Position numbers and translations under genes: made by a program. From Sinomonas sp. R1AF57 (lineage in GTDB: Bacteria; Actinomycetota; Actinomycetes; Actinomycetales; Micrococcaceae), in NCBI RefSeq assembly GCF_002224485.1, contig NZ_CP022463.1, positions 2,789,858 through 2,853,857 on the forward strand: a stretch of 64,000 bases of DNA, written 5' to 3'. Position 1 is the stretch's first letter. Each line of letters begins with the position of its first letter. Shown one piece after another: positions 1-64,000 of the stretch. The notes beneath the pieces are model-generated. The model saw only the letters and a program-made list of their open reading frames with translations, was not told the DNA's origin and did not search any database.

Positions 1-2
1 CC

Positions 3-143
3 GCCGTGAACAAGGTCCTGGAAACCATCACCCTCCCCCAAGCCCAGCACCTCGCCACCCTCGCCCTCGCCGCCCCCACCGCCCAACACGCCCGCGACAC
101 CACCCGCAACCACCTCCCCATCCTCACCACCCTCGGCCTCTGA
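3..143 (+). CDS. C-terminal end of an unidentified protein (partial)
   Basis: A reading frame enters from outside the window and stops at TGA 141-143, so only the last 46 residues are visible. They form an Ala/Leu-rich, probably helical tail ending LTTLGL. There is a faint resemblance to the C-terminal helices of PEP-utilising enzymes such as PTS enzyme I, but it is too weak to name the gene. Third codon positions are almost all C, extreme even for this window. The next gene starts 57 bp downstream on the same strand. Confidence 0.5.
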   Translation, partial: AVNKVLETITLPQAQHLATLALAAPTAQHARDTTRNHLPILTTLGL

Positions 144-199
144 AGACCGGTAGGACTCATCTCCGGGCCCCCTCGCTGGCCCGCTGCTAGCGTGGGCCC

Positions 200-856
200 A
201 TGCCATCCCCCAACAGCCACGCCGGGTTCACCGAGCACGAATGGCGGGCCGCAGTCATGCACCACCACGAGCCGGCCCCCGGCGCGGACCCCTGGGTGGG
301 GCCGCCTCCGGTGGCCGCGCCGGTGCGGGTAGTGGAGTACGACGCCGCGTGGCCGGCGCAGTTCGAGGCCGTCGCCGCCGGGATCCGCGCCGCCCTCGGC
401 GACCATGCCCTCGTCATCGAGCACGTCGGATCCACCTCGGTGCCCGGCCTGCCCGCGAAGCCGGTGATCGACGTCGACCTCACCGTGGCGCACCCCGAGC
501 GCGAGGCCGACTACGTGCCGGCTCTCGAAGCGGCGGGGTACCGGCTCCGCGTGCGCGAGCCCGAGTGGCACGAGCACCGCTGCCTGGTCCGTGCGGATCC
601 CGCCGAAGAGCCTGCGGTCAACCTCCACGTCTTCGGCCCGCGCTGTCCCGAGACCGAACGCCACCGCATGTTCCGCGACTGGCTGCGAGCCACCCCGGCG
701 GACCGCGCCGAGTACCGGGACGCGAAGCTCGCGGCGGCGAGCGCGGCAGGCGAGCAGGTCGTCATGGACTACAACCGACACAAGGAGCCCACCATCCGCC
801 GGATCTACGAGCGGATGTTCCGCGCGGCCGGCTGGCTCGACGACGCTGAGGAGTAG
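200..856 (+). CDS. GrpB family (UPF0157) protein
   Basis: The 218-residue protein carries the GrpB/UPF0157 domain from about residue 43 to the C-terminus. Its hallmark HVGSTSVPGLPAKP lies at residues 75-88, followed by the acidic pair D91/D93 of a nucleotidyltransferase-like fold. The family occurs alone or fused to dephospho-CoA kinase; its reaction is not established, so no substrate is assigned. The first 40 residues are a Pro/His-rich extension. ATG 200 was chosen because it follows a promoter-like stretch and no later start keeps a better ribosome site. The lactonase gene begins 2 bp after the stop, so the two are probably co-transcribed. Confidence 0.85.
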   Translation: MPSPNSHAGFTEHEWRAAVMHHHEPAPGADPWVGPPPVAAPVRVVEYDAAWPAQFEAVAAGIRAALGDHALVIEHVGSTSVPGLPAKPVIDVDLTVAHPEREADYVPALEAAGYRLRVREPEWHEHRCLVRADPAEEPAVNLHVFGPRCPETERHRMFRDWLRATPADRAEYRDAKLAAASAAGEQVVMDYNRHKEPTIRRIYERMFRAAGWLDDAEE

Positions 857-858
857 CG

Positions 859-1944
859 ATGCCCACTGCCTATGTCTTCGTGGCCTGCCAGACCGGAGGG
901 GCCGTCGACACGCTGTCCCTCGACCAGGAGACAGGTGCGCTCGAGCACCTCTCCCGCGCCGAGGGCCTCCCCCGCGTCTCGGCCCTCGCCCTCGACCCGG
1001 CCGGCCCGGGTGGCTCCGCCGCCACCCTCTACGCGGGCCTCAACGCCGATCCGCGGCGCACGGTCGCCCTGGCCCTGAATCCCGCGACCGGCGCCGCCAC
1101 GCGCCGCTCCGCCCGGGAGGTCCCGGCGAGCACGTGCTTCATCTCGCTCGCGCCCGGAGGCGGGAGGATCTTCAGCGCGTCCTACCACGAGGGCCTCATG
1201 GTGGCGTACCCGGTGCCGGGACGGCCCGGGGATGCGGTCGAGTACCAGTCAGGGCGCAACACCCACTCCGCCGTCCCCAGCCCGGACGGCCGCTTCGTCT
1301 ACGCCGCATCCCTCGGCGAGGACCGCATCTCGTGGTTCGCCCTGGACGCCGCACCCGGCCGAGGCTCGGCCGGCAAGGCGGGGCGCGGCGTCGTGCGTCC
1401 CGACGGGCAGGTGGCCGAGCAGCCCGGATCGGGGCCGCGGCACCTCCGCTTCAACGCGGCGGCCGACCGCGCCTATGCCCTGCACGAGCTCTCGGGCGAC
1501 GTGACCGTCTACGCGCGCGACGCCGCCACCGGCGCGCTCACGCTCCTGCAGCGCATCTCGGCGGTCGAGGGCCTGGGCCTGGGCCCCGGCTCGATCCGCT
1601 CCACGGGCAACCCGGACCCCGGCCCCGACGTCGTGTGGTGCGCGGACCTCCGCCTCACCCCGGACGGCCGGTTCCTCTTCGCGACGGAGCGCTCCACGAG
1701 CACCATCGCGCGGTTCACGGTCGACGGCGACGGCCGGCTCGCGTTCCTCGGCCACACCCCGACGGAGACGCAGCCGCGCGGAATCGCCGTCGACCCCTCC
1801 GGCCGCTTCCTCCTCGCCTGCGGTGAGCGCTCCGACCACCTGACGGCCTACCGGATCGGCGACGACGGCGGCCTCACCCCCGTCTCGCGCGCCGCGACGG
1901 CCGGCAATCCGCTGTGGATCGAGGTCTGGGCACCGCAGGCCTGA
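859..1944 (+). CDS. Lactonase family seven-bladed beta-propeller protein (6-phosphogluconolactonase-like)
   Basis: A 361-residue soluble protein of the YbhE/Pgl type. Repeated blades of the form SPDGRFVYAASLG, TPDGRFLFATERST and DPSGRFLLACGE are spaced 40-60 residues apart, as in the lactonase propeller family (usual length 330-370). Family members hydrolyse 6-phosphogluconolactone in the oxidative pentose phosphate pathway or related sugar lactones; which applies here is not visible. It has no signal peptide, so it is cytoplasmic. It follows the GrpB-like gene by 2 bp and precedes the ATPase gene by 44 bp, with no clear terminator between. Confidence 0.85.
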   Translation: MPTAYVFVACQTGGAVDTLSLDQETGALEHLSRAEGLPRVSALALDPAGPGGSAATLYAGLNADPRRTVALALNPATGAATRRSAREVPASTCFISLAPGGGRIFSASYHEGLMVAYPVPGRPGDAVEYQSGRNTHSAVPSPDGRFVYAASLGEDRISWFALDAAPGRGSAGKAGRGVVRPDGQVAEQPGSGPRHLRFNAAADRAYALHELSGDVTVYARDAATGALTLLQRISAVEGLGLGPGSIRSTGNPDPGPDVVWCADLRLTPDGRFLFATERSTSTIARFTVDGDGRLAFLGHTPTETQPRGIAVDPSGRFLLACGERSDHLTAYRIGDDGGLTPVSRAATAGNPLWIEVWAPQA

Positions 1945-1988
1945 GCCGAGGCTGACGCACCCGCGCGCGGCGGCACTAAGGTTGTCGT

Positions 1989-4436
1989 GTGGGCTCTGAA
2001 GCAGGCGTCGGGACGACGACGACCGGGGGCGAATCCGGCCTCAGCGCCGTCGAGGTCGCCCGGCGGGTCGCCGACGGCGCCACGAACGACGTGCCCCCGC
2101 GCGCGAGCCGCAGCACGTGGGAGATCGTCCGCTCGAACGTCTTCACGCGCATCAACGCGATCTTCGCCGTTCTCGCGGTGATCATCTTCTCCACCGGGCA
2201 CATCCTCGACGGCATGTTCGCCGGGCTCATCGTCGCCAACTCGATCGTGGGCATCGTCCAGGAGCTCCGCGCCAAGCGCACCCTGGACCGGCTGGCCATC
2301 GTGGGCCAGGCGCACCCGCACGTTCGCCGCGACGGCCGCACCGCGCAGATCCCGCCCCACGAGATCGTGCTCGACGACGTGATCGAGCTCGGCCCCGGCG
2401 ACCAGGCGGTGGTCGACGGCGAAGTCCTCGCCGCCGACGGGCTCGAACTGGACGAGTCCCTCCTCACCGGCGAGGCGGACCCGATCCCGAAGGGCCCGGG
2501 AAGCCCCGTCCTGTCCGGCTCCTACGTATCCTCTGGGACAGGCCTCTACCGGGCCACGAAGGTGGGCCGCGAGGCGTACGCGGCGCAGCTCGAGGCGGAG
2601 GCGAGCAAGTTCACGCTCGTGAACTCGGAACTGCGCAACGGCATCAACACGATCCTCAAGGTCATCACCTGGCTGCTCATCCCTGCGGGCATCCTCTCGG
2701 TCTACAACCAGCTCACCGGCCAGGAGGACCTGCCGGACGCGCTGCGCGGCATGGTCGCGGCCCTCGTCCCGATGGTCCCGGAGGGACTCATCCTCATGAC
2801 GACGATCGCCTTCGCGGTCGGCGTCGTCCGCTTGGGCCGGCGCAACTGCCTCGTCAACGAGCTCCCCGCGATCGAGGGGCTGGCCCGCGTGGACGTCGTC
2901 TGCGCGGACAAGACGGGAACCCTGACCGAGAATGCGATGGAGCTCGCCGACATGCGGCTGCTGGCGGACGACGGCGACCCGGGCCTCGCGCTCGCGGCGC
3001 TGGCCGCCGCGGACAAGCGGCCGAACGCGAGCATGCAGGCCATCCGCGACGCGTTCCCCGACTCCCCCGGATGGACGGTCGAGGAGACCCTCCCGTTCTC
3101 TTCGGCCCGGAAGTACGGGGGCGTGCGCTTCGCGGAGCACGGCGCGTGGCTGCTGGGCGCGCCGGACATCCTGCTGCCCGAGGGCGCCGGGGCCCGCCAT
3201 GAGGCCGAAGAGGTGGGTGCGCGCGGCCTGCGGGTCCTGCTGCTTGCCCGCGCCGACTCGCTCCCCGCCGCTGCACCGGCGACCGGGGGCCAGGGATCCG
3301 CCGATCCTGCCGCGGGAACCGGGCCCGCCGGCGTCGTGCCCCGTCTGGAGCCTGCCGCCCTCGTGGTGCTGGAGCAGAAGGTGCGTGAGGACGTCCGGCC
3401 CACCCTCGACTACTTCGCCGCGCAGAAGGTCACGGTCAAGGTCATCTCGGGCGACAACGCGGCGTCGGTGGGCGCGGTGGCGGCCCAGCTCGACCTGCCC
3501 GGCGCCGAGTCCCCCGTGGACGCGCGCCGCCTCCCCGACGACGACGAGCGGCTGGCCGGGGCGCTCGAGGAGCGGACCGTGTTCGGCCGGGTGAGCCCCG
3601 CACAGAAGCGCGGCATGGTCCGGGCCCTCCAGTCCCGCGGCCACACCGTGGCCATGACGGGCGACGGCGTCAACGACGTCCTCGCGCTCAAGGACGCGGA
3701 CATCGGCGTCGCGATGGGCGCTGGGAGCCCTGCCGCGAGGGCCGTCGCGCAGATCGTCCTCCTCGACAACCGGTTCGCAACGCTCCCCCATGTGGTCGGC
3801 GAGGGGCGGCGGGTCATCGGGAACATCGAGCGGGTCGCGAACCTGTTCCTGACCAAGACCGTCTACTCGGTGCTCCTTGCCATCATGGTGGGCATCCCTG
3901 GGCTCATCGGGCTCGAGGCCCTCCCCTATCCGTTCCTGCCGCGCCACGTGACCATCACCGGCTGGTTCACGATCGGGGTGCCGGCCTTCATCCTCTCGCT
4001 CGCCCCCAACCACGACCGCGCCCGTCCCGGGTTCGTGGGCCGAGTCATGCGCATGGCCATCCCGGCCGGCGTCGTGATCGCCGTGGCGTGCTACACCTCG
4101 TACCTCATGGTCCGACCGTCGGTGCTCGCCGGCGGCACCACCCAGGTCCAGGCCAGCACGTCAGCCCTCATCACCCTGATCGCCATCGCCCTGTGGGTCC
4201 TCGCGATCGTCGCGCGGCCGTACGCGTGGTGGAAGGTCGGCCTCGTCGCGGTGATGATGGCGGCCTCGTTCGCGATGTTCGCCCTGCCGTTCACGCGGAC
4301 CGTCTTCGAGCTGGACCCGAGCAACTGGCAGCACACCTGGTCGGCGCTGGCATGCGCGGGCGTGGGGATCGTGCTCGTGGAGCTCGCGTGGTGGATCGAC
4401 GGGTGGCTGCGCCGCGCCAAGGCGGTACGGGGCTGA
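1989..4436 (+). CDS. HAD-type P-type cation-transporting ATPase (CtpE-like)
   Basis: The 815-residue integral membrane pump has all P-type ATPase signatures: a TGE actuator motif near residue 160, the phosphorylation site DKTGTLTEN with D307, and the hinge [16 protein letters not shown] from about residue 558. Two helices precede the actuator domain, a pair with the PEGL ion-site motif follows it, and a hydrophobic C-terminal bundle follows the hinge. No N-terminal CxxC metal-binding domain is present, which argues against a Cu/Zn pump. Length and the PEGL motif fit mycobacterial CtpE, reported to move calcium; the ion here is inferred. GTG 1989 starts the chain; the next gene is convergent. 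Confidence 0.85.
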
Positions 4437-4455
4437 GGAGCCGCGCCCGGGAGGG

Positions 4456-5874
4456 CTACGCCCCCGTGCCCCAGGCCAGCGGCGAGGAGCCGTAGCGTCC
4501 CGGGACCCGCGGGTAGGCGAGCTGTGCGCCGTCGAGGAGGAGGGGTGGCGGGACGAAGTCGAGCGTCCCGTAGGGAGACTCCGCGCTGTTCAGGGGCACC
4601 GGCAGGTCTGCCTGCGCTCCCGGGACCTCCGGCGGCACGGCACCGAGCAGCTCGTTGGCCGTCCCGATGAGGCTCAGGCGGGCGCTGCCCGCGATCCCTC
4701 GGCCACGCGCGGCCAGCAGTCCGACGGCCGCTGCGGCCATGCCCATCCCGGTCGCGTGGTCGAGCGCCTGGACCGGCAGCGCCCCGGGACGCCACCCCGG
4801 CGGCCGCTGCGCGCCGTCGTGCGTGCCCTCCTTCGGCGGGGTCCCGTACACGTGGGCGATCCCGCAGGCGGCCTGAACGATGCTGTCGAAGCCGCGCCCG
4901 TCCGCCCACGGCCCGTCCCATCCCCACGCGTTCAGGCTGACCACGGCGAGGTGCGGGAAGTCCGCACGCAGGGCGTCCGTGTCCAGCCCGAAACGCGCGA
5001 GCGCGGCCTGGCGGTAGCCGAGGAAGACCACGTCGGCCTCCCCCGCGAGCGCACGGACGCGGAGAAGCTGCTCGGCCTCCCGGAGGTCAGCCACTGCGCT
5101 GCGCTTGGCGAAGTCCGTGTCGAGGTGCGCGTCGGGCAGCTCGGGATGCTGGGGCGGGTCGACGCGCAGCACGTCTGCGCCGAGGGCGCCGAGGAGGCGT
5201 GTGGCGCTCGGGCCCGCGATGACGCGCGTGAGGTCCAGGACCCGGACGCCGGCGAGCGGGAGGCCCGCGGCCTCCGTCTGTGGGAGGGGCCGGACCGGGT
5301 CCGCTGCGGCGAGGGAGAAGCGCACCCACGGCTCGCCCGCCGCGGCCTGGCCCGCGGGCGACGCCGCCCACTCGCCCCGCGTGCGGACGGCGGCAGCGAC
5401 TCCGCCCGCGGCGCGGACGGTGGCCTCGACGTCGAGCGCGGACTGCTCCAGCAGCGCGGCGCCGAGGTGGTCCGGGGAGGCGATGCCGACCGCGGCGAGG
5501 AGCCGCTGGGCGTGGTGCGGGTAGTTCGCGTGCAGGCGGACCCAGCCGTCCGCCGTCGGATGGAAGCCGGACATCGGCGCCCAGATGTCCAGGGCCCGGC
5601 CGTCGACGCGGAGGTGGCGGATGGAGTCGAAGGAAGCCGCGACGCCGGCAGCGGTCGTGGACGTGCGGCGTCGTGCGCCCTGGGCACCGTCCAGGGCTGT
5701 GAGGGCTGCGATCAGGGCGCCGACGGACCCGAGCGCGAGCCCCTCGACGTCGAGCGGGCCTCCCCACCACCTCCGGGGCCCGTCCCACCAGCCCTCAGGC
5801 GAGGGCCGCGGATCAACCAGGGGCGCCAGGTGGCGGCGCAGGTCCAGGAGCCCCGGGGGCAGGTCGTCGTGCAT
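4456..5874 (-). CDS. CaiB/BaiF (family III) CoA transferase
   Basis: A 472-residue protein whose C-terminal half is a class III CoA-transferase domain. From about residue 215 it reads LAGVRVLDLTRVIAGPSATR, then the nucleotide-binding region, and GRGFDSIVQAACGIA, whose Asp near residue 329 is the expected catalytic aspartate forming the acyl-CoA anhydride. The N-terminal 200 residues look like a diverged partial copy of the same fold (GGPLDVEGLALGSVGALI), making the chain longer than the usual 380-400. ATG 5874 was preferred over an upstream GTG at 5934 because similarity to the family begins only after it. The acyl substrate cannot be deduced. Confidence 0.8.
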   Translation of the reverse strand: MHDDLPPGLLDLRRHLAPLVDPRPSPEGWWDGPRRWWGGPLDVEGLALGSVGALIAALTALDGAQGARRRTSTTAAGVAASFDSIRHLRVDGRALDIWAPMSGFHPTADGWVRLHANYPHHAQRLLAAVGIASPDHLGAALLEQSALDVEATVRAAGGVAAAVRTRGEWAASPAGQAAAGEPWVRFSLAAADPVRPLPQTEAAGLPLAGVRVLDLTRVIAGPSATRLLGALGADVLRVDPPQHPELPDAHLDTDFAKRSAVADLREAEQLLRVRALAGEADVVFLGYRQAALARFGLDTDALRADFPHLAVVSLNAWGWDGPWADGRGFDSIVQAACGIAHVYGTPPKEGTHDGAQRPPGWRPGALPVQALDHATGMGMAAAAVGLLAARGRGIAGSARLSLIGTANELLGAVPPEVPGAQADLPVPLNSAESPYGTLDFVPPPLLLDGAQLAYPRVPGRYGSSPLAWGTGA

Positions 5875-6009
5875 GGATCCAGAGTGGCCGGAAGGCGCGC
5901 GCAGGGCAATTGGCCGGCCTCCTTCAGGACGCACGACGGCGGCGGGTCGGGTGGCGTACCCGGCCCGCCGCCGTCGAGCGCGTCGCAGCGCTGCAGGCAG
6001 TGCCCAGCG

Positions 6010-6414
6010 CTACATGTTGTACTCGACCGCCCCGCCCTGGTGCAGGCAGAGGATGTTGCCATCAGGATCCGCGAACCACGAGGCGCGTTCGCCCTCGGTG
6101 CTGAAGATGTGATGCTCGTCCGTCTTCAGGTCAGGCAGGTCGTAGTCCTCGAAGTGCACACCGCGCCCTTCGAGTTCCGCCATGGCTCCCTCGATGTCGT
6201 CGACTTCGAAGGTCAGGGCGGTGTGGCCGGAGTGGACCGCGTTCGGGTCCACCATGAGGCCCAGTGATGCGGATCCGTCCAGACCGAGGATCATCATCCC
6301 GGTCGGGTCCTTCCCGCGGACGGGGAGCCCCAGCGCTCCCTCGTAGAAGTCCTTGGCGCGGGCCTCGTCGGCCACCGTCAGGATCGTTGTTGCCGGTCTG
6401 CTCGCCAGATTCAT
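6010..6414 (-). CDS. VOC family (glyoxalase/bleomycin-resistance fold) protein
   Basis: A 134-residue single-domain VOC protein. It has the two beta-alpha-beta-beta-beta units of the family (ILTVADEARAKDFYEGALGLPV at the start, FADPDGNILCLHQG at the end) with candidate metal ligands H77-region, E-rich strand and the terminal DPDG turn. Members range from lactoylglutathione lyases to extradiol dioxygenases and drug-binding proteins; the reaction here is unknown. GGAGG lies 6 bases before ATG 6414. It is a single gene upstream of the convergent paaZ terminator region. Confidence 0.8.
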   Translation of the reverse strand: MNLASRPATTILTVADEARAKDFYEGALGLPVRGKDPTGMMILGLDGSASLGLMVDPNAVHSGHTALTFEVDDIEGAMAELEGRGVHFEDYDLPDLKTDEHHIFSTEGERASWFADPDGNILCLHQGGAVEYNM

Positions 6415-6492
6415 GGCGCACCTCCACGAGGGGTAACTGACGGGCCCATTTTAATCCCGTACGGGCGAGTTCGGCCCGGAGATTCCGCAGAC

Positions 6493-6529
6493 GACGGCAG
6501 GGCCGGGGACGTGCCCCGGCCCTGCCGTC
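6493..6529 (-). terminator. Terminator hairpin downstream of paaZ
   Basis: A perfect 16-bp inverted repeat (6493-6508 with 6514-6529) closes a 5-base loop, 19 bases beyond the paaZ stop codon. There is no long U-run, as is common for intrinsic terminators in G+C-rich actinobacteria. Confidence 0.75.
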
Positions 6530-6547
6530 ACCGTCGCTGCCTCAGCC

Positions 6548-8722
6548 TCAGAGGGCCTGGCCCACCGTGTGCTGGGGGGCCTGCTGGCCCGGCCACGTCT
6601 TTGCGACGAGCGTGAGCACGTCGTAGTTCGCAATGAGCTCGTCGTCCTGGTTCGTCAGGACGGCGTCCCAGCGGACCTCGCCGTACTCGTCGGTGACGCG
6701 CGGGGTGATCTCCTTCGCGGTGAGGGTCACGCGGATGGAGTCCCCGGCGGGGACGGGCTTGAGGAAGCGCAGGTTCTCGAGGCCGTAGTTCAGCAGCACG
6801 GGGCCGGGCTCGGGGGAGACGAACAGGCCGGCGGCCCAGCTCACGAGCAGGTAGCCGTGCGCCACGATCCCCGGGAACACGCCGGCGGCGCGGGCGGCGT
6901 CGGCATCGGTGTGGGCGTAGAACGTGTCGCCGGTCTCGTTGGCGAACTTGCTGATCTCCTCGAGGGTGACCTCGCGCAGCTCGGATCGCATCGCGTCGCC
7001 GATCCGGAGGGTCTCGAGGGACTTCCGGAAGGGGTGCGTCGACGGGTCGGCGGGATCCGCGAGGTTGCGGTCCGCGCCGGTGTGCCAGACGCCCGTCACG
7101 GCGGTGAGCATGTTCGGCGACCCCTGGACGGCGGTGCGCTGCATGTGGTGCTTGACGGAGCGGATGCCGCCGAGTTCCTCGCCGCCGCCCGCGCGGCCCG
7201 GGCCGCCGTGGACGAGGTGCGGGACCGGGGAGCCGTGGCCGGTCGAGGTCTTGGCGTCCTCCCGGTTCAGGACGAGCACGCGGCCGTGGTGGGCGGCGAT
7301 CTCGGTGACGAGGTACTGCGCCGTGGAGGGGTCGTTGGTGCACACAGAGGCCACGAGCGAGCCCGAGCCCATCGCGGCGAGGTCGACGGCCTCCTTGAGG
7401 GAGGAGTATCCGACCACCGAGGAAACCGGGCCGAACGCCTCCCTGCCATGGAGGGCCGGGGCGAGAGCGTCCTCCCACGTCAGGACGATCGGGGACATGA
7501 ACGCGCCGTCGGCCACGACGGCCTTCTCGCCGCTGGCCGTGACGACCTCGGGAGCGTCGAGGGAACCGAACGCGATCCGGCCGCCCGCGTCGACGAGGGA
7601 CTGGACGGCGTCGCGGACGTCGTTGAGCTGGTCCACGGAGGCAAGGGCGCCCATGGTGACGCCTTCCGCACGGGGATCACCCACGACGACGCGCTCGGTG
7701 ACGCGCGCGCCGATGGCGGCAACGACGTCGTCCACAAGCTCGGCCGGGACGATGGTGCGCCGGATGGCGGTGCACTTCTGGCCGGCCTTGACCGTCATCT
7801 CGGTGACCACGGACTTGACGAAGGCGTCGAACTCCGGGGTGCCCTTCACGGCGTCGGGACCGAGGATCGCGGCGTTGAGCGAATCGGTCTCCGAGGTGAA
7901 TCGGACCCCGCCGTGGACCACGTTGTCGTGGGACTTGAGGAGGTTCGCGGTCGAGGCCGAGCCCGTGAAGGAGACCAGGTCGCGGTAGTCCAGCTCGTCC
8001 AGCAGCGAGCGGGCGGAGCCGGAGATGAGCTGGATCGACCCGGCAGGGAGGATGCCGGACTCGACCATGAGGCGGACCATCGCCTCGGTGACGTAGCCGG
8101 TCGGGGTGGCGGGCTTGACGATGGTCGGGACGCCGGCGACGAATGCGGGGGCGAACTTCTCGAGCATGCCCCAGACCGGGAAGTTGAACGCGTTGATCTG
8201 CACGGCGACGCCCGGGATGCGGGTGTAGATGTGCTCGCCGACGAACGAGCCGTCACGGGAGAGGGTCTCCATGGGCCCTTCGACAATCACATTCGTGTTG
8301 GGCAGCTCGCGGCGGCCCTTCGATCCGAAGGTGAAGAGCACGCCGATGCCGCCGTCGATGTCCACCATCGAGTCGATCTTGGTGGCGCCGGTCTTGTAGG
8401 AGAGCTCGTAGAGCTCCTCGCGGTGGCCGTTGAGGAACTGCGCGAGCTCCTTGAGCTTGAGGGCGCGCTCGTGGATCGTGAACTTGCCGAGCTCCGCCTG
8501 GCCCACGGTGCGGCCGTACTCGACCATGCCGGCGAGGTCGAGGCCGTCGGCGTTCACGACGGCGAGCAGCTCGCCCGTGCTCGCGTCGCGGACCTCGGCG
8601 CCCGCTCCGCGAGCGGTCCTGTCCGTGCCGCTGGCAGGCGTCCACCACGAGTCGCGGACGTAGCTCGGGACGACGGCGGCGGCAGCGGCGTCCTTGGCGG
8701 GTGCTTCCGGGGCAGTGGTCAT
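6548..8722 (-). CDS. paaZ: Phenylacetic acid degradation bifunctional protein PaaZ
   Basis: The 724-residue protein fuses an NAD(P)-dependent aldehyde dehydrogenase domain (about residues 15-540) to a C-terminal MaoC-type hydratase domain (about 570-710). In phenylacetyl-CoA catabolism the family opens the oxepin-CoA ring and oxidises the resulting semialdehyde. The dehydrogenase nucleophile is C317 in GQKCTAIRR; the cofactor motif SFTGSASTAN is at 251-260. The hydratase domain shows GDTFYAHTDADAARAAGVF and VAHGYLL. It is slightly longer than the enterobacterial protein (about 680). A PaaR-like operator lies 47-68 bases upstream. The other pathway genes in this window, the thiolase operon, sit 5 kb away; the ring epoxidase and ligase genes are not here. 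Confidence 0.93.
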   Translation of the reverse strand: MTTAPEAPAKDAAAAAVVPSYVRDSWWTPASGTDRTARGAGAEVRDASTGELLAVVNADGLDLAGMVEYGRTVGQAELGKFTIHERALKLKELAQFLNGHREELYELSYKTGATKIDSMVDIDGGIGVLFTFGSKGRRELPNTNVIVEGPMETLSRDGSFVGEHIYTRIPGVAVQINAFNFPVWGMLEKFAPAFVAGVPTIVKPATPTGYVTEAMVRLMVESGILPAGSIQLISGSARSLLDELDYRDLVSFTGSASTANLLKSHDNVVHGGVRFTSETDSLNAAILGPDAVKGTPEFDAFVKSVVTEMTVKAGQKCTAIRRTIVPAELVDDVVAAIGARVTERVVVGDPRAEGVTMGALASVDQLNDVRDAVQSLVDAGGRIAFGSLDAPEVVTASGEKAVVADGAFMSPIVLTWEDALAPALHGREAFGPVSSVVGYSSLKEAVDLAAMGSGSLVASVCTNDPSTAQYLVTEIAAHHGRVLVLNREDAKTSTGHGSPVPHLVHGGPGRAGGGEELGGIRSVKHHMQRTAVQGSPNMLTAVTGVWHTGADRNLADPADPSTHPFRKSLETLRIGDAMRSELREVTLEEISKFANETGDTFYAHTDADAARAAGVFPGIVAHGYLLVSWAAGLFVSPEPGPVLLNYGLENLRFLKPVPAGDSIRVTLTAKEITPRVTDEYGEVRWDAVLTNQDDELIANYDVLTLVAKTWPGQQAPQHTVGQAL

Positions 8723-8768
8723 CGTCGACGGATCCTTCCGGTGGATGGGCCTGGGGCGCAGCCAAATT

Positions 8769-8790
8769 ACTGACCGGCCGTTCGGTAATA
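8769..8790. promoter_or_regulatory. PaaR-type (TetR family) operator upstream of paaZ
   Basis: The palindromic stretch contains GACCGGCCGTTCGGTAAT. As I recall the corynebacterial PaaR box, its core is ACCGNNCGNNCGGT flanked by ACT/AGT arms. This site matches 14 of its 16 fixed positions. It lies in the divergent gap between paaZ and the first SGNH hydrolase, so it could act on either promoter; a role for paaZ is inferred from the pathway. Confidence 0.7.
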
Positions 8791-8978
8791 GATTCAGGAT
8801 ACACGGTCGTCCTTCCGTGCACGAGGGCGCTCACGGCTCTCACCCCTCGCCGGGCCTTCTTCTCAAGCGGGCGCGGGCCTACCATGGCGGACGTCAGGAC
8901 TGTCAGCCTCTCCGGCGCCAGTCCACCGGCTGGGGGATGGACGACGACGGCGGGGCGCCTCACGCCAGGAGCCGCACC

Positions 8979-9788
8979 ATGCAGACCCACCCCAGCCCCC
9001 CGCCGTCGAGCGCGCGCTCACGCTTCCTGCGGGCCTTCCCTTCCCTCATCGCCGCCCTCGGCCTCGTCGCCGGCATCTCGGCCGTCCCCGCATCGGCCGC
9101 AACGCCATCCACCTACTTCGGCCTCGGCGACTCGGTCGCCGCCGGCACAGGGGGCACGGACTATACCGGGCCCGCGGGATGCCTCAGGACGCTGCAGGCC
9201 TACTCGACCCAGCTCAACGGGACGAATGCGGCGTGCTTCGGGGCGTCGACGAGTGATGTCCCGGCCCAAGTGGGGACAGCCGTCAACCCATCGCTGAGGC
9301 GAGTGACCATCACCGTCGGAGCCAACGACGTCGGAGCCGGAAACGTCGCGCAGGTGTGCCTCGGACCCGATGCCGGCGCCTGCCAGTCGGCGATCGCCGC
9401 GTCGACCGCGGATCTCCAGACACTCCCGGGCAAGCTCGCTCCCATGATCGCGGCGGTCCGCGCCAAGGCGCCCAACGCCGTCATCACGCTCACGGGGTAC
9501 CCGCTCCTGTTCACGGTCGCGGGCCTCCCGGCGAGCCAGCGACTGGTTGCGGCCCAGATCAACGCCGCAACCGCCCAGCTCAACCTCACGATCGCCAGCA
9601 CGGCCCTGCAGAGCGGGGCGCTGTACGCGGACGTCACGTGGCGGTTCCTCGGCCACGGCATCGGATCCGCAGATTCTTGGATCCACCGGCCCGACGAGCC
9701 CGGCCTCACCCCGGGCGCAGCCTTCCATCCGACCTCGAAGGGCTACACCTACGGCTACGTGCCCGCCGTCCGTCCGTTCGTCGGCTGA
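8979..9788 (+). CDS. Secreted SGNH/GDSL hydrolase, copy 1 of 3
   Basis: A 269-residue protein with a Sec signal peptide (FLRAFPSLIAALGLVAGISA, then a PASA|A-type cleavage near residue 38). The mature part is an SGNH hydrolase: block I GLGDSVAAG with the nucleophile Ser, block III TVGANDVG with the oxyanion Asn, and the catalytic His in FHPTSKGY. Six Cys pair up as in secreted actinobacterial esterases/lipases of this family. ATG 8979 is fixed by AGGAG 8 bases upstream. It heads a run of three tandem paralogues separated by hairpin terminators. The natural ester is unknown; lipids or plant acetyl-esters are usual for the family. Confidence 0.88.
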   Translation: MQTHPSPPPSSARSRFLRAFPSLIAALGLVAGISAVPASAATPSTYFGLGDSVAAGTGGTDYTGPAGCLRTLQAYSTQLNGTNAACFGASTSDVPAQVGTAVNPSLRRVTITVGANDVGAGNVAQVCLGPDAGACQSAIAASTADLQTLPGKLAPMIAAVRAKAPNAVITLTGYPLLFTVAGLPASQRLVAAQINAATAQLNLTIASTALQSGALYADVTWRFLGHGIGSADSWIHRPDEPGLTPGAAFHPTSKGYTYGYVPAVRPFVG

Positions 9789-9825
9789 CACTGGCAGCGT
9801 TTCCGATACCCGCAGCGCTGTCCGG

Positions 9826-9849
9826 CCCCGCGTCCGTTCGGGCGCGGGG
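9826..9849 (+). terminator. Hairpin after SGNH copy 1
   Basis: A 7-bp stem (CCCCGCG at 9826-9832 with CGCGGGG at 9843-9849) lies 38 bases after the stop of the first SGNH gene. It is a modest terminator candidate; no U-run follows. Confidence 0.5.
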
Positions 9850-9976
9850 TCTCGTCATGTTCGGGCCAGTGCTGTTGGTCCCTACCCGCCCGGCGACCTC
9901 GCACCGTAGCGTATGGGCACGGCCGCACCCGGTCCGCCTGCGTCCGCAGGCGTTCGCTCCATGCAAGGAGGCAGAA

Positions 9977-10798
9977 GTGAGCACACCTGTACGGACAGCA
10001 CATCCGGCGGCAAGGGTCCTGGCGGCCCTGTTCGCCGCCGTCGGACTTGTCGCGGGGGCCGGCGCCCTTCCGGCTTCGGCGGCACCGCCACAGTCGGGCT
10101 GGTACTACGCGCTAGGCGACTCGTTCGCGGCCGGGGTGGGCGGCGATGATCCCGTTCTTGACGCCACCGACTGCGGCCGCACCTACGATGCCTACCCCGT
10201 CCTTCTCGGCGCCAAGAAGAACATCGCGTGCGGCAGTGCAACAACGGAGGACGTGCTCAAGCAGGCGAAGACCATCCCCCCGAACACTGGCCTCATCTCG
10301 GTGACGGTGGGCGGCAATGACGTGCTCGCACTCCAGACCACTGCCGCATGCCTGCAGGGTTCACCTCTGTGCAGCCAAATGATTGCAGAGTCGACAACGG
10401 CAGCGGCAACGGTTCTTCCCGACAAGCTCGAGGGTGTGATCGCGGCGATCCGCGCTCGGACACCCAACGCTCGGATCGTGTTGACCGGGTACCCGCACCT
10501 GTTCGAAGTTCAGAACCTTGGCAGCAACCCCGCCCTCCAGCAACTCGCGCAAGCCCTGAACAACGGAGCGGATGTGCTCAACCAGTCGATCGAGGCGGCC
10601 GCGGCTCGCAACGGCGTTCGCTTCGTCTCGGTCACGGAAGCGTTTTCCGGCCACGGCTGGCCGTCCGCCGACCCTTGGATCCACGCGCCGACTGACGAAG
10701 GCGTCGCCCTGCACCCCAACGATGCCGGGTATCTTCTCGGCTACGCACCTCTGGTGGGCGCCGCGCTCGGCCTGCCAGTGCCCGCACCCGCGGGTTGA
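9977..10798 (+). CDS. Secreted SGNH/GDSL hydrolase, copy 2 of 3
   Basis: A 273-residue secreted hydrolase paralogous to its neighbours. The signal peptide (RVLAALFAAVGLVAGAGALP, cleavage after ASA near residue 36) is followed by block I ALGDSFAAGVGG, block III TVGGNDVLAL with an intact Asn, and the His block LHPNDAGY. The start is decided by a near-perfect ribosome site: AAGGAGG at 9965-9971, five bases before GTG 9977. Codon use is a little less G+C-biased than in copies 1 and 3, with more A/T-ending codons, which suggests a different age or source. It ends just before a strong 14-bp terminator. Confidence 0.88.
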   Translation: MSTPVRTAHPAARVLAALFAAVGLVAGAGALPASAAPPQSGWYYALGDSFAAGVGGDDPVLDATDCGRTYDAYPVLLGAKKNIACGSATTEDVLKQAKTIPPNTGLISVTVGGNDVLALQTTAACLQGSPLCSQMIAESTTAAATVLPDKLEGVIAAIRARTPNARIVLTGYPHLFEVQNLGSNPALQQLAQALNNGADVLNQSIEAAAARNGVRFVSVTEAFSGHGWPSADPWIHAPTDEGVALHPNDAGYLLGYAPLVGAALGLPVPAPAG

Positions 10799-10826
10799 TC
10801 CGACCCTTTACCGACACACCACCCAG

Positions 10827-10864
10827 CGCACGACGACGGCGGCCGCACCCGCCGTCGTCGTGCG
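10827..10864. terminator. Perfect 14-bp hairpin after SGNH copy 2
   Basis: CGCACGACGACGGC (10827-10840) is perfectly complementary to 10851-10864 across a 10-base loop. The arms are an inverted pair of the short word CGCACGACGNCG that recurs through this window. It sits 28 bases after the stop of the second SGNH gene. Confidence 0.7.
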
Positions 10865-11002
10865 TTCCTGTGTGGCTCGCCGCGCCCACGCGTGCCGTTC
10901 GGCCCTATCTGCCCTCAACGCCGCCAACCTACGGTGAGGGGGCGGCGCGGTTGGACGTGCCGGACGCCCGGACAGGCCTATGACTTCATGCAAGGGGACA
11001 CC

Positions 11003-11908
11003 ATGAGCCGCTCGAACCACAGTCCACGCTTCATCGCCCGGGGGCTCCTCGCGCTCGCCGCAGCGGTCGGCCTCGCCGCCGGAGCAGGCATCATGCCGGC
11101 GTCCGCGGCGCCGCCCGGCGACCAGGACACTGGCGTCGCCCGTGCGGTCCAAAGCGCCGCCAAGGCCGGGGGCGGCAAGCCGGCCCCCTCCACCACGGTC
11201 GCGTACGTGGCCCTCGGCGACTCCTACACCGCGGGGCAGGGCGCCGGGCCCTACTTCGACACGACGTGCTACCGGAGCACCACCTCGAGCTACCCGATCT
11301 TCGCCGACACCCTCAACTCCCGCGTGGACCTGAAGACCAACCAGGCCTGTTCGGGCGCGTCGACCGCCGACATCCCGGCCCAGCTCAGCGCGCTCCCCAC
11401 GACCGTCGACCCGAGCACCGTCGGCCTCGTGACCCTCACGGTCGGCGGGATCGACGCCGGCTCCAACCAGGTCGCGACGGCCTGCCCCAACGGGACAGTC
11501 ACGCAGACCTGCAGCGACCTGCTGACGCTCACGACCGCCGAGCAGGCCGACCTGACCACGAAGCTCACCGGCGCGTACAAGGCAGTCAAGGCCAAGTTCC
11601 CGAAGGCGAAGGTCGTCGCGGCCGGCTACCCGCGGTTCTTCACCGGCATCTACCTCTTCAGCGACTTCCCGCGCCGGCTCAATGCCTCGATCGACACCCT
11701 CGACGCCGTGATCAAGAGCGCCGCGGCGGCGAACGGCGTCACCTTCGTGGACGTCCGCGACGAGTTCAACGGCCACGAGATCGGCTCGTTCTCCGGCCAG
11801 TGGATCAACTATGGCTCCACCGACCCGAACGAGGACTTCCACCCGAACGCCTCCGGCTACCGCTATGGCTACTACCAGGCGCTCGTGAACGACCGCGTGC
11901 TCCCCTAG
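11003..11908 (+). CDS. Secreted SGNH/GDSL hydrolase, copy 3 of 3, with altered block III
   Basis: A 301-residue secreted member of the same tandem family. The signal peptide ends PASAA near residue 33 and a Gly/Lys linker precedes the domain. Block I is ALGDSYTAGQGAG with the nucleophile Ser and the His block is FHPNASGY. Block III reads TVGGIDAG, so the oxyanion-hole Asn of copies 1 and 2 (GAND, GGND) is Ile here. Activity may be reduced or altered. ATG 11003 is preferred over ATG 10988 because AAGGGGA lies at the right distance before it. The gene is followed by a 12-bp hairpin. Confidence 0.87.
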   Translation: MSRSNHSPRFIARGLLALAAAVGLAAGAGIMPASAAPPGDQDTGVARAVQSAAKAGGGKPAPSTTVAYVALGDSYTAGQGAGPYFDTTCYRSTTSSYPIFADTLNSRVDLKTNQACSGASTADIPAQLSALPTTVDPSTVGLVTLTVGGIDAGSNQVATACPNGTVTQTCSDLLTLTTAEQADLTTKLTGAYKAVKAKFPKAKVVAAGYPRFFTGIYLFSDFPRRLNASIDTLDAVIKSAAAANGVTFVDVRDEFNGHEIGSFSGQWINYGSTDPNEDFHPNASGYRYGYYQALVNDRVLP

Positions 11909-11919
11909 CACCCCTCACC

Positions 11920-11962
11920 CACGCACGACGACGGCGGGCGGCCCCCGTCGTCGTCGTGCGTG
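11920..11962. terminator. Hairpin after SGNH copy 3
   Basis: CACGCACGACGA (11920-11931) pairs with TCGTCGTGCGTG (11951-11962). It lies between the third SGNH gene (+) and the convergent acetyltransferase gene (-), so it may serve both. Its arms again carry the CGCACGACG word in inverted orientation. Confidence 0.65.
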
Positions 11963-11972
11963 GCGCCGGCTG

Positions 11973-12563
11973 TCAGCGCCGGGCGAGGCGCAGTTCGAGG
12001 CCGTTGCGGACCATCGGCCACTCGGAGGCGATCACCGAGTAGACCACGGTGTCGCGCAGCGAACCGTCGGGCATCATCTGGTGGCTACGGAGGACTCCGT
12101 CCTGCTTCGCGCCGAGCCGCTCGATGGCCGCCCTCGACTGCGCGTTCATCCAGTGCGTCCGGAACTCCACCGCGATGCAGTCGAGGGTCTCGAACGCGTG
12201 GCGGAGCAGGAGGAGCTTGGACTCGGCGTTGGTGCCGGTGCCGTGGGCGCTCTGCGCGTTCCAGGTCGAGCCGATCTCGACCCGGCGGTTGGCGGCATCG
12301 ATATTCATGTACGTCGTCATGCCGATGACGCGGCCGTCGGTCACGCGCCGCGTGACGAAGGGCAGCATGCTGCCGGCGTCCTGGAGCGCGAGCCGGCGGT
12401 CGACCTCCGCCGCGACGCCCTCGGGGCGAGGCACCGAGGTGTACCAGAGGTTCCACAGCTCGCCGTCGCGCACAGCGTCCTCGAGCTCTGTGCAGTGCTC
12501 GCGCGACAACGGCTCGAGGGTCACGAGGAGGCCGTGCAGCGTCACGGGTTCGGCGAAGGGCAT
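11973..12563 (-). CDS. GNAT family N-acetyltransferase (RimJ/RimL-like)
   Basis: A 196-residue acetyltransferase of the RimJ/RimL type. The acetyl-CoA site is formed by RRVEIGSTW, then a GTGTNAESKLLLLRHAFE turn-helix near residues 105-125, and the NAQSRAAIERLGAKQDGVLR helix that is typical of the subgroup. Such enzymes acetylate ribosomal protein N-termini, amino-sugar drugs or small amines; the substrate here is not visible. ATG 12563 overlaps the end of the upstream phosphatase gene by about 22 bases, suggesting that both are read from one transcript with the membrane-protein gene before them. Confidence 0.85.
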   Translation of the reverse strand: MPFAEPVTLHGLLVTLEPLSREHCTELEDAVRDGELWNLWYTSVPRPEGVAAEVDRRLALQDAGSMLPFVTRRVTDGRVIGMTTYMNIDAANRRVEIGSTWNAQSAHGTGTNAESKLLLLRHAFETLDCIAVEFRTHWMNAQSRAAIERLGAKQDGVLRSHQMMPDGSLRDTVVYSVIASEWPMVRNGLELRLARR

Positions 12564-13333
12564 GCCGAGAGCCTACAGCCCGGCTGCCCCCGCATCTTCC
12601 CGCGCACCCGCTCGATCTCCTCCGCGCTGAGGCCATGCTCGAGCAGGAACCGTTCGACGTCGAGTCCGGCCGCGAACACCGCAAGCGCCTCCTGCCGCTC
12701 GGCGATGATCGGTGCGAGTTCCGCGTCGTCGTGCCACCGCTCGTAGGGGTGCTTGACCGGGCTGATGCGGTGCCACGCGTTGATGCCGCGGACGCTCGCC
12801 TCGTACTGCTCGGCCACGGACCGGACGGCGTCCCGCCCGTCCGCGCCGGCGGCGAGCTGGAGCAGCATGGTGACGATGAGGCCGGTCCGGTCCCGTCCTG
12901 CGGAGCAGTGGAGCACGACGCCGGCCGGCGCCTGGGCGATCGCGCGGAAGACCGCGACGATCCTGTCGGGGAAGAGCCGGACTATCCCCTCATACCCTCG
13001 GGGGTGGTTGAGGTACGGCGGAACCTGGCCGCCGTACAGCTCGGCGTGCTCGGGATGGTCGGGATCCTCGGTCGGAGCACTCACAACGTCGACACCGGCC
13101 ATGGCCTCCGCGCCCACTTCGGGGTCGGTCGGGCGACGGCGCTGCTCGCCGGGGTTCCGCAGATCGACGACGGTGAGGACGCCGTCGTCGTGCATCTGCC
13201 GCCAGCCGCGCTCGGTGAGCCATTCGCGGCGGCCCATCCGGTACACGCTGCCGGCCACACGGCGCGCGTTGACCGCGCCCTCCCAGGAGACTTCGCCCAC
13301 CGCTCCAGTGTTCCACGGGCGAGGCGTGCTCAC
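12542..13333 (-). CDS. Tyrosine-specific protein phosphatase (LpdA/PtpB-like)
   Basis: A 263-residue protein of the bacterial tyrosine phosphatase family. The P-loop HCSAGRDRTG with its nucleophilic Cys lies near residues 142-151, preceded by VVDLRNPGE, the usual substrate-side Asp/Arg motif. Family members dephosphorylate phosphotyrosine or phosphoinositides. GTG 13333 is chosen because it forms a 4-base GTGA overlap with the stop of the upstream membrane-protein gene, a sign of translational coupling; GTG 13300 is an alternative. The three genes (membrane protein, phosphatase, acetyltransferase) look like one operon. Confidence 0.85.
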   Translation of the reverse strand: MSTPRPWNTGAVGEVSWEGAVNARRVAGSVYRMGRREWLTERGWRQMHDDGVLTVVDLRNPGEQRRRPTDPEVGAEAMAGVDVVSAPTEDPDHPEHAELYGGQVPPYLNHPRGYEGIVRLFPDRIVAVFRAIAQAPAGVVLHCSAGRDRTGLIVTMLLQLAAGADGRDAVRSVAEQYEASVRGINAWHRISPVKHPYERWHDDAELAPIIAERQEALAVFAAGLDVERFLLEHGLSAEEIERVRGKMRGQPGCRLSACPSPNP

Positions 13334-14037
13334 GCCCTCGTGCGCGGCCCCGCGGGACGGCGCAGGAGGTGCAGCGCCGCCCAGCCGGTGACAGCTGCCA
13401 TGGAGACGGCCATGGCAGCAGCGCCGAGGGCGCCGATCGCGAGCACGACGACGAGCGGCTGCCCCTCGTTCCACAGCGGCGGGGCGATCGCGAAGAAGGC
13501 ACCGAGGCCGACCAGCCACGCCCCCGCCGTCGCGAGGATCCAGAGCCACGTGCGGGCGGCGTGGCGGCGGAGCTCCAGCCACTGGCCCGCGCCGATGGTC
13601 GTGAGCAGGGCGAAGCCGAGCACGACGGCGGCTGCAAGGACGGCGGCCGTCGGCCAGTCCGCCCACGCTGCGGCCGTGACGACGGGGAGCATGCCGAGGG
13701 CCCACGCGAGCATCCCGGCGGCGGCGGTGAGGACGACGAACCGCCTGCGGTTCAGGTTCGGCAGCTCTCGGGACAGCCGCCATCCCTGCACGGCGCCGAG
13801 GACGGCCCCCTCACCGGCGCCGGCGACGACGACGAGTGCAGCGCCGGAGAGCTCGCCCAGCCTCAGGGAGATGGTCAGTGCCTCGGCGGCCGTCGGGGTC
13901 AGGAAGCCCGCGAACTCGCCGAGGGCAACCCACCCGAGCCATGCGAGGAAGAACCGCCGCGGCGACTGTCCGGAAGGGAGCACCTCACCATCCTCCCGCA
14001 CGACGTGACCCCTCAACACAGGCAGATTCAGGGACAT
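13330..14037 (-). CDS. Polytopic membrane protein of unknown function
   Basis: A 235-residue protein with about five to six hydrophobic segments (residues ~30-50, 65-85, 100-125, 130-150, 165-185, 195-220) and no recognisable catalytic motif. The stretch GEGAVLGAVQGWRLSRELP resembles the loop of many small actinobacterial permease-like proteins, but I cannot name a family. It is the first gene of a coupled three-gene operon with a tyrosine phosphatase. Upstream lies an unusual set of hairpin and tandem repeats. Confidence 0.7.
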   Translation of the reverse strand: MSLNLPVLRGHVVREDGEVLPSGQSPRRFFLAWLGWVALGEFAGFLTPTAAEALTISLRLGELSGAALVVVAGAGEGAVLGAVQGWRLSRELPNLNRRRFVVLTAAAGMLAWALGMLPVVTAAAWADWPTAAVLAAAVVLGFALLTTIGAGQWLELRRHAARTWLWILATAGAWLVGLGAFFAIAPPLWNEGQPLVVVLAIGALGAAAMAVSMAAVTGWAALHLLRRPAGPRTRA

Positions 14038-14077
14038 GACCCCTCAACCCGGGCGGGGTTGAGGGGTCCTGTCCCTG
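14029..14077. terminator. 22-bp near-perfect inverted repeat
   Basis: Arms 14029-14050 and 14056-14077 match at 21 of 22 positions around a 5-base loop (core GACCCCTCAACCC). The hairpin lies just upstream of the membrane-protein gene and beyond the stop of the 3-hydroxyacyl-CoA dehydrogenase gene, both on the minus strand. It could end a transcript or be a repetitive element; see the adjacent tandem repeat. Confidence 0.5.
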
Positions 14078-14128
14078 CGGTTGCGGGGTCGTGTCCCTGC
14101 GGGTGCGGAGTCGTGTCCCTGCGGGTGG
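14063..14128. repeat. Three 22-bp tandem repeats
   Basis: Units start at 14063, 14085 and 14107 with the consensus GGGGTCGTGTCCCTGCGGGT. The first unit overlaps the right arm of the neighbouring hairpin, so part of that hairpin has been copied in tandem. No coding frame uses the sequence. Confidence 0.8.
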
Positions 14129-14138
14129 GGGGCGGGTG

Positions 14139-15008
14139 TCAGTCCCAGTCGTAGAAGCCCTTGCCGCTCTTGCGGCCGAGTTCGCCGCGGGCGACTTTGT
14201 CCCGAAGGATCTGCGGGGGCGCGAAGCGGTCCCCGAGGGTCTGGTGGAGGTACTCGGCGATGCCGAGGCGGACGTCCAGGCCCACGATGTCGGTGGTCTT
14301 GAGGGGCCCGGTGGGGTGCCTGTAGCCCAGGACCATGGCGTTGTCGATGTCCTCCGGGGTCGCGACGCCCTCCTCGACCATGCGCATGGCCTCGAGCGCG
14401 ATAGCCACGCCGAGGCGGGAGGACGCGAAGCCGGGGGCGTCCTTGACGACGACGGCGGTCTTGCCCAGGCCAGCAACCCAGCCGCGGGCGGCGGCGTCGG
14501 TCTCCTCGGAGGTCTTCTCCGCGATGACGACCTCGATCAGGGTCGAGGCCGGGACGGGGTTGAAGAAGTGCAGGCCCAGGAACCGCTCGGGCCGGGCCAG
14601 GGACTCGGCGAGCTTGGACACCGACAGGGAGGAGGTGTTCGTGGCCAGGAACGCCCCCGGGGCAAGCTCGCGCTCCACCGCGGTCAGGGCCGTGGTCTTC
14701 AGGGCCGGGTCCTCCGGCACCGCCTCGACCACGAGGTCGCTGCCGGCGAAGTCGGCGTAGTCCAGGCTGGTGGAGAAGGATTCGAGGATCTCGTCCAGGT
14801 TCCCGTCGACGGCTCCCCGCTCGATGGACTTGGCCACTGAGGACTCGACACGCTCTCGCGCGCCCTCCGCGGCCTGCTCGTCACGCTCAACGACGACCAC
14901 GCGGGCCCCTGCCATGAGGAACGCGTGTGCGATGCCGGCGCCCATGCGCCCGCCGCCCAGGACCCCGACGTTCGCCGGAATGCCCTCGGCCAGGTTGATC
15001 TTGCCCAT
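14139..15008 (-). CDS. 3-hydroxyacyl-CoA dehydrogenase (3-hydroxyadipyl-CoA type)
   Basis: A 289-residue NAD-dependent dehydrogenase. The N-terminal Rossmann motif is VGVLGGGRMGAGIAHAF (residues ~14-30). The catalytic His is in LHFFNPVP, with Glu in VVIAEKTSEE and Asn in FASSRLG-region helices; the C-terminal dimer domain has GYRHPTGPLKTTDIVG. Size fits stand-alone PaaH/Hbd enzymes rather than FadB fusions. In this operon it most likely oxidises 3-hydroxyadipyl-CoA, giving the substrate for the thiolase encoded two genes upstream. ATG 15008 lies 5 bases past the enoyl-CoA hydratase stop, so translation is probably coupled. Confidence 0.88.
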   Translation of the reverse strand: MGKINLAEGIPANVGVLGGGRMGAGIAHAFLMAGARVVVVERDEQAAEGARERVESSVAKSIERGAVDGNLDEILESFSTSLDYADFAGSDLVVEAVPEDPALKTTALTAVERELAPGAFLATNTSSLSVSKLAESLARPERFLGLHFFNPVPASTLIEVVIAEKTSEETDAAARGWVAGLGKTAVVVKDAPGFASSRLGVAIALEAMRMVEEGVATPEDIDNAMVLGYRHPTGPLKTTDIVGLDVRLGIAEYLHQTLGDRFAPPQILRDKVARGELGRKSGKGFYDWD

Positions 15009-15012
15009 GTGT

Positions 15013-15843
15013 CTACTTCTTTCGGTCGAGGAACGCCTGCATGCGGTCGAACTTGGCCTGGGACTCGAACAGCATCCCCTGGGCCAGGGTGTCGATGAGG
15101 GGGTGCACCTCCCGCGGGGTGTGGAACACGGCCTTGGAGATCCGCACCGCCAGCGGGTCCTGCGCACCGATGCGGTCCGCCAGCCGGTGCGCGGCCGGGA
15201 TCAGGTCCGCCGGCTCGACGAGCTCCGTGACCAGGCCGGCGGCGAGGCACTCGGCCCCGTTGAGGACCTTCCCGGCCAGGAGGATCTCCTTCGCCAGCGG
15301 CTCGCCGACGAGCTCGCGCAGCCGCCACGTGGCCCCGGCCGCGGCCATGATCCCCAGCCCCGTCTCGGGGTTCCCGACGCGCAGGGACTCGGTGCCGATC
15401 CGGAAGTCCGCCGCATAGGCCAGCTCCGCCCCGCCGCCCAGCGCATACCCCTCCAGCGCCGCGATGACGGGCATGGGCAGCCTGGCGATGCGGTCGAAGA
15501 TCGTCGAGTTGATCCCCGCCAGCGCATCGTCCCGGCGCCGCTCCCGCAGCTGGGCGATGTCCGCCCCGGAGGCGAAGATCCCCTTCGCCCCCGACTCCGG
15601 ATCGGCGGGGGTGCCGGAGAGGATCAGGACCTTCGGGTGCGCCTCCAGGTGCGCGCACACATGGTGGAGCTCGTCCACCATGGCCGCATCGATCGCGTTG
15701 CGCACCGCCGGGCGGTGCAGCCTGGCGTGCAGCCGGTCTCCCCGCTCCTGCACCACCAGCGTGGCGAAGCCGGAGGCGTCCAGGCGCGGCCCGGCCTCGC
15801 CCGCGGGCTCCTGCTGCACCGACTCGTCCAGGGCCTCTGCCAC
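15013..15843 (-). CDS. Enoyl-CoA hydratase/isomerase family protein (PaaF-like)
   Basis: A 276-residue crotonase-fold protein. The oxyanion-hole residues lie in FASGADIAQLRE and ALEGYALGGGAELAYAADFR, and a Glu follows in GNPETGLGI; a basic C-terminal helix ends the chain. The first 25 residues are a variable extension. GTG 15843 begins 2 bases after the thiolase stop, which decides the start and implies co-translation. Context (thiolase before, 3-hydroxyacyl-CoA dehydrogenase after) points to hydration of 2,3-dehydroadipyl-CoA in phenylacetate breakdown; a general beta-oxidation role is possible. Confidence 0.87.
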   Translation of the reverse strand: MAEALDESVQQEPAGEAGPRLDASGFATLVVQERGDRLHARLHRPAVRNAIDAAMVDELHHVCAHLEAHPKVLILSGTPADPESGAKGIFASGADIAQLRERRRDDALAGINSTIFDRIARLPMPVIAALEGYALGGGAELAYAADFRIGTESLRVGNPETGLGIMAAAGATWRLRELVGEPLAKEILLAGKVLNGAECLAAGLVTELVEPADLIPAAHRLADRIGAQDPLAVRISKAVFHTPREVHPLIDTLAQGMLFESQAKFDRMQAFLDRKK

Positions 15844-15845
15844 GC

Positions 15846-17072
15846 TCAGACCCCCTCGATGAGCAGCGCGGTGCCCTGCCCGACGCCCACGCACATCGTG
15901 GCGAGGCCCAGCTTCCGCCCCTGCCCGGTGAGCTCGCGGTCCATGCGGCCCAGCAGCGTCACGACCAGCCGCGAGCCCGAGGACCCGAGCGGGTGGCCCA
16001 GGGAGATCGCGCCGCCGTCCCTGTTGACGATGTCCTCGTCCAGCTTCAGCTCCCGCATCACGGCCAGCGACTGGGACGCGAAGGCCTCGTTCAGCTCCAC
16101 CGCCCCCAGATCCCCCACCGAGAGGCCCTGGCGCTCGAGGACCTTCCGGGTCGCCGGGACCGGGCCGATGCCCATGACCTCCGGCGCCACCCCCGCCGAG
16201 GCCCCGTCCAGGATCCGGGCGCGCGGGGCCAGGCCGAACCGCTCGACCGCGGCCTCGGAGGCCACCACGATCGCCGAGGCGCCATCGTTCAGCGTCGAGG
16301 CGTTCCCCGCCGTGACGACCGAGCCGCCCTTGACCACGGGCCGCAGCTTTGCGAGCACGTCCATCGTGGTTCCCGGGCGCGGGCCCTCGTCCGTGTCCAC
16401 CACGGTCTGCGCGCCCTTGCGGCCGGTCACCGTGACCGGGACGATCTCGTCAGCGAAGCGGCCCGCCGAGATGGCAGCCAGTGCGCGCTCGTGGGAGCGG
16501 ACCGCGAACGCGTCGCAGTCCTCACGGGAGGTATCGAACACCCGGGCGACCTCCTCCGCCGTCTCCGGCATCGAGTACGTGGCCTTGCCGTCCCGGGAGA
16601 GCTCTCCCGAGAGGAAGTTCGGGTTGGTGAAGCGCCAGCCGATCGAGGTGTCGAACACCGCGCCGGGCTTGGCGAACGCCTTGTCCGGCTTCTCCATCAC
16701 CCACGGCGCCCGGGACATCGACTCCACACCACCGGCCACCACGAGGTCAGCGGCACCGGCCTTGACCATGTGCGAGGCCATGATGATCGCGGACAGGCCC
16801 GAGGCGCACAGACGGTTCACCGTGATCCCCGGCACCGCGTCCGGGTACCCGGCCAGCAGCCACGCCATCCGGGCCACGTTCCGGTTCTCCTCGCCCGCAC
16901 CGTTGGCGTTGCCGAGGATGACCTCGTCTACGGCGCCCGGGTCGATCCCCGCGCGCTCGACGGCGGCACGCACCGTCAGCGCGGCGAGGTCGTCGGGACG
17001 GACGGAGGAGAGGGAACCGCCGTAGCGTCCCACAGGGGTGCGGGCGCCACCGATCAGAAAGGCCTCAGCCAT
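15846..17072 (-). CDS. Acetyl-CoA C-acyltransferase (3-oxoadipyl-CoA thiolase type)
   Basis: A 408-residue thiolase with all three active-site elements: C89 in NRLCASGLSA, the His motif GGAISLGHPLGSSG, and the C-terminal Cys in CVGVGQGTALLIE. It is the first gene of the operon and sits under a PaaR-like operator 63-84 bases before its ATG, so cleavage of 3-oxoadipyl-CoA (PaaJ/PaaE role) is the best call; general 3-ketoacyl-CoA thiolysis is the alternative. AAGGAAG precedes ATG 17072 and agrees with the conserved start MAEAFLIGGARTPVG. Confidence 0.88.
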   Translation of the reverse strand: MAEAFLIGGARTPVGRYGGSLSSVRPDDLAALTVRAAVERAGIDPGAVDEVILGNANGAGEENRNVARMAWLLAGYPDAVPGITVNRLCASGLSAIIMASHMVKAGAADLVVAGGVESMSRAPWVMEKPDKAFAKPGAVFDTSIGWRFTNPNFLSGELSRDGKATYSMPETAEEVARVFDTSREDCDAFAVRSHERALAAISAGRFADEIVPVTVTGRKGAQTVVDTDEGPRPGTTMDVLAKLRPVVKGGSVVTAGNASTLNDGASAIVVASEAAVERFGLAPRARILDGASAGVAPEVMGIGPVPATRKVLERQGLSVGDLGAVELNEAFASQSLAVMRELKLDEDIVNRDGGAISLGHPLGSSGSRLVVTLLGRMDRELTGQGRKLGLATMCVGVGQGTALLIEGV

Positions 17073-17134
17073 GTGCACTTCCTTATGCCTAGGTCTCGCG
17101 CGGGTCGGACCGGAGCGCGCAGAGGCGCGCAAAT

Positions 17135-17156
17135 AGTTACCGACCGTTCGTTCTAT
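17135..17156. promoter_or_regulatory. PaaR-type operator upstream of the thiolase operon
   Basis: The stretch TACCGACCGTTCGTT shares its core with the paaZ operator (ACCG, one variable base, CCGTTCG, then GT or TT). It matches 12 of the 16 fixed positions of the recalled PaaR box. It lies between the divergent thiolase and CPBP-protease genes. Two related sites before two phenylacetate transcripts support a common regulator, which is not encoded in this window. Confidence 0.6.
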
Positions 17157-17216
17157 AAAGATTCTCACCCCCGGCGCTGCGGGTCAAGGCATGCCGGAAC
17201 GAGGCCGCGCTTTCGT

Positions 17217-17231
17217 TCGTTCACCGAACGA
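17217..17231. promoter_or_regulatory. Perfect 15-bp palindrome at the start of the CPBP protease gene
   Basis: TCGTTC-ACC-GAACGA is a perfect inverted repeat whose last base is the A of ATG 17231. It contains one ACCGNNCG half of the PaaR-type box 65 bases away. A TetR-like repressor site overlapping the translation start is the simplest reading; the protein that binds is unknown. Confidence 0.5.
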
Positions 17232-17965
17232 TGCTGCACCCAACCTCCACCCAGCCAGCCAAGCCGCGGCGCTTCGGCCGCTACACCGCGACGGACGCGC
17301 TCGCCGTCGTGCTCTACATCGGGCTCCCAGTCGCGGCGGCGATCCTCCCCCTCGAGCAGGTGACGGCCCTGCGGAGCAATCCGCTGGTCGGCTCGTACCT
17401 GCTCAACCTCGGCGTCTACGCGGTGGTGCTCGTCGCAGCCCTCGTTGCCGCGCGGCAGTACGTGGTGCGGGACCTGAGGATCCTCGGCACACGGCCGTGG
17501 TTCACGCTCGGGGTCCTGCCCCTGCTGCTTGTCGCGATGCTCATCGTGACGGTCATCGTCGTGATGCTCGCCGGCGGGATCCGGGAGTCCGTGAACCAGA
17601 CGGGCCTCGAGGACATGACCCGGCAGGTCCCCTGGTACCTCACCGCTCCCCTGCTCGTGCTCATCGGCCCGTTTGTCGAGGAGTACATCTTCCGGCACCT
17701 GATGATCGGCAAGCTGAGCCTCTACCTGAACCGGTGGATCTGCTACGTCCTCTCGGCGGTGCTCTTCGCGGCCCTCCACATCGCCGGGAGGGAGGACATC
17801 ACGTTCCAGTCGCTCGCACCGTACCTTGGTCTAGGCCTTGTCCTCGTGTTCGCGTACGCGTGGACGGCCAACAACCTGATGTTCAGCTACTTCCTGCACG
17901 CCCTGAAGAACCTGCTGTCCGTGGTCGTCATGTACACCGTGGACATCAGTTCCCTGACCCCCTAG
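17231..17965 (+). CDS. CPBP family intramembrane metalloprotease
   Basis: A 244-residue membrane protein with about six to seven helices. It carries the CPBP (Abi/CAAX-like) motifs: EExxxR at E150-E151-R155 (EEYIFRH), a His in ALHIAGRE near 187, and HALKN near 224, which together bind the catalytic metal. Actinobacterial relatives have unknown targets; the family includes prenyl-protein endopeptidases and bacteriocin-immunity proteins. The palindrome 17217-17231 overlaps the start codon, so the transcript may be very short-leadered. The YceI gene follows after 6 bases in the same direction. Confidence 0.85.
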   Translation: MLHPTSTQPAKPRRFGRYTATDALAVVLYIGLPVAAAILPLEQVTALRSNPLVGSYLLNLGVYAVVLVAALVAARQYVVRDLRILGTRPWFTLGVLPLLLVAMLIVTVIVVMLAGGIRESVNQTGLEDMTRQVPWYLTAPLLVLIGPFVEEYIFRHLMIGKLSLYLNRWICYVLSAVLFAALHIAGREDITFQSLAPYLGLGLVLVFAYAWTANNLMFSYFLHALKNLLSVVVMYTVDISSLTP

Positions 17966-17971
17966 GACCCT

Positions 17972-18673
17972 GTGAGCAAGCGCAGACTCTGGATCGTCGT
18001 CGGCCTCTTCGTCATCGTCTTCGGCATCGTCGCCGCCGCCGCGGGACCCCGCCTCTACGCCGCGGCCCAGCCGGAGGCCCGGGATCCGCTCAGCGTCACG
18101 GCGGTAGCCCCGCCGTCGTCCGCTTCCCCGGGCACGACGTCGCGCCCGGCCACCGCGGACAACGGCACCTGGACCGTGGGGACAGGTTCACAGGCCGGGT
18201 ACCGCATCCGCGAGGTCCTCAATGGGGCAGACGTGACCGTCGTCGGCCGGACGGACAAGGTCACTGGCTCGGGGACCGTGGCGGACGGGAAGCTGACGGC
18301 GGCCACCATCGCGGCGGACGCGGCGAGCATCGCCACCGACAACAGCGGCCGCGACAACTACTTCCGCTTCACCGTCATGGCCGCCGGGAAGTACCCGAAC
18401 GCGACCTTCACCCTCACCGGCCCCGTCGCACTGCCGGAGATCGGCGCCTCGCCTGTCGAGGTCACGGCACCGGGGACGCTGGAGCTCGCCGGGAAGAAGC
18501 GCGACGTCACCGTCACGCTGAAGGTGGTGCGGGACGGCGATCGCGTCTCGGCGTCGGGCTCCATCCCCATCGCCGTGCGGGACTACGGCATCGACCCGCC
18601 GAACCTCGGCTTCGTCAAGGTCGAGGACACCGGGCAGGTCGAGTTCCTCGTGAACCTGACTCAGGGCCGCTGA
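17972..18673 (+). CDS. Membrane-anchored YceI family protein
   Basis: A 233-residue protein with one N-terminal membrane helix (residues ~5-27) and an Ala/Pro/Thr linker, followed by a YceI domain from about residue 60: GTWTVGTGSQAGYRIRE at its start, NYFRFTVMAAGKYPNATF in the middle. YceI lipocalin-like barrels bind polyisoprenoids or similar long lipids. GTG 17972 begins 6 bases after the protease stop, so the two genes are likely one operon acting at the cell envelope. A second, soluble YceI gene lies at 32874. Confidence 0.85.
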   Translation: MSKRRLWIVVGLFVIVFGIVAAAAGPRLYAAAQPEARDPLSVTAVAPPSSASPGTTSRPATADNGTWTVGTGSQAGYRIREVLNGADVTVVGRTDKVTGSGTVADGKLTAATIAADAASIATDNSGRDNYFRFTVMAAGKYPNATFTLTGPVALPEIGASPVEVTAPGTLELAGKKRDVTVTLKVVRDGDRVSASGSIPIAVRDYGIDPPNLGFVKVEDTGQVEFLVNLTQGR

Positions 18674-18689
18674 ACCCACCCATTCCCGG

Positions 18690-18707
18690 GCCCCTCGCCT
18701 CAGGGGC
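18690..18707. terminator. Short hairpin between convergent YceI and ABC-F genes
   Basis: GCCCCT (18690-18695) pairs with AGGGGC (18702-18707) around a 6-base loop, between the two convergent stop codons. It is a weak bidirectional terminator candidate. Confidence 0.4.
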
Positions 18708-18714
18708 TGAGCCG

Positions 18715-20430
<1,716 letters not shown>

Positions 20431-20614
20431 GGCTGGCCTCGCTTCGGCGGCTCGCGGGCGCACACAAGTGCCCGGGCGGACTGGGGGACGGGAAGCGTCA
20501 GCGGAGCATGCCTTCAAGAGTCCCGGGCGGCAGGCGGGGTGTCAAGAGCGCTTGCGGACGCCACCTGTCCTCTACCGCCTTCCGCCGTCGCGGCGCCGCC
20601 CCTAGCGTTGGGGC

Positions 20615-21052
20615 ATGGCATACAGGTTCCAGGTGGTCGTGGACAGCCGTGATCCGCACGCCCAGGCAGACTGGTGGGCCGAGACGCTCGGCTGGGCGGT
20701 CGAGCCGAGCGATGAGGACTTCATCCGCCGCATGGTCGAGCAGGGCTTCGCCACCGAAGCCGAGACGACCACCCACAACGGCGTCCTGGTCTGGGCATCG
20801 GCCCAGGCGATCTGCCCGCCGGATCAGGTCGGCCAGCAGGGTCGGCAGCGGTTCCTCTTCCAGACCGTGCCCGAGGGCAAGACGGTCAAGAACCGCGTCC
20901 ACTGGGACGTCCGGCTCGACGGCGACGACAAGGACGAGGTGCGCGCCACGCTTGAGGCCCGCGGCGCCACCTTCCTCTGGAAGGGCAGCGAGGGCCCGAA
21001 TTGGTGGTACACGATGGCGGACCCGGAGGGCAACGAGTTCTGTATCTCGTGA
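20615..21052 (+). CDS. VOC family protein
   Basis: A 145-residue protein of the vicinal-oxygen-chelate (Glyoxalase_6) group. It opens with FQVVVDSRDPHAQADWWAETLGW, has HWDVRLDGDDKDEVRATLEA in the second unit, and ends MADPEGNEFCIS, the usual DPEGN turn. Substrate and metal use are unknown. It is divergent from the ABC-F gene across 184 bases and convergent with lactate dehydrogenase. Confidence 0.82.
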   Translation: MAYRFQVVVDSRDPHAQADWWAETLGWAVEPSDEDFIRRMVEQGFATEAETTTHNGVLVWASAQAICPPDQVGQQGRQRFLFQTVPEGKTVKNRVHWDVRLDGDDKDEVRATLEARGATFLWKGSEGPNWWYTMADPEGNEFCIS

Positions 21053-21107
21053 GCCGGGCCGGCCGGCGGCGGCCCTCAGTGGCCGCGGGCCGCCCCGAGC
21101 CCCGCAG

Positions 21108-22061
21108 TCAGTAGCCCAGCGACCTCGCCGAGGCCCGCAGCGCCTCGGCAGAGCGCGCGAGCCGCGCCAGCTCGCCCTCGTCCATCGGGACCTCGAGGAC
21201 GCGCCGCACTCCCCCGGCACCGACCACCGACGGGAGGCTCAGCGCAACCCCATCGATGTCGTACTGCCCGGACAGGACCGTGGAGACGGGCAGCACCGCG
21301 TCCTCCCGGCCGAGGACCGCCTCGACGATGCGCGCCGCCGAGAGCCCGATGGCGTAGTTCGTGGCCCCCTTGCCTTCGATCACGCGGTAGGCGGCAGTGC
21401 GCACCTCCTGCGCAAGCTCCTCCAGGGCCTCGGGGCTGAAGGCCTTCCCGCCGCCGTCGGCTGCCCAGTCGCGCAGCGGGACGCCGCCGATGGTCGCGCA
21501 GGCCCAGAGCGGGAACTCCGTGTCGCCGTGCTCGCCGACGATGTAGGCGTGCACGGAGGACCGCGAGACCCCGACCCGCTCGCCGAGGAGCCAGCGGAGC
21601 CTCGATGTGTCCAGCACGGTCCCGGATGCGAAGACCCGTCCCGCCGGAAGCCCGGCGATCCGCTGCGCGACGACCGTCAGCACGTCGCACGGGTTGGTCA
21701 CGAGGACGAACACCGCCTCGGGTGAGTGCTCGAGGAGCTGCGGCATGAGCGCCTCGAGGATGCGGGCGTTGGTGCCGGCGAGCTCGAGGCGGGTCTGGCC
21801 CGGCTTCTGCTTGGCGCCGGCGGGGGTCACGACGACGTCGGCCCCCGCCGTGAGCGCGATGTCGGTCCCGCCGGTGATGCTCGAGGCGCCGGTGAACTGG
21901 GTGCCGTGGGCGAGGTCGAGCACCTCGGCATCCACCTTGGCCTGGTCGATGTCGTAGAGCACGACATCGCGGGCCGAGCCGCGGATCAACGCGGCATACG
22001 CGGTCGAGCTCCCCACCGCCCCGGCACCGACCACCACGAGTTTCCCTGCCTGTGCTGCCAT
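21108..22061 (-). CDS. ldh: L-lactate dehydrogenase
   Basis: A 317-residue NAD-dependent dehydrogenase that interconverts pyruvate and L-lactate. The dinucleotide motif VGAGAVGSS is at residues 11-19, the mobile loop [11 protein letters not shown] at 81-91 carries the LDH-type Gln rather than the MDH-type Arg, D151/R154 bind pyruvate, and the catalytic H178 is in GEHGDTEF. A good ribosome site (AAGGGG) precedes ATG 22061. It stands alone, divergent from menB. Confidence 0.93.
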
Positions 22062-22138
22062 CCCAGCCCCTTGGGGTCCGTGGCCGCCCGTGCGGCCGAC
22101 TGAGGCCAGCGTAGCGGCCCCGACTAGACTCTCCTCAT

Positions 22139-23101
22139 GTGACCACCTCCGCCGTTCCCGCCCTGCCCGAGAAAGTCTCCGACACCTTCGACCCGACGCA
22201 CTGGCGCGTTGTCGAGGGCTTCGAGCTCGAGGACCTCACGTACCACCGCCAGGTCGAGCGGGACGCGAGCGGCGCCGTCGTGCGCGACCTCCCCGCGGTG
22301 CGGATCGCGTTCAACCGGCCCGAGGTGCGCAACGCCTTCCGCCCGGGCACCGTGGACGAGCTGTACCGTGCGATGGACCACGCGCGCATGACCCCCGACG
22401 TCGCGACCGTGCTCCTGACCGGCAACGGTCCCTCCCCCAAGGACGGCGGCCACGCATTCTGTTCGGGCGGGGACCAGCGGATCCGCGGCCGCGAGGGCTA
22501 CAGGTACGCCTCGGGCGACACCGCCGAGACGATCGACCCGGCGCGCGCCGGGCGCCTGCACATCCTCGAGGTGCAGCGCCTCATGCGGACCATGCCCAAG
22601 GTGGTCATCGCGGTCGTGAACGGATGGGCGGCCGGCGGCGGGCATTCGCTGCACGTCGTCGCCGACCTCACGATCGCGAGCCGCGAGCACGGGAAGTTCA
22701 AGCAGACCGACGCTACTGTCGGCTCCTTCGACGCCGGATACGGCTCGGCGCTGCTGGCCCGCCAGATCGGGCAGAAGCGCGCGCGGGAGATCTTCTTCCT
22801 CGCCCGCGAGTACTCGGCCGAGGACATGGTCGCCATGGGTGCCGTGAACGAGGCCGTGGACCACGCGCGGCTCGAGGAGGTCGCGCTCGGGTACGCGGAG
22901 GACATCGCACGCCAGTCCCCGCAGGCGATCCGCATGCTCAAGTTCGCGTTCAACCTCGCCGACGACGGCCTCGCCGGGCAGCAGGTGTTCGCCGGAGAGG
23001 CCACGCGCATGGCCTACATGACCGACGAGGCCGTCGAGGGCCGGGACGCGTTCCTGCAGAAGCGCGATCCCGACTGGTCCCCCTTCCCTTACTACTTCTG
23101 A
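22139..23101 (+). CDS. menB: 1,4-dihydroxy-2-naphthoyl-CoA synthase
   Basis: A 320-residue crotonase-fold enzyme that closes the second ring of menaquinone. It shows the MenB-specific segments [31 protein letters not shown] and the [24 protein letters not shown] stretch, and the C-terminal [11 protein letters not shown] tail that is diagnostic of MenB. GTG 22139 is the start. It begins the menB-menE-menA run; menE starts 8 bases after its stop. Together with menE and menA it covers the central and membrane steps of menaquinone synthesis. Confidence 0.95.
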
Positions 23102-23109
23102 GGCGCACC

Positions 23110-24282
23110 GTGAACCTGGACCCTGTGCTCAAGGCGCTTGCCGCCGCGCTCGCCGGCGAAGGGCCTGCTGTGGAGTTCGGCCCCTCGGGCCGCCACGACC
23201 CGGCCGCGCACGACGCCGCGTGGCGGCTCTGGCGCCCCACGGAGGCCGCCGCCGACCTCCCCGAGGGGACGGCCGTCGTCGTGCGCACCTCTGGCTCGAC
23301 GGGGGCGCCGAAGGCGACGGCCCTGACCGTCGACGCGCTCGCGGCCTCCTCGATGGCCACGGCGATCCGGCTCAGGGGCGAGGGGCAGTGGCTCGTCGCG
23401 CTTCCCCTCGAGTACGTGGCGGGGGTCCAGGTGCTCGTGCGGTCGCTGTTCGCCGGGACCCGGCCGTGGGCCATGGACCTCACCGGCGGATTCAGACCCG
23501 AGGCGTTCGCGGAGGCCGCGGAGGGCCTCACCGACCCGATCCGCTACACCTCGCTCGTCCCGACGCAGCTCCGCCGACTGCTCGAGGACGGCACGCCGCG
23601 TATCCTCGCCGCCCTGCGCCGTTTCAACGCGGTCCTGCTCGGGGGCGCGGCCATCCCGCCGGGGCTCCTGGACACGGCGCGCGAGGCCGGCGTACGGGTC
23701 GTGACGACGTACGGCTCGGCGGAGACCTGCGGCGGCTGCGTGTACGACGGCGAGCCGCTCGAGGGCGTCGAGGTCCAGCTCGTCGACGGGCGCGTGTGGC
23801 TCGGAGGAGCGGTCGTGGCGGCCGGGTACGTAGGCGACCCGGAGCGCACGGCGGAGCACTTCCGGACCGACGACGACGGCACGCGCTGGTACGTGAGCTC
23901 GGACCTGGGCGAGGTGGACGGGCAGGGCCGCCTCCACATCCTGGGCCGCGCGGACGACGTCGTGATCACCGGCGGCGTCAAGGCCTCCGCCGCGCGCGTG
24001 GCGGCCGAGCTCGAGGCGCTCGACGCCGTGCGCGAGGCCTTCGTCGCAGGGGTGGACGACGCCGAGTGGGGCCAGGCGCTCGCCGCGGCGGTCGTGCTCC
24101 AGCCGGGCGAGGAGGGTGCGCCCGAGGCGGCCCTCGAGGCGGTGCGGGGCGCCGCCGTCGTACGTCTGGGGCGGCTCGCGCCGAAGACGTGGCTCGTGCT
24201 CGCCGAGATCCCGCTCCTGCCCAACGGCAAGCCGGACCGGCAGGCCATCGCCGAGCTCCTCCGGGCGGAGCACCGGGCATGA
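23110..24282 (+). CDS. menE: o-succinylbenzoate-CoA ligase
   Basis: A 390-residue AMP-forming ligase. The adenylation motif is VRTSGSTGAPKATALT, then TTYGSAETCGG, the hinge LGRADDVVITGGVKA and the catalytic Lys in LLPNGKPDRQ near the C-terminus. It is shorter than gamma-proteobacterial MenE (about 450) but of normal actinobacterial length. It activates o-succinylbenzoate for ring closure by MenB, encoded just upstream. GTG 23110 is chosen because it lies 8 bases after the menB stop. Confidence 0.92.
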   Translation: MNLDPVLKALAAALAGEGPAVEFGPSGRHDPAAHDAAWRLWRPTEAAADLPEGTAVVVRTSGSTGAPKATALTVDALAASSMATAIRLRGEGQWLVALPLEYVAGVQVLVRSLFAGTRPWAMDLTGGFRPEAFAEAAEGLTDPIRYTSLVPTQLRRLLEDGTPRILAALRRFNAVLLGGAAIPPGLLDTAREAGVRVVTTYGSAETCGGCVYDGEPLEGVEVQLVDGRVWLGGAVVAAGYVGDPERTAEHFRTDDDGTRWYVSSDLGEVDGQGRLHILGRADDVVITGGVKASAARVAAELEALDAVREAFVAGVDDAEWGQALAAAVVLQPGEEGAPEAALEAVRGAAVVRLGRLAPKTWLVLAEIPLLPNGKPDRQAIAELLRAEHRA

Positions 24283-24335
24283 GGCGCGCCTCCGCCCCCG
24301 CACCCATCAACGACCAACTGCAGAGGATTCAACCC

Positions 24336-25217
24336 GTGGCAACACTCGCCCAATGGATCGCCGGGTCCCGGCCGCGCACGCTGCCGATGGCGGTCGCGCC
24401 CGTCGTGATCGGCAGTGCGGCCGCCTTCGGCCTGGGCGAGTTCAAGCCGGTGAACGCCGTCCTCGCCGCGCTCGTTGCGCTCCTGCTGCAGGTCGGCGTC
24501 AACTACGCCAACGACTACTCCGACGGGATCCGCGGCACCGACGACAACCGTGTGGGCCCCTTCCGGCTCACCGGGTCGAAGGCCGCTGAGCCGGCACAGG
24601 TCAAGCGCGCGGCGTTCATCGCGTTCGGTGCGGCGATGGTCTTCGGGCTGGTCCTCGTGGTCCTGTCCCAGACGTGGTGGCTCCTGCTCGTGGGCCTCGG
24701 CTGCGTCGCGGCGGCCTGGGGGTACACGGGCGGGAAGAACCCGTACGGCTACCTCGGCCTGGGCGACGTGTTCGTGTTCGTGTTCTTCGGCCTCGTCGCG
24801 ACGCTCGGCACCACGTACACGCAGGCGCTGACCCTCAGCCCGTCCGCGTGGATCGGTGCGTTCGGCACGGGGCTCATCGCGGACGCCCTGCTCATGGCCA
24901 ACAACGTCCGGGACATCCCCACGGACCGGGTTTCCGGCAAGCGCACCCTCGCGGTGCGCCTGGGCGACTACCGGTCCCGGCGGGCGTACGTCGGGATGCT
25001 CGGCGTGGCGGTGCTGTCCTCCCTCCTGCTCGTGCCGTGGAACCCGTGGATGCTCATGGTCCTTCTGCTGGTCCCGGCCTGCCTCACTCCCGCGTGGCTG
25101 ATGCTCGGCGGCAAGAAGGGGCCGCGCCTCATCCCGGTCCTCCAGCAGACGGGCTTCATCAACCTCGGCTACGCCGCGCTGTTCTCCCTCGCGATCGTCC
25201 TGGGGACGGTCTTCTAG
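24336..25217 (+). CDS. menA: 1,4-dihydroxy-2-naphthoate polyprenyltransferase
   Basis: A 293-residue UbiA-family membrane enzyme that prenylates dihydroxynaphthoate to demethylmenaquinol. The first Asp-rich motif NYANDYSDGIRGTDD has D60 and D63; the second is ANNVRDIPTDRVSGKRTLAVRLG. About eight hydrophobic helices follow the usual pattern. GTG 24336 matches the conserved start MATLAQWIAGSRPRTLP and has AGAGG nearby; ATG 24279 overlapping the menE stop (ATGA) would add 19 residues and cannot be excluded. A DUF222/HNH gene follows where DUF4229 would be expected. Confidence 0.92.
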   Translation: MATLAQWIAGSRPRTLPMAVAPVVIGSAAAFGLGEFKPVNAVLAALVALLLQVGVNYANDYSDGIRGTDDNRVGPFRLTGSKAAEPAQVKRAAFIAFGAAMVFGLVLVVLSQTWWLLLVGLGCVAAAWGYTGGKNPYGYLGLGDVFVFVFFGLVATLGTTYTQALTLSPSAWIGAFGTGLIADALLMANNVRDIPTDRVSGKRTLAVRLGDYRSRRAYVGMLGVAVLSSLLLVPWNPWMLMVLLLVPACLTPAWLMLGGKKGPRLIPVLQQTGFINLGYAALFSLAIVLGTVF

Positions 25218-25262
25218 CCTGTTCCAGCGAGAACTGTCGTAGCCCTGTTCTAGCCTTTGGTC

Positions 25263-26993
25263 ATGGATGGGGAACGCAGGTTCGAGGTATCGGGGAGGGC
25301 TTCATCGGGCCGGCCGTGGTGGCTCGAGCTCGAGCTCGCCGACACCCGCGAGTCGGAGGCCGCGTGGGCCAGCGCCGACGCTTCCACACCGCCGGAACCA
25401 GAGCCTTGGATGCTCCAGGAGTGGCAACTGCTCGACGATCCCCGGAGCCGACGGGTCAGAGCGCCGAGCCTCGACGAGTCACTCGTCGACCTCGTCGCAG
25501 AGGAGTGTGGCGACGGCGGTGACGACTGCGATAGCAGCGGCGGCACGGACGGCTTTCCGCTCCCGCCTCCTGAGGCAGTTGTCGTGGGACTGCAGGACGA
25601 GGCTGCCGATCTCCTGGTCGCCCGCATCGAGCGGCTGGACCGCGAGGAGTCGGCGCTCTCGGCCCAACGCGCCGCGACCTTGGCCGCCCTCGTCCAATGC
25701 CTCGGCGGCACCTCAGAGGACCCCTTCCGTCGGCTCGACGCACCCACACTCGCCAGCGGCGAGGTCTCCGCGGCGCTCCGGGTCTCCGCCCGCTCAGCCA
25801 AGGCCATGGTCCACGAGGCCCTCGAATTGACGCGCGGCGCCTGGGCACCGGTCTTGGAAGCCATGTCCGCCGGGCGCATCCCGCACCGTCGTGTCCGTGC
25901 GATCCTCGACGCCGCCGTGCCGGTTCCCGCGCAGAACCTCGCCGCTTTCGCCGCCGAGGCGGCGGCCGTTGCCGGCCCCTCCCGCCCCGACGGGACTCTG
26001 GACACGGACAGCGTGCCGAGCCCCGGAGCATTGGGCAGGCGTCTGCGCCGGCTCGCCGAGAAGCACGCCGCTGAGCCCCTCGCTGCCCGGAAGGCCGCGG
26101 CGCTGGAGCGCCGCAAGGTGGACATCGAGCCGGCCGGAGACGGCATGTGCTGGCTCACCGCCTATCTACCCCTTGAGACTGCTGCCGCCATCGACACCCG
26201 TCTCGAGGCCATCGCCGGCTCGCTCGCCTCGCCATGTGAAGCCCGAACCCTCGCCCAGCGCCGGGCCGACGCCTTCGCCGAGCTCCTCGCCGAAGGAGTG
26301 CCGAAGAGCGGCTCCGCAGGCGGCACGCGCACCGAGGTGATCGTGACCATCCCGGCGCGCGTACTCGGGGGTGCCGTCACAACGACGGGATGCACCGACG
26401 GTGGAGTCCGGGAGGCGAGGGGGCGCGGAGAACACGCTCGCGACGACGTCGCAGAGGTCCTCGGCTACGGGGACATCGATGCCGACGCCGCCCGGCTCCT
26501 CGCCGCCCACGCCTCGACCTGGACGTGCATGTGGGTCGATCCGGCCAGCGGCGCGCCGCTCGCCGTAGGGCGTCGACGGTACGCGCCGACAGCAGCGATG
26601 CGTCGCTTCCTGGGCGCACGAGACTGCACGTGCCGCTTCCCCGGCTGCGACAAGCCCGGGGCTGCCGCCGAGGCGGACCACACGCGCGATTGGTCCACGG
26701 GCGGTCCGACGAGCACAGACAATCTCGCCCTGCTCTGTCCGGAACATCACCGGCTCAAGACGCTCGGATACTGGAGAGCGAAACAGGTCGGCCGGGCCGG
26801 AGAGCCGCGACGGGACCCCGCGACGACGGCGGCGGGCATGGGCTCCGGTTCGGGCTCCGGCTCCGGTTCCGGCGGCGCTGCCGCAGCCACCCGAGAGGCG
26901 CGGGGTGGGCCCCCGGGGACGATCGAGTGGACGTCGCCCACGGGTCGGCGCTACCTCACCCGCCCCGAGGCGGATCCGCCGCTGCCCTTCTAG
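25263..26993 (+). CDS. DUF222 domain HNH endonuclease (13E12 repeat type)
   Basis: A 576-residue protein with a long DUF222 domain (about residues 110-450) and a C-terminal HNH nuclease motif: CTCRFPGCDKPG, then EADHTRDWSTGGPTSTDNLALLCPEHHRLK, whose Cys pairs and His/Asn/His residues form the zinc-bound active site. A Ser/Gly repeat near residue 525 is low-complexity. These genes occur in many copies in Micrococcales and correspond to the mycobacterial 13E12 family; they behave as dispersed, possibly mobile repeats, but no function is proven. It interrupts the menA-DUF4229 neighbourhood and is used here as a candidate insertion. Confidence 0.85.
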   Translation: MDGERRFEVSGRASSGRPWWLELELADTRESEAAWASADASTPPEPEPWMLQEWQLLDDPRSRRVRAPSLDESLVDLVAEECGDGGDDCDSSGGTDGFPLPPPEAVVVGLQDEAADLLVARIERLDREESALSAQRAATLAALVQCLGGTSEDPFRRLDAPTLASGEVSAALRVSARSAKAMVHEALELTRGAWAPVLEAMSAGRIPHRRVRAILDAAVPVPAQNLAAFAAEAAAVAGPSRPDGTLDTDSVPSPGALGRRLRRLAEKHAAEPLAARKAAALERRKVDIEPAGDGMCWLTAYLPLETAAAIDTRLEAIAGSLASPCEARTLAQRRADAFAELLAEGVPKSGSAGGTRTEVIVTIPARVLGGAVTTTGCTDGGVREARGRGEHARDDVAEVLGYGDIDADAARLLAAHASTWTCMWVDPASGAPLAVGRRRYAPTAAMRRFLGARDCTCRFPGCDKPGAAAEADHTRDWSTGGPTSTDNLALLCPEHHRLKTLGYWRAKQVGRAGEPRRDPATTAAGMGSGSGSGSGSGGAAAATREARGGPPGTIEWTSPTGRRYLTRPEADPPLPF

Positions 26994-27364
26994 CGGGGCC
27001 CCTGCCCGTCGTTGCCGTCGTCCGTGCGCGGCTGCCTGCGCTCCGAGGTGTCCGAAGACGGGCCGTCGTGGCCGCGCGTCTGCGGACCCGGTTCCTGGGC
27101 GCGCAGCGCCTCATCGGCGGCGTCCTCCGCCGCCGCGTCCTCCACTTCGCGCTTCGTACGGGCCTGCTTCCGGCCGCCGAACACGTCACGCACCTCGGCG
27201 GCTGCCGCGTCGCGCTGCTTGTAGAGGAACAGGTAGTTGATCCCGAACGCAATCAGGACGGCGAACACCGCCGAGAAGATGGGACCGACCCCCAAGGCCA
27301 TGCACACAGCGAACGGGACGACGAACAGGACGGTGCGGATCAGGAAGTACTTGAGGGATGCCAC
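26990..27364 (-). CDS. DUF4229 domain membrane protein
   Basis: A 124-residue protein with two N-terminal helices (residues ~5-48, including FLIRTVLFVVPFAVCMALG) followed by a charged cytoplasmic tail rich in Glu, Ala and Arg. This is the DUF4229 layout found next to menaquinone genes in actinobacteria; its role is unknown. GTG 27364 is the start. It ends overlapping the stop of the HNH gene by 4 bases and is divergent from the PLDc_N gene. Confidence 0.8.
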   Translation of the reverse strand: MASLKYFLIRTVLFVVPFAVCMALGVGPIFSAVFAVLIAFGINYLFLYKQRDAAAAEVRDVFGGRKQARTKREVEDAAAEDAADEALRAQEPGPQTRGHDGPSSDTSERRQPRTDDGNDGQGPR

Positions 27365-27389
27365 TGGACGAGCTTACTAAAATGGCCAT

Positions 27390-27653
27390 ATGCTCCGCGT
27401 TCTCCCCTACCTCCTGGTCTTGGTCTTCTGGCTCTACGGCATGGTGGACTGCGCGCTGAGCGACCGCCGCCAGGTCCGCGGCGGCCTGTCGAAGACCACG
27501 TGGTTCCTCATCTCGGTCCTTCCGGTGGTCGGCATCGTCCTGTGGTTCTTGCTGGGCCGGCCCCGCGGCACGACTCCGCCCCGCGCGGACAAGGGACAGG
27601 GCCGCCGCCCGGTTGCTCCGGACGACGACCCCGACTTCCTGCGCGGCCTCTGA
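27390..27653 (+). CDS. PLDc_N (phospholipase D N-terminal-like) membrane protein
   Basis: An 87-residue protein with two helices (residues ~5-22 and 38-56) and the PLDc_N pattern: LVFWLYGMVDCAL, KTTWFLISVLPVVGIVLWFLLGRPR. The domain occurs alone or before cardiolipin synthases and is thought to be only a membrane anchor. It lies between the menaquinone and cytochrome c-maturation blocks, its usual place in this group of bacteria. It is convergent with ccsB. Confidence 0.83.
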   Translation: MLRVLPYLLVLVFWLYGMVDCALSDRRQVRGGLSKTTWFLISVLPVVGIVLWFLLGRPRGTTPPRADKGQGRRPVAPDDDPDFLRGL

Positions 27654-27700
27654 GGCTCCCGGCACGCGTTCCGGCAGCCCCGATCAGGGCCTGACGACGC

Positions 27701-28813
27701 TCAGGGCGTGACGCCGCCGTAGGAGTGCAGGCCTGAGAAGTACACGTTCACGATCGTGAAATTGAAGATCACGCACAGGTACCCCACGATCGAGAGCCAC
27801 GCGGCGCGGGCGCCGGTCCAGCCTCGGGTCGCGCGGGCGTGCAGGTAGGCGGCGTAGACCACCCAGATCACGAAGCTCCACACTTCCTTGGTGTCCCAGC
27901 CCCAGAAGCGGCCCCAGGCCTTCTCGGCCCAGATGGCACCGAACATGACGGTCAGGGTCCAGCCGACGAACGCGATCGTGTTGATGCGGTAGGCAAGCGT
28001 CTCTAGCGTGAGCGCGCTCGGGACGAGGCGCATGAACCCTCCGCGGTCGGGCTCCCCTGCGACGATCTTCGCCTCACGCCGGCCCTGGATCAGCTGCAGG
28101 ACACCCATCGAGAAGGTCAGCGTGAAGAGCGCGGACGAGAGGACCGCGATCGAGACGTGGATGACGAGCCAGTAGCTCTGCAGTGCCGGGACGAGGTGCC
28201 CCACGGGAACGAAGAAGGCCACCGAGGCGGCGACCATCATGACCACCGCGAGACCGAGCACGAACGTGCCGAGGAACCGCAGGTCGCGGCGGATGAGCAC
28301 GGCGAGGAAGACCGCGACGACGATGAACGCGCCGGTCGTGCAGAACTCGTACATGTTGCCCCACGGGACACGCCCTGCAGCAACGCCACGGGTCAGGACT
28401 CCGGCCGCGTGGATCGCGAGGCCGAGGGCGCTCAGCGCGACGCCCACGCGGGCGGCCTTCCGCCGGTCGCGGTACTTCAGGTCGGACTCGGCGACCTCGG
28501 CGGTCGCTCCGGTCCGGGCGCCCTGCCCGCCACTCGCGGCCGGTGCGGACGACGCCGCACTGTCACCGGCGGCGTCGACCGCTCCGGCGGACCCTGCGGC
28601 CCCGACGGCCGCAAGCGAGCGCTGCTTGCCAGCCTGGGCCGAGGCCGCAGAATCCTTGGCGTCCGCGAGCAGGGCGGCGTCGCGCTGGGCGACGCGTCCG
28701 CTCGTGGCCATGTCCCACGCGAAGGCGAGGAACGCAACCGTGTACGTTCCCGCCGCGAGCAGCATGAACAGCTCGCTGTACGCACCCAATGACTGGTTGA
28801 TCGTGGAGAGCAT
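27701..28813 (-). CDS. ccsB: Cytochrome c synthesis protein CcsB (CcsA/ResC family)
   Basis: A 370-residue polytopic membrane protein that, with ResB, attaches heme to apocytochrome c outside the membrane (system II). The tryptophan-rich heme-binding signature WGRFWGWDTKEVWSFVIWVVYAAYLH is near residues 290-315, with conserved His on external loops. Between the first helix and the rest lies a 60-residue Ala/Gly/Ser-rich insert (residues ~55-115) that is probably disordered. ATG 28813 overlaps the resB stop by one base (TGATG), so the two subunits are coupled. Confidence 0.92.
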   Translation of the reverse strand: MLSTINQSLGAYSELFMLLAAGTYTVAFLAFAWDMATSGRVAQRDAALLADAKDSAASAQAGKQRSLAAVGAAGSAGAVDAAGDSAASSAPAASGGQGARTGATAEVAESDLKYRDRRKAARVGVALSALGLAIHAAGVLTRGVAAGRVPWGNMYEFCTTGAFIVVAVFLAVLIRRDLRFLGTFVLGLAVVMMVAASVAFFVPVGHLVPALQSYWLVIHVSIAVLSSALFTLTFSMGVLQLIQGRREAKIVAGEPDRGGFMRLVPSALTLETLAYRINTIAFVGWTLTVMFGAIWAEKAWGRFWGWDTKEVWSFVIWVVYAAYLHARATRGWTGARAAWLSIVGYLCVIFNFTIVNVYFSGLHSYGGVTP

Positions 28814-30591
28814 CAGACGTCCTTCGCAGTGCTGGTCGAGTCGGGGCTGGTCGAGTCGGGGCTGGTCGAGTGGGAGCCGGTCGAATCCGGGCTGGTCGAT
28901 CCGGGGGTGGAGGCACCGGCGTTCCTGTCTGGCGGCGCCTCGGCGGAGACGCCCCACGCTTCGGCGAGCGCGGCCTTCACGGCGGCACCCTCCGCCGCGA
29001 GGCCGCCACGGTCCTCCCCACGGGTGAGGAGACCGTACTCCACCATGGTGCGCCCATCCTCGTGCTGGCCCGCACGCACCCAGAGGCGGCGGCGTGAGAG
29101 GAACAGGGAGCCGATGAGCCCGGCAAGGGAGAACAGCGCGAAGCCGAGCGCCCACTCCTGCCCGGGATTGTGGTGGATGTCGAGCGCCACGTAGCGCTTG
29201 AGGCCGTCGAAGCTGATGGAGCCCTGACCGTCCGGAAGCGTGTACGTCTGGCCGGCGCCGAGCACGATGCCGCCCGCCGGCTTGTCACGGCCGTTGACCT
29301 GGGTGAGCTTGGCGACGTCGAGGGCGTAGACGTTCTGCGGCTTGCCCTTGTCCAGGCCGAGGTCCCCCACGTAGGAGTTGAGGTTGAGCTGGACGTTGAG
29401 CGGATCCGGGTCTGCACTGAACGCCACGCCGTTCTCGCCCATCTGGGACGTGGGCAGGAAGAAGCCGACGAATCCGAGCTGGGTCGGCTTCGCGTCCGGC
29501 GCCTTGACCACGATGGTCGAGGTGTAGACCGCGTCGGTGGGGATCGAGGGCACTGGGCCCTGGAAGGCGATCTGCCCGTCGCCGCCGCGGACCGTGACGA
29601 CCGGAGCGTAGCCGTTCCCGACGAGGTACACGTTGGTCCCGCCGATCGAGACGGGATCGTTGACCTTGAGGACGCGTTCCTCCGAGGGCGCGTCAGGCGA
29701 GTCCTTCGTGGTGACCCTCGCCGTGAAGTCGAGCGGCTGGCCGAACTGCTTGACCGACTCGCGGTCGTAGCGGACCTCGAACTTGTCCAGCTGGAAGGAG
29801 TACGGCTGGAGCCAGCCCGACTGGAAGTTCGTGCCGGGGTTGAAGGTGTCGTAGCCGACGAGGGTGTTGACGAACGTCTCCCCCTCGACGAGGGTGCGCT
29901 GGCCGCTGTAGCCGAACAGGCCGCCGAGTGCCACCGAGACCAGCACCCCGACCAGGCCCGAGTGGAAGCAGAGGTTTCCGAGTTCCTTCAGGTACCCCTT
30001 CTCGGCCCCCACGGAGTAGAGCGCACGGTTCGGCAGGGCGCCGTCGGGCGTGCGGAGGTCCACGCGGTAGCCGCGCTTCTTCAGGAGCGCCGCGGCCTGC
30101 CCGGCGGCGTCGGCGGCGGTGAGGCCGCGGTCGGCGGGAACGACGAGCGTCCCGTACACAGGAAGTCGGGACAGCCGTGCGGGAGTGCGCGGGGGCTTGG
30201 AGCGCCACGCCTTCCAGTGGGCGATCGCCCGCGGGACAACGCACCCGATGAGGGAGATGAACAGCAGCAGGTAGACGGCCGAGAACCAGACCGACGAGTA
30301 GACGTCGAACATCTGCAGCGCGTCGAGGATCGGCCCGTAGTCCGCGTGGTCCTTGAGGTACTGGGTGACGACGGCGGGGTTGGCCGGCCGCTGGGGGAAC
30401 AGGGAGCCCGGAACGGCGGCGACCGCGAGGAGGAGCAGCAGGAAGAGCGCGGTCTTCATGCTCGTCAGCTGCGTCCAGGCCCAGCGGAGCATCCCGACGA
30501 CGCCGAGGGCCGGCAGCGCGACGTCGTCGCGCCGCGCCTGCTTCCCGCGGCCCTTCGCGCCCTTGGGGGTGTTGGTCTTTGTCTCGGTCAT
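28813..30591 (-). CDS. resB: Cytochrome c biogenesis protein ResB
   Basis: A 592-residue system II protein. Three helices near the N-terminus (MKTALFLLLLLAVAAVPGSLF, VYLLLFISLIGCVVPRAI and the LCFHSGLVGVLVSVALGG segment with a conserved His) precede a large external domain and a last helix (LGFALFSLAGLIGSLFLSRRRLW). ResB passes heme and reduced apocytochrome to CcsB. The tail ends in five 5-residue repeats of the type SPDST encoded by 15-bp tandem units. ATG 30591 overlaps the ccdA stop. Confidence 0.92.
   Translation of the reverse strand: MTETKTNTPKGAKGRGKQARRDDVALPALGVVGMLRWAWTQLTSMKTALFLLLLLAVAAVPGSLFPQRPANPAVVTQYLKDHADYGPILDALQMFDVYSSVWFSAVYLLLFISLIGCVVPRAIAHWKAWRSKPPRTPARLSRLPVYGTLVVPADRGLTAADAAGQAAALLKKRGYRVDLRTPDGALPNRALYSVGAEKGYLKELGNLCFHSGLVGVLVSVALGGLFGYSGQRTLVEGETFVNTLVGYDTFNPGTNFQSGWLQPYSFQLDKFEVRYDRESVKQFGQPLDFTARVTTKDSPDAPSEERVLKVNDPVSIGGTNVYLVGNGYAPVVTVRGGDGQIAFQGPVPSIPTDAVYTSTIVVKAPDAKPTQLGFVGFFLPTSQMGENGVAFSADPDPLNVQLNLNSYVGDLGLDKGKPQNVYALDVAKLTQVNGRDKPAGGIVLGAGQTYTLPDGQGSISFDGLKRYVALDIHHNPGQEWALGFALFSLAGLIGSLFLSRRRLWVRAGQHEDGRTMVEYGLLTRGEDRGGLAAEGAAVKAALAEAWGVSAEAPPDRNAGASTPGSTSPDSTGSHSTSPDSTSPDSTSTAKDV
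28832..28906. repeat. Five 15-bp tandem repeats inside the 3' end of resB
   Basis: Units start at 28832, 28847, 28862, 28877 and 28892 with the consensus CTGGTCGAGTCGGGG on the plus strand. The first two are identical and the others have drifted. They add a Ser/Thr/Pro/Asp tail to ResB and keep the frame because the unit length is a multiple of three. Confidence 0.85.
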
Positions 30592-31340
30592 CAGACGGGC
30601 AGCTCCACGGTTCCGATCCAGATCTGCAGCTGGCTGATCCAGTGGCTCCACACGCCGGAGACCATGAGGACTCCGACGAGGATCAGCAGGCCGCCGCCGG
30701 TCGCCTGCAGCGCGCGACGGTGCTTCTTGAAGAAGGCCATGGCCCCGAGGCCTCGGCGGATGCCCAAGGCGATGAGCAGGAAGGGCACGCCCAGCCCGAG
30801 GCAGTAGACGAACGTCAGGAGCGCCCCCTTGTAAGCGCTCGCCCCGTCGGAGAATGCGAGCAGCTGCACGGCCGCGAGGGTCGGCCCGATGCACGGGACC
30901 CAGCCCAGGCCGAACGTGATGCCGAGCAGCGGCGCCCCCCAGAGCCCCGCCGGGGGCCGGGCGTGGACGCGGGCCTCGCGCTGGAAGATCCCGAGGCCGC
31001 CCATGAAGACGATGCCCATGATCACGACGACGATGCCCAGCACCCGCGTGAGCCAGCCCGAGGAGATCGCGAGCCACGATCCGAGCTGGCCGAAGACGGC
31101 GCCCGTGGCGACGAAGACCGCCGTGAAGCCGAGCACGAACAGGCCGATGCCCGCGACCATGCGCCCGCGGCGCTGCTTCGCGAGGTCGACGCCGGTCAGG
31201 CCGGTGACGTAGCCGAGGTATCCGGGCACGAGCGGGAGGACGCACGGGGAGAGGAACGAGACGAGCCCCGCGAGGAGCGCCACAGGGAGGGCGAGCAGGA
31301 GGGAGCCGTTGAGGACGGTGTCGCTGAAGACGCCGCCCAC
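30591..31340 (-). CDS. ccdA: Cytochrome c biogenesis protein CcdA (DsbD-type thiol transporter)
   Basis: A 249-residue membrane protein with six helices. The two redox Cys lie in SFLSPCVLPLVPGY (C33) and GWVPCIGPTLAAV (near residue 150), each followed by Pro, as in CcdA. It carries electrons from cytoplasmic thioredoxin to the extracytoplasmic ResA-like protein, encoded just upstream. GTG 31340 starts one base after the TAG of that gene and its own stop overlaps resB, so the whole block is a coupled operon. Confidence 0.93.
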   Translation of the reverse strand: MGGVFSDTVLNGSLLLALPVALLAGLVSFLSPCVLPLVPGYLGYVTGLTGVDLAKQRRGRMVAGIGLFVLGFTAVFVATGAVFGQLGSWLAISSGWLTRVLGIVVVIMGIVFMGGLGIFQREARVHARPPAGLWGAPLLGITFGLGWVPCIGPTLAAVQLLAFSDGASAYKGALLTFVYCLGLGVPFLLIALGIRRGLGAMAFFKKHRRALQATGGGLLILVGVLMVSGVWSHWISQLQIWIGTVELPV

Positions 31341-31341
31341 G

Positions 31342-32001
31342 CTACTCGCCCACCGCGGACGTCATGAGGGCCTTGAGCGTGCCCTTCTCGAGCTGCCCCA
31401 GCACGCGCGAGGCCACGCGGCCCTGCTTGTCGAGCACGAGGGTCGTGGGAACGGCGCCTGGGGGGACCATGCCGGAGAGCGCGAGGAGGACCTGGCCGTC
31501 CTTGTCGTTGAAGCTCGGATAGGTGATGCCGAAGTTCTGCTCGAATGCCTGCGCGGTGCCCTGCTCGTCGCGGAGGTTCACCCCGTAGAAGGCGACGCCC
31601 TGAGCGGCGAACTCGGTGTGGAGGTCCCTGAGCTCGGGGGCCTCGACGCGGCACGGCGCGCAGGCTGCGAACCAGAAGTTCAGGACCGTGACCTTCCCCG
31701 CGAAGTCGGCCGAGTTGACCTTGGTGCCGTCGTAAAGGGTCCCGGTGAACGCGACGGGCGGCTTGCGCGCCTCCTTCGCGTATTCGGTCACCGAGCCGTC
31801 GCCGGCTACGTAGTTCTTGTTGTCTCCTGCACGGGCCTGCGAGGCCAGCGGGTCGTCTGCGGCGCAGCCCGAGAGCACGGCTGCGAGCCCGAGCGCGGTC
31901 GCCGCTCCTGCTGCGGAGAGGATCCGCCGGCGCGAGAGGCCGTTCGAGGTTCCGGGGACGGGGGTCTGCTGGGTCATGCTCTTCGTTCTTCCGCGCATCA
32001 T
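31342..32001 (-). CDS. TlpA/ResA-like thioredoxin-fold lipoprotein
   Basis: A 219-residue protein with a twin-Arg-like signal (SRRRILSAAGAATALGL) and a lipobox LSGC whose C46 would be lipidated. The thioredoxin fold follows, with the active site C114-A-P-C117 in FWFAACAPCRVEAPEL and the cis-Pro in VPTTLVLD. It keeps the apocytochrome CxxCH cysteines reduced, fed by CcdA. ATG 32001 makes an ATGA overlap with the upstream phosphatase gene and was chosen; ATG 31977, eight codons later, is also plausible. Confidence 0.9.
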   Translation of the reverse strand: MMRGRTKSMTQQTPVPGTSNGLSRRRILSAAGAATALGLAAVLSGCAADDPLASQARAGDNKNYVAGDGSVTEYAKEARKPPVAFTGTLYDGTKVNSADFAGKVTVLNFWFAACAPCRVEAPELRDLHTEFAAQGVAFYGVNLRDEQGTAQAFEQNFGITYPSFNDKDGQVLLALSGMVPPGAVPTTLVLDKQGRVASRVLGQLEKGTLKALMTSAVGE

Positions 32002-32666
32002 GCGCCGGGGGTCGAGGCTGCTCCGGGGAGGAGCCGGGCGGCGGGTTCGGAGTAGCGGACGCGGATGACGGCGCCGGTGTCCGCGTCGATGTCGAGGGAA
32101 GTGACCGAGGTCAGGGTGCACTCGCGGCGGCGGGGATCGTGGGCGAGCCTGCGGCCCTCGGCCTTCAGCCGGGCCGCCCAGATGGGCAGCTGGTGCGCGA
32201 CGAGGATCGCCTCGGCGCCGTCTCCCCCGCGTTCGACGGCGACGCGCGCCGCGTCCGCGACGGCCTCGAGCACGCGGGACGCCTGCTCCTCGTAGGGTTC
32301 GCCCCAGGAGGGCCGGAGCGGGTTGACGAGGTAGCGCCAGTGCCGCGGCCGCAGGAGCTCGCCCTTGGTGACCCGCAGGCCCTCGAAGTGGTTCTCGGCC
32401 TCGATGATGCGCGGCTCCGTCTCCACCTCGAGTCCGAGCGCGGCCGCGGTGGGCGCCGCCGTCTCCTGGGCACGGGTCAGGGGCGACGCCGCGAGCAGGA
32501 CGAACCGCGCGCCGTCGTGCGCCTGCTGCGCGAAGTGCTCGGCGAGGCACTCGGCCATCTCCCGGCCGAGCGCGGACAGGTGGAAGTCCGGCAGTCGGCC
32601 GTAGAGCACCCGGGCGGGGTTGTGAACCTCGCCGTGGCGCAGAAGATGGACGGTGGAGGTGGGCAT
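31998..32666 (-). CDS. Histidine phosphatase family protein (phosphoglycerate mutase-like)
   Basis: A 222-residue cytoplasmic protein. The catalytic HLLRHGEV motif with the phospho-accepting His is at residues ~7-14, the second motif ASPLTRAQETA near 62-72 and the late His in LVAHQLPIW. The genes for these phosphatases stand at the head of the system II cytochrome c cluster in many actinobacteria, although no role in heme attachment is known. ATG 32666 begins the conserved fold directly. Confidence 0.88.
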   Translation of the reverse strand: MPTSTVHLLRHGEVHNPARVLYGRLPDFHLSALGREMAECLAEHFAQQAHDGARFVLLAASPLTRAQETAAPTAAALGLEVETEPRIIEAENHFEGLRVTKGELLRPRHWRYLVNPLRPSWGEPYEEQASRVLEAVADAARVAVERGGDGAEAILVAHQLPIWAARLKAEGRRLAHDPRRRECTLTSVTSLDIDADTGAVIRVRYSEPAARLLPGAASTPGA

Positions 32667-32834
32667 GACATCCAGTTTCTCAAAGGTTGCGGGCGGCAGC
32701 GAAATCGCCGGCTCGGCCCGCGCAGCCAGTTCTACGGAAGGTAGAACTATCACGCGTACCCGAGAGTTCCCTGCATGAACCGCATCACACCCCTTGTGCT
32801 TATATGCAAATGCATGCTTTGATGGATACATCGT

Positions 32835-32854
32835 TTAGTTGACGCTTCAATCAA
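32835..32854. promoter_or_regulatory. MarR-type palindrome upstream of the YceI gene
   Basis: TTAGTTGA-CGCT-TCAATCAA is an imperfect inverted repeat (6 of 8 positions pair) 20 bases before the YceI start. TTGA/TCAA half-sites with a short spacer are typical of MarR-family operators. The surrounding 90 bases are unusually A/T-rich for this genome. No MarR gene is in the window. Confidence 0.45.
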
Positions 32855-32873
32855 CCTCAAGGAGATGAGCCCC

Positions 32874-33422
32874 GTGACGCTGCCCCACGGCCTGACCACC
32901 GGAACCTGGAACCTCGACGCCTCGCACAGCGAGATCGGCTTCACCGTCCGCCACGCGGGCATCAGCAAGGTCCGCGGCCGCTTCGCGGACGCGACGGCGA
33001 CCGTCGAGGTCGGGCACTCGCTCGCCGAGACCAAGGCCACCGCCTCCATCAAGACCGCCTCGTTCGACTCCGGCGACGCCAACCGCGACGCCCATGTCAA
33101 GGGCCCCGACTTCTTCGACGTCGAGCAGTTCCCCGAGATCACCTTCACCGCGACCTCGATCGAGGCGAACGGCGACGAGTTCGACGTGACCGGCGACCTC
33201 ACGATCAAGGGCACCACCAAGCAGGTCACCATCGAGACCGAGTTCAACGGCGTGGCCGTCGACCCGTTCGGCAACACCCGCGCCGGCGTCTCCGGCGAGA
33301 CGACCATCTCCCGCAAGGAGTTCGGCCTGACCTGGAACGCTGTGCTCGAGACCGGCGGTGTCCTGGTCTCCGACAAGGTCGTCATCTCCCTCGACCTCGC
33401 GTTCGTCGCCGCCCAGGCGTGA
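32874..33422 (+). CDS. YceI family protein (cytoplasmic)
   Basis: A 182-residue YceI domain without signal peptide: TGTWNLDASHSEIGFTVRHAG at the start, SFDSGDANRDAHVKGPDFFD in the middle, and GETTISRKEFGLTWN near the end. The barrel binds isoprenoid-like lipids; soluble actinobacterial members are often induced by stress. AAGGAG at 32859-32864 lies 9 bases before GTG 32874 but touches ATG 32865, so the GTG is the better start. A MarR-like palindrome covers its promoter region and a classic terminator follows. Confidence 0.88.
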   Translation: MTLPHGLTTGTWNLDASHSEIGFTVRHAGISKVRGRFADATATVEVGHSLAETKATASIKTASFDSGDANRDAHVKGPDFFDVEQFPEITFTATSIEANGDEFDVTGDLTIKGTTKQVTIETEFNGVAVDPFGNTRAGVSGETTISRKEFGLTWNAVLETGGVLVSDKVVISLDLAFVAAQA

Positions 33423-33456
33423 CCCCTTCCGTCCCGGCCTCCGGGCCGAGACGGCC

Positions 33457-33488
33457 GGCCCCGCTCCCGTTGAGGGAGCGGGGCCTTT
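33457..33488 (+). terminator. Intrinsic terminator after the YceI gene
   Basis: A perfect 12-bp stem (GGCCCCGCTCCC at 33457-33468 with 33474-33485) closes a 5-base loop and is followed by TTT. This is the best classical terminator in the window. Confidence 0.85.
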
Positions 33489-33543
33489 CCATGTGGGCGA
33501 CGGCCTCTAGTACGCATGCCCACGCGGGGATACAGTGACCGCC

Positions 33544-34296
33544 ATGAGCACCCCGTATGAGCAGCCGGCCTCGGACAGCCCAGAGGGCCAGAACCCGCAG
33601 GGCCCGAACCCCTACGGCCAGAACCCGCAGGGCCCGAACCCCTACGGCCAGAACCCGCAGGGCCCGAACCCCTACGGCCAGAACCCTCCTCCGCCGCCGC
33701 CACCCGGGACCGGTCCGTACGGGGGCGCTCCGGGGTACCAGCAGCCGGGGTACCAACAGCCGGGGTACGCGCCGCCGCCCGGGGGCCAGCAGCAACCGGG
33801 GGGCCAGCAGCCGGGAGGGTTCCGCTTCGAAATGCCAACAGACGCCCCGCGCAGCGTGCAGGACGTCATGCCTGTCGGGGGCTTCTCGGGCATCTTCACG
33901 ACCAACGGGCTGCCGACAGAACTCAAGGTGTCCTACTGGATCTGGCTCATCGGCGGAGCGCTCGGCGTGGTCTTCGGCCTCTTCGGCATCCTCGCAGGGC
34001 TCGCGGCCCTCGCGCTGGCGGGCGCATTCGGTGCCCTCCTGCTCGTCCTGGTGCTCATCGGGCTCGTGCTCGCCGCGGCGCAGGTCATCCTCGCGATGAA
34101 GATGAAGGAGGGCCGGCAGTGGGCCCGCCTTGCCCTGTCCGGCGTCGCGGCCCTGAACCTGATCCTTGCGATCATGGCTTCCGGCGGCAACGGTGGGCCC
34201 AACTGGTTCGGGGCGCTCGTCTCGGTCACCGCCGCGGTCCTCATGTGGGTGCCCACTTCGCGCGCCTGGTTCGACGGCGTGGCGAGGCACGCCTGA
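33544..34296 (+). CDS. Membrane protein with Pro/Asn/Gln-rich N-terminal repeats (1 of 3)
   Basis: A 250-residue protein. The first 105 residues are disordered, with three copies of the decapeptide GPNPYGQNPQ, then PGYQQPGYQQPGY and Gly/Gln runs. A membrane domain with four helices follows (residues ~125-160, 160-185, 195-215, 220-240). No catalytic motif is seen. Three such genes stand in tandem (33544, 34390, 35258) with similar layout, pointing to duplication. The family resembles uncharacterised actinobacterial envelope proteins with Pro/Gln/Tyr tails. ATG 33544 is preferred over GTG 33535. Confidence 0.75.
   Translation: MSTPYEQPASDSPEGQNPQGPNPYGQNPQGPNPYGQNPQGPNPYGQNPPPPPPPGTGPYGGAPGYQQPGYQQPGYAPPPGGQQQPGGQQPGGFRFEMPTDAPRSVQDVMPVGGFSGIFTTNGLPTELKVSYWIWLIGGALGVVFGLFGILAGLAALALAGAFGALLLVLVLIGLVLAAAQVILAMKMKEGRQWARLALSGVAALNLILAIMASGGNGGPNWFGALVSVTAAVLMWVPTSRAWFDGVARHA
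33586..33684. repeat. 30-bp tandem repeats encoding GPNPYGQNPQ
   Basis: Identical 30-bp units begin at 33601, 33631 and 33661 (the last loses identity near its end), with a partial unit before them. The identity at silent positions shows recent expansion inside the coding sequence. Confidence 0.9.
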
Positions 34297-34389
34297 GTCG
34301 CGGACGCGCCAGCGGCCAGAAGGTAGGCTGTGGTCAACGCGGCGGGGGCGCGCATCCGCTCCCGTCGGTCCTTCGATGATTGGACCCTC

Positions 34390-35253
34390 ATGAGCACGCC
34401 CTCCGTCCCGCCCGGAAGCGAGCAGCCGGAGCGCCGGGAGACTGGCGACTCCGGTGGACAGCCCGCGGGCAATCCACCCGAGCAGGGCCCGGGCACAGCC
34501 GGCCGCCCCGCACCCCGCTACGGTCAATACGCTCCCGGGCACGAGGGCCAGCAGCCGCCGCAGTACGGCCAACCGCAGTTCGGACAGCAGCCGCCGCAGT
34601 ACGGGCAGCCGCAGTACGGCCAACCGCAGTATGGGCAGCCCCCGTACGGCCAACCGCAGTACGGGCAGCAGCCACCCCAATACGGCCAAGGCCAGTACAG
34701 TCAGCCCGCGTATCCTCCGCCCTACGGCACCATGGCAGCTTTCGGCGCCCCGTCCCCAGAGCAGCAGCGGTCTGCCGTCCGGTCGGCGTCCGTGCTCATG
34801 TTCGCAACGGCGGCGGCGGAGCTCGTGATCGCCGTGATCGCCACCATCGTGGCTCTGGCGATCCCGGCCGACGCGCTTCGGGAGCTGTACGACCAGGCGA
34901 GCGGGTCGTCGTCGGGCATGTCCTTCGCGCAGTTCCGCCAGTTCATCAGCGGATTCGTCTGGTTCGCCCTCGCGTGCGTGGTCGTCAACGCCGCCGTGCT
35001 GGTCGTCTGCGGGATCTTCCTCCCGAAGGGGAGACGCTGGGCGCGCACCACCGGCACCATCTTCCTGTGCCTCACCATCGGCAGCGTCTTCTCGGGAGGC
35101 CTGTTCGCCCTCGTGACGATCGCGCTCGCGGTCGCGGCAATCGTGGCCCTGTTCCGGTCGCCGGTGACGGCGTTCCTCGCCGCGCAGAACCAGTTCGCCA
35201 ACCCGTACTCGGGGCCCAAGGGCCCCTCCCTCGGAAACCCCTACGGACAGTGA
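34390..35253 (+). CDS. Membrane protein with PQYGQ-repeat N-terminal region (2 of 3)
   Basis: A 287-residue protein. Residues ~40-120 are a low-complexity stretch built from repeats such as QYGQPQYGQPQYG and QQPPQYGQ, reminiscent of prion-like or phase-separating tails. A membrane domain follows, with helices near residues 135-160, 195-220, 228-250 and 250-270. The function is unknown. It lies 93 bases after the first family member and 4 bases before the third. ATG 34390 was chosen because the frame before it is not conserved in composition. Confidence 0.75.
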   Translation: MSTPSVPPGSEQPERRETGDSGGQPAGNPPEQGPGTAGRPAPRYGQYAPGHEGQQPPQYGQPQFGQQPPQYGQPQYGQPQYGQPPYGQPQYGQQPPQYGQGQYSQPAYPPPYGTMAAFGAPSPEQQRSAVRSASVLMFATAAAELVIAVIATIVALAIPADALRELYDQASGSSSGMSFAQFRQFISGFVWFALACVVVNAAVLVVCGIFLPKGRRWARTTGTIFLCLTIGSVFSGGLFALVTIALAVAAIVALFRSPVTAFLAAQNQFANPYSGPKGPSLGNPYGQ

Positions 35254-35257
35254 CGCC

Positions 35258-35926
35258 ATGACCCAGCCCCACGGGAACCCGTACCCCTCCTCAGGCCAGC
35301 AGCCCCAGCCTCCGGCCTACCAGCCGATGCCCCCGCAGGGCTCGTACCAAGGACCGTGGCCGAGCCAGCTCCCGAGCGGTACCTTCCCGGGCATGCCCGT
35401 GGTCGGCCTGCAGCGGCCGGTCAGCCTGACCGTAGCGTTCTGGCTCATGGTGGCGTACGGGGTCCTGCCGCTCCTGAGCATCCCCTTCATCATCGAGTGG
35501 GCCGAGGCGTACATGCGGGACAGCATCGCGATGGCCGCTGCCCAGAGCGGCCGCAACGTCCCGCCGGGCTTCATGCAGCAGTTCACGTCGATGATGACGC
35601 CGATGGCGTGGGTCTCGGGGATCATCGGTGCGGGCATCGCCGTGCTGCTCGGTCTGGGGCTGCGCGCCGGAATGAACTGGGTGCGCATCCTGCTCACCGT
35701 GTGGGCCGGCCTCTCGCTGCTCAGCACCGTCGGCTCCTTCGCCCTCATGGCCGCCCTCGGCCTTCCCGCCCAGCTCATGTTCCCCCTCCCGGCGGGGGCC
35801 TACGCTGTCTCCTTCGCGACCGTTGCCCTCTTCCTCGCAGCGGTCGTCGTCTCGTGGCTGCCGTCCTCCAGCCGCTATGTCGCAGCCCGGCGCGCTGCCA
35901 AGCTCGGGGGCGGATACCTCCGCTGA
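35258..35926 (+). CDS. Membrane protein with short Pro/Gln-rich N-terminus (3 of 3)
   Basis: A 222-residue protein. About 45 Pro/Gln/Tyr-rich residues (QQPQPPAYQPMPPQGSYQGP) precede four helices (residues ~55-80, 110-135, 138-160, 170-195). It shares the overall plan of the two preceding genes but its tail is short and lacks perfect repeats. ATG 35258 follows the upstream stop by 4 bases, so the last two genes are probably translated from one transcript. No function can be given. Confidence 0.72.
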   Translation: MTQPHGNPYPSSGQQPQPPAYQPMPPQGSYQGPWPSQLPSGTFPGMPVVGLQRPVSLTVAFWLMVAYGVLPLLSIPFIIEWAEAYMRDSIAMAAAQSGRNVPPGFMQQFTSMMTPMAWVSGIIGAGIAVLLGLGLRAGMNWVRILLTVWAGLSLLSTVGSFALMAALGLPAQLMFPLPAGAYAVSFATVALFLAAVVVSWLPSSSRYVAARRAAKLGGGYLR

Positions 35927-35942
35927 CCTGCCGCCTCACCAG

Positions 35943-36006
35943 CGCACGACGCCGGCCCACGCCTCAGCCGGGGCCCGGCACCCCAGGCGCGTGCCGCCGT
36001 CGTGCG
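35943..36006. terminator. Long hairpin between convergent membrane-protein and rex genes
   Basis: CGCACGACG (35943-35951) pairs with CGTCGTGCG (35998-36006), with further G+C pairing inside (GCCGGC, CAGCCGGGGCCC). The outer arms are another inverted pair of the recurring CGCACGACGNCG word. It would end transcripts from both sides. Confidence 0.6.
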
Positions 36007-36052
36007 TTCTCTGGGCGGGCTCTTCGGGCTGCGCCCAGATCGTGCTCCGTGG

Positions 36053-36802
36053 TCAGGCGGATTCCCCGCCCGGGTGGGCATCGTCGTCGTGCGCCGGTGC
36101 AGGCAGGCCGCTCTCACCGCCCGACTCCCCGCGCTGAGCGTGGTAGGCGAGGATCTGGAGCTCGGTGGCCATGTCCACCTTCCGCAGGGTCACGCCCTCA
36201 GGAACCTGCAGGATGGTCGGGGCAAAGCTGAGGATGCTGCGGACGCCGGCGGCGACGACGCGGTCGCACACCGTCTGCGCGACCGACGCCGGCAGCGCGA
36301 GCACCGCCATGTTCGTGCGGGTCCGGTCGAAGATCGCCTCGAGGTTGGCGGCGTCGGAGACCCGCAGCCAGCCGACCTCGTTGCCGATGATCTGAGGATC
36401 GGTGTCCAGCAGCGCCACAACGTCGAACCCGCGGGTTCCGAACCCGCCGTAGCGGGCCAGCGCGCGACCCAGGTTGCCCGCGCCGACGATCGCGACCCGC
36501 CAGTGGCGCGTGAGGCCGAGAGCGGCCGAGATGTGCTCCTCGAGGTTCCCCACCTCGTAGCCGACGCCGCGCGTGCCGTAGGAGCCCAGCTGGGAGAGGT
36601 CCTTGCGGAGGGTCGCCGAGCTCACCCCGGAGGCGTCGGCGAGGGCGTCGGAGGACACTCGCTCGGTGCCGTCCGCGATGAAGGTGTTGAGGGCTCGCAG
36701 GTACACGGTGAGGCGGGCGACCACCGCAGGCGGGAGCCTCTTCCCGTCGGGCGCAGCGGCAGGCCCCTCGTTCCCCGTCCGGGCCCGTCCTGCCACCTGC
36801 AC
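36053..36802 (-). CDS. rex: Redox-sensing transcriptional repressor Rex
   Basis: A 249-residue Rex repressor, which senses the NADH/NAD+ ratio and controls respiratory and fermentative genes. The N-terminal winged helix contains SSDALADASGVSSATLRKDLSQLGSYGTRGVGY (residues ~40-75 in part), and the Rossmann domain has VAIVGAGNLGRALARYGGF with ALLDTDPQIIG. The last 25 residues are a His/Asp/Gly tail. GTG 36802 gives a slightly long N-terminus. A plausible target pathway in this window is menaquinone/cytochrome c biogenesis or ldh, but no Rex box was recognised there. Confidence 0.93.
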   Translation of the reverse strand: MQVAGRARTGNEGPAAAPDGKRLPPAVVARLTVYLRALNTFIADGTERVSSDALADASGVSSATLRKDLSQLGSYGTRGVGYEVGNLEEHISAALGLTRHWRVAIVGAGNLGRALARYGGFGTRGFDVVALLDTDPQIIGNEVGWLRVSDAANLEAIFDRTRTNMAVLALPASVAQTVCDRVVAAGVRSILSFAPTILQVPEGVTLRKVDMATELQILAYHAQRGESGGESGLPAPAHDDDAHPGGESA

Positions 36803-36922
36803 ACCTCATTCCCCCGCGATTCCCTCGCGCGGAATCTTCCCTCACACGCGGCCGCTTCGGCGGCCCCATCCACTCTAGAACCGCCGCGAGGGCTCGGCCA
36901 AAAGCGCACGCGGCCCGCAGCG

Positions 36923-36943
36923 CCCCTGAGGCCTGCAGGGGCA
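36923..36943 (-). terminator. Hairpin after the glutaredoxin-like gene
   Basis: GCCCCTG (36923-36929) pairs with CAGGGGC (36937-36943) around a 7-base loop, just beyond the stop of the glutaredoxin-like gene and before rex. Confidence 0.5.
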
Positions 36944-36949
36944 AGCCCG

Positions 36950-37204
36950 TCACACGGCCCGCGCGGCCTCCACGATGCGGCGCAGGCGGGCCTCGTCGAT
37001 GCGCCAGAAGTCGCGCTGGGTCCCGTCCACGAGGACCACGGGAACCTCCTCCGCGAAGCGGTCGTGGAGGGCGGCGTCGTCGTCGATGCTGCGCTCCTCC
37101 CAGGCAAGCCCCGCCTCGGAGGCGACGCGGGTGACGACGTCGCGCGCGTCGTCGCAGAGATGGCATTGGTGCTTCGTGACGAGGACGATCTCGGGCGTGC
37201 GCAT
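36950..37204 (-). CDS. Glutaredoxin family protein
   Basis: An 84-residue thioredoxin-fold protein with the redox motif C14-H-L-C17 in KHQCHLCDDARDVV and the cis-Pro in EEVPVVLVDG. This short glutaredoxin type stands next to rex in many actinobacteria. Because these bacteria use mycothiol rather than glutathione, its reductant is unclear. ATG 37204 is 54 bases from the divergent HAD gene. Confidence 0.87.
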   Translation of the reverse strand: MRTPEIVLVTKHQCHLCDDARDVVTRVASEAGLAWEERSIDDDAALHDRFAEEVPVVLVDGTQRDFWRIDEARLRRIVEAARAV

Positions 37205-37258
37205 GCGACCAACGGTAGCGCGCCGCCGCGCTGCGGGGCCCGTCGCTAGACTCGGACC

Positions 37259-38068
37259 ATGCCCTTGGAGAGGAAGACGGCTGCCGGCGTGCGCGCAGCA
37301 CAGCCCCACCGGCCGGGGGAGGCGGCGTTCTTCGACGTCGACAACACCCTCATGCGGGGCGCGAGCCTCTTCCACGTGGGGCGCAAGATGTACGAGCGGG
37401 GGGCCTTCACGTTCCGCGACGCCCTGGGCTTCGCGTGGAAGCAGGCGGCCTTCATCTTCCGCGGCGAGAGCCTGAAGGACATCCACTCGATCCAGGCCTC
37501 GGCGCTGTCCCTCGCCGCGGGGATTCTCAGCGACGACGTCAGGAGCCTCGGGCACGAGGTGTACGACGAGTTCATCGAGTCCCGCATCTGGCCCGGCACG
37601 AAGGCCCTGGCCGAGCAGCACCTCCGCATCGGCCGGCGGGTCTGGCTCGTCACCGCCACACCGATCGAGGTGGCCTCGGTCATCGCAGAGCGGCTCGGCC
37701 TGACCGGGGCGCTGGGAACGGTGGGCGAGATCGAGGGCGGAGCGTACACGGGCCGGCTGGTCGGCGAGATCCTGCACGGGTCGGCCAAGGCCGAGGCTGT
37801 CGCCGAGCTCGCCGAGCGGGAGGGGCTCGACCTGCGGAGCTGCTGGGCGTACTCCGACTCGCACAACGACATCCCGCTGCTGACCATGGTGGGGCATCCC
37901 GTGGCGATCAATCCCGACACGCGGCTGCGCATGCACGCCCATGCGCGCAACTGGCCCATCTACGACTTCCGCTCGGGACGGCAGGCCGCCACCCTCGGGC
38001 TCAAGCTCGCCACCGTCGGAGGGGCCGCGTACGGCCTCTGGCGCGGCTACGCCCGACTGCGCAGGTAG
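37259..38068 (+). CDS. HAD-IB family phosphatase (SerB-like)
   Basis: A 269-residue HAD hydrolase of subfamily IB. Motif I is FFDVDNTL (D26, D28), motif II VTATPIEV, and motif III YSDSHNDIPLL. A helical cap lies between motifs I and II. A single hydrophobic stretch near the C-terminus (LGLKLATVGGAAYGLW) may touch the membrane. Relatives act on phosphoserine or lysophospholipid phosphates; the substrate is not visible. It is convergent with the bS22 gene across the 21-bp repeat cluster. Confidence 0.87.
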   Translation: MPLERKTAAGVRAAQPHRPGEAAFFDVDNTLMRGASLFHVGRKMYERGAFTFRDALGFAWKQAAFIFRGESLKDIHSIQASALSLAAGILSDDVRSLGHEVYDEFIESRIWPGTKALAEQHLRIGRRVWLVTATPIEVASVIAERLGLTGALGTVGEIEGGAYTGRLVGEILHGSAKAEAVAELAEREGLDLRSCWAYSDSHNDIPLLTMVGHPVAINPDTRLRMHAHARNWPIYDFRSGRQAATLGLKLATVGGAAYGLWRGYARLRR

Positions 38069-38090
38069 CGCAGCGTACGCACCGCGGGGA

Positions 38091-38152
38091 CGGGGTGACC
38101 TCGGCGGCACACGGGGTGACCTCGGCGGCACACGGGGTGACCTCGGCGGGGA
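38091..38152. repeat. Three 21-bp tandem repeats containing GGTGACCTCGGCGG
   Basis: Units begin at 38091, 38112 and 38133 and are identical except at the end of the last one. They lie between convergent stops of the HAD and bS22 genes. The GGTGACC core recurs in hairpins at 42562 and 47179. Confidence 0.85.
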
Positions 38153-38158
38153 CGCAGC

Positions 38159-38188
38159 GAGGCCCGCCCCCGGGCGGGGACGGGCCTC
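38159..38188. terminator. Hairpin between convergent HAD and bS22 genes
   Basis: GAGGCCCG (38159-38166) pairs with CGGGCCTC (38181-38188), with an inner CCCCCGGGCGGGG stem. A second G+C hairpin follows at about 38200-38220, next to the bS22 stop. Confidence 0.65.
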
Positions 38189-38222
38189 GTGTCACTGGCG
38201 CCCCCGGGCGGGGGCGGCGCGG

Positions 38223-38321
38223 CTACTTCTTGTTGCGGCGCTGGTGACGAGTCTTGCGGAGCAGCTTGCGGTGCTTCTTCTTGGCCATGCGCTTGCGGCG
38301 CTTCTTGATAACCGAACCCAC
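38223..38321 (-). CDS. 30S ribosomal protein bS22 (AURKAIP1/COX24 domain)
   Basis: A 32-residue, strongly basic protein with the family pattern: VGSVIKKRRKRMAKKKHRKL, then LRKTRHQRRNKK. This tiny protein was found as an extra ribosomal subunit in mycobacteria and is conserved through actinobacteria. GTG 38321 is the start, with AAGGA 6 bases upstream on the minus strand. It is too short for most gene finders and is flanked by the HTH gene, its usual partner. Confidence 0.93.
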   Translation of the reverse strand: MGSVIKKRRKRMAKKKHRKLLRKTRHQRRNKK

Positions 38322-38434
38322 GTAAGTTCCTTACAGTAGTTGTCCCGGCTGCTGGCCGGGCGCGCGCACAGGGCGGCTTCAACCAACTGCTGGTGACGTG
38401 ACGTAAAACGTTCCTGAACAGAATACCGTACCCG

Positions 38435-38644
38435 TCAGGCGGTCTCGCTCCGGCCGTCGACCACGGCGTTCTTCAGGTACTGCTCGACGGCCGCCTCGGG
38501 CACCCGATAGGACCGCCCGAACCTCACCGCCGGCATCTCCCCGGAGTGGACCAGCCGGTACACCGTCATCTTGGACACGCGCATCATCTCGGCGACCTCA
38601 GCGACGGTGAGGAAACGCGAGGAAGAGAAATCCATCGCAGTCAT
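38435..38644 (-). CDS. Excisionase-type helix-turn-helix DNA-binding protein
   Basis: A 69-residue protein consisting of one MerR/excisionase winged-helix domain: FLTVAEVAEMMRVSKMTVYRLVHSGEMPAVRFGRSYRVPEAAVE in outline, with helix-turn-helix at residues ~13-35 and the wing at 38-50. This chromosomal protein (not a phage excisionase) is conserved next to the bS22 gene across actinobacteria. ATG 38644 was kept; ATG 38635 is an alternative. It lies 10 bases downstream of the DAHP synthase stop and may be co-transcribed with it. Confidence 0.85.
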   Translation of the reverse strand: MTAMDFSSSRFLTVAEVAEMMRVSKMTVYRLVHSGEMPAVRFGRSYRVPEAAVEQYLKNAVVDGRSETA

Positions 38645-38654
38645 GCAAATTACT

Positions 38655-39800
38655 CTAGTGGCTGGAGTGGCTCCTGTGAACGCGGCGCGTGCGGGCAGCT
38701 TCCGCGAGCCGCTCCAGGACCTCCCGGGTGACGTCCCACTCCATGCACTTGTCGGTCACGCTCTGGCCGTAGACCAGCTGTGTGCGGCCGGCCGCGTGCT
38801 CGACGACGTCGAGCGCCTGGGCTCCGCCGACGAGGAAGCTCTCGAGCATGACGCCGGCCACCGCCTCGGCCGCGTCGCCCCCGTTCGCAAGCTGGGCGCC
38901 GATCTCGAGGGCCACCTCGGCCTGGCGGTGGTGGTCCTTGCCGCTGTTGGCGTGGCTCGCGTCCACGATGAGTCGGGGGTTCAGGCCCTTGCCGGCCATC
39001 GCCGTGGAGGCGGCCCGGACCTGGTGGGGCGAGTAGTTCGGGCCGTCGGATCCCCCGCGGAGGATCACGTGGGTGTCGGCGTTGCCGGCCGTCGAGACGA
39101 GCGACGCGCGCCCGGCGTCGTCGATCCCCAGGAACGCCTGAGGCGCGGAGGCGGCGCCGCACGCGTCGATCGCCACCTGGAGGCCGCCGTCAGTCCCGTT
39201 CTTGAAGCCGACCGGCATGGACAGGCCGGAGACGAGCTGCCGGTGGATCTGGCTCTCGGTGGTGCGGGCGCCGACCGCGCCCCACACGATGGCGTCTGCG
39301 GTGTACTGCGGGCTGATGGGCTCGAGGAACTCCGTCGCGGTGGGCAGGCCCAGCTCGAGCACGCCGAGGAGGAACTCCCGCGCGGCGCGGAGCCCGGCGG
39401 CGATGTCGTGGCTGCCGTCGAGGTGCGGGTCGTTGATGAGGCCCTTCCAGCCCACCGTGGTCCGCGGCTTCTCGAAGTAGGTCCGCATGACGACGAGGAT
39501 GTCCTCGCGAAGGTCGCGGGCGACGGCGGCGAGTCGCCGCGCGTAGTCGAGGCCCGCCTCGGGGTCGTGGATGGAGCAGGGGCCCACGATCACCAGGAGG
39601 CGGTCGTCGAGGCCGTCCATGATGGCCCTCACCTCGTCGCGGCCGCGGGCCACGGTGCGCTGCGCCTCCCCGGCGAGCGGCAGCTCGGCCAGGAGCTCAC
39701 CCGGGGTGGGGAGCGGGGTGAACTCGGCGACGCGGAGGTTGTTGGTCGTCGAGGAGACGACGCCGGCTGCCGGGGCTGCTGTTGCGGTGAGCGGGTTCAT
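38655..39800 (-). CDS. aroG: 3-deoxy-7-phosphoheptulonate (DAHP) synthase, class I
   Basis: A 381-residue class I DAHP synthase, which joins phosphoenolpyruvate and erythrose 4-phosphate in the first step of aromatic amino acid synthesis. Motifs: VGPCSIHDPEAGLDYA (metal Cys), RTYFEKPRTTVGWKG (PEP-binding), GFKNGTDG, RGGSDGPNY, and the late metal ligands in DASHANSGKD. It resembles the feedback-regulated AroF/G/H group. A leader peptide rich in Trp/Tyr/Phe and a terminator hairpin lie in the 170 bases before its ATG, so transcription is very probably attenuated by aromatic amino acid supply. Confidence 0.94.
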   Translation of the reverse strand: MNPLTATAAPAAGVVSSTTNNLRVAEFTPLPTPGELLAELPLAGEAQRTVARGRDEVRAIMDGLDDRLLVIVGPCSIHDPEAGLDYARRLAAVARDLREDILVVMRTYFEKPRTTVGWKGLINDPHLDGSHDIAAGLRAAREFLLGVLELGLPTATEFLEPISPQYTADAIVWGAVGARTTESQIHRQLVSGLSMPVGFKNGTDGGLQVAIDACGAASAPQAFLGIDDAGRASLVSTAGNADTHVILRGGSDGPNYSPHQVRAASTAMAGKGLNPRLIVDASHANSGKDHHRQAEVALEIGAQLANGGDAAEAVAGVMLESFLVGGAQALDVVEHAAGRTQLVYGQSVTDKCMEWDVTREVLERLAEAARTRRVHRSHSSH

Positions 39801-39861
39801 GGGGTCCTGTCCTTGTCTGTGACAGGCCCCGAAGGACCAGAGCCTGCCGCTGGAATGGCAA

Positions 39862-39889
39862 AGGGCAAGGACCGTGAGGTCCCTGCCCT
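39862..39889 (-). terminator. Attenuator terminator upstream of aroG
   Basis: On the minus strand AGGGCAGGGACC, loop UCAC, then GGUCCUUGCCCU form a 12-bp stem with one G-U pair, followed by UUGCC. It is placed between the leader peptide stop and the aroG start, as expected for an amino-acid attenuator. Confidence 0.8.
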
Positions 39890-39942
39890 GTTGGCTCTGG
39901 AGTCGGTACGCGAAATCCTACGCTTGGCCCTCCAGAGCCAAC
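39890..39942 (-). promoter_or_regulatory. Attenuator 1:2 hairpin over the end of the leader peptide
   Basis: A perfect 13-bp inverted repeat (GTTGGCTCTGGAG at 39890-39902 with CTCCAGAGCCAAC at 39930-39942) spans the last leader codons and the following 16 bases. It would form when the ribosome clears the leader. Ribosome stalling earlier, at the Trp-Tyr or Tyr-Phe codons, would change which helix forms; the exact antiterminator is not clear by eye. Confidence 0.7.
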
Positions 39943-39971
39943 GCAAAATACGCATACCAACGCTTGATCAT
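39918..39971 (-). CDS. aroG leader peptide
   Basis: A 17-codon frame, ATG 39971 to TAG 39918, reads MIKRWYAYFALALEGQA. It has Trp, Tyr, Tyr and Phe within five residues, all end products of the pathway started by DAHP synthase. The frame ends just before an inverted repeat and a terminator hairpin that precede aroG. Codons TGG TAT GCG TAT TTT use rare T-ending forms for this G+C-rich genome, which would sharpen a stalling response. No stable protein is expected. Confidence 0.82.
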   Translation of the reverse strand: MIKRWYAYFALALEGQA

Positions 39972-40042
39972 GCGCTCACCATAGCGGGCGCCGCGTCCGC
40001 AGCGCAAACGTGCGCCCGCATGGTGGACAGCTGACCCGCCGA

Positions 40043-42534
<2,492 letters not shown>

Positions 42535-42561
42535 CGCGCCCGACCCCCGCCTCCCTCGAAG

Positions 42562-42581
42562 GGTCACCTCCTGGGAGTCAC
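42562..42581. repeat. Single copy of the GGTCACCTCCTGGG repeat
   Basis: GGTCACCTCCTGGGAGTCAC matches 19 of 20 bases of one arm of the hairpin repeat at 47179-47237. It lies in the 236-base gap after the LacI gene, in which no other gene is visible. Confidence 0.55.
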
Positions 42582-42770
42582 ATCCCGAGAGCCGACGCCG
42601 CCGTCACCGCCCTTCACAGCACAGGCCCCCGATTTGACCGGTCCTCGCACTTCGTCAAAGATGATCCGCAGGGCAACGCTCGCGTGGCCCCCGTGCGCTC
42701 AAGAAATGGGCATCCGCTATCCACGCGGCCATGCCCCCCGCAGTGGCTGCTGCCCTAAAGGAGCGCACCA

Positions 42771-43493
42771 ATGGCCGCCCGGCCTCAGAACGACGACGCC
42801 ACGCACGACTTGATGCACCTGCTGCTGGCATGCTCGTCGCTCACGGCCTTCCTCCCCGCGCTCGCGGAGAGGACGCACCGGCGGTTGACCGCCCTCGAGC
42901 CCCATGACTGCGCCCTCATTCTCCGCCGCCGCAACCGGCCCGCGATCACCGGCGCCAGCAGCGAAGCGCTCGCGGCCGTCGTCGAGGAGCGGCTGTCCGA
43001 CGACGACCAGCGGCTCGCCGCCGCCCTCGAGCGCTCCCAGCTGACCATGGAGCCCCGCCTGCCCGCGTCCTGGACCTCGGGGATGGCGTGGGGCGTCGAC
43101 GCGGGCCTCCTCGTGGTTCCCACCCCGGCGGGCTCCTCCGCGGCGGCGGCGCTCGTCGTCGTGGGCACCGACCCGGTCGACGACGACGCGCGGCGCATGC
43201 TGCTGGCCGTCGTCGGACGTGTGCGCAATCAGGCCTCCTGGGCTCTCCAGCTCGCCGTGAGGCTCAGCGACTGGAACGAGCTCGCCGAGCACCGCGCCCA
43301 GGCCATGCAGAACCGCACCGTCATCGATGTGGCGATCGGCGTGATCATGGCGCAGAGCCGCTGCTCCGCCGCGGAGGCCTTCGATGTCCTCCGGCGCGCC
43401 TCGAACAACCGCAACGTCAAGCTGCACACGGTCGCCGCTGAGCTCGTGCAGCGTATCCACCCCGCCCTGCCGGAGACCGCTTTCAGCGAGTGA
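42771..43493 (+). CDS. GAF-ANTAR domain antitermination regulator
   Basis: A 240-residue protein with a GAF-like sensor (about residues 20-155) and a C-terminal ANTAR RNA-binding domain: AMQNRTVIDVAIGVIMAQSRCSAAEAFDVLRRAS, ending LHTVAAELV. ANTAR proteins bind paired small hairpins in nascent RNA and prevent termination. The conserved aromatic/Ala positions of the three-helix bundle are present. AAAGGAG lies 7 bases before ATG 42771. Its signal and RNA targets are unknown; hairpin-rich leaders elsewhere could be candidates. Confidence 0.87.
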   Translation: MAARPQNDDATHDLMHLLLACSSLTAFLPALAERTHRRLTALEPHDCALILRRRNRPAITGASSEALAAVVEERLSDDDQRLAAALERSQLTMEPRLPASWTSGMAWGVDAGLLVVPTPAGSSAAAALVVVGTDPVDDDARRMLLAVVGRVRNQASWALQLAVRLSDWNELAEHRAQAMQNRTVIDVAIGVIMAQSRCSAAEAFDVLRRASNNRNVKLHTVAAELVQRIHPALPETAFSE

Positions 43494-43586
43494 GGCGGTC
43501 CTGACGGCGGCTGCGCGGCAGGACGCGGGACTTTTGGGCCCTCCAGAGATCCAGACCGCCAGCCCTTTCGCCTACGCCGCTCCGCT

Positions 43587-43936
43587 GTGCTGCGGGCCCA
43601 CCCGTCGAGCCATGTCCCGGCGTCTGCACCGCGGCCGGCCACCGACGAGGACCTCGCGGGACGATGGGGCCGCCTCCACGCAACACTCGTGAACGCCGGG
43701 CTCGACGAGGAGCAGGCCTGGACCGAGGTGGCGCGCATCGCCGCAGACGAGCTCTGGTCCGACGCCGCGACGCGCCTGAGGAGCCACCGCGCCGCGGCCG
43801 AGCTCAAGGACGCGCGCGCCCTCGCCCTGACGCTTCAGCCGGTCCGCGGAGTCCTGCAGCCCCTCACGCTGCAGCCCGGAGACCTCGGCGTTCCTCGCGG
43901 CAAGGGGGAGCCAGCACACAGGATGACCGGGATCCC
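43587..43936 (+). pseudogene. Possible remnant of a small actinobacterial gene
   Basis: Between 43587 and about 43830 the frame has strong G/C third-position bias and reads WGRLHATLVNAGLDEEQAW, then EVARIAADELWSDAA. This resembles another small frame in the window (LESLVQAGLSHEDAQAQMVR near 48990). After about 43830 composition and codon bias fade, and the frame runs on without its own stop into the overlapping kinase and YihY region. A +1 shift would meet a stop at about 43826. The gene may have lost its 3' end or be misread. This is the only content I see in the 497-base gap between the ANTAR and kinase genes. Confidence 0.3.
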
Positions 43937-43990
43937 GCTCTCGGCCACCCCCGGTGCGCGGACGGCGGGACAGCCAGCCATCATGGGCTC

Positions 43991-44683
43991 ATGGACCTCT
44001 GCGAGCTCAGCCGCCGCGCGACAGCCCTCGTCCCCGCCGATGGACGACGGCGGGCCATCCTCGGGATCTGCGGGCCGCCCGGGGCGGGCAAGACGACGCT
44101 CGCGGAGGACCTGGTCCGGAACCTCACGGATAGCCATGGGAAGCGCTGGGCCGTCCACGTGCCGATGGACGGGTTCCACCTCGCCGACGTCCAGCTCAGG
44201 CGGCTCGGGCTGGCGGACCGCAAGGGCGCTCCCGAGAGCTTCGACCCCGACGGCTACGCCGCGCTGCTGGGCCGGCTCGCCTCCGGCAGCGGCGCGGTCG
44301 TGTACGCCCCGGGGTTCGAACGCGACCTCGAGCAGCCCCTCGCCGCGGCGATCGCCGTCCCTCCCGAAACGCGCCTTGTGGTCACCGAAGGGAACTACCT
44401 GCTCCTCGAGGACCCCCCGTGGGCTGCCGCGCGGTCCTGGATGCGTGAAGTCTGGTACGTGGACGCGGATCCCGCCCTGCGGCGGGACCGGCTCATCGCC
44501 CGCCATGTCCAGTTCGGCAAGACGCCGGAGGACGCGCGGGAATGGGTGCTCCGCTCAGACGAGGCCAACGCCCGGCTGGTGGAAGCCACGAGGCGCCGCG
44601 CGGACCTGGTTGTGGGACAGCGGGGCGGTTTCAGGTGGGGCCCCTTGGGGGAGTGGACGTGTAACCGTCCCTCGAAGGAGTGA
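43991..44683 (+). CDS. Nucleoside/nucleotide kinase family protein (uridine kinase-like P-loop)
   Basis: A 230-residue P-loop kinase. Walker A is GICGPPGAGKTT (residues ~30-41), DGFHLADVQL follows as the uridine-kinase/PanK-type Asp motif, and VVTEGNYLLLED holds the Walker B-like acid. The lid contains RRDRLIARHVQFGKTPEDA. Relatives in operons with sugar genes phosphorylate nucleosides or pentuloses; the substrate is unknown. ATG 43991 begins the conserved domain. The YihY gene starts 4 bases after the stop. Confidence 0.85.
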   Translation: MDLCELSRRATALVPADGRRRAILGICGPPGAGKTTLAEDLVRNLTDSHGKRWAVHVPMDGFHLADVQLRRLGLADRKGAPESFDPDGYAALLGRLASGSGAVVYAPGFERDLEQPLAAAIAVPPETRLVVTEGNYLLLEDPPWAAARSWMREVWYVDADPALRRDRLIARHVQFGKTPEDAREWVLRSDEANARLVEATRRRADLVVGQRGGFRWGPLGEWTCNRPSKE

Positions 44684-44687
44684 TCCT

Positions 44688-45815
44688 GTGAGCCAGCGAC
44701 ATTCGGCGAGCGCCAGCACGTCCGGCAGAACCGGAGCGTCAGACAACGCGAACACCTCGAGCACCGCAAGCACCGACAAGGAGATGACGGCGCCGGACCC
44801 GAACGACTCCCGGAAGCCGAAGAGTCCGCCCAAGGTCACCAAGCCCTCGTGGAAGTTCATCGTCAAGAAGACGTTCCGCGAGTTCAGCCGCGACCAGTGC
44901 CCCGACCTCGCCGCGGCCCTGACCTACTACGGCATCCTCTCCCTCTTCCCAGCGCTTCTCGCGCTGGTCTCCCTCCTGGGCCTCTTCGGGCAGGCCGAGA
45001 CGACGACCAACGGCGTGATGGACATCATCGAGAGTGTGGCGCCGGGATCGACGGCTGACACGGTCCGCAAGCCGATCGAGGAGCTCGTCCACAGCCCCGC
45101 CGCCGGCCTCGCGCTCGTCGGCGGCGTCGTGGGCGCTCTCTGGTCCGCCTCGGGCTATGTAGGAGCGTTCGGCCGTGCCATGAACCGGATCTACGAGATC
45201 GACGAGGGCCGGCCCTTCATCAAGCTGCGCGGGACCATGCTCGGCGTGACGGTCGCCGGCGTCGTCGTCGCGGCCGTCGTCTCGGCGATGCTGGTGCTCA
45301 GCGGGCCGGTGGCCAAGGCCGTGGGCGGCGCCATCGGGCTCGGCGACGTGGCAGTGATGGTCTGGGACATCGCCAAGTGGCCTGTCGCCATCGCCCTCGC
45401 GATCTCGCTCATCGCGGTCCTGTACTACTTCACGCCGAACGTGCGCCAGCCGAAGTTCCGCTGGATGAGCCTCGGTTCCCTGATCGCGCTCCTGGTCTTC
45501 GCGATCGCCACGGCCGGGTTCGGTTTCTACGTGGCCAACTTCGCCAACTACAACAAGACCTACGGGGCGCTCGGTGGCGTCATCATCCTGCTCCTGTGGG
45601 TCTGGCTCCTGAACATGTCCCTGCTCTTCGGTGCGGAGTTCGACGCCGAGGTCGAGCGTGGGCGCGAGCTCCAGGCCGGCATGGAGGCGGAGAAGACGCT
45701 CCAGCTTCCCCCGAAGGACACCAAGGCCTCGGACAAGCGGCAGAAGCAGGAGGAGCAGATCATCCGCGATGGCGAGGCCCTGCGCGAGAACCGCGGGGAG
45801 CGGCCGGCGGAGTAG
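44688..45815 (+). CDS. YihY/UPF0761 family membrane protein (BrkB-like)
   Basis: A 375-residue protein with a 55-residue disordered N-terminus, six helices and a charged C-terminal tail (KDTKASDKRQKQEEQI). Family motifs include DLAAALTYYGILSLFPALLAL and GGVIILLLWVWLLNMSLLFGAEFDAE. The name ribonuclease BN is a historic error; these are inner-membrane proteins of unknown, possibly lipid-related, role. AAGGAG at 44675-44680 places the start at GTG 44688. A strong terminator follows. Confidence 0.88.
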   Translation: MSQRHSASASTSGRTGASDNANTSSTASTDKEMTAPDPNDSRKPKSPPKVTKPSWKFIVKKTFREFSRDQCPDLAAALTYYGILSLFPALLALVSLLGLFGQAETTTNGVMDIIESVAPGSTADTVRKPIEELVHSPAAGLALVGGVVGALWSASGYVGAFGRAMNRIYEIDEGRPFIKLRGTMLGVTVAGVVVAAVVSAMLVLSGPVAKAVGGAIGLGDVAVMVWDIAKWPVAIALAISLIAVLYYFTPNVRQPKFRWMSLGSLIALLVFAIATAGFGFYVANFANYNKTYGALGGVIILLLWVWLLNMSLLFGAEFDAEVERGRELQAGMEAEKTLQLPPKDTKASDKRQKQEEQIIRDGEALRENRGERPAE

Positions 45816-45846
45816 GAGCAGGCGCGAGCCCGTTCAGGACTGCCTC

Positions 45847-45891
45847 GGGGCCCGCCCCGGTCCCCCACGGTGGGGGATCGGGGCGGGCCCC
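45847..45891. terminator. Bidirectional terminator between yihY-like gene and thiolase remnant
   Basis: A perfect 13-bp outer stem (GGGGCCCGCCCCG at 45847-45859 with 45879-45891) encloses a second CCCCC/GGGGG stem. It sits between convergent reading directions. Confidence 0.8.
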
Positions 45892-45898
45892 AGCCGTG

Positions 45899-46437
45899 TC
45901 AGACCGCCTCGAGCACGCTCACATAGTTCGCGATCGCAAGGCCGCCCATGTTGTGCACCGCCGCCCGCCTGGCCTCGGGCAGCCGGTGAAGCCCGTGCGC
46001 GACGGGTGGCCCGCCGACTCGTAGCCCGCGCCCAGCAGCGCGGCGCCCACGGCCTCGGGCCCGGCCGCGGTCATCTTCTCGGCCCCGATCACGAGCACCT
46101 TGCGGGCCGTCCCCGCCAGGAGCGCCTTGACGCCCTGCTGGAACGCCCCGGACCCGGACGCGAAGGCGTTCTCCACGCGGGTCGCGGGTACGTTCGCCAG
46201 CTCGTCCGAGACCTGCAGCGCGAGCGAGGAGGCGAAGGCGAGCGGAACCATGCCTGCGTTGTAGGTGCCCACATAGACCTCGTCGATCTGGCCGGGCTCG
46301 AGCCCGGAGTTCGCGATGGCCTCGCCTGCCGCCGCAACGAGGAGCGATTCCAGCGTTTCGCCCTCGAGCTTGCCGAACCTCGTGTGGCCCCACCCGGCGA
46401 TGAGGACGTCGGTTCCGAACTGGTCCTTGAGCGGCAT
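45899..46437 (-). pseudogene. Acetyl-CoA acetyltransferase gene with a large internal deletion
   Basis: From ATG 46437 about 150 residues of a SCP2-type thiolase are intact: DVLIAGWGHTRFGKLEGETL, then NVPATRVENAFASGSGAFQ with the active-site region, and GAGYESAGHPSRTGFTG. The frame then meets ARRAAVHNMGGLAIANYVSV, the extreme C-terminus of the same family, but in a different frame and about 200 codons too early. The stretch between, including the second His/Cys motifs, is missing. The start overlaps the scoB stop (TGATG), so the gene was once part of the scoAB operon, where it would have split acetoacetyl-CoA. Confidence 0.8.
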
Positions 46438-47135
46438 CAGCGGGTCGCCTCCGCGAGGGCCTCGGCGCCCGCTGCGGCGTCGGCCTCGAAATCGACGTCG
46501 AAGGCAGCGCCCGTCTTCCCCCGCAGCTCCTCGATCCCGACGCCGGGGGCGAGCCGCGCGAGCGTCAGCCGCCGCGCGCCGTCGTGCGCCGTCACCACGT
46601 CGAAGACCGCGAGGTCCGTCACGATGCGGTCCACGACGCCGACTCCCGTGAGCGGGAGCGTGCAGTCGGCGACGATCTTGGGGGTGCCGTCCTTGGCGAC
46701 ATGCTCGGTGAGCACGACGACGCGGGGCGTCCCCGCGACGAGGTCCATCGCTCCGCCCATGCCCTTGACCATCTTCCCGGGGATCTGCCAGTTGGCGAGG
46801 TCGCCGGAAGCGGAGACCTGCATGGCGCCGAGGATCGCCACCTTGACGTGTCCGCCGCGGATCATGCCGAAGCTCGTCGCCGAGTCGAAGATGGAGCCGC
46901 CGGGAAGGATGGTCACGGTCTGCTTGCCAGCGTTGATGAGGTCGGCGTCCTCGTCGCCCTCGTAGGGGAACGGGCCCATGCCGAGCAGGCCGTTCTCGCT
47001 CTGCAGGTGCACGGTCACGCCGTCAGGCAGGTGGTTGGCCACGAGGGTCGGGATGCCGATCCCGAGGTTCACGTAGTCGCCGTCGGAAAGCTCGGTGGCG
47101 GCGATGGCCGCCATCTCGTCGCGGGTCCAGGGCAT
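46437..47135 (-). CDS. scoB: Succinyl-CoA:3-ketoacid CoA transferase, subunit B
   Basis: A 232-residue beta subunit of a class I CoA transferase. The catalytic Glu is in [14 protein letters not shown] (near residue 47); [26 protein letters not shown] and [14 protein letters not shown] are typical. Together with subunit A it activates acetoacetate (or 3-oxoadipate) by CoA transfer. The next gene is the thiolase remnant, overlapping by one base. A 115-base gap with a hairpin repeat separates it from subunit A. Confidence 0.91.
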
Positions 47136-47178
47136 GGAGGTCTCCTTGGGAAGTCGAAGTCTGTCAGTGAGGTTTGAA

Positions 47179-47237
47179 GGTCACCTTCTGGGGGTCACCT
47201 TCTGGGTGTCGCGTGAGGTGACCCCCAGGAGGTGACC
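47179..47237. repeat. Inverted and tandem GGTCACCTTCTGGG repeat between scoA and scoB
   Basis: Two adjacent 14-bp copies of GGTCACCTTCTGGG (47179-47192, 47193-47206) are followed by an inverted copy (47216-47237). Arms 47179-47200 and 47216-47237 match at 21 of 22 positions, giving a long hairpin inside the operon. It could adjust the ratio of the two subunits, or be a dispersed repeat: a partial copy lies at 42562. Confidence 0.8.
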
Positions 47238-47250
47238 CACAGATGGCGGG

Positions 47251-47967
47251 TCAGCCAGCGAGGGCCGCGGGCCTAGGGCGCGTCGTCACCCGCTCGATGT
47301 GCTTCACGCGCTCCGTGGCCTGGACGAGCCGCTGGACGTAGACGCCGGGGGTGACGACGTGGTTCGGGTCCAGCTCCCCGGCGGGCACGATGTGCTCTGC
47401 CTCGGCCACGGTGAGCCGGCCTGCCGTCGCGACGACGGGGTTGAAGTTCCGGGCGGTGTAGCGGTAGACGAGGTTGCCCGCGGTGTCCGCGGTGTGCGCG
47501 TGGACGAGCGCGACGTCGGCCACGATCCCCCGCTCCCGCACGTACAGCTCGCCGTCGAACGTCTCGTGCGGCTTGCCGTCCGCGACGAGGGTGCCCACGC
47601 CGGTCTTCGTGTAGAAGGCCGGGATGCCGGCGCCGCCCGCGCGGAGCCGCTCGGCGAGGGTGCCCTGCGGGGTGAACTCGACCTCGAGCTGTCCGGCGAG
47701 GTACTGCTCGGCGAAGAGCCTGTTCTCCCCGACATAGCTCGCGATGACCTTCGCGACCTGGCCGGCCTCGATGAGGACGCCCAGGCCCTTCCCGTCGACG
47801 CCCATGTTGTTCGAGACGACGGTGAGGTCCCGGACCCCCGAGTCGCGGACGGCGTCGATGAGGTCAGCGGGGATCCCGCTGAGGCCGAAGCCTCCGACGG
47901 CGAGCGTCATCCCGTCGGCGAGCGCTCCCGCCAGGGCCTCGGTGGCGTCGGTGTGCAGCATGGGCAT
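47251..47967 (-). CDS. scoA: Succinyl-CoA:3-ketoacid CoA transferase, subunit A
   Basis: A 238-residue alpha subunit. The glycine-rich CoA/acyl site reads LAVGGFGLSGIPADLIDAV near residues 20-40; EFTPQGTLAERLRAGGAGIPAFYTKTGVGT is the family hallmark. It is the first gene of the scoA-scoB-thiolase remnant operon, divergent from the IclR regulator, with an IclR-type palindrome 27 bases before ATG 47967. Substrate may be acetoacetate or 3-oxoadipate; the neighbouring thiolase remnant favours ketone-body use, while IclR/PcaR-type control favours aromatic catabolism. Confidence 0.91.
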   Translation of the reverse strand: MPMLHTDATEALAGALADGMTLAVGGFGLSGIPADLIDAVRDSGVRDLTVVSNNMGVDGKGLGVLIEAGQVAKVIASYVGENRLFAEQYLAGQLEVEFTPQGTLAERLRAGGAGIPAFYTKTGVGTLVADGKPHETFDGELYVRERGIVADVALVHAHTADTAGNLVYRYTARNFNPVVATAGRLTVAEAEHIVPAGELDPNHVVTPGVYVQRLVQATERVKHIERVTTRPRPAALAG

Positions 47968-47993
47968 GTGCTCCTCCTCGAGCTGACGGTTTA

Positions 47994-48006
47994 TCCACGT
48001 TGTGGA
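47994..48006. promoter_or_regulatory. IclR-type operator near scoA
   Basis: TCCAC-GTT-GTGGA is a perfect 13-bp palindrome. The same CCAC-NNN-GTGG pattern appears at 48102-48112 next to the divergent IclR gene, so the regulator probably acts at both. Confidence 0.6.
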
Positions 48007-48101
48007 CCGATCTGATGAGCGAGCCTAGGCAGGATGTCGCCTGCGTCACAACCATCGCGCAGCACGACTGTTCACGTGGTGGCAGTCCGCCCGTAGACTG
48101 T

Positions 48102-48112
48102 CCACAATGTGG
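48102..48112. promoter_or_regulatory. IclR-type operator near the IclR gene
   Basis: CCAC-AAT-GTGG is a perfect palindrome 24 bases before GTG 48136, matching the core of the scoA-side site. Autoregulation is the usual arrangement for this family. Confidence 0.6.
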
Positions 48113-48135
48113 CTGATTTCCGGGAGGAGCGCACC

Positions 48136-48912
48136 GTGAGCGATATCCAGGGCACGCAGGTGGTGGGACGGGTTGCCCTGCTGATGCGCATCGTGGCGAA
48201 GGCGGGCGGCACCGGCCTCTCGCTCCCGGGAATCGTCCGCGCCTCGGGGCTCTCCCGCCCGACGGTCCACCGGCTCCTCAAGGCCCTGGCCGCGAACGGG
48301 CTCCTCGACCTCGACGAGGCAACCGGCCGATGGCACCTCGGCCCCGAGCTCTACGTCATGGGCACGGTCGCAGCCGGACGCTTCGCCGTCGAGCACCTCG
48401 CCCGGCCCGCCCTGCGCCGGCTCGCCGAGGCCACCGGCGAATCCGCATTCCTCTCGATCCGCCGTGGCGAGGAGACCGTCTGCCTGGCCCGGGAAGAGGG
48501 CAGCTTCCCCGTCCGCTCGTTCGTGCTGTACGAGGGCGTGCGCTTCCCGCTCGGCGTGGCGTCGGCGGGCATCGCGATCCTCGCCTTCCTGCCCGAGGCG
48601 GAGGCGGAGGCGATCATCGACGACGACGGCGATCGCACCGAGCGCTTCGGGCCCACCCACGCGGCGGGCCCCCTGCGGGATCGGCTGGCCCAGACGCGCG
48701 AGCTGGGCTACTCGGTGAATCCGGGACTCGTCGTGGAAGGGTCCTACGGCCTCGGGGCAGCGGTGTTCGACCCGGCCGGGCGCCCTGCCTGGGCCCTGTC
48801 GCTCACGGGCATCGAGCCGCGCTTCCGGCCCGGGCGGCGCGAGGAGCTCGGCGAACTGCTCCTGGCGGAGGCCCACAGGCTCTCGACCGCGATCGCCGCG
48901 CCCAGGCCCTGA
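48136..48912 (+). CDS. IclR family transcriptional regulator
   Basis: A 258-residue regulator with an N-terminal winged helix (GIVRASGLSRPTVHRLLKALAANGLL) and a C-terminal ligand domain (GVRFPLGVASAGIAILAFLP, ELGYSVNPGLVVEGSYGLGAAVFD). It is divergent from scoAB and is probably its regulator, with paired palindromes in between. GGGAGGAG 7 bases before GTG 48136 decides this start; GTG 48109 would add nine residues and overlap the operator. Confidence 0.9.
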   Translation: MSDIQGTQVVGRVALLMRIVAKAGGTGLSLPGIVRASGLSRPTVHRLLKALAANGLLDLDEATGRWHLGPELYVMGTVAAGRFAVEHLARPALRRLAEATGESAFLSIRRGEETVCLAREEGSFPVRSFVLYEGVRFPLGVASAGIAILAFLPEAEAEAIIDDDGDRTERFGPTHAAGPLRDRLAQTRELGYSVNPGLVVEGSYGLGAAVFDPAGRPAWALSLTGIEPRFRPGRREELGELLLAEAHRLSTAIAAPRP

Positions 48913-48961
48913 ACCAGGCCGGGACGCGGGCACCGGCGCGGGCGCGCGGACGCCGTGGGGG

Positions 48962-49219
48962 TCAGCCTCCCCAGACGTCTCCCGCTGCAAGCCGGACCAT
49001 CTGGGCCTGCGCGTCCTCGTGGCTGAGCCCGGCCTGCACCAGGCTCTCCAGCCCGCGCCCGTGGGCCCGGCGCTCCCGAGACCTCTGAGGGTGCGGCTCA
49101 GCGCGGTGCGGCAGCACGAGTCCCCCTTCACCCGGGTGAGGCCCGGCAGCGTGGGGGCCGCCCGTGTGGGGACCGGCGGGGCGCTGGGCGGCGGACGGAC
49201 GGGCGGTGGCTCGATGCAT
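48962..49219 (-). CDS. Small hypothetical protein
   Basis: An 85-residue frame starting at ATG 49219 (an upstream GTG/ATG at 49261 is possible). The first 55 residues are rich in Pro, Gly, Arg and His; the end reads RGLESLVQAGLSHEDAQAQM, then VRLAAGDVWGG. The end resembles the frame near 43680 (LVNAGLDEEQAWTEVARIA), which suggests a small conserved protein family. Nothing else indicates function. The rest of the gap, 49262-49445, holds only short hairpins such as GGCGACGTCGCGTCGCC. Confidence 0.35.
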   Translation of the reverse strand: MHRATARPSAAQRPAGPHTGGPHAAGPHPGEGGLVLPHRAEPHPQRSRERRAHGRGLESLVQAGLSHEDAQAQMVRLAAGDVWGG

Positions 49220-49445
49220 GTTCTCAGTCCTCGGCTTCGGTCGGGCCCGGGAGGGCGTCACGGTCGTGGGCAGTGGACCGGGGGTTGAGGCCTGAGGCGA
49301 GGCGACGTCGCGTCGCCGAGCAGGACTGCGGGACGTCCTCGGTCCCTTGTCGCATGCGCGGTTCGGCCTCCGTCACCGACGGAGGGCGTCTTCCACAGAA
49401 TCGCCGAATTGCCGGGCCCGAGACAGGGCCGAAAGACCCTAGCGT

Positions 49446-50159
49446 CTACTTGCTCCGCCGCCCGAACTTCGGCAGGTTCGCCATGATCTCGGTGGCGCGG
49501 GCGGCAGCGCGCTCCACGGTACGCTCCACCGTCCGCTGGATCTGGGCGGGCCGGCTGTGGTCGCCCGCGGCCGAGGGCTTCTGGACCGGGGCGGGCACGA
49601 CGGCGGCCGGCACCAGGACGAGCTCGTCGCCGGTCGTCGTGGTCGCCTCGACCGGCTCGGTCCCTGCCAGCGGGGCCCCGGGGACCTCAGCCGCCGGTTC
49701 CGGACGGCCCGTCGGGCTCGCCGGGGTGTCCTCGGCAACGAGGCCGTCGTCAGCCTGCCGGCCGTCCGCAGCCGCGAAGGCAGCGTCCGCAACCGTGGCG
49801 TCCGCCAGAGCAACGCCGCCTGCGAAGGCGAGGTCCCGACCCCGCGCGCCATCCCCGGCCGCCGCGGCGGACGAGGATGCGTCGGGGGCCGGGGACTCCG
49901 GCGTCGTGCGCAGGCCGGCGAGCCAGGCGCCGACGTCGTCGAGCGGCTCGAGGCGGAGCGTGTAGTACCGCTTCTGTCCCTGGGCGCGGGTGGTGACGAG
50001 GCCGGCGTCACGGAGGACCTTGAGGTGCTTGGACACCGTCGGCTGGCTCGCAGCCAGCGCCTCGACGAGTTCGCCCACCGCCTTGTCCCCCGACCGCAGC
50101 GTTTCCAGGATGTCCCGGCGGGTGCGGTCCGCGATGACGGCGAAGATGTCAGTCACCAT
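49446..50159 (-). CDS. ArsR family transcriptional regulator with long disordered tail
   Basis: A 237-residue protein. The N-terminal 85 residues are an ArsR winged helix (IFAVIADRTRRDILETLRSG, PTVSKHLKVLRDAGLVTTRAQGQKRYYTLR). A Cys-metal site is absent, so it does not look like a metal sensor. Residues ~90-205 are Ala/Pro/Asp-rich and disordered, and the last 30 (QRTVERTVERAAARATEIMA) form a conserved-looking helix. GTG 50159 starts it. Targets are unknown. It follows acuC on the same strand. Confidence 0.83.
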   Translation of the reverse strand: MVTDIFAVIADRTRRDILETLRSGDKAVGELVEALAASQPTVSKHLKVLRDAGLVTTRAQGQKRYYTLRLEPLDDVGAWLAGLRTTPESPAPDASSSAAAAGDGARGRDLAFAGGVALADATVADAAFAAADGRQADDGLVAEDTPASPTGRPEPAAEVPGAPLAGTEPVEATTTTGDELVLVPAAVVPAPVQKPSAAGDHSRPAQIQRTVERTVERAAARATEIMANLPKFGRRSK

Positions 50160-50230
50160 GCCTCCAGCCTACCCACTGTCGAGCGCCCCCTTTGACCCTG
50201 CCGCCAGACCCTGCCGCCTGCTCCACACGC

Positions 50231-51472
50231 TCAGTCGAACCACGGGTCGAGGCCGTGCAGGGGGAAGACCTCCTTGCGCGTGGCCATCACCGCACGGTCC
50301 ACCGGATCGTTCGGGTTGAAGCCGATTTCCCACGAACGCCACCAGGTGTCCGCGCCCTCCCCCATCAGGGTCGGGGCGTCCTTCCCGTACCGTTCGCGGA
50401 CGTAGTCGCGCCACGGCTGCGGCGTAGGCGTCTGCAGGTGGACCGGGTGGCCGGCGGCGATGCCCACGAGATGGGCCCACGCCCGCGGCACTACCTGCAC
50501 GACCTCGTACCCGCCCCCGCCGGTGGCGATCCACCGGCCCTCGCAGAACCGCCGGGCCAGGGCAGAGACGGACAGTGCCAGCTCCCGCTGGGCGTCGACG
50601 GTGACCTTGAGGTTGGTCAGGGGGTCGAGGTGGTGGGCGTCGCAGCCGTGCTGGCTGACGATCACCTCCGGCCGGAAAGCCTCCACGAGCGGCGGGACGA
50701 CGGCGTGGAACGCGCGCAGCCACCCGGCGTCGCGCGTCCCGGCGGGCAGGGCCACGTTGACCGCCGTGCCCTCCGCCCCGGGTCCGCCGACCTCGCTCGG
50801 GAAGCCCGTCCCGGGGAAGAGCGTCAGGCCGCTCTCGTGGAGCGAGATGGTCATGACCCGCGGCTCGTCCCAGAAGATCCGCTCGGTGCCGTCGCCGTGG
50901 TGGGCGTCGACGTCGACGTACAGGACGCGCCCCACGCCCCGGTCCAGCAGCCGCTGGACCGCGGCCGCGGCGTCGTTGTAGATGCAGAAGCCCGAGCCCC
51001 GGTCCGCCGCGGCATGGTGCATGCCGCCGGCGAAGTTCACCGCGTGGACCGCGGAGCCCTCGAGGATCGCCTCCGCGGCGACGAGGGAGCCTCCCACGAT
51101 GCGGGCGCTCGCCTCGTGCATCCCGGCGAACGCCGGATCGTCCTCGGTCCCGAGGCCGCGTTCCGGCTCGGGCCGGTGCGGGTCGGCGCTCACACGGCGG
51201 ACGGCGGCGACGTACTCGCGCGTGTGAACGGTGGCGAGCTCGTCGTCGGAGGCGACATAGGGCTCGGCGACACTCACCCGCGGGAGGCCGAACAGGCCCA
51301 GGTCCCGGCACAGGCGGGCCGTGAGGTCGAGGCGGGTGGGGCTCATGGGGTGGTGCTTGCCGAAGTTGTACTCGAGGAGGTCCTCGCCCCAGACCACGCG
51401 GGTGGCGTACTCCGTCCGGACCACGGCGCTCGCAGACGTCGGAGCCTGCTGCGGCGGTGCACCTTCGGACAT
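50231..51472 (-). CDS. acuC: Acetoin utilization protein AcuC (class I/II deacetylase family)
   Basis: A 413-residue zinc-dependent deacetylase. The active site has the tandem His pair GGMHHAAADRGSGFCIYND, the metal ligands in YVDVDAHHGDGTERIF and the late Asp in SQHGCDAHHLDPL, with a GGGGYE loop near the end. Bacterial AcuC deacetylates acetyl-CoA synthetase and so restores acetate activation. The chain is normal length for the family. It is divergent from trkH. Confidence 0.92.
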   Translation of the reverse strand: MSEGAPPQQAPTSASAVVRTEYATRVVWGEDLLEYNFGKHHPMSPTRLDLTARLCRDLGLFGLPRVSVAEPYVASDDELATVHTREYVAAVRRVSADPHRPEPERGLGTEDDPAFAGMHEASARIVGGSLVAAEAILEGSAVHAVNFAGGMHHAAADRGSGFCIYNDAAAAVQRLLDRGVGRVLYVDVDAHHGDGTERIFWDEPRVMTISLHESGLTLFPGTGFPSEVGGPGAEGTAVNVALPAGTRDAGWLRAFHAVVPPLVEAFRPEVIVSQHGCDAHHLDPLTNLKVTVDAQRELALSVSALARRFCEGRWIATGGGGYEVVQVVPRAWAHLVGIAAGHPVHLQTPTPQPWRDYVRERYGKDAPTLMGEGADTWWRSWEIGFNPNDPVDRAVMATRKEVFPLHGLDPWFD

Positions 51473-51591
51473 GCGCCTAGGCTACCGGAAGGGCCTCCGC
51501 GTCCCGCTCCCGCGGGCGGTTGGTGGTTTACTGTGACACGTAGCGCCGCCCGGCACCCGGGCTGCCCGGACCTCCACAGGACGCGCATTCC

Positions 51592-53004
51592 ATGCCCGAG
51601 ACCCCGCCGACATGGCATCCAGCCCCTGACCGGGAGGGCCTCGGTCCGCTCACGGGGCTGCGCGACGTCGTCGACCGGCTCGCCGCGTCCTCCCCCGCCC
51701 GCCTCGCGATGCTGGCGTTCGCCGTCGTGATCGTCGTCTTCACCTTCCTGCTCTCCCTTCCGGTATCGGCGGCCGACGGCGCGGTCACGCCTCTGCACGA
51801 GGCCCTGTTCACGGCCGCGTCCGCGGTGTGCGTCACGGGCCTCACGGTCGTCTCGACGGCGGTGCACTGGTCGTTCTTCGGCCAGTTCGTGATCCTGCTG
51901 GCCATCTTCGTCGGAGGCCTCGGAACCCTCACGATCGCCTCGCTCCTGACCCTCATGGTGAGCCGCCGGCTGGGCCTGCGCAGCAAGCTCATCGCCCAGG
52001 AGGCGCTGAACAACTCGAGCCGCCTCGGGGAGGTCGGCGAGCTGCTGCGGATCGTCATCATCACGTCGGTCGTGATCGAGGGCTCACTCGCCGTCGTGCT
52101 CACGGGGAGGTTCCTGAGCCTGGGCGAGGACTGGTGGCAGGCGGTGTGGCACGGGGTCTTCTACTCCATCTCCTCGTTCAACAACGCGGGCTTCACGCCG
52201 CACTCCGACGGGATCGTCCCGTACGAGGAGGACCTCTGGATCCTCGTGCCGCTGTCCGTCGGAGCCTTCGTGGGATCGCTCGGCTTCCCCGTGATCCTCG
52301 GGCTGCGCCAGTCCGGGCTGCGCTGGTCCAAGTGGACCCTCCATGTGAAGCTGACAATCCAGGTCTCGGCGATCCTGGTCCTGGTCGGGAGCGTGCTGTG
52401 GGGCTGGATGGAATGGGACAACCCGCGCACCATCGGCGCCATGGGAGTGGGCGACAAGCTCATCCATGCCGTCTTCGCGTCGATCATGACGCGTTCCTGC
52501 GGCTTCAACCTCGTGGACCAGAACCAGATGGAGGGCACCACGCAGCTGCTGACCGACGCGCTCATGTTCGCCGGCGGCGGCTCGGCGTCGACCGCCGGCG
52601 GCATCAAGGTCACGACCATCGCCGTTCTGTTCCTGGCCATCGTGGCCGAGGGCCGGGGCGACTCCGACGTGAAGGTCTACGGCCGGACCATCCCCCAGAG
52701 CGCGCTGCGGGTCGCGATCTCCGTCATCGTCGCCGGAGCGACCCTCGTGCTCGTGGGCTCGTTCCTCATGTCCGCGATCACCCAGCAGTCCCTCGACAGG
52801 GTCCTGTTCGAGGTCATCTCCGCCTTCGCGACCTGTGGGCTGAGCTCCGGCCTGAGCGCCGAGTCCCCGCCGGCCGGCATGTACGTCCTGACGGGGCTGA
52901 TGATCGCCGGCCGCCTCGGCACGATCACCCTCGCCTCCGCCCTCGCGGTCCGCCAGCGCATCCAGCTGTACCACTACCCGGAAGAGAGGCCGATCATTGG
53001 CTAA
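51592..53004 (+). CDS. Trk family potassium uptake channel subunit
   Basis: A 470-residue membrane protein of the TrkH/KtrB family. Four helix-pore-helix repeats can be followed: ASAVCVTGLTVVS, SSFNNAGFTPHSDG, MTRSCGFNLVD and FATCGLSSGLS, each giving the Gly of the potassium filter. It forms the channel gated by the cytoplasmic TrkA/KtrA ring, encoded by the overlapping next gene. ATG 51592 is the start. Confidence 0.93.
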   Translation: MPETPPTWHPAPDREGLGPLTGLRDVVDRLAASSPARLAMLAFAVVIVVFTFLLSLPVSAADGAVTPLHEALFTAASAVCVTGLTVVSTAVHWSFFGQFVILLAIFVGGLGTLTIASLLTLMVSRRLGLRSKLIAQEALNNSSRLGEVGELLRIVIITSVVIEGSLAVVLTGRFLSLGEDWWQAVWHGVFYSISSFNNAGFTPHSDGIVPYEEDLWILVPLSVGAFVGSLGFPVILGLRQSGLRWSKWTLHVKLTIQVSAILVLVGSVLWGWMEWDNPRTIGAMGVGDKLIHAVFASIMTRSCGFNLVDQNQMEGTTQLLTDALMFAGGGSASTAGGIKVTTIAVLFLAIVAEGRGDSDVKVYGRTIPQSALRVAISVIVAGATLVLVGSFLMSAITQQSLDRVLFEVISAFATCGLSSGLSAESPPAGMYVLTGLMIAGRLGTITLASALAVRQRIQLYHYPEERPIIG

Positions 53005-53695
53005 TCCCACTACCTCTGCAGCGGCCGCGAGCCGCCGCCCCAATCCCAACGCGCCCGTGCTCGTGGTCGGCCTGGGCCGGTTCGGGTCCGCCACCGCGGA
53101 GCAGCTCGTGAAGCAGGGCCGCGAGGTCCTCGCGATCGAGCGCGACGTCGACCTCGTCCAGAAGTGGTCGGGGACGCTCACGCATGTGGTGCAGGCCGAC
53201 GCGACGAACATCGACGCGCTCCGGCAGCTGGGCGCCCAGGAGTTCCAGTCCGCGGTGGTGGGGGTGGGCACCTCGATCGAGTCTTCGGTGCTGATCACGG
53301 CGAACCTCGTGGACCTCGGGATCGAGCACCTGTGGGTGAAGGCGATCACTCCCTCGCACGGCAAGATCCTCGCCCGCATCGGAGCGAACCACGTGATCTA
53401 TCCCGAGGCGGACGCCGGCGTGCGCGCCGCGCACCTCGTGAGCGGGCGCATGCTCGACTTCATCGAGTTCGACGACGACTTCGCCATCGTGAAGATGTAC
53501 CCGCCCAAGGAGACCCAGGGCTTCACGCTGGCCGAATCGGCGGTGCGCTCGAAGTACGGCGTGACCATCGTCGGCGTGAAGAGCCCCGGCGAGGACTTCA
53601 CGTACGCGCAGCCGCACACCAAGGTCACGAGCCGGGACATGCTGATCGTGTCCGGCCACGTGGACCTGCTCGAGCGGTTCGCCGCACGGCCATAG
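52997..53695 (+). CDS. TrkA/KtrA-type potassium uptake regulatory subunit
   Basis: A 232-residue cytoplasmic protein with an RCK domain: NAD/ATP-binding VLVVGLGRFGSATAEQLVKQG, acidic switch VLAIERDVDLV, then VVQADATNIDALRQLGAQEFQSAVV, and a C-terminal RCK_C domain (YAQPHTKVTSRDMLIVSG). TTG 52997 overlaps the stop of the channel gene by 8 bases, so the two subunits are translationally coupled. No separate promoter is visible. Confidence 0.92.
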   Translation: MANPTTSAAAASRRPNPNAPVLVVGLGRFGSATAEQLVKQGREVLAIERDVDLVQKWSGTLTHVVQADATNIDALRQLGAQEFQSAVVGVGTSIESSVLITANLVDLGIEHLWVKAITPSHGKILARIGANHVIYPEADAGVRAAHLVSGRMLDFIEFDDDFAIVKMYPPKETQGFTLAESAVRSKYGVTIVGVKSPGEDFTYAQPHTKVTSRDMLIVSGHVDLLERFAARP

Positions 53696-53760
53696 GCTGT
53701 ACCACCCCTGTCCCGCACGACGGCGCGTGGCCGGCTGCCGCCCGCCGGCGGCGGTTGCAG

Positions 53761-54591
53761 TCAGAGGCGGCGGAGCACGGCGTCGAGCATCTCCTCGGTG
53801 AGCCTGCGGGTCGAGGTGTTGTGCGGGCTCACGTGGTAGCAGCCGAGGAGCCGCACCTCGCCGCCGTTCGGCAGGCCGAGCCGTGCCTCGGCGCCATGCC
53901 CGAACGGCGGCTTGGGCCGGGGCACGGTCCAGCCGAGGCGCCGGGCCGCGGCGAGCACGGCGTTCCACGCCACTCCCCCGAGGGCCAGGACCGCGTCGAG
54001 CCCCGGGGATGCGGCGGTGAGCCCGAGGTCGCGGTCGAGCCAGTGCCCGCACGCGGCGAGCTCGGACGGCGTCGGCCGGTTCTCGGGCGGAGCGCACCGC
54101 ACTGAGGCGACGATGCGGACCCCGGTGAGCACCATCCCGTCCCCGGCGCCCGTGGAGGCGGGCTGGTTCGCGAAGCCGGTGCGGTGCAGGGCCGCGTAGA
54201 GCCAGTCGCCGGAGCGGTCGCCGGTGAACATCCGACCCGTCCGGTTGGTGCCGTTCGCCGCCGGCGCCAGGCCCACGATGAGGCGCGACGCCGACTGGTC
54301 GCCGAACGAGGGCCCCGGCCGGCCCCAGTACGGCTGATGGGCGAAGGCGGCCCGGCGCCCCGAGACGGCCACCGACTCGCGCCACGTGACCAGGCGCGGG
54401 CACGCCCGGCACACCGAGCTGAGGGCATCCAGGTCGCGGATCGTGGAGGCCGACGCCGCGAGGCGCGCGGCCTCAGCCGCGGTGTGCGCCACGGGCGTCT
54501 GCGCCGTCGCCGGGTCGCCCGGCCATCCCGTTCCCGGCGGCACGGGCGAGTCGAACGGCTGGCCCGTGATCGGATGGGGTTCGGCGTGCAT
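53761..54591 (-). CDS. Uracil-DNA glycosylase, type 5 (UdgB-like)
   Basis: A 276-residue glycosylase. The Cys ligands of a 4Fe-4S cluster are C61 and C64 in [11 protein letters not shown], plus the Cys in [12 protein letters not shown] and AACGHW. Motif A is [20 protein letters not shown], in which the water-activating Asp of type 4 is Ala/Asn as in type 5, and the late His motif is GCYHVSPHN. It removes uracil and other deaminated bases from DNA. A 40-residue N-terminal extension precedes the domain. The gene is convergent with the potassium genes. Confidence 0.9.
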
Positions 54592-54653
54592 GGCTCCACC
54601 GTAGCCTCGGGGACCACCGCGGCTGGACCGCCACTGCCGGGGCGGCGGGGAGA

Positions 54654-55475
54654 TCAGCGGGCGGTGGCGGCCGTCCCCGTGCCTACGAACTCCGCGAGGG
54701 CTCCCGCGAGGAGCTCTGGGGCCGTCATGTGGGCAGCGTGGCCCTGCCGCGGAAGCACGGCAACCCGGGCGTCCGCGAAGAGGCTGGCCATGGATTCGAA
54801 CCAGGACCGCCGCATCGCTTCGGTCTCCGCCCCGACGATGAGCAGCACAGGCACCGCGATCTGCTCTGTCGGCACTGGATCGGCGCCGTGCTCGGCGAGG
54901 CTTCTGAGTTCGCGCGGGATGGTGTGCGCCGACCTGAGCCGCCCTTGCCAGTTCGGTTGCGCCCTGAGAGCGGCCAGCTCCGAGGTTCGCAGGCCAGCGG
55001 CATGGGTCATGAAGAGCTCGAGCGCCTGTTCCCGGAGTCCGGCAGAGACGAGCCGGTCGAGCTCGGCGATGAATGAGGCCGAGAACTGCTGCACACTGCG
55101 CGGCAGGAGTCCGCCCTCGTACAGCGCGAGGCTCGCGAGGTTCGGAACCCGCGCGGCGGCGTGCAGGGCGAGGTATCCGCCGAAGGAGTGCCCATAGAGG
55201 TGCACCGGGCCGGGGAGTGCGGCGGCGACGGCCACAAGGTCGTCCACCTCGGGCCCGATCCGGTAGGGCTCGACGTCTCCGCTCTCGCCGCGGCCGCGAC
55301 GGTCGACGACGGCGACTGTCGCGTGCGGGGCAAGGAGTGGCACAACCCGGTCCCAGACGGTGTGGTCGGCCGCGGTTCCGGGGACCGCGAGCAGCGTCGG
55401 GCCCTCCCCGGTGATCCAGACGGCGATCAGCGTCCCGTCTGCGGAGGCGACAGTCACCCTGCGCGTCGGCTGCAC
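54654..55475 (-). CDS. Alpha/beta hydrolase
   Basis: A 273-residue alpha/beta hydrolase with oxyanion motif [12 protein letters not shown], nucleophile elbow [10 protein letters not shown] (Ser near residue 94), acid in [10 protein letters not shown] and His in [13 protein letters not shown]. The substrate is unknown. GTG 55475 begins one base after the stop of the next upstream hydrolase gene, so the two are co-translated and may have related roles. Confidence 0.86.
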
Positions 55476-55476
55476 C

Positions 55477-56343
55477 TCACACCTCCATCCGCAGGCCGCT
55501 GGCGCTCGGCGAAGTGGAAGCCGAGCTTGGGCCTGCCGGTGTGCTGCGCACCGGACTGGTGCGCGCCTCCGCCCAGAGCGCCGCGAGCGACGCCGCCACG
55601 CGTTCCGGCTCGACCCGGTGCGGGGGATCGAAGTGGTGGCGGCCGGGGAAGACTTCGGGCCTGAAGTGCGGGAAGACGGCCGAGAGACGCTCGGCGACCT
55701 CGCCGTAGTCGTCCGGATTCGAGAGCGCCCCGAGCGCGAAGTAGACCGGCCGGTCGAACCGGGCGAGCGCCTCCCGGTCCAAGTCGTAGGTGGCGAAGGT
55801 GGCCAGGAAGGCGCGTATGCCGGCGGGCCGCTGGGCCATCCACGGCGGCTGCTCGCCGCCGCCGGTGGGCAGCCCGGCGGTGACCCCGGGACGGATGCCG
55901 AGCCGGACGAAGCGCCGCATGAAGTCCTCCGGTCCGAGCCCCTCGAGCTGGCGGTACTGCTCCCACAGCGCCCGGTGCGCCGGGCTCCACCCCCACCGGC
56001 CCGCCCACGCGGGCTCGAGGAGTGCGAGCGACTCAAGCCGTTCGGGGTGCTTCGCGGCGACGGCGAGCGCGGAGGCTCCCCCGCCCGAGTAGCCGACGAG
56101 GTGGAACGTGTCCCACCCGAGCCCGTCGGCCGTGCGCAGGACGCCCGCCACCTCGGTGTCGAGGGAGTAGTCCCGGGGTGGCGTCGGGCCCGAGTACACC
56201 TCGAGGTCCTTCGCGACAGCCTGGACGGCGTCGCCGAGTCTGGTGCGGAGCGCGGCGAGGAGCGCCCCGTAGGCCGGTGCGGCGGGGAGGACGCTGCCCG
56301 GGAGGAGGATCACGCGGTGGGTGGATGCTGGGGTGATGTCCAT
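55477..56343 (-). CDS. Alpha/beta hydrolase
   Basis: A 288-residue alpha/beta hydrolase. The nucleophile elbow is GYSGGGASAL, the oxyanion turn LPGSVLPAAPAYG, and the His motif PGRHHFDPPHR near residue 245. It is followed within one base by a second hydrolase. ATG 56343 was preferred to a GTG at 56379 because the fold starts shortly after. It is divergent from an HD/LuxR regulator over 92 bases, so that regulator may control it; there is no direct evidence. Confidence 0.86.
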   Translation of the reverse strand: MDITPASTHRVILLPGSVLPAAPAYGALLAALRTRLGDAVQAVAKDLEVYSGPTPPRDYSLDTEVAGVLRTADGLGWDTFHLVGYSGGGASALAVAAKHPERLESLALLEPAWAGRWGWSPAHRALWEQYRQLEGLGPEDFMRRFVRLGIRPGVTAGLPTGGGEQPPWMAQRPAGIRAFLATFATYDLDREALARFDRPVYFALGALSNPDDYGEVAERLSAVFPHFRPEVFPGRHHFDPPHRVEPERVAASLAALWAEARTSPVRSTPAGPSSASTSPSASGLRMEV

Positions 56344-56435
56344 GGACCGAGTGTGTGCCCGGGGCTGTCCGGGCCGCATCGCGCGTTCGCGCGCCGGGGC
56401 TATCCGCGGGCGCCCCGCGGGGCGATGATCGGACC

Positions 56436-57956
56436 ATGACCGAGCCCCTGCGCCTCGCGGAGTTCATCGGGGCAATGTCCCTCGCGACGGACCTTGGCAT
56501 GGGGCAGCCCCTCGAGCAAGGCCTGCGGACATGCCTCATCGCGCTCGAGCTCGCGGACGGCGCCCGCATCCCTCCCGAGGACCTGCGCACCGTGTACTAC
56601 AGCGCCCTCCTGCGGTTCCTCGGCTGCACCGCGGACGCCTCTGACGCGGCGTCCCTCGCCGGAGGCGACGAGACGGCCCTCCGCGCGGCGATCGCCCCTG
56701 TCCTCGGGGCGCCGCCCGCGCAGTTCCTCAGGGCGGTGCTGCCGGCGCTGGGCGGCGGGACGCCGGCCCCCCGTCGCGCGGCGCTCGCCGCCCGCTTCCT
56801 CGCCACCGGGAAGCAGCGGATGCGCGAGGGCGTGCGGGCGCACTGCGAGGCTGCGGAGATGCTCGCCGTGCGGCTCGGGCTCCCCCAAGGGACCCGGGCC
56901 TCCCTGGCCGCCTCGTTCGAGGCCTGGGACGGCAGCGGGTTCCCGCTCGGGCTCTCCGGCGAGAGGATCCCGCTCGCGGCCCGCATCGTCTTCCTCGCCA
57001 GGGACGTGGAGGTGATCGGGCGGCTGCGCGGGCGCGAGGCGCTGGCGGCGGTGCTGCGCGAGCGGGCAGGCGCCGCGCTCGATCCGGAGCTGGCCTCGGC
57101 TGCCCTGGGCTCCCTGGACACCCTCATCGACGCCAGCCTGACGGATATGCCGTGGGAGGCGGTGCTCGCGCGCGAGCCCCGGCCCGTCGCCTCGATCCCG
57201 GCTGATCGGCTCGACGAGGTCCTGACCGTGTTCGCCGATTTCGCCGACCTCAAAGACCCGGCCCGCGCGGGCTTCTCCCGGGATGTGGCCGCCCTCGCCG
57301 CCGGGGCGGCGCCCGACCACCGGGCCGTCCTGCACAGCACCGGCCTGGCCCAGGATCTGGGTCGCGCCGCCGTCCCCGCCGGTCCAGCCGGTACTGCGTC
57401 CCCAGCCCATGACGAGCGGCTCCGGCTCCACCCCTACTACAGCGAACGGATCCTCGGGCGCCTCGCGGCCTCCGCTCCCCTCGCGCGGCTGGCCGGCATG
57501 CACCATGAACGCCTCGACGGGTCCGGCTACTACCGCGGAGCCATCGCGGCCGAGATCCCGTGGGAGGCGCGCATCCTCGCCGCAGCCGACGCCTTCCAGA
57601 CCCTCCTCCTCGCACCGCCGGGGCGTCCAGACGAGGCCCGGACGCCCGCCCGGGCGGCGGAGGGGCTCCTGCGGCTCGCGCCGGCCCAGCTCGACGCCGA
57701 CGCGGTCGACGCCGTGCTGGCCTCCGCAGGCGTGCGGTCACGGCGGACGCGCCCCGCATGGCCCGGAGGGCTCACCGAGCGCGAGGTGGAGGTCCTGAGG
57801 CTCCTGTGCCGCGGCGCACGGAAGAAGGACGTCGCCGCGGCACTGCGGATCTCGCCCAGCACCGCCGACCACCACGTCCGGCACATCTATGGCAAGATCG
57901 GCGTCTCCTCACGTGCGGCGGCGACCCTGTTCGCCGTCGAGCACGATCTCCTCTAG
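56436..57956 (+). CDS. HD domain-containing LuxR-type transcriptional regulator
   Basis: A 506-residue protein fusing HD-GYP-like modules to a C-terminal LuxR HTH (GLTEREVEVLRLLCRGARKKDVAAALRISPSTADHHVRHIYGKIG in outline, residues ~438-490). The later HD-like motif MHHERLDGSGYYRG is near residue 357; the earlier region (LLRFLGCTADASDAASL) lacks a clear His-Asp pair. The architecture occurs in actinobacteria and is of unknown signal. It is divergent from two alpha/beta hydrolase genes, which are its likely targets by position only. Confidence 0.85.
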   Translation: MTEPLRLAEFIGAMSLATDLGMGQPLEQGLRTCLIALELADGARIPPEDLRTVYYSALLRFLGCTADASDAASLAGGDETALRAAIAPVLGAPPAQFLRAVLPALGGGTPAPRRAALAARFLATGKQRMREGVRAHCEAAEMLAVRLGLPQGTRASLAASFEAWDGSGFPLGLSGERIPLAARIVFLARDVEVIGRLRGREALAAVLRERAGAALDPELASAALGSLDTLIDASLTDMPWEAVLAREPRPVASIPADRLDEVLTVFADFADLKDPARAGFSRDVAALAAGAAPDHRAVLHSTGLAQDLGRAAVPAGPAGTASPAHDERLRLHPYYSERILGRLAASAPLARLAGMHHERLDGSGYYRGAIAAEIPWEARILAAADAFQTLLLAPPGRPDEARTPARAAEGLLRLAPAQLDADAVDAVLASAGVRSRRTRPAWPGGLTEREVEVLRLLCRGARKKDVAAALRISPSTADHHVRHIYGKIGVSSRAAATLFAVEHDLL

Positions 57957-57973
57957 CCCGTCCCGGTACGGGC
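57956..57973. terminator. Hairpin after the HD/LuxR gene
   Basis: GCCCGT (57956-57961) pairs with ACGGGC (57968-57973) around a 6-base loop, beginning at the stop codon. Convergent proC lies beyond; it is a weak terminator candidate. Confidence 0.4.
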
Positions 57974-58017
57974 GTGGGGGGCGGGCGCGGGGTCGGTCAG
58001 TCGAGCTCGCTCAAGGG

Positions 58018-58848
58018 TCAGTCGAGTTCGCGGGTGATCTCGTGGGACCGCTCGGCGGCCGCGCGGGCGCCGTCGGCGATGATGGCGGGCAGGCCGCGCT
58101 CCTCGAAGACCGCGATGGCCCGCTCGGTGGTCCCCTTCGGGCTCGTGACGGCGCGGCGCAGCGCCACGGGGTCCGCACCGGGCTCGGCGAGCATGTGGGC
58201 GGCGCCCACCACCGTCTCGCGGGCCAGCTTGAGGGCGAGGTAGGGGTCGAGCCCGAGCGACTCCCCGGCCTTCGCCATGGCCTCGGCGAGGTAGAAGACG
58301 TACGCGGGGCCCGACCCGCTCAGCGCGCCCACGGCCTCGACCTGGTCTTCGGGCACCTCGACGACGAGGCCCACCGACTTGAAGAGCTTGACGACGCGTT
58401 CGACGTGGTCGCGCGAGGCGTTGGTGCCACCCGACACCGACACGACGCCGTGCCCGAGCCGCGCGGGCGTGTTCGGCATGGTGCGGACGACCGGCTGGCC
58501 GGCGGGGAGCGCCTTCTCGAGCTGGGCGATCGAGACGGCCGCGGCGACGCTGACGACGATGGCATCGGGACGCAGCGCGGATGCTATCTCGCGGGCGACG
58601 TCGGCGATGCCGACAGGCTTGACCCCGAGGACCACGACCGAGGCACCGCGGACCGCCTGAGCGTTGACGTCGTCGTCCTCCGCCGTGGCCATGGCGGTCA
58701 CCCCGTACCGCTGGGCGAGCTCCGCGGCCCGCTCGCCCCGGCGCACAGTGGCCGTGACGTCCGACTTGGGGAAGCCCGCCGCGAGGAGCCCGGCCATGAT
58801 GGCCTCGTTCATGGACCCTGTGCCGAGGAATGCGATGTGATTCGTCAT
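58018..58848 (-). CDS. proC: Pyrroline-5-carboxylate reductase
   Basis: A 276-residue enzyme that reduces pyrroline-5-carboxylate to proline with NAD(P)H. The Rossmann motif IAFLGTGSMNEAI is at residues 4-16; VVRTMPNTPARLGHGV and ALSGSGPAYVFYLAEAMA are the substrate-binding signatures near the C-terminal domain, with a late TSPKGTTERAI motif. ATG 58848 is chosen because AGGATGGG precedes it at the right distance; ATG 58857 would leave no spacing. It belongs to a conserved actinobacterial neighbourhood with the sugar isomerase and Ppx/GppA genes. A 461-base gap with two hairpin units separates it from them. Confidence 0.94.
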   Translation of the reverse strand: MTNHIAFLGTGSMNEAIMAGLLAAGFPKSDVTATVRRGERAAELAQRYGVTAMATAEDDDVNAQAVRGASVVVLGVKPVGIADVAREIASALRPDAIVVSVAAAVSIAQLEKALPAGQPVVRTMPNTPARLGHGVVSVSGGTNASRDHVERVVKLFKSVGLVVEVPEDQVEAVGALSGSGPAYVFYLAEAMAKAGESLGLDPYLALKLARETVVGAAHMLAEPGADPVALRRAVTSPKGTTERAIAVFEERGLPAIIADGARAAAERSHEITRELD

Positions 58849-58956
58849 GCTGCCCATCCTGCCAGCCACGGGGTGCGGCCCGCATTCCCAGCATCCTCCC
58901 ATGCGTCCCCAAGGGCCCTCACAAGGTCGGTCCTTAGAGTAGTAACTACCTCACAG

Positions 58957-59058
58957 GGTGCGAGTGATGGGGCGACCGGCCTCCCCCCAAGGCCGGCCGC
59001 CACGGCACTGGCAGTTCGAGTTTCCAATCCCCTCGGGATTCGCTCGACTGCCAGTGCC
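58957..59058 (+). ncRNA. Candidate C-rich-loop small RNA, unit A
   Basis: The unit opens with GGTGCGAGTGATGGG. Hairpin A1 (58971-59001) has ten base pairs with one mismatch and the loop TCCCCCCAA. Hairpin A2 (59004-59058) has a 12-bp stem, a one-base bulge, four more pairs and an inner AATCCC/GGGATT stem. A TAGAGT box at 58935-58940 could be the -10 element. No open frame covers it. Loops of six C are the hallmark of the actinobacterial 6C RNA class, which can pair with ribosome-binding sites; the identification is by structure only. Confidence 0.5.
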
Positions 59059-59164
59059 GAACTCATTTAAGAACCGGATGTGCACCCTGCTGATTCTCAG
59101 ACTTCTCTCAGAGAAATCGGGGCTTCCCTTGAGGGACGGCCCCGTACAGTGGAATTACTCATTA

Positions 59165-59260
59165 GGTGCGAGTGACGGGTTCCACCGGTCAGCCGGCTGG
59201 ACCCCGAGCGCCGGGCGGCCAGGAGATTTCCCCCCAATGTCTCCTGCAGGCCGCCCGGCG
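59165..59260 (+). ncRNA. Candidate C-rich-loop small RNA, unit B
   Basis: The unit opens with GGTGCGAGTGACGGG, 14 of 15 bases identical to unit A. Hairpin B1 spans 59177-59204. Hairpin B2 (59209-59260) has a 12-bp outer stem and a 6-bp inner stem (AGGAGA/TCTCCT) closing a loop that contains TCCCCCCAA, the same nine bases as in unit A although the stems are unrelated. A TACAGT box at 59145-59150 could be its -10 element. The long perfect stems with a conserved loop suggest selection on RNA structure. Confidence 0.5.
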
Positions 59261-59309
59261 TCCCGCATCTCAGATGCGCTTCCCAGCTCGGGTGCGGTCT
59301 GCCGGCGCC

Positions 59310-60149
59310 TCAGATCCCCCCGCCCGCCTCGACACCGGCCTGCTGGCCCAAGTGCGTGCGGGCGAAGTCGAGCGTCTGCGCCAGGAGATGTTCGCGGTCT
59401 CCCGCTCCGCGGGCCTTGCGGGTGCTGATCTCCGCGACGACCGCGCCCTCGAACCCGTTCCCCGCCAAATGCGCGAGGCACTCCCCGACCCGCTGGGTCC
59501 CCTGCCCGGGCACCAGGTGCTCGTCCCGGAACGAGCGCCCCGAGCCGTCAGTGAGGTGCACGTGGCGGATCGAGTTGCCGAGGGCCTTGAGTGCCGCGAG
59601 GCTGTCCATCCTGGCGGTGGCGGCGTGGGAGAAGTCCCAGGTGATGTCCTGATAGCCCTGGCCGATCGGATCCCAGTGCGGCAGGTAGGCGAGGGTCTCC
59701 CGGCCGCGGACGCGCCAGGGGTACATGTTCTCCACTGCGATGTGGACGCCGAACGCCTCTGCGAGGTCCCGGACGCCCTGGGAGAAGGTCTCCGCGTACG
59801 AGCCCTGCCAGCGGAAGGGCGGATGCACGACCACGGTGTCGCACCCCACGTCGAGCGCCATCCGGCAGGACTGGCTGATCTTGTTCCACGCGGAACCCCA
59901 CACCTGCTGGGTCAGCAGGAGGGTGGGGGCGTGGATGGAGACGATGGGCTGCTCGTACCGCTCCGCGAGGTGGACGAGTTCGTCGGCCTTCTGGCTCGTC
60001 GAGTTGTTCGTCACCATCACCTCGACCCCGTCGAAGCCCAGGTCCGCCGCGACCGCGAAGGCGTCGTGGACGCTGAGCGGGTAGACGGATGCGCTGGAGA
60101 GCGCGACGGGGATGTGGCGGGGGGCCGGGGTGGACTCAGCAATGCTCAT
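59310..60149 (-). CDS. Sugar phosphate isomerase/epimerase family protein
   Basis: A 279-residue TIM-barrel protein of the AP-endonuclease-2/xylose-isomerase-like superfamily. Metal-ligand candidates are H in SIHAPTLLL, E in AVENMYPW, D/H in ITWDFSHAATA and VHLTDGSG, and E in VVAEISTR. The gene is conserved between ppx/gppA and proC in actinobacteria, but the sugar substrate is unknown. ATG 60149 overlaps the Ppx/GppA stop (ATGA), so both are coupled. Confidence 0.87.
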   Translation of the reverse strand: MSIAESTPAPRHIPVALSSASVYPLSVHDAFAVAADLGFDGVEVMVTNNSTSQKADELVHLAERYEQPIVSIHAPTLLLTQQVWGSAWNKISQSCRMALDVGCDTVVVHPPFRWQGSYAETFSQGVRDLAEAFGVHIAVENMYPWRVRGRETLAYLPHWDPIGQGYQDITWDFSHAATARMDSLAALKALGNSIRHVHLTDGSGRSFRDEHLVPGQGTQRVGECLAHLAGNGFEGAVVAEISTRKARGAGDREHLLAQTLDFARTHLGQQAGVEAGGGI

Positions 60150-61165
60150 ACGCGGGACCTCGCGGGGTGCATGCGCTCGGCGCGTTGCCGCTCGCTCTGG
60201 ATCGGACCGATGTGGGCAGGCGGCTCGAGCGGCCCTTCGAAGACGAGCTGGTCGAGCCTGCGGAGGATGAGGCCTTCGCGCAGCGCCCAGGGGCAGATCT
60301 CGAGCTCATCGATGTCGAAGAGCTCCATCGCGGCCTCTGCGGCGAGCGCCCCGGCGAGGAGCTGCCTGGCGCGGGCCTCGGAGACGCCGGGAAGGTGGAC
60401 CCTGTCGGAGGCCGCCATCGCGGACATCCGCTGGGCCCAGAGGCCGAGGTCGGTGCGTGTCAGCACGCGGCGCACGTAGGGGCCTGCACCGGAGGGGGCC
60501 GCACCGGCAATGCGCGCGAGCGAGCGGAACGTCTTCGACGTTCCCGCGACGAGGTTGGGGACGCCCAGGTCCTTGAACTCCTTCACCACGGGCTTCAGCG
60601 TGTCCCGGACGTAGCGGCGCAGGTCCTTGATGCTCTTCGCCGTGGGCGGGTCCTCAGGGAGCCAGTCGCGGGTGAGCCTCTGGGCCCCGAGCGGCACGGA
60701 GGTCGCCGCCGCGGGGAGGGAGTCATGGCCCATCGCGAGCTCGAACGAGCCGCCGCCGATGTCGAGGTCGAGGAGGGTGCCGGCACCCCAGCCGTACCAG
60801 CGGCGGACCGCGAAGAAGGTCATCGCGGCCTCCTCACGTCCCGTGAGCTCCTGGAGGATGACGTCCGCCTCACTCTGGACCCGCGCGAGGACTGCGTCGC
60901 CGTTGGCGGCCTCGCGGATGGCAGAGGTGCAGAACGCCAGGAGGTCCTCCGCCTTGTGGCGCCCGGCGAACTCCCAGGCCTCCTTGACGAAGTCGACCAG
61001 CTCACCCTGGCCCTTCTCGTTGATGCTTCCGTCATCCTCGAGGAACTTCACGAGCGAGAGCGGCCTCTTGTGCGATGCGTAGGCGATGGGCTGCGCGCCG
61101 GGATGGGCGTCCACCAGCAGCAGGTGCACGGTGTTCGAACCGATGTCGAGGACGCCTAGACGCAT
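60146..61165 (-). CDS. Ppx/GppA phosphatase family protein
   Basis: A 339-residue member of the exopolyphosphatase/pppGpp phosphatase family with an actin-like fold. It begins LGVLDIGSNTVHLLLVD (phosphate 1 loop), has AFCTSAIREA and TLLDLDIGGGSFELAMG (phosphate 2 loop), and lacks the C-terminal helical domains of long Ppx enzymes. The short form is typical of actinobacteria; mycobacterial homologues hydrolyse polyphosphate. It is the first gene of a coupled pair with the sugar isomerase. ATG 61165 lies 8 bases from the SseB gene stop. Confidence 0.9.
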   Translation of the reverse strand: MRLGVLDIGSNTVHLLLVDAHPGAQPIAYASHKRPLSLVKFLEDDGSINEKGQGELVDFVKEAWEFAGRHKAEDLLAFCTSAIREAANGDAVLARVQSEADVILQELTGREEAAMTFFAVRRWYGWGAGTLLDLDIGGGSFELAMGHDSLPAAATSVPLGAQRLTRDWLPEDPPTAKSIKDLRRYVRDTLKPVVKEFKDLGVPNLVAGTSKTFRSLARIAGAAPSGAGPYVRRVLTRTDLGLWAQRMSAMAASDRVHLPGVSEARARQLLAGALAAEAAMELFDIDELEICPWALREGLILRRLDQLVFEGPLEPPAHIGPIQSERQRAERMHPARSRV

Positions 61166-61172
61166 GAGCTTA

Positions 61173-61649
61173 TTATTCCCCGGCCGGACCGGGCGGAACG
61201 TCTGGGTGCTCGCCCGGCTCCGCGGGCCGGAAGTCGCGCAGCACCGCGGCGACGTGCTCGGTGCTCAGCTCGAACCCGAACGCGCTGCCCGGGTTGAGCA
61301 CGAGCCCGAGCTCGGTGCCGAGGTTCTGCAGCAGGAGCGCGCCCTGCGTCTCCACCACTGTCGGGGCGAACTCGAGGAAGTCCGGCCGGATGCGGGCCCG
61401 ATGCGTGAAGGCTGCCACGACCGGATTCCCGTCGGCGTTGTTCAGCACGAGGGGCTCCACCGTGTCCGTCTCCCCCGCGGCCGGCTCCGGGACGAGCAGG
61501 CACACGAGGCTGTTGAGGAACTCCAGGATCGGCGCCATCGGGTCCTCCTCGCCCTGGCCGCGCGCGGCCGAGTCGAGAACCTCCTCGAGGCGCGTCAATG
61601 GGGTGGGGTCGAGGTGCGCCGGAACATGCTCGCCGCCGTGCGCGCTCAC
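61173..61649 (-). CDS. SseB family protein
   Basis: A 158-residue soluble protein with the SseB N-terminal domain fold. The central part reads LVCLLVPEP, LVLNNADGNPVVAAFTHRAR, and the diagnostic LVLNPGSAFGFELSTEHVAAVL near residues 120-141. The name derives from a secretion-related protein, but in actinobacteria it is a house-keeping protein of unknown role. ATG 61649 overlaps the topA stop (ATGA), so the two are coupled. Confidence 0.82.
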   Translation of the reverse strand: MSAHGGEHVPAHLDPTPLTRLEEVLDSAARGQGEEDPMAPILEFLNSLVCLLVPEPAAGETDTVEPLVLNNADGNPVVAAFTHRARIRPDFLEFAPTVVETQGALLLQNLGTELGLVLNPGSAFGFELSTEHVAAVLRDFRPAEPGEHPDVPPGPAGE

Positions 61650-64000
61650 TTCGCCGCCGCCTTTGTCCGGCCGGCGGTCCGCCGGGCGGGCTTCTTCACG
61701 GGTCCCTTGGCCCGCTTCTCGGCGAGCAGCTCGATCGCGCGCTCGCGAGTGAGCTCCTCGATCGCGGTCGACCGCGGGACGGTGATGTTCGTGACGCCGT
61801 CGGTGATGTACGGGCCGAAGCGGCCCTCCTTGACCACGATCGGCTTGCCGGACGCCGGGTCCTCGCCGAACTCGGCCAGGGGGGCCGCCGCCGTGCGGCC
61901 GCCGCGCGTCTTGGGCTGGGAGTAGATCTCGAGGGCCTGCTCGAGGGTGATCGTGAAGATCTCCTCCTCGGAGCCGATCGAGCGCGAGTCGGTGCCCTTC
62001 TTCAGGTACGGGCCGAAGCGGCCGTTCTGGACGGTGATGGCGTTGCCCTCCGCGTCCTCGCCGAGGCGGCGCGGCAGGCTCATCAGGTCCAGCGCCTGCT
62101 CGAGCGTGACGGTGTCCAGCGACATGGACTTGAAGAGCGACCCCGTGCGGGGCTTGACCTTCGCCGGCTTCTTGGGCGGCTTGGGCTTGCCGTTCTTGTA
62201 GTACTCCACGGGCTGGGCCGCGAGCTGCTCAGGCGTGGGCTCGGGGATGACTTCGGTGACGTATGCGCCGTACCGGCCGTTCTTCGCCACCACCGTGTGA
62301 CCCGTGAGCGGGTCCGTGCCGAGCACGCGCTCCTCCGGCCCGGCGCTCTCCATGAGCTCGCGCGCCTTGTCGGCGGTGAGCTCGTCGGGGGCGAGGTCCT
62401 CCGGGACGTTCGCCCGCTCGGGGGCCGTGCCCTCGGGCGCGTCCGCCGGGAGGGGCTTCTCGAGGTACGGCCCATACTTGCCCACGCGCAGCACGATGCC
62501 CGGCGCGATCTCGACCGAGTTGACCTCCCGCGCGTCGATCTCGCCGAGGCCGCCGACGATCTTGGTCAGGCCCGGGTTGTGGTCGTCGCCGAAGTAGAAG
62601 TGGCTCAGCCAGTCCGCGCCGGCCTGCTCGCCTGCAGCGATCCGGTCGAGGTCCTCCTCCATCTCCGCCGTGAAGTCGTAGTCGACGTAGTCGTGGAAGT
62701 GCTCCTCGAGCAGCCGCACCACCGAGAACGCGATCCAGCTCGGCACGAGGGCCGTTCCGCGGCTGCGGACATAGCCGCGGTCCATGATCGTCGAGATCGT
62801 CGCTGCGTACGTGGACGGGCGGCCGATGCCCCGCTCCTCGAGCGTCTTGACCAAGGAGGCCTCGGTGTACCGCGGGGGCGGGGAGGTCTGGTGGCCGTTC
62901 GCAGTCAGCTCGAGCGCGTCGAGTGCCTGGCCCTTCGCCAGCACCGGCAGCCGGGCGCTCTCGCCCGCAGCGGATCCGCCCCCACCGTTCTCCGAGTCTT
63001 CGCGGACCTCGTCCCGGCCTTCCTCGTAGGCCGCGAGGAACCCGCGGAACGTGATCACCGTGCCGGAGGCCGTGAACTCGGCGTCGCGCCCCGCAGCCTC
63101 GCCGGAGAGCGCCTGCGCACCGAGCCTGACGGTCGCGGTGGAGCCCTTGGCGTCCTCCATCTGGGAGGCGACCGTGCGCTTCCAGATGAGCTCGTAGAGG
63201 CGGAACTCGTCCCCCGAGAGCTGCTTGGCGACCTGCGCCGGCGTGCGGAACGAGTCGCCCGCGGGGCGGATGGCCTCGTGGGCCTCCTGCGCGTTCTTGG
63301 ACTTGGAGGCGTACACGCGCGGACGGCCGGGCACGTACTCGGGACCGTACAGCTCGGAGGCCTGCCGGCGCGCAGCCGTGACCGCCTGGTCGGAGAGCGC
63401 CGTCGAGTCGGTACGCATGTACGTGATGTAGCCGTTCTCGTACAGGCGCTGCGCGACCTGCATCGTGACCCGGGCGGAGAAGCGGAGCTTGCGCGCCGCC
63501 TCCTGCTGGAGGGTCGAGGTGGTGAACGGGGCAGCCGGCCGACGGGTGTAGGGCTTCTCCTCCACGGCCCGGACTGCGAAGGCGGCGCCCTCGAGCCCCT
63601 CGGCGAGGGCCCGTGCGGTGGCCTCGGTGAGGAGCTCGGCGTTCTTGGCGGTCAGCCGCCCGCGGTCGTCGAAGTCGCGGCCCGAAGCCACCTTCTTGCC
63701 GTCCACCTGCGCGAGGCGGGCCTGGAAGCTCTGCCGCGCGGCGGCGTCGTGCGCCTGTGAAGCGTCGCCGGATGCAGGGGCCACGATGGCCGTCAGGTCC
63801 CAGTAGTCAGCAGCACGGAACGCCATGCGCTCGCGCTCGCGCTCGACGACGAGGCGGGTCGCGACAGACTGGACACGGCCTGCGGACAGGCCGCTGGCCA
63901 CCTTGCGCCACAGGACCGGCGAGATCTCGTACCCGTAGAGACGGTCGAGGACACGGCGGGTCTCCTGCGCGTCGACGAGCGACTCGTCGACGTCGCGCAG
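61646..64000 (-). CDS. topA: DNA topoisomerase I (partial, 5' end outside the window)
   Basis: The last 784 residues of type IA topoisomerase are present; the frame is open through 64000 (the TOPRIM domain lies beyond). The active-site Tyr is in GYITYMRTDSTALS. ASGLSAGRVQSVATRLV, GIGRPSTYAATISTIMDRGYV and the FTAEMEEDLDRIAAGE segment are family hallmarks. The C-terminal third has repeated GRFGPY/GKYGPYLEKPL-type units that replace zinc fingers, and a Lys/Arg/Ala tail (KKPARRTAGRTKAAAK), as in actinobacterial TopA. It relaxes negative supercoils. SseB, Ppx and the isomerase follow it in the same direction. Confidence 0.96.
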   Translation of the reverse strand: MRDVDESLVDAQETRRVLDRLYGYEISPVLWRKVASGLSAGRVQSVATRLVVERERERMAFRAADYWDLTAIVAPASGDASQAHDAAARQSFQARLAQVDGKKVASGRDFDDRGRLTAKNAELLTEATARALAEGLEGAAFAVRAVEEKPYTRRPAAPFTTSTLQQEAARKLRFSARVTMQVAQRLYENGYITYMRTDSTALSDQAVTAARRQASELYGPEYVPGRPRVYASKSKNAQEAHEAIRPAGDSFRTPAQVAKQLSGDEFRLYELIWKRTVASQMEDAKGSTATVRLGAQALSGEAAGRDAEFTASGTVITFRGFLAAYEEGRDEVREDSENGGGGSAAGESARLPVLAKGQALDALELTANGHQTSPPPRYTEASLVKTLEERGIGRPSTYAATISTIMDRGYVRSRGTALVPSWIAFSVVRLLEEHFHDYVDYDFTAEMEEDLDRIAAGEQAGADWLSHFYFGDDHNPGLTKIVGGLGEIDAREVNSVEIAPGIVLRVGKYGPYLEKPLPADAPEGTAPERANVPEDLAPDELTADKARELMESAGPEERVLGTDPLTGHTVVAKNGRYGAYVTEVIPEPTPEQLAAQPVEYYKNGKPKPPKKPAKVKPRTGSLFKSMSLDTVTLEQALDLMSLPRRLGEDAEGNAITVQNGRFGPYLKKGTDSRSIGSEEEIFTITLEQALEIYSQPKTRGGRTAAAPLAEFGEDPASGKPIVVKEGRFGPYITDGVTNITVPRSTAIEELTRERAIELLAEKRAKGPVKKPARRTAGRTKAAAK

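Follow-up and report, generated by a model that had tools for sequence, protein, structure and literature searches.

In translational attenuators of the erm type, stalling on a leader peptide alters access to a downstream ribosome-binding site by way of alternative helices. The closest described system for the aromatic amino acids is the aroR attenuator, which lies before aroF in C. glutamicum (Neshat et al. 2014, PMID 24910972); the review through which we cite it (PMC11802643) describes a transcript-level response to Phe. Leaderless polycysteine attenuators have been reported from mycobacteria (Canestrari et al. 2020, PMID 32181921, as cited in PMC9031893). In a survey of Actinobacteria (PMC1262725), no conserved structures turned up in front of Phe or Tyr genes.

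We analyzed a window of 64,000 nucleotides from Sinomonas sp. R1AF57 in which a short aromatic reading frame and a series of RNA helices precede aroG, the gene for a class I DAHP synthase (Table 1). DAHP synthase controls the flow of carbon into all of the aromatic amino acids. A type II DAHP synthase is encoded elsewhere in this genome (C1:1409679-1410971), making aroG one of two isozymes; we looked for an aromatic leader before the type II gene and saw none. The start of the type II gene itself looks leaderless. Directly 3' of aroG, on the same minus strand, is a gene for a small helix-turn-helix protein of the excisionase type (HTH_17, 38435-38644), and a Rex-like redox regulator with Put_DNA-bind_N and CoA_binding domains is encoded at 36053-36802 (minus strand).

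TABLE 1 Features of the aroG leader element and the gene that it precedes, in window coordinates
Feature	Position	Strand	Sequence	Basis or remark
-35-like box	40002..40007	-	TTGCGC	18 nt 5' of the -10 box; weak consensus match, inferred
-10 box	39978..39983	-	TATGGT	Ends 6 nt ahead of leader ATG
Leader peptide	39918..39971	-	MIKRWYAYFALALEGQA	ATG at 39971; stop TAG ending at 39918
Segment A	39951..39961	-	GUUGGUAUGCG	Trp5-Tyr6-Ala7 codons; pairs with A' in the MFE fold; A:A' z = -10.9
Segment 1 (arm 1)	39930..39942	-	GUUGGCUCUGGAG	Within leader frame; 1:2 z = -11.9
Segment A'	39902..39912	-	CGCGUACCGAC	Past leader stop; MFE fold and co-evolution with A
Segment 2 (arm 2)	39890..39902	-	CUCCAGAGCCAAC	Partner is segment 1 or 3; 1:2 z = -11.9, 2:3 z = -9.7
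Hairpin T	39862..39889	-	AGGGCAGGGACC-TCAC-GGTCCTTGCCCT	12 bp, one G.U pair; taken for a terminator in the earlier note; covariation, z = -19.7
Mini-hairpin P4	39844..39860	-	UGCC-AUUCCAGC-GGCA	Directly 3' of T; weak co-evolution, z = -3.8
Hairpin 3:4	39821..39848	-	GGCAGGCUCUGGUCCUUCGGGGCCUGUC	-18.9 kcal/mol; z = -15.3
Segment 3 core	39837..39844	-	GGCUCUGG	Partner is segment 2, or segment 4 within the 39821-39848 hairpin
Segment 4	39821..39830	-	GGGGCCUGUC	Complementary to aroG ribosome-binding region; 4:5 z = -10.1
Segment 5	39801..39811	-	GACAGGACCCC	Portion of aroG ribosome-binding region; fold and co-evolution with segment 4
aroG	38655..39800	-		Controlled gene; class I DAHP synthase; ATG at 39800; Pfam DAHP_synth_1 (PF00793), E = 4e-84

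An earlier note, made from the sequence alone, had proposed a transcription attenuator with a mixed aromatic leader peptide. Reading the minus strand bore out the 17-codon frame with Trp5, Tyr6, Tyr8, and Phe9. The pattern R-W-Y-A-Y-F-x-L-A-L-E is kept in relatives, the frame is maintained among homologues despite changes in length, and Trp, Tyr, and Phe all occur in 68 of the 79 homologous leaders that could be parsed. The aromatic codons end in T, and these were correctly called rare: in the 33 genes of the 64-kb window, which served as the codon-usage baseline, TTT accounts for 5/364 Phe codons (1.4%) and TAT for 20/253 Tyr codons (7.9%). Against this rarity in the window genes, both are nearly fixed in dereplicated homologous leaders (TAT, 83/88; TTT, 51/57).

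The promoter sits upstream of the leader, and hence not downstream of the hairpin, the arrangement on which the earlier proposal would have foundered. The gdhA-like glutamate dehydrogenase gene directly upstream on the same strand (40043-41473) ends 71 nt ahead of the leader start, and it is in this short gap that the leader promoter lies. As 6 nt separate the -10 box from the leader ATG, the A of this start codon is probably the first nucleotide transcribed, and the leader is probably translated leaderless. A TANNNT box ending 4 to 9 nt (observed, 6 to 8 nt) before the leader start is present in 44/54 dereplicated homologues, compared with 3.8% of shuffled sequences; in most of the other 10, the start is a GTG 3 nt farther upstream. 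A Shine-Dalgarno-like motif precedes the leader in only 4/54.

The 171-nt leader is predicted to fold at -97.1 kcal/mol, compared with -60.5 ± 4.5 kcal/mol for shuffled sequences (z = -8.1; 0/200 shuffles as good). The perfect 13-bp inverted repeat seen earlier is present, GTTGGCTCTGGAG (39942-39930, within the frame) pairing with CTCCAGAGCCAAC (39902-39890), and so is the 12-bp hairpin, here called T. The parts placed between 39862 and 39971 are thus where they were said to be; the element itself is longer, running from the promoter (near 40007) as far as the ribosome-binding site of aroG (39801). The two-hairpin layout overlooked the three helices 2:3, 3:4, and 4:5 farther downstream, among them one (4:5) that involves the ribosome-binding site of aroG. 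Several of the helices exclude one another: A:A' crosses 1:2, 1:2 competes with 2:3, 2:3 with 3:4, and 3:4 with 4:5. Two consistent sets result, {1:2, 3:4}, in which the ribosome-binding site is exposed, and {A:A', 2:3, 4:5}, in which it is covered.

We examined these helices with a swap test, in which partners were exchanged among 78 dereplicated homologues (3,000 permutations) and a true helix should pair better with its own partner. A:A', 1:2, T, 2:3, 3:4, and 4:5 all passed (0/3,000 each; z values in Table 1); kinship of the sequences inflates these z values, an inflation that the null controls limit and do not remove. The control pairs A:5, 1:4, A':5, 2:5, 3:5, 2:4, A:4, and A':4 were null over the 78 homologues (z = -1.8 to +3.7), and in the window lineage alone 1:4, 3:5, and 1:T5 reached only -2.1 to -2.3. 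The pair 3:5, which joins segment 3 to the ribosome-binding site and is prominent in some Arthrobacter folds, was rejected on these values (z = -1.8 overall; -2.1, marginal, in the window lineage). Hairpin 3:4 served as the anchor for placing segment 3; segment 4 was defined independently of segment 5, and therefore 4:5 is a clean test. By subset, 4:5 co-evolves in the window lineage (z = -5.7) and in family f11 (z = -4.8) and is unclear in family f27 (z = -1.9). A plain MAFFT alignment likewise shows compensatory changes in 1:2 and in T. In mini-hairpin P4, they take the forms CGCC:GGCG, CGUC:GACG, and CGCUAU:AUAGCG; the last belongs to two loci of one genus (g156, family f1) in which P4 has grown to a hairpin of at least 6 bp, an enlargement that suggests that P4 is under selection.

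Related genomes conserve the leader residues and both hairpins upstream of aroG, with covariation. Leaders of the R-W-Y-A-Y-F-x-L-A-L-E type with the same hairpins occur in Arthrobacter, Pseudarthrobacter, Sinomonas, Microbacterium, Brachybacterium, and a Propionibacteriaceae metagenome-assembled genome, and Dietzia and mycobacteria carry leaders of the form (R)-x-Y-W-R-F-x-x-A-P-G-G-A. A covariance model (R1) for the Micrococcales form matched 48 of 120 genomes of the family, and a protein search found class I aroG in the identical 48; the element is therefore present in 48/48 family genomes with class I aroG and in 0/72 without it. On this co-occurrence and the fold z value, we rejected a chance structure or an incidental frame. 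A second model (R2) matched 118/301 genomes of family f11 and 72/394 across the class, some of its weakest matches (seven loci, for example) having been dropped because they looked spurious on reading. The DAHP synthase downstream of the element in family f24 is a different one, fused to chorismate mutase; at the six loci read there, the leaders are mostly reduced to Phe codons and the terminator tails are U-rich. Rfam gave no match above the gathering score in the window and no meaningful match in five relatives.

An aroF primer of C. glutamicum (PMC7356990) matched one genome exactly, leading us to locus L249. The leader there, MFAARFYFMSGSGASPRQLAISCAT, contains the published Phe-Tyr-Phe and is preceded by a -10-like box; both arms are present, as is hairpin T, whose tail is U6. 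Judged by position and arms, aroR is a member of the same leader family, whose hallmark (an aromatic leader, both arms, and hairpin T immediately 5' of a DAHP synthase gene) was found at L249 and with R1 and R2. Three further loci of that genus (L208-L210) also have leaders with R-F-Y-F.

Other aromatic leaders were seen before DAHP synthase genes. A Polyangiaceae locus, outside the actinobacteria (L074, about 1325-1490), has the leader MASRRFFWFGYWRAETAATGSSL, a very stable hairpin, and a GUUUUUC tail before aroG, possibly an independent aromatic attenuator. Two Rubrobacter-like loci (L030 and L033, about 1309-1480) have the leaders FYERFYYR and FHERFYYRF, with U-rich terminators ahead of a class I DAHP synthase gene.

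To relate ribosome position to fold, we treated RNA as hidden up to a leading edge 12 nt past the P-site codon and folded the transcript up to segment 3 in 73 homologues. Under this setting, 1:2 was favored in 57/73 with the ribosome on the first aromatic codon, 52/73 on the last, 24/73 one codon farther, 4/73 two codons past the last aromatic codon, and 0/73 at the stop. The switch from 1:2 to 2:3 in this model thus comes shortly after the last aromatic codon, matching a fixed spacing in the sequence: the GGCUC core of segment 1 begins 5 nt past that codon, and the distance is exactly 5 nt in 71/79 parsed homologues.

At the other end of the chain, an alternative helix covering the aroG ribosome-binding site is present, as the co-evolution of 4:5 indicates, and the site is more open when 3:4 is imposed. 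With helices imposed, its openness was greater for 3:4 than for 2:3 by a mean of 0.124 (0.28 in the window), a gain that falls to 0.055 ± 0.013 if each sequence is given the downstream end of another member of its lineage. The effect is moderate; families f27 and f24 show it weakly, and the two f34 genomes tested show the reverse. When folding was left unforced at equilibrium, accessibility of the site was unchanged between ribosome states, and 4:5 usually beat 3:4 in every state. A switch would therefore have to act while the RNA is being transcribed, 3:4 forming ahead of the synthesis of segment 5, which is plausible for a local hairpin.

The comparative evidence speaks very strongly for ribosome-mediated attenuation of DAHP synthase by this element. 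We favor, with a probability of roughly 0.6, a mainly translational attenuator that works through the chain A:A', 1:2, 2:3, 3:4, and 4:5. The leaderless peptide would be translated from the 5' end of the transcript. When charged aromatic tRNAs are scarce, the ribosome would stall at Trp5, Tyr6, Tyr8, or Phe9, breaking A:A' and leaving segment 1 free; 1:2 would form, then 3:4, and the aroG ribosome-binding site would stay open. When aromatic amino acids are ample, the ribosome would proceed and mask segment 1, or A:A' would refold; either would yield 2:3, releasing segment 4 onto the ribosome-binding site as 4:5 and shutting aroG translation. In vivo stalling, the kinetic trapping of 3:4 ahead of segment 5, and the ON/OFF direction are the steps we infer. 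Hairpin T, which may pause RNA polymerase or partly terminate it, could time the decision.

The earlier note saw the output differently, as transcription termination near 39860, and a rival reading follows from it: as in C. glutamicum aroR, T would be a regulated terminator, leader translation would decide passage, and 3:4 and 4:5 would be secondary. T is indeed found in essentially all homologues with strong covariation, its tail is U-rich in C. glutamicum and several other lineages, and aroR is a family member whose target aroF is, according to review PMC11802643, transcribed more on Phe limitation. Against this reading, the swap test found no conserved antiterminator for T, which co-evolves only between its own arms: 1:T5, 1:T3, A:T5, A:T3, A':T5, A':T3, and 2:T3 were all null over the 78 homologues, 1:T5 being marginal in the window lineage (z = -2.3). 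The tail is U-poor in the window lineage (in the window itself, UUUGCCAUUCC), and a terminator scan of the window calls nothing on this strand; the 12-bp hairpin does not look like a canonical intrinsic terminator here. The conserved helices 2:3, 3:4, and 4:5 would also be left without a role. We therefore consider this reading, the main rival, less likely for the window than the translational one; of the original proposal, the mixed aromatic leader and the hairpins before DAHP synthase stand, and termination as the output is not supported. In branches with U-rich tails T is probably a terminator, and transcription attenuation may act as a second layer where T terminates, as with the U6 tail of C. 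glutamicum.

A second alternative reverses the sign, with a stall on the last aromatic codons masking segment 1, 2:3 as the ON state, and 1:2 with 3:4 as the OFF state, 3:4 serving as a terminator without a U tract. This matches the classical trp layout (1:2 and 3:4 versus 2:3), and the modeling gives it an opening: with the leading edge set at +16, a stall on the last codon, mostly Phe, masks segment 1 and favors 2:3 in 59/73 homologues, reversing the outcome for that codon, and therefore the sign for Phe depends on the footprint assumed. Against it, no U tract follows 3:4 in any lineage read, the ribosome-binding site is not contained in 3:4, and 2:3 would free segment 4 to cover the site, shutting the gene when it should be on. 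We regard it as improbable. A constitutive structured leader that serves stability or spacing and contains a short frame by accident would suit the very stable structure and is barely credible beside the conserved aromatic peptide with its rare T-ending codons, the fixed 5-nt spacing, the leaderless promoter, the co-evolving exclusive helices, and the strict association with DAHP synthase.

The translational attenuator that we favor for aroG may extend well beyond this genome. The element appears to be a class-wide actinobacterial control of DAHP synthase. A fuller generalization, to which we give somewhat less than even odds, is that it is a widespread actinobacterial aromatic attenuator whose main output is translation initiation through five exclusive helices, with T as a timing or pause element and aroR of C. 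glutamicum as a derived branch turned transcription attenuator. Neither Rfam nor the 2005 actinobacterial survey includes the element, and aroR is its one described member. If the translational reading is true, aromatic attenuation in most actinobacteria departs from the textbook terminator. The conserved 5-nt spacing makes the position of the ribosome on the leader directly testable, and the element offers a practical handle to relieve feedback in production strains.

Compared with known systems, the element shares with trp-type transcription attenuators a control-codon leader peptide and the alternative helices 1:2, 2:3, and 3:4. It differs from them in that no antiterminator was found that would dissolve T, T sits within the loop closed by 2:3, no U tract follows 3:4, and an extra helix, 4:5, lies on the ribosome-binding site. 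With erm-type attenuators it has in common the proposed path from stalling through alternative helices to site access, but it would sense amino acid supply through codons rather than a drug and has five exclusive helices and a leaderless leader. The LEU element and translational ileS T-boxes of Actinobacteria (PMC1262725) are likewise amino acid leaders that act on a ribosome-binding site, in front of other genes and with other architectures. The mycobacterial polycysteine attenuators resemble it in layout, as actinobacterial leaderless short ORFs with clustered control codons that act on downstream translation, and they differ in using cysteine rather than aromatic codons. Closest is aroR, with its aromatic leader (RFYF), -10 box just 5', arms 1 and 2, hairpin, and class I DAHP synthase; there, the hairpin carries a U6 terminator tail and segments 3 to 5 are not evident, whereas the window element combines Trp, Tyr, and Phe codons with a U-poor tail and a chain of helices that leads to the ribosome-binding site.
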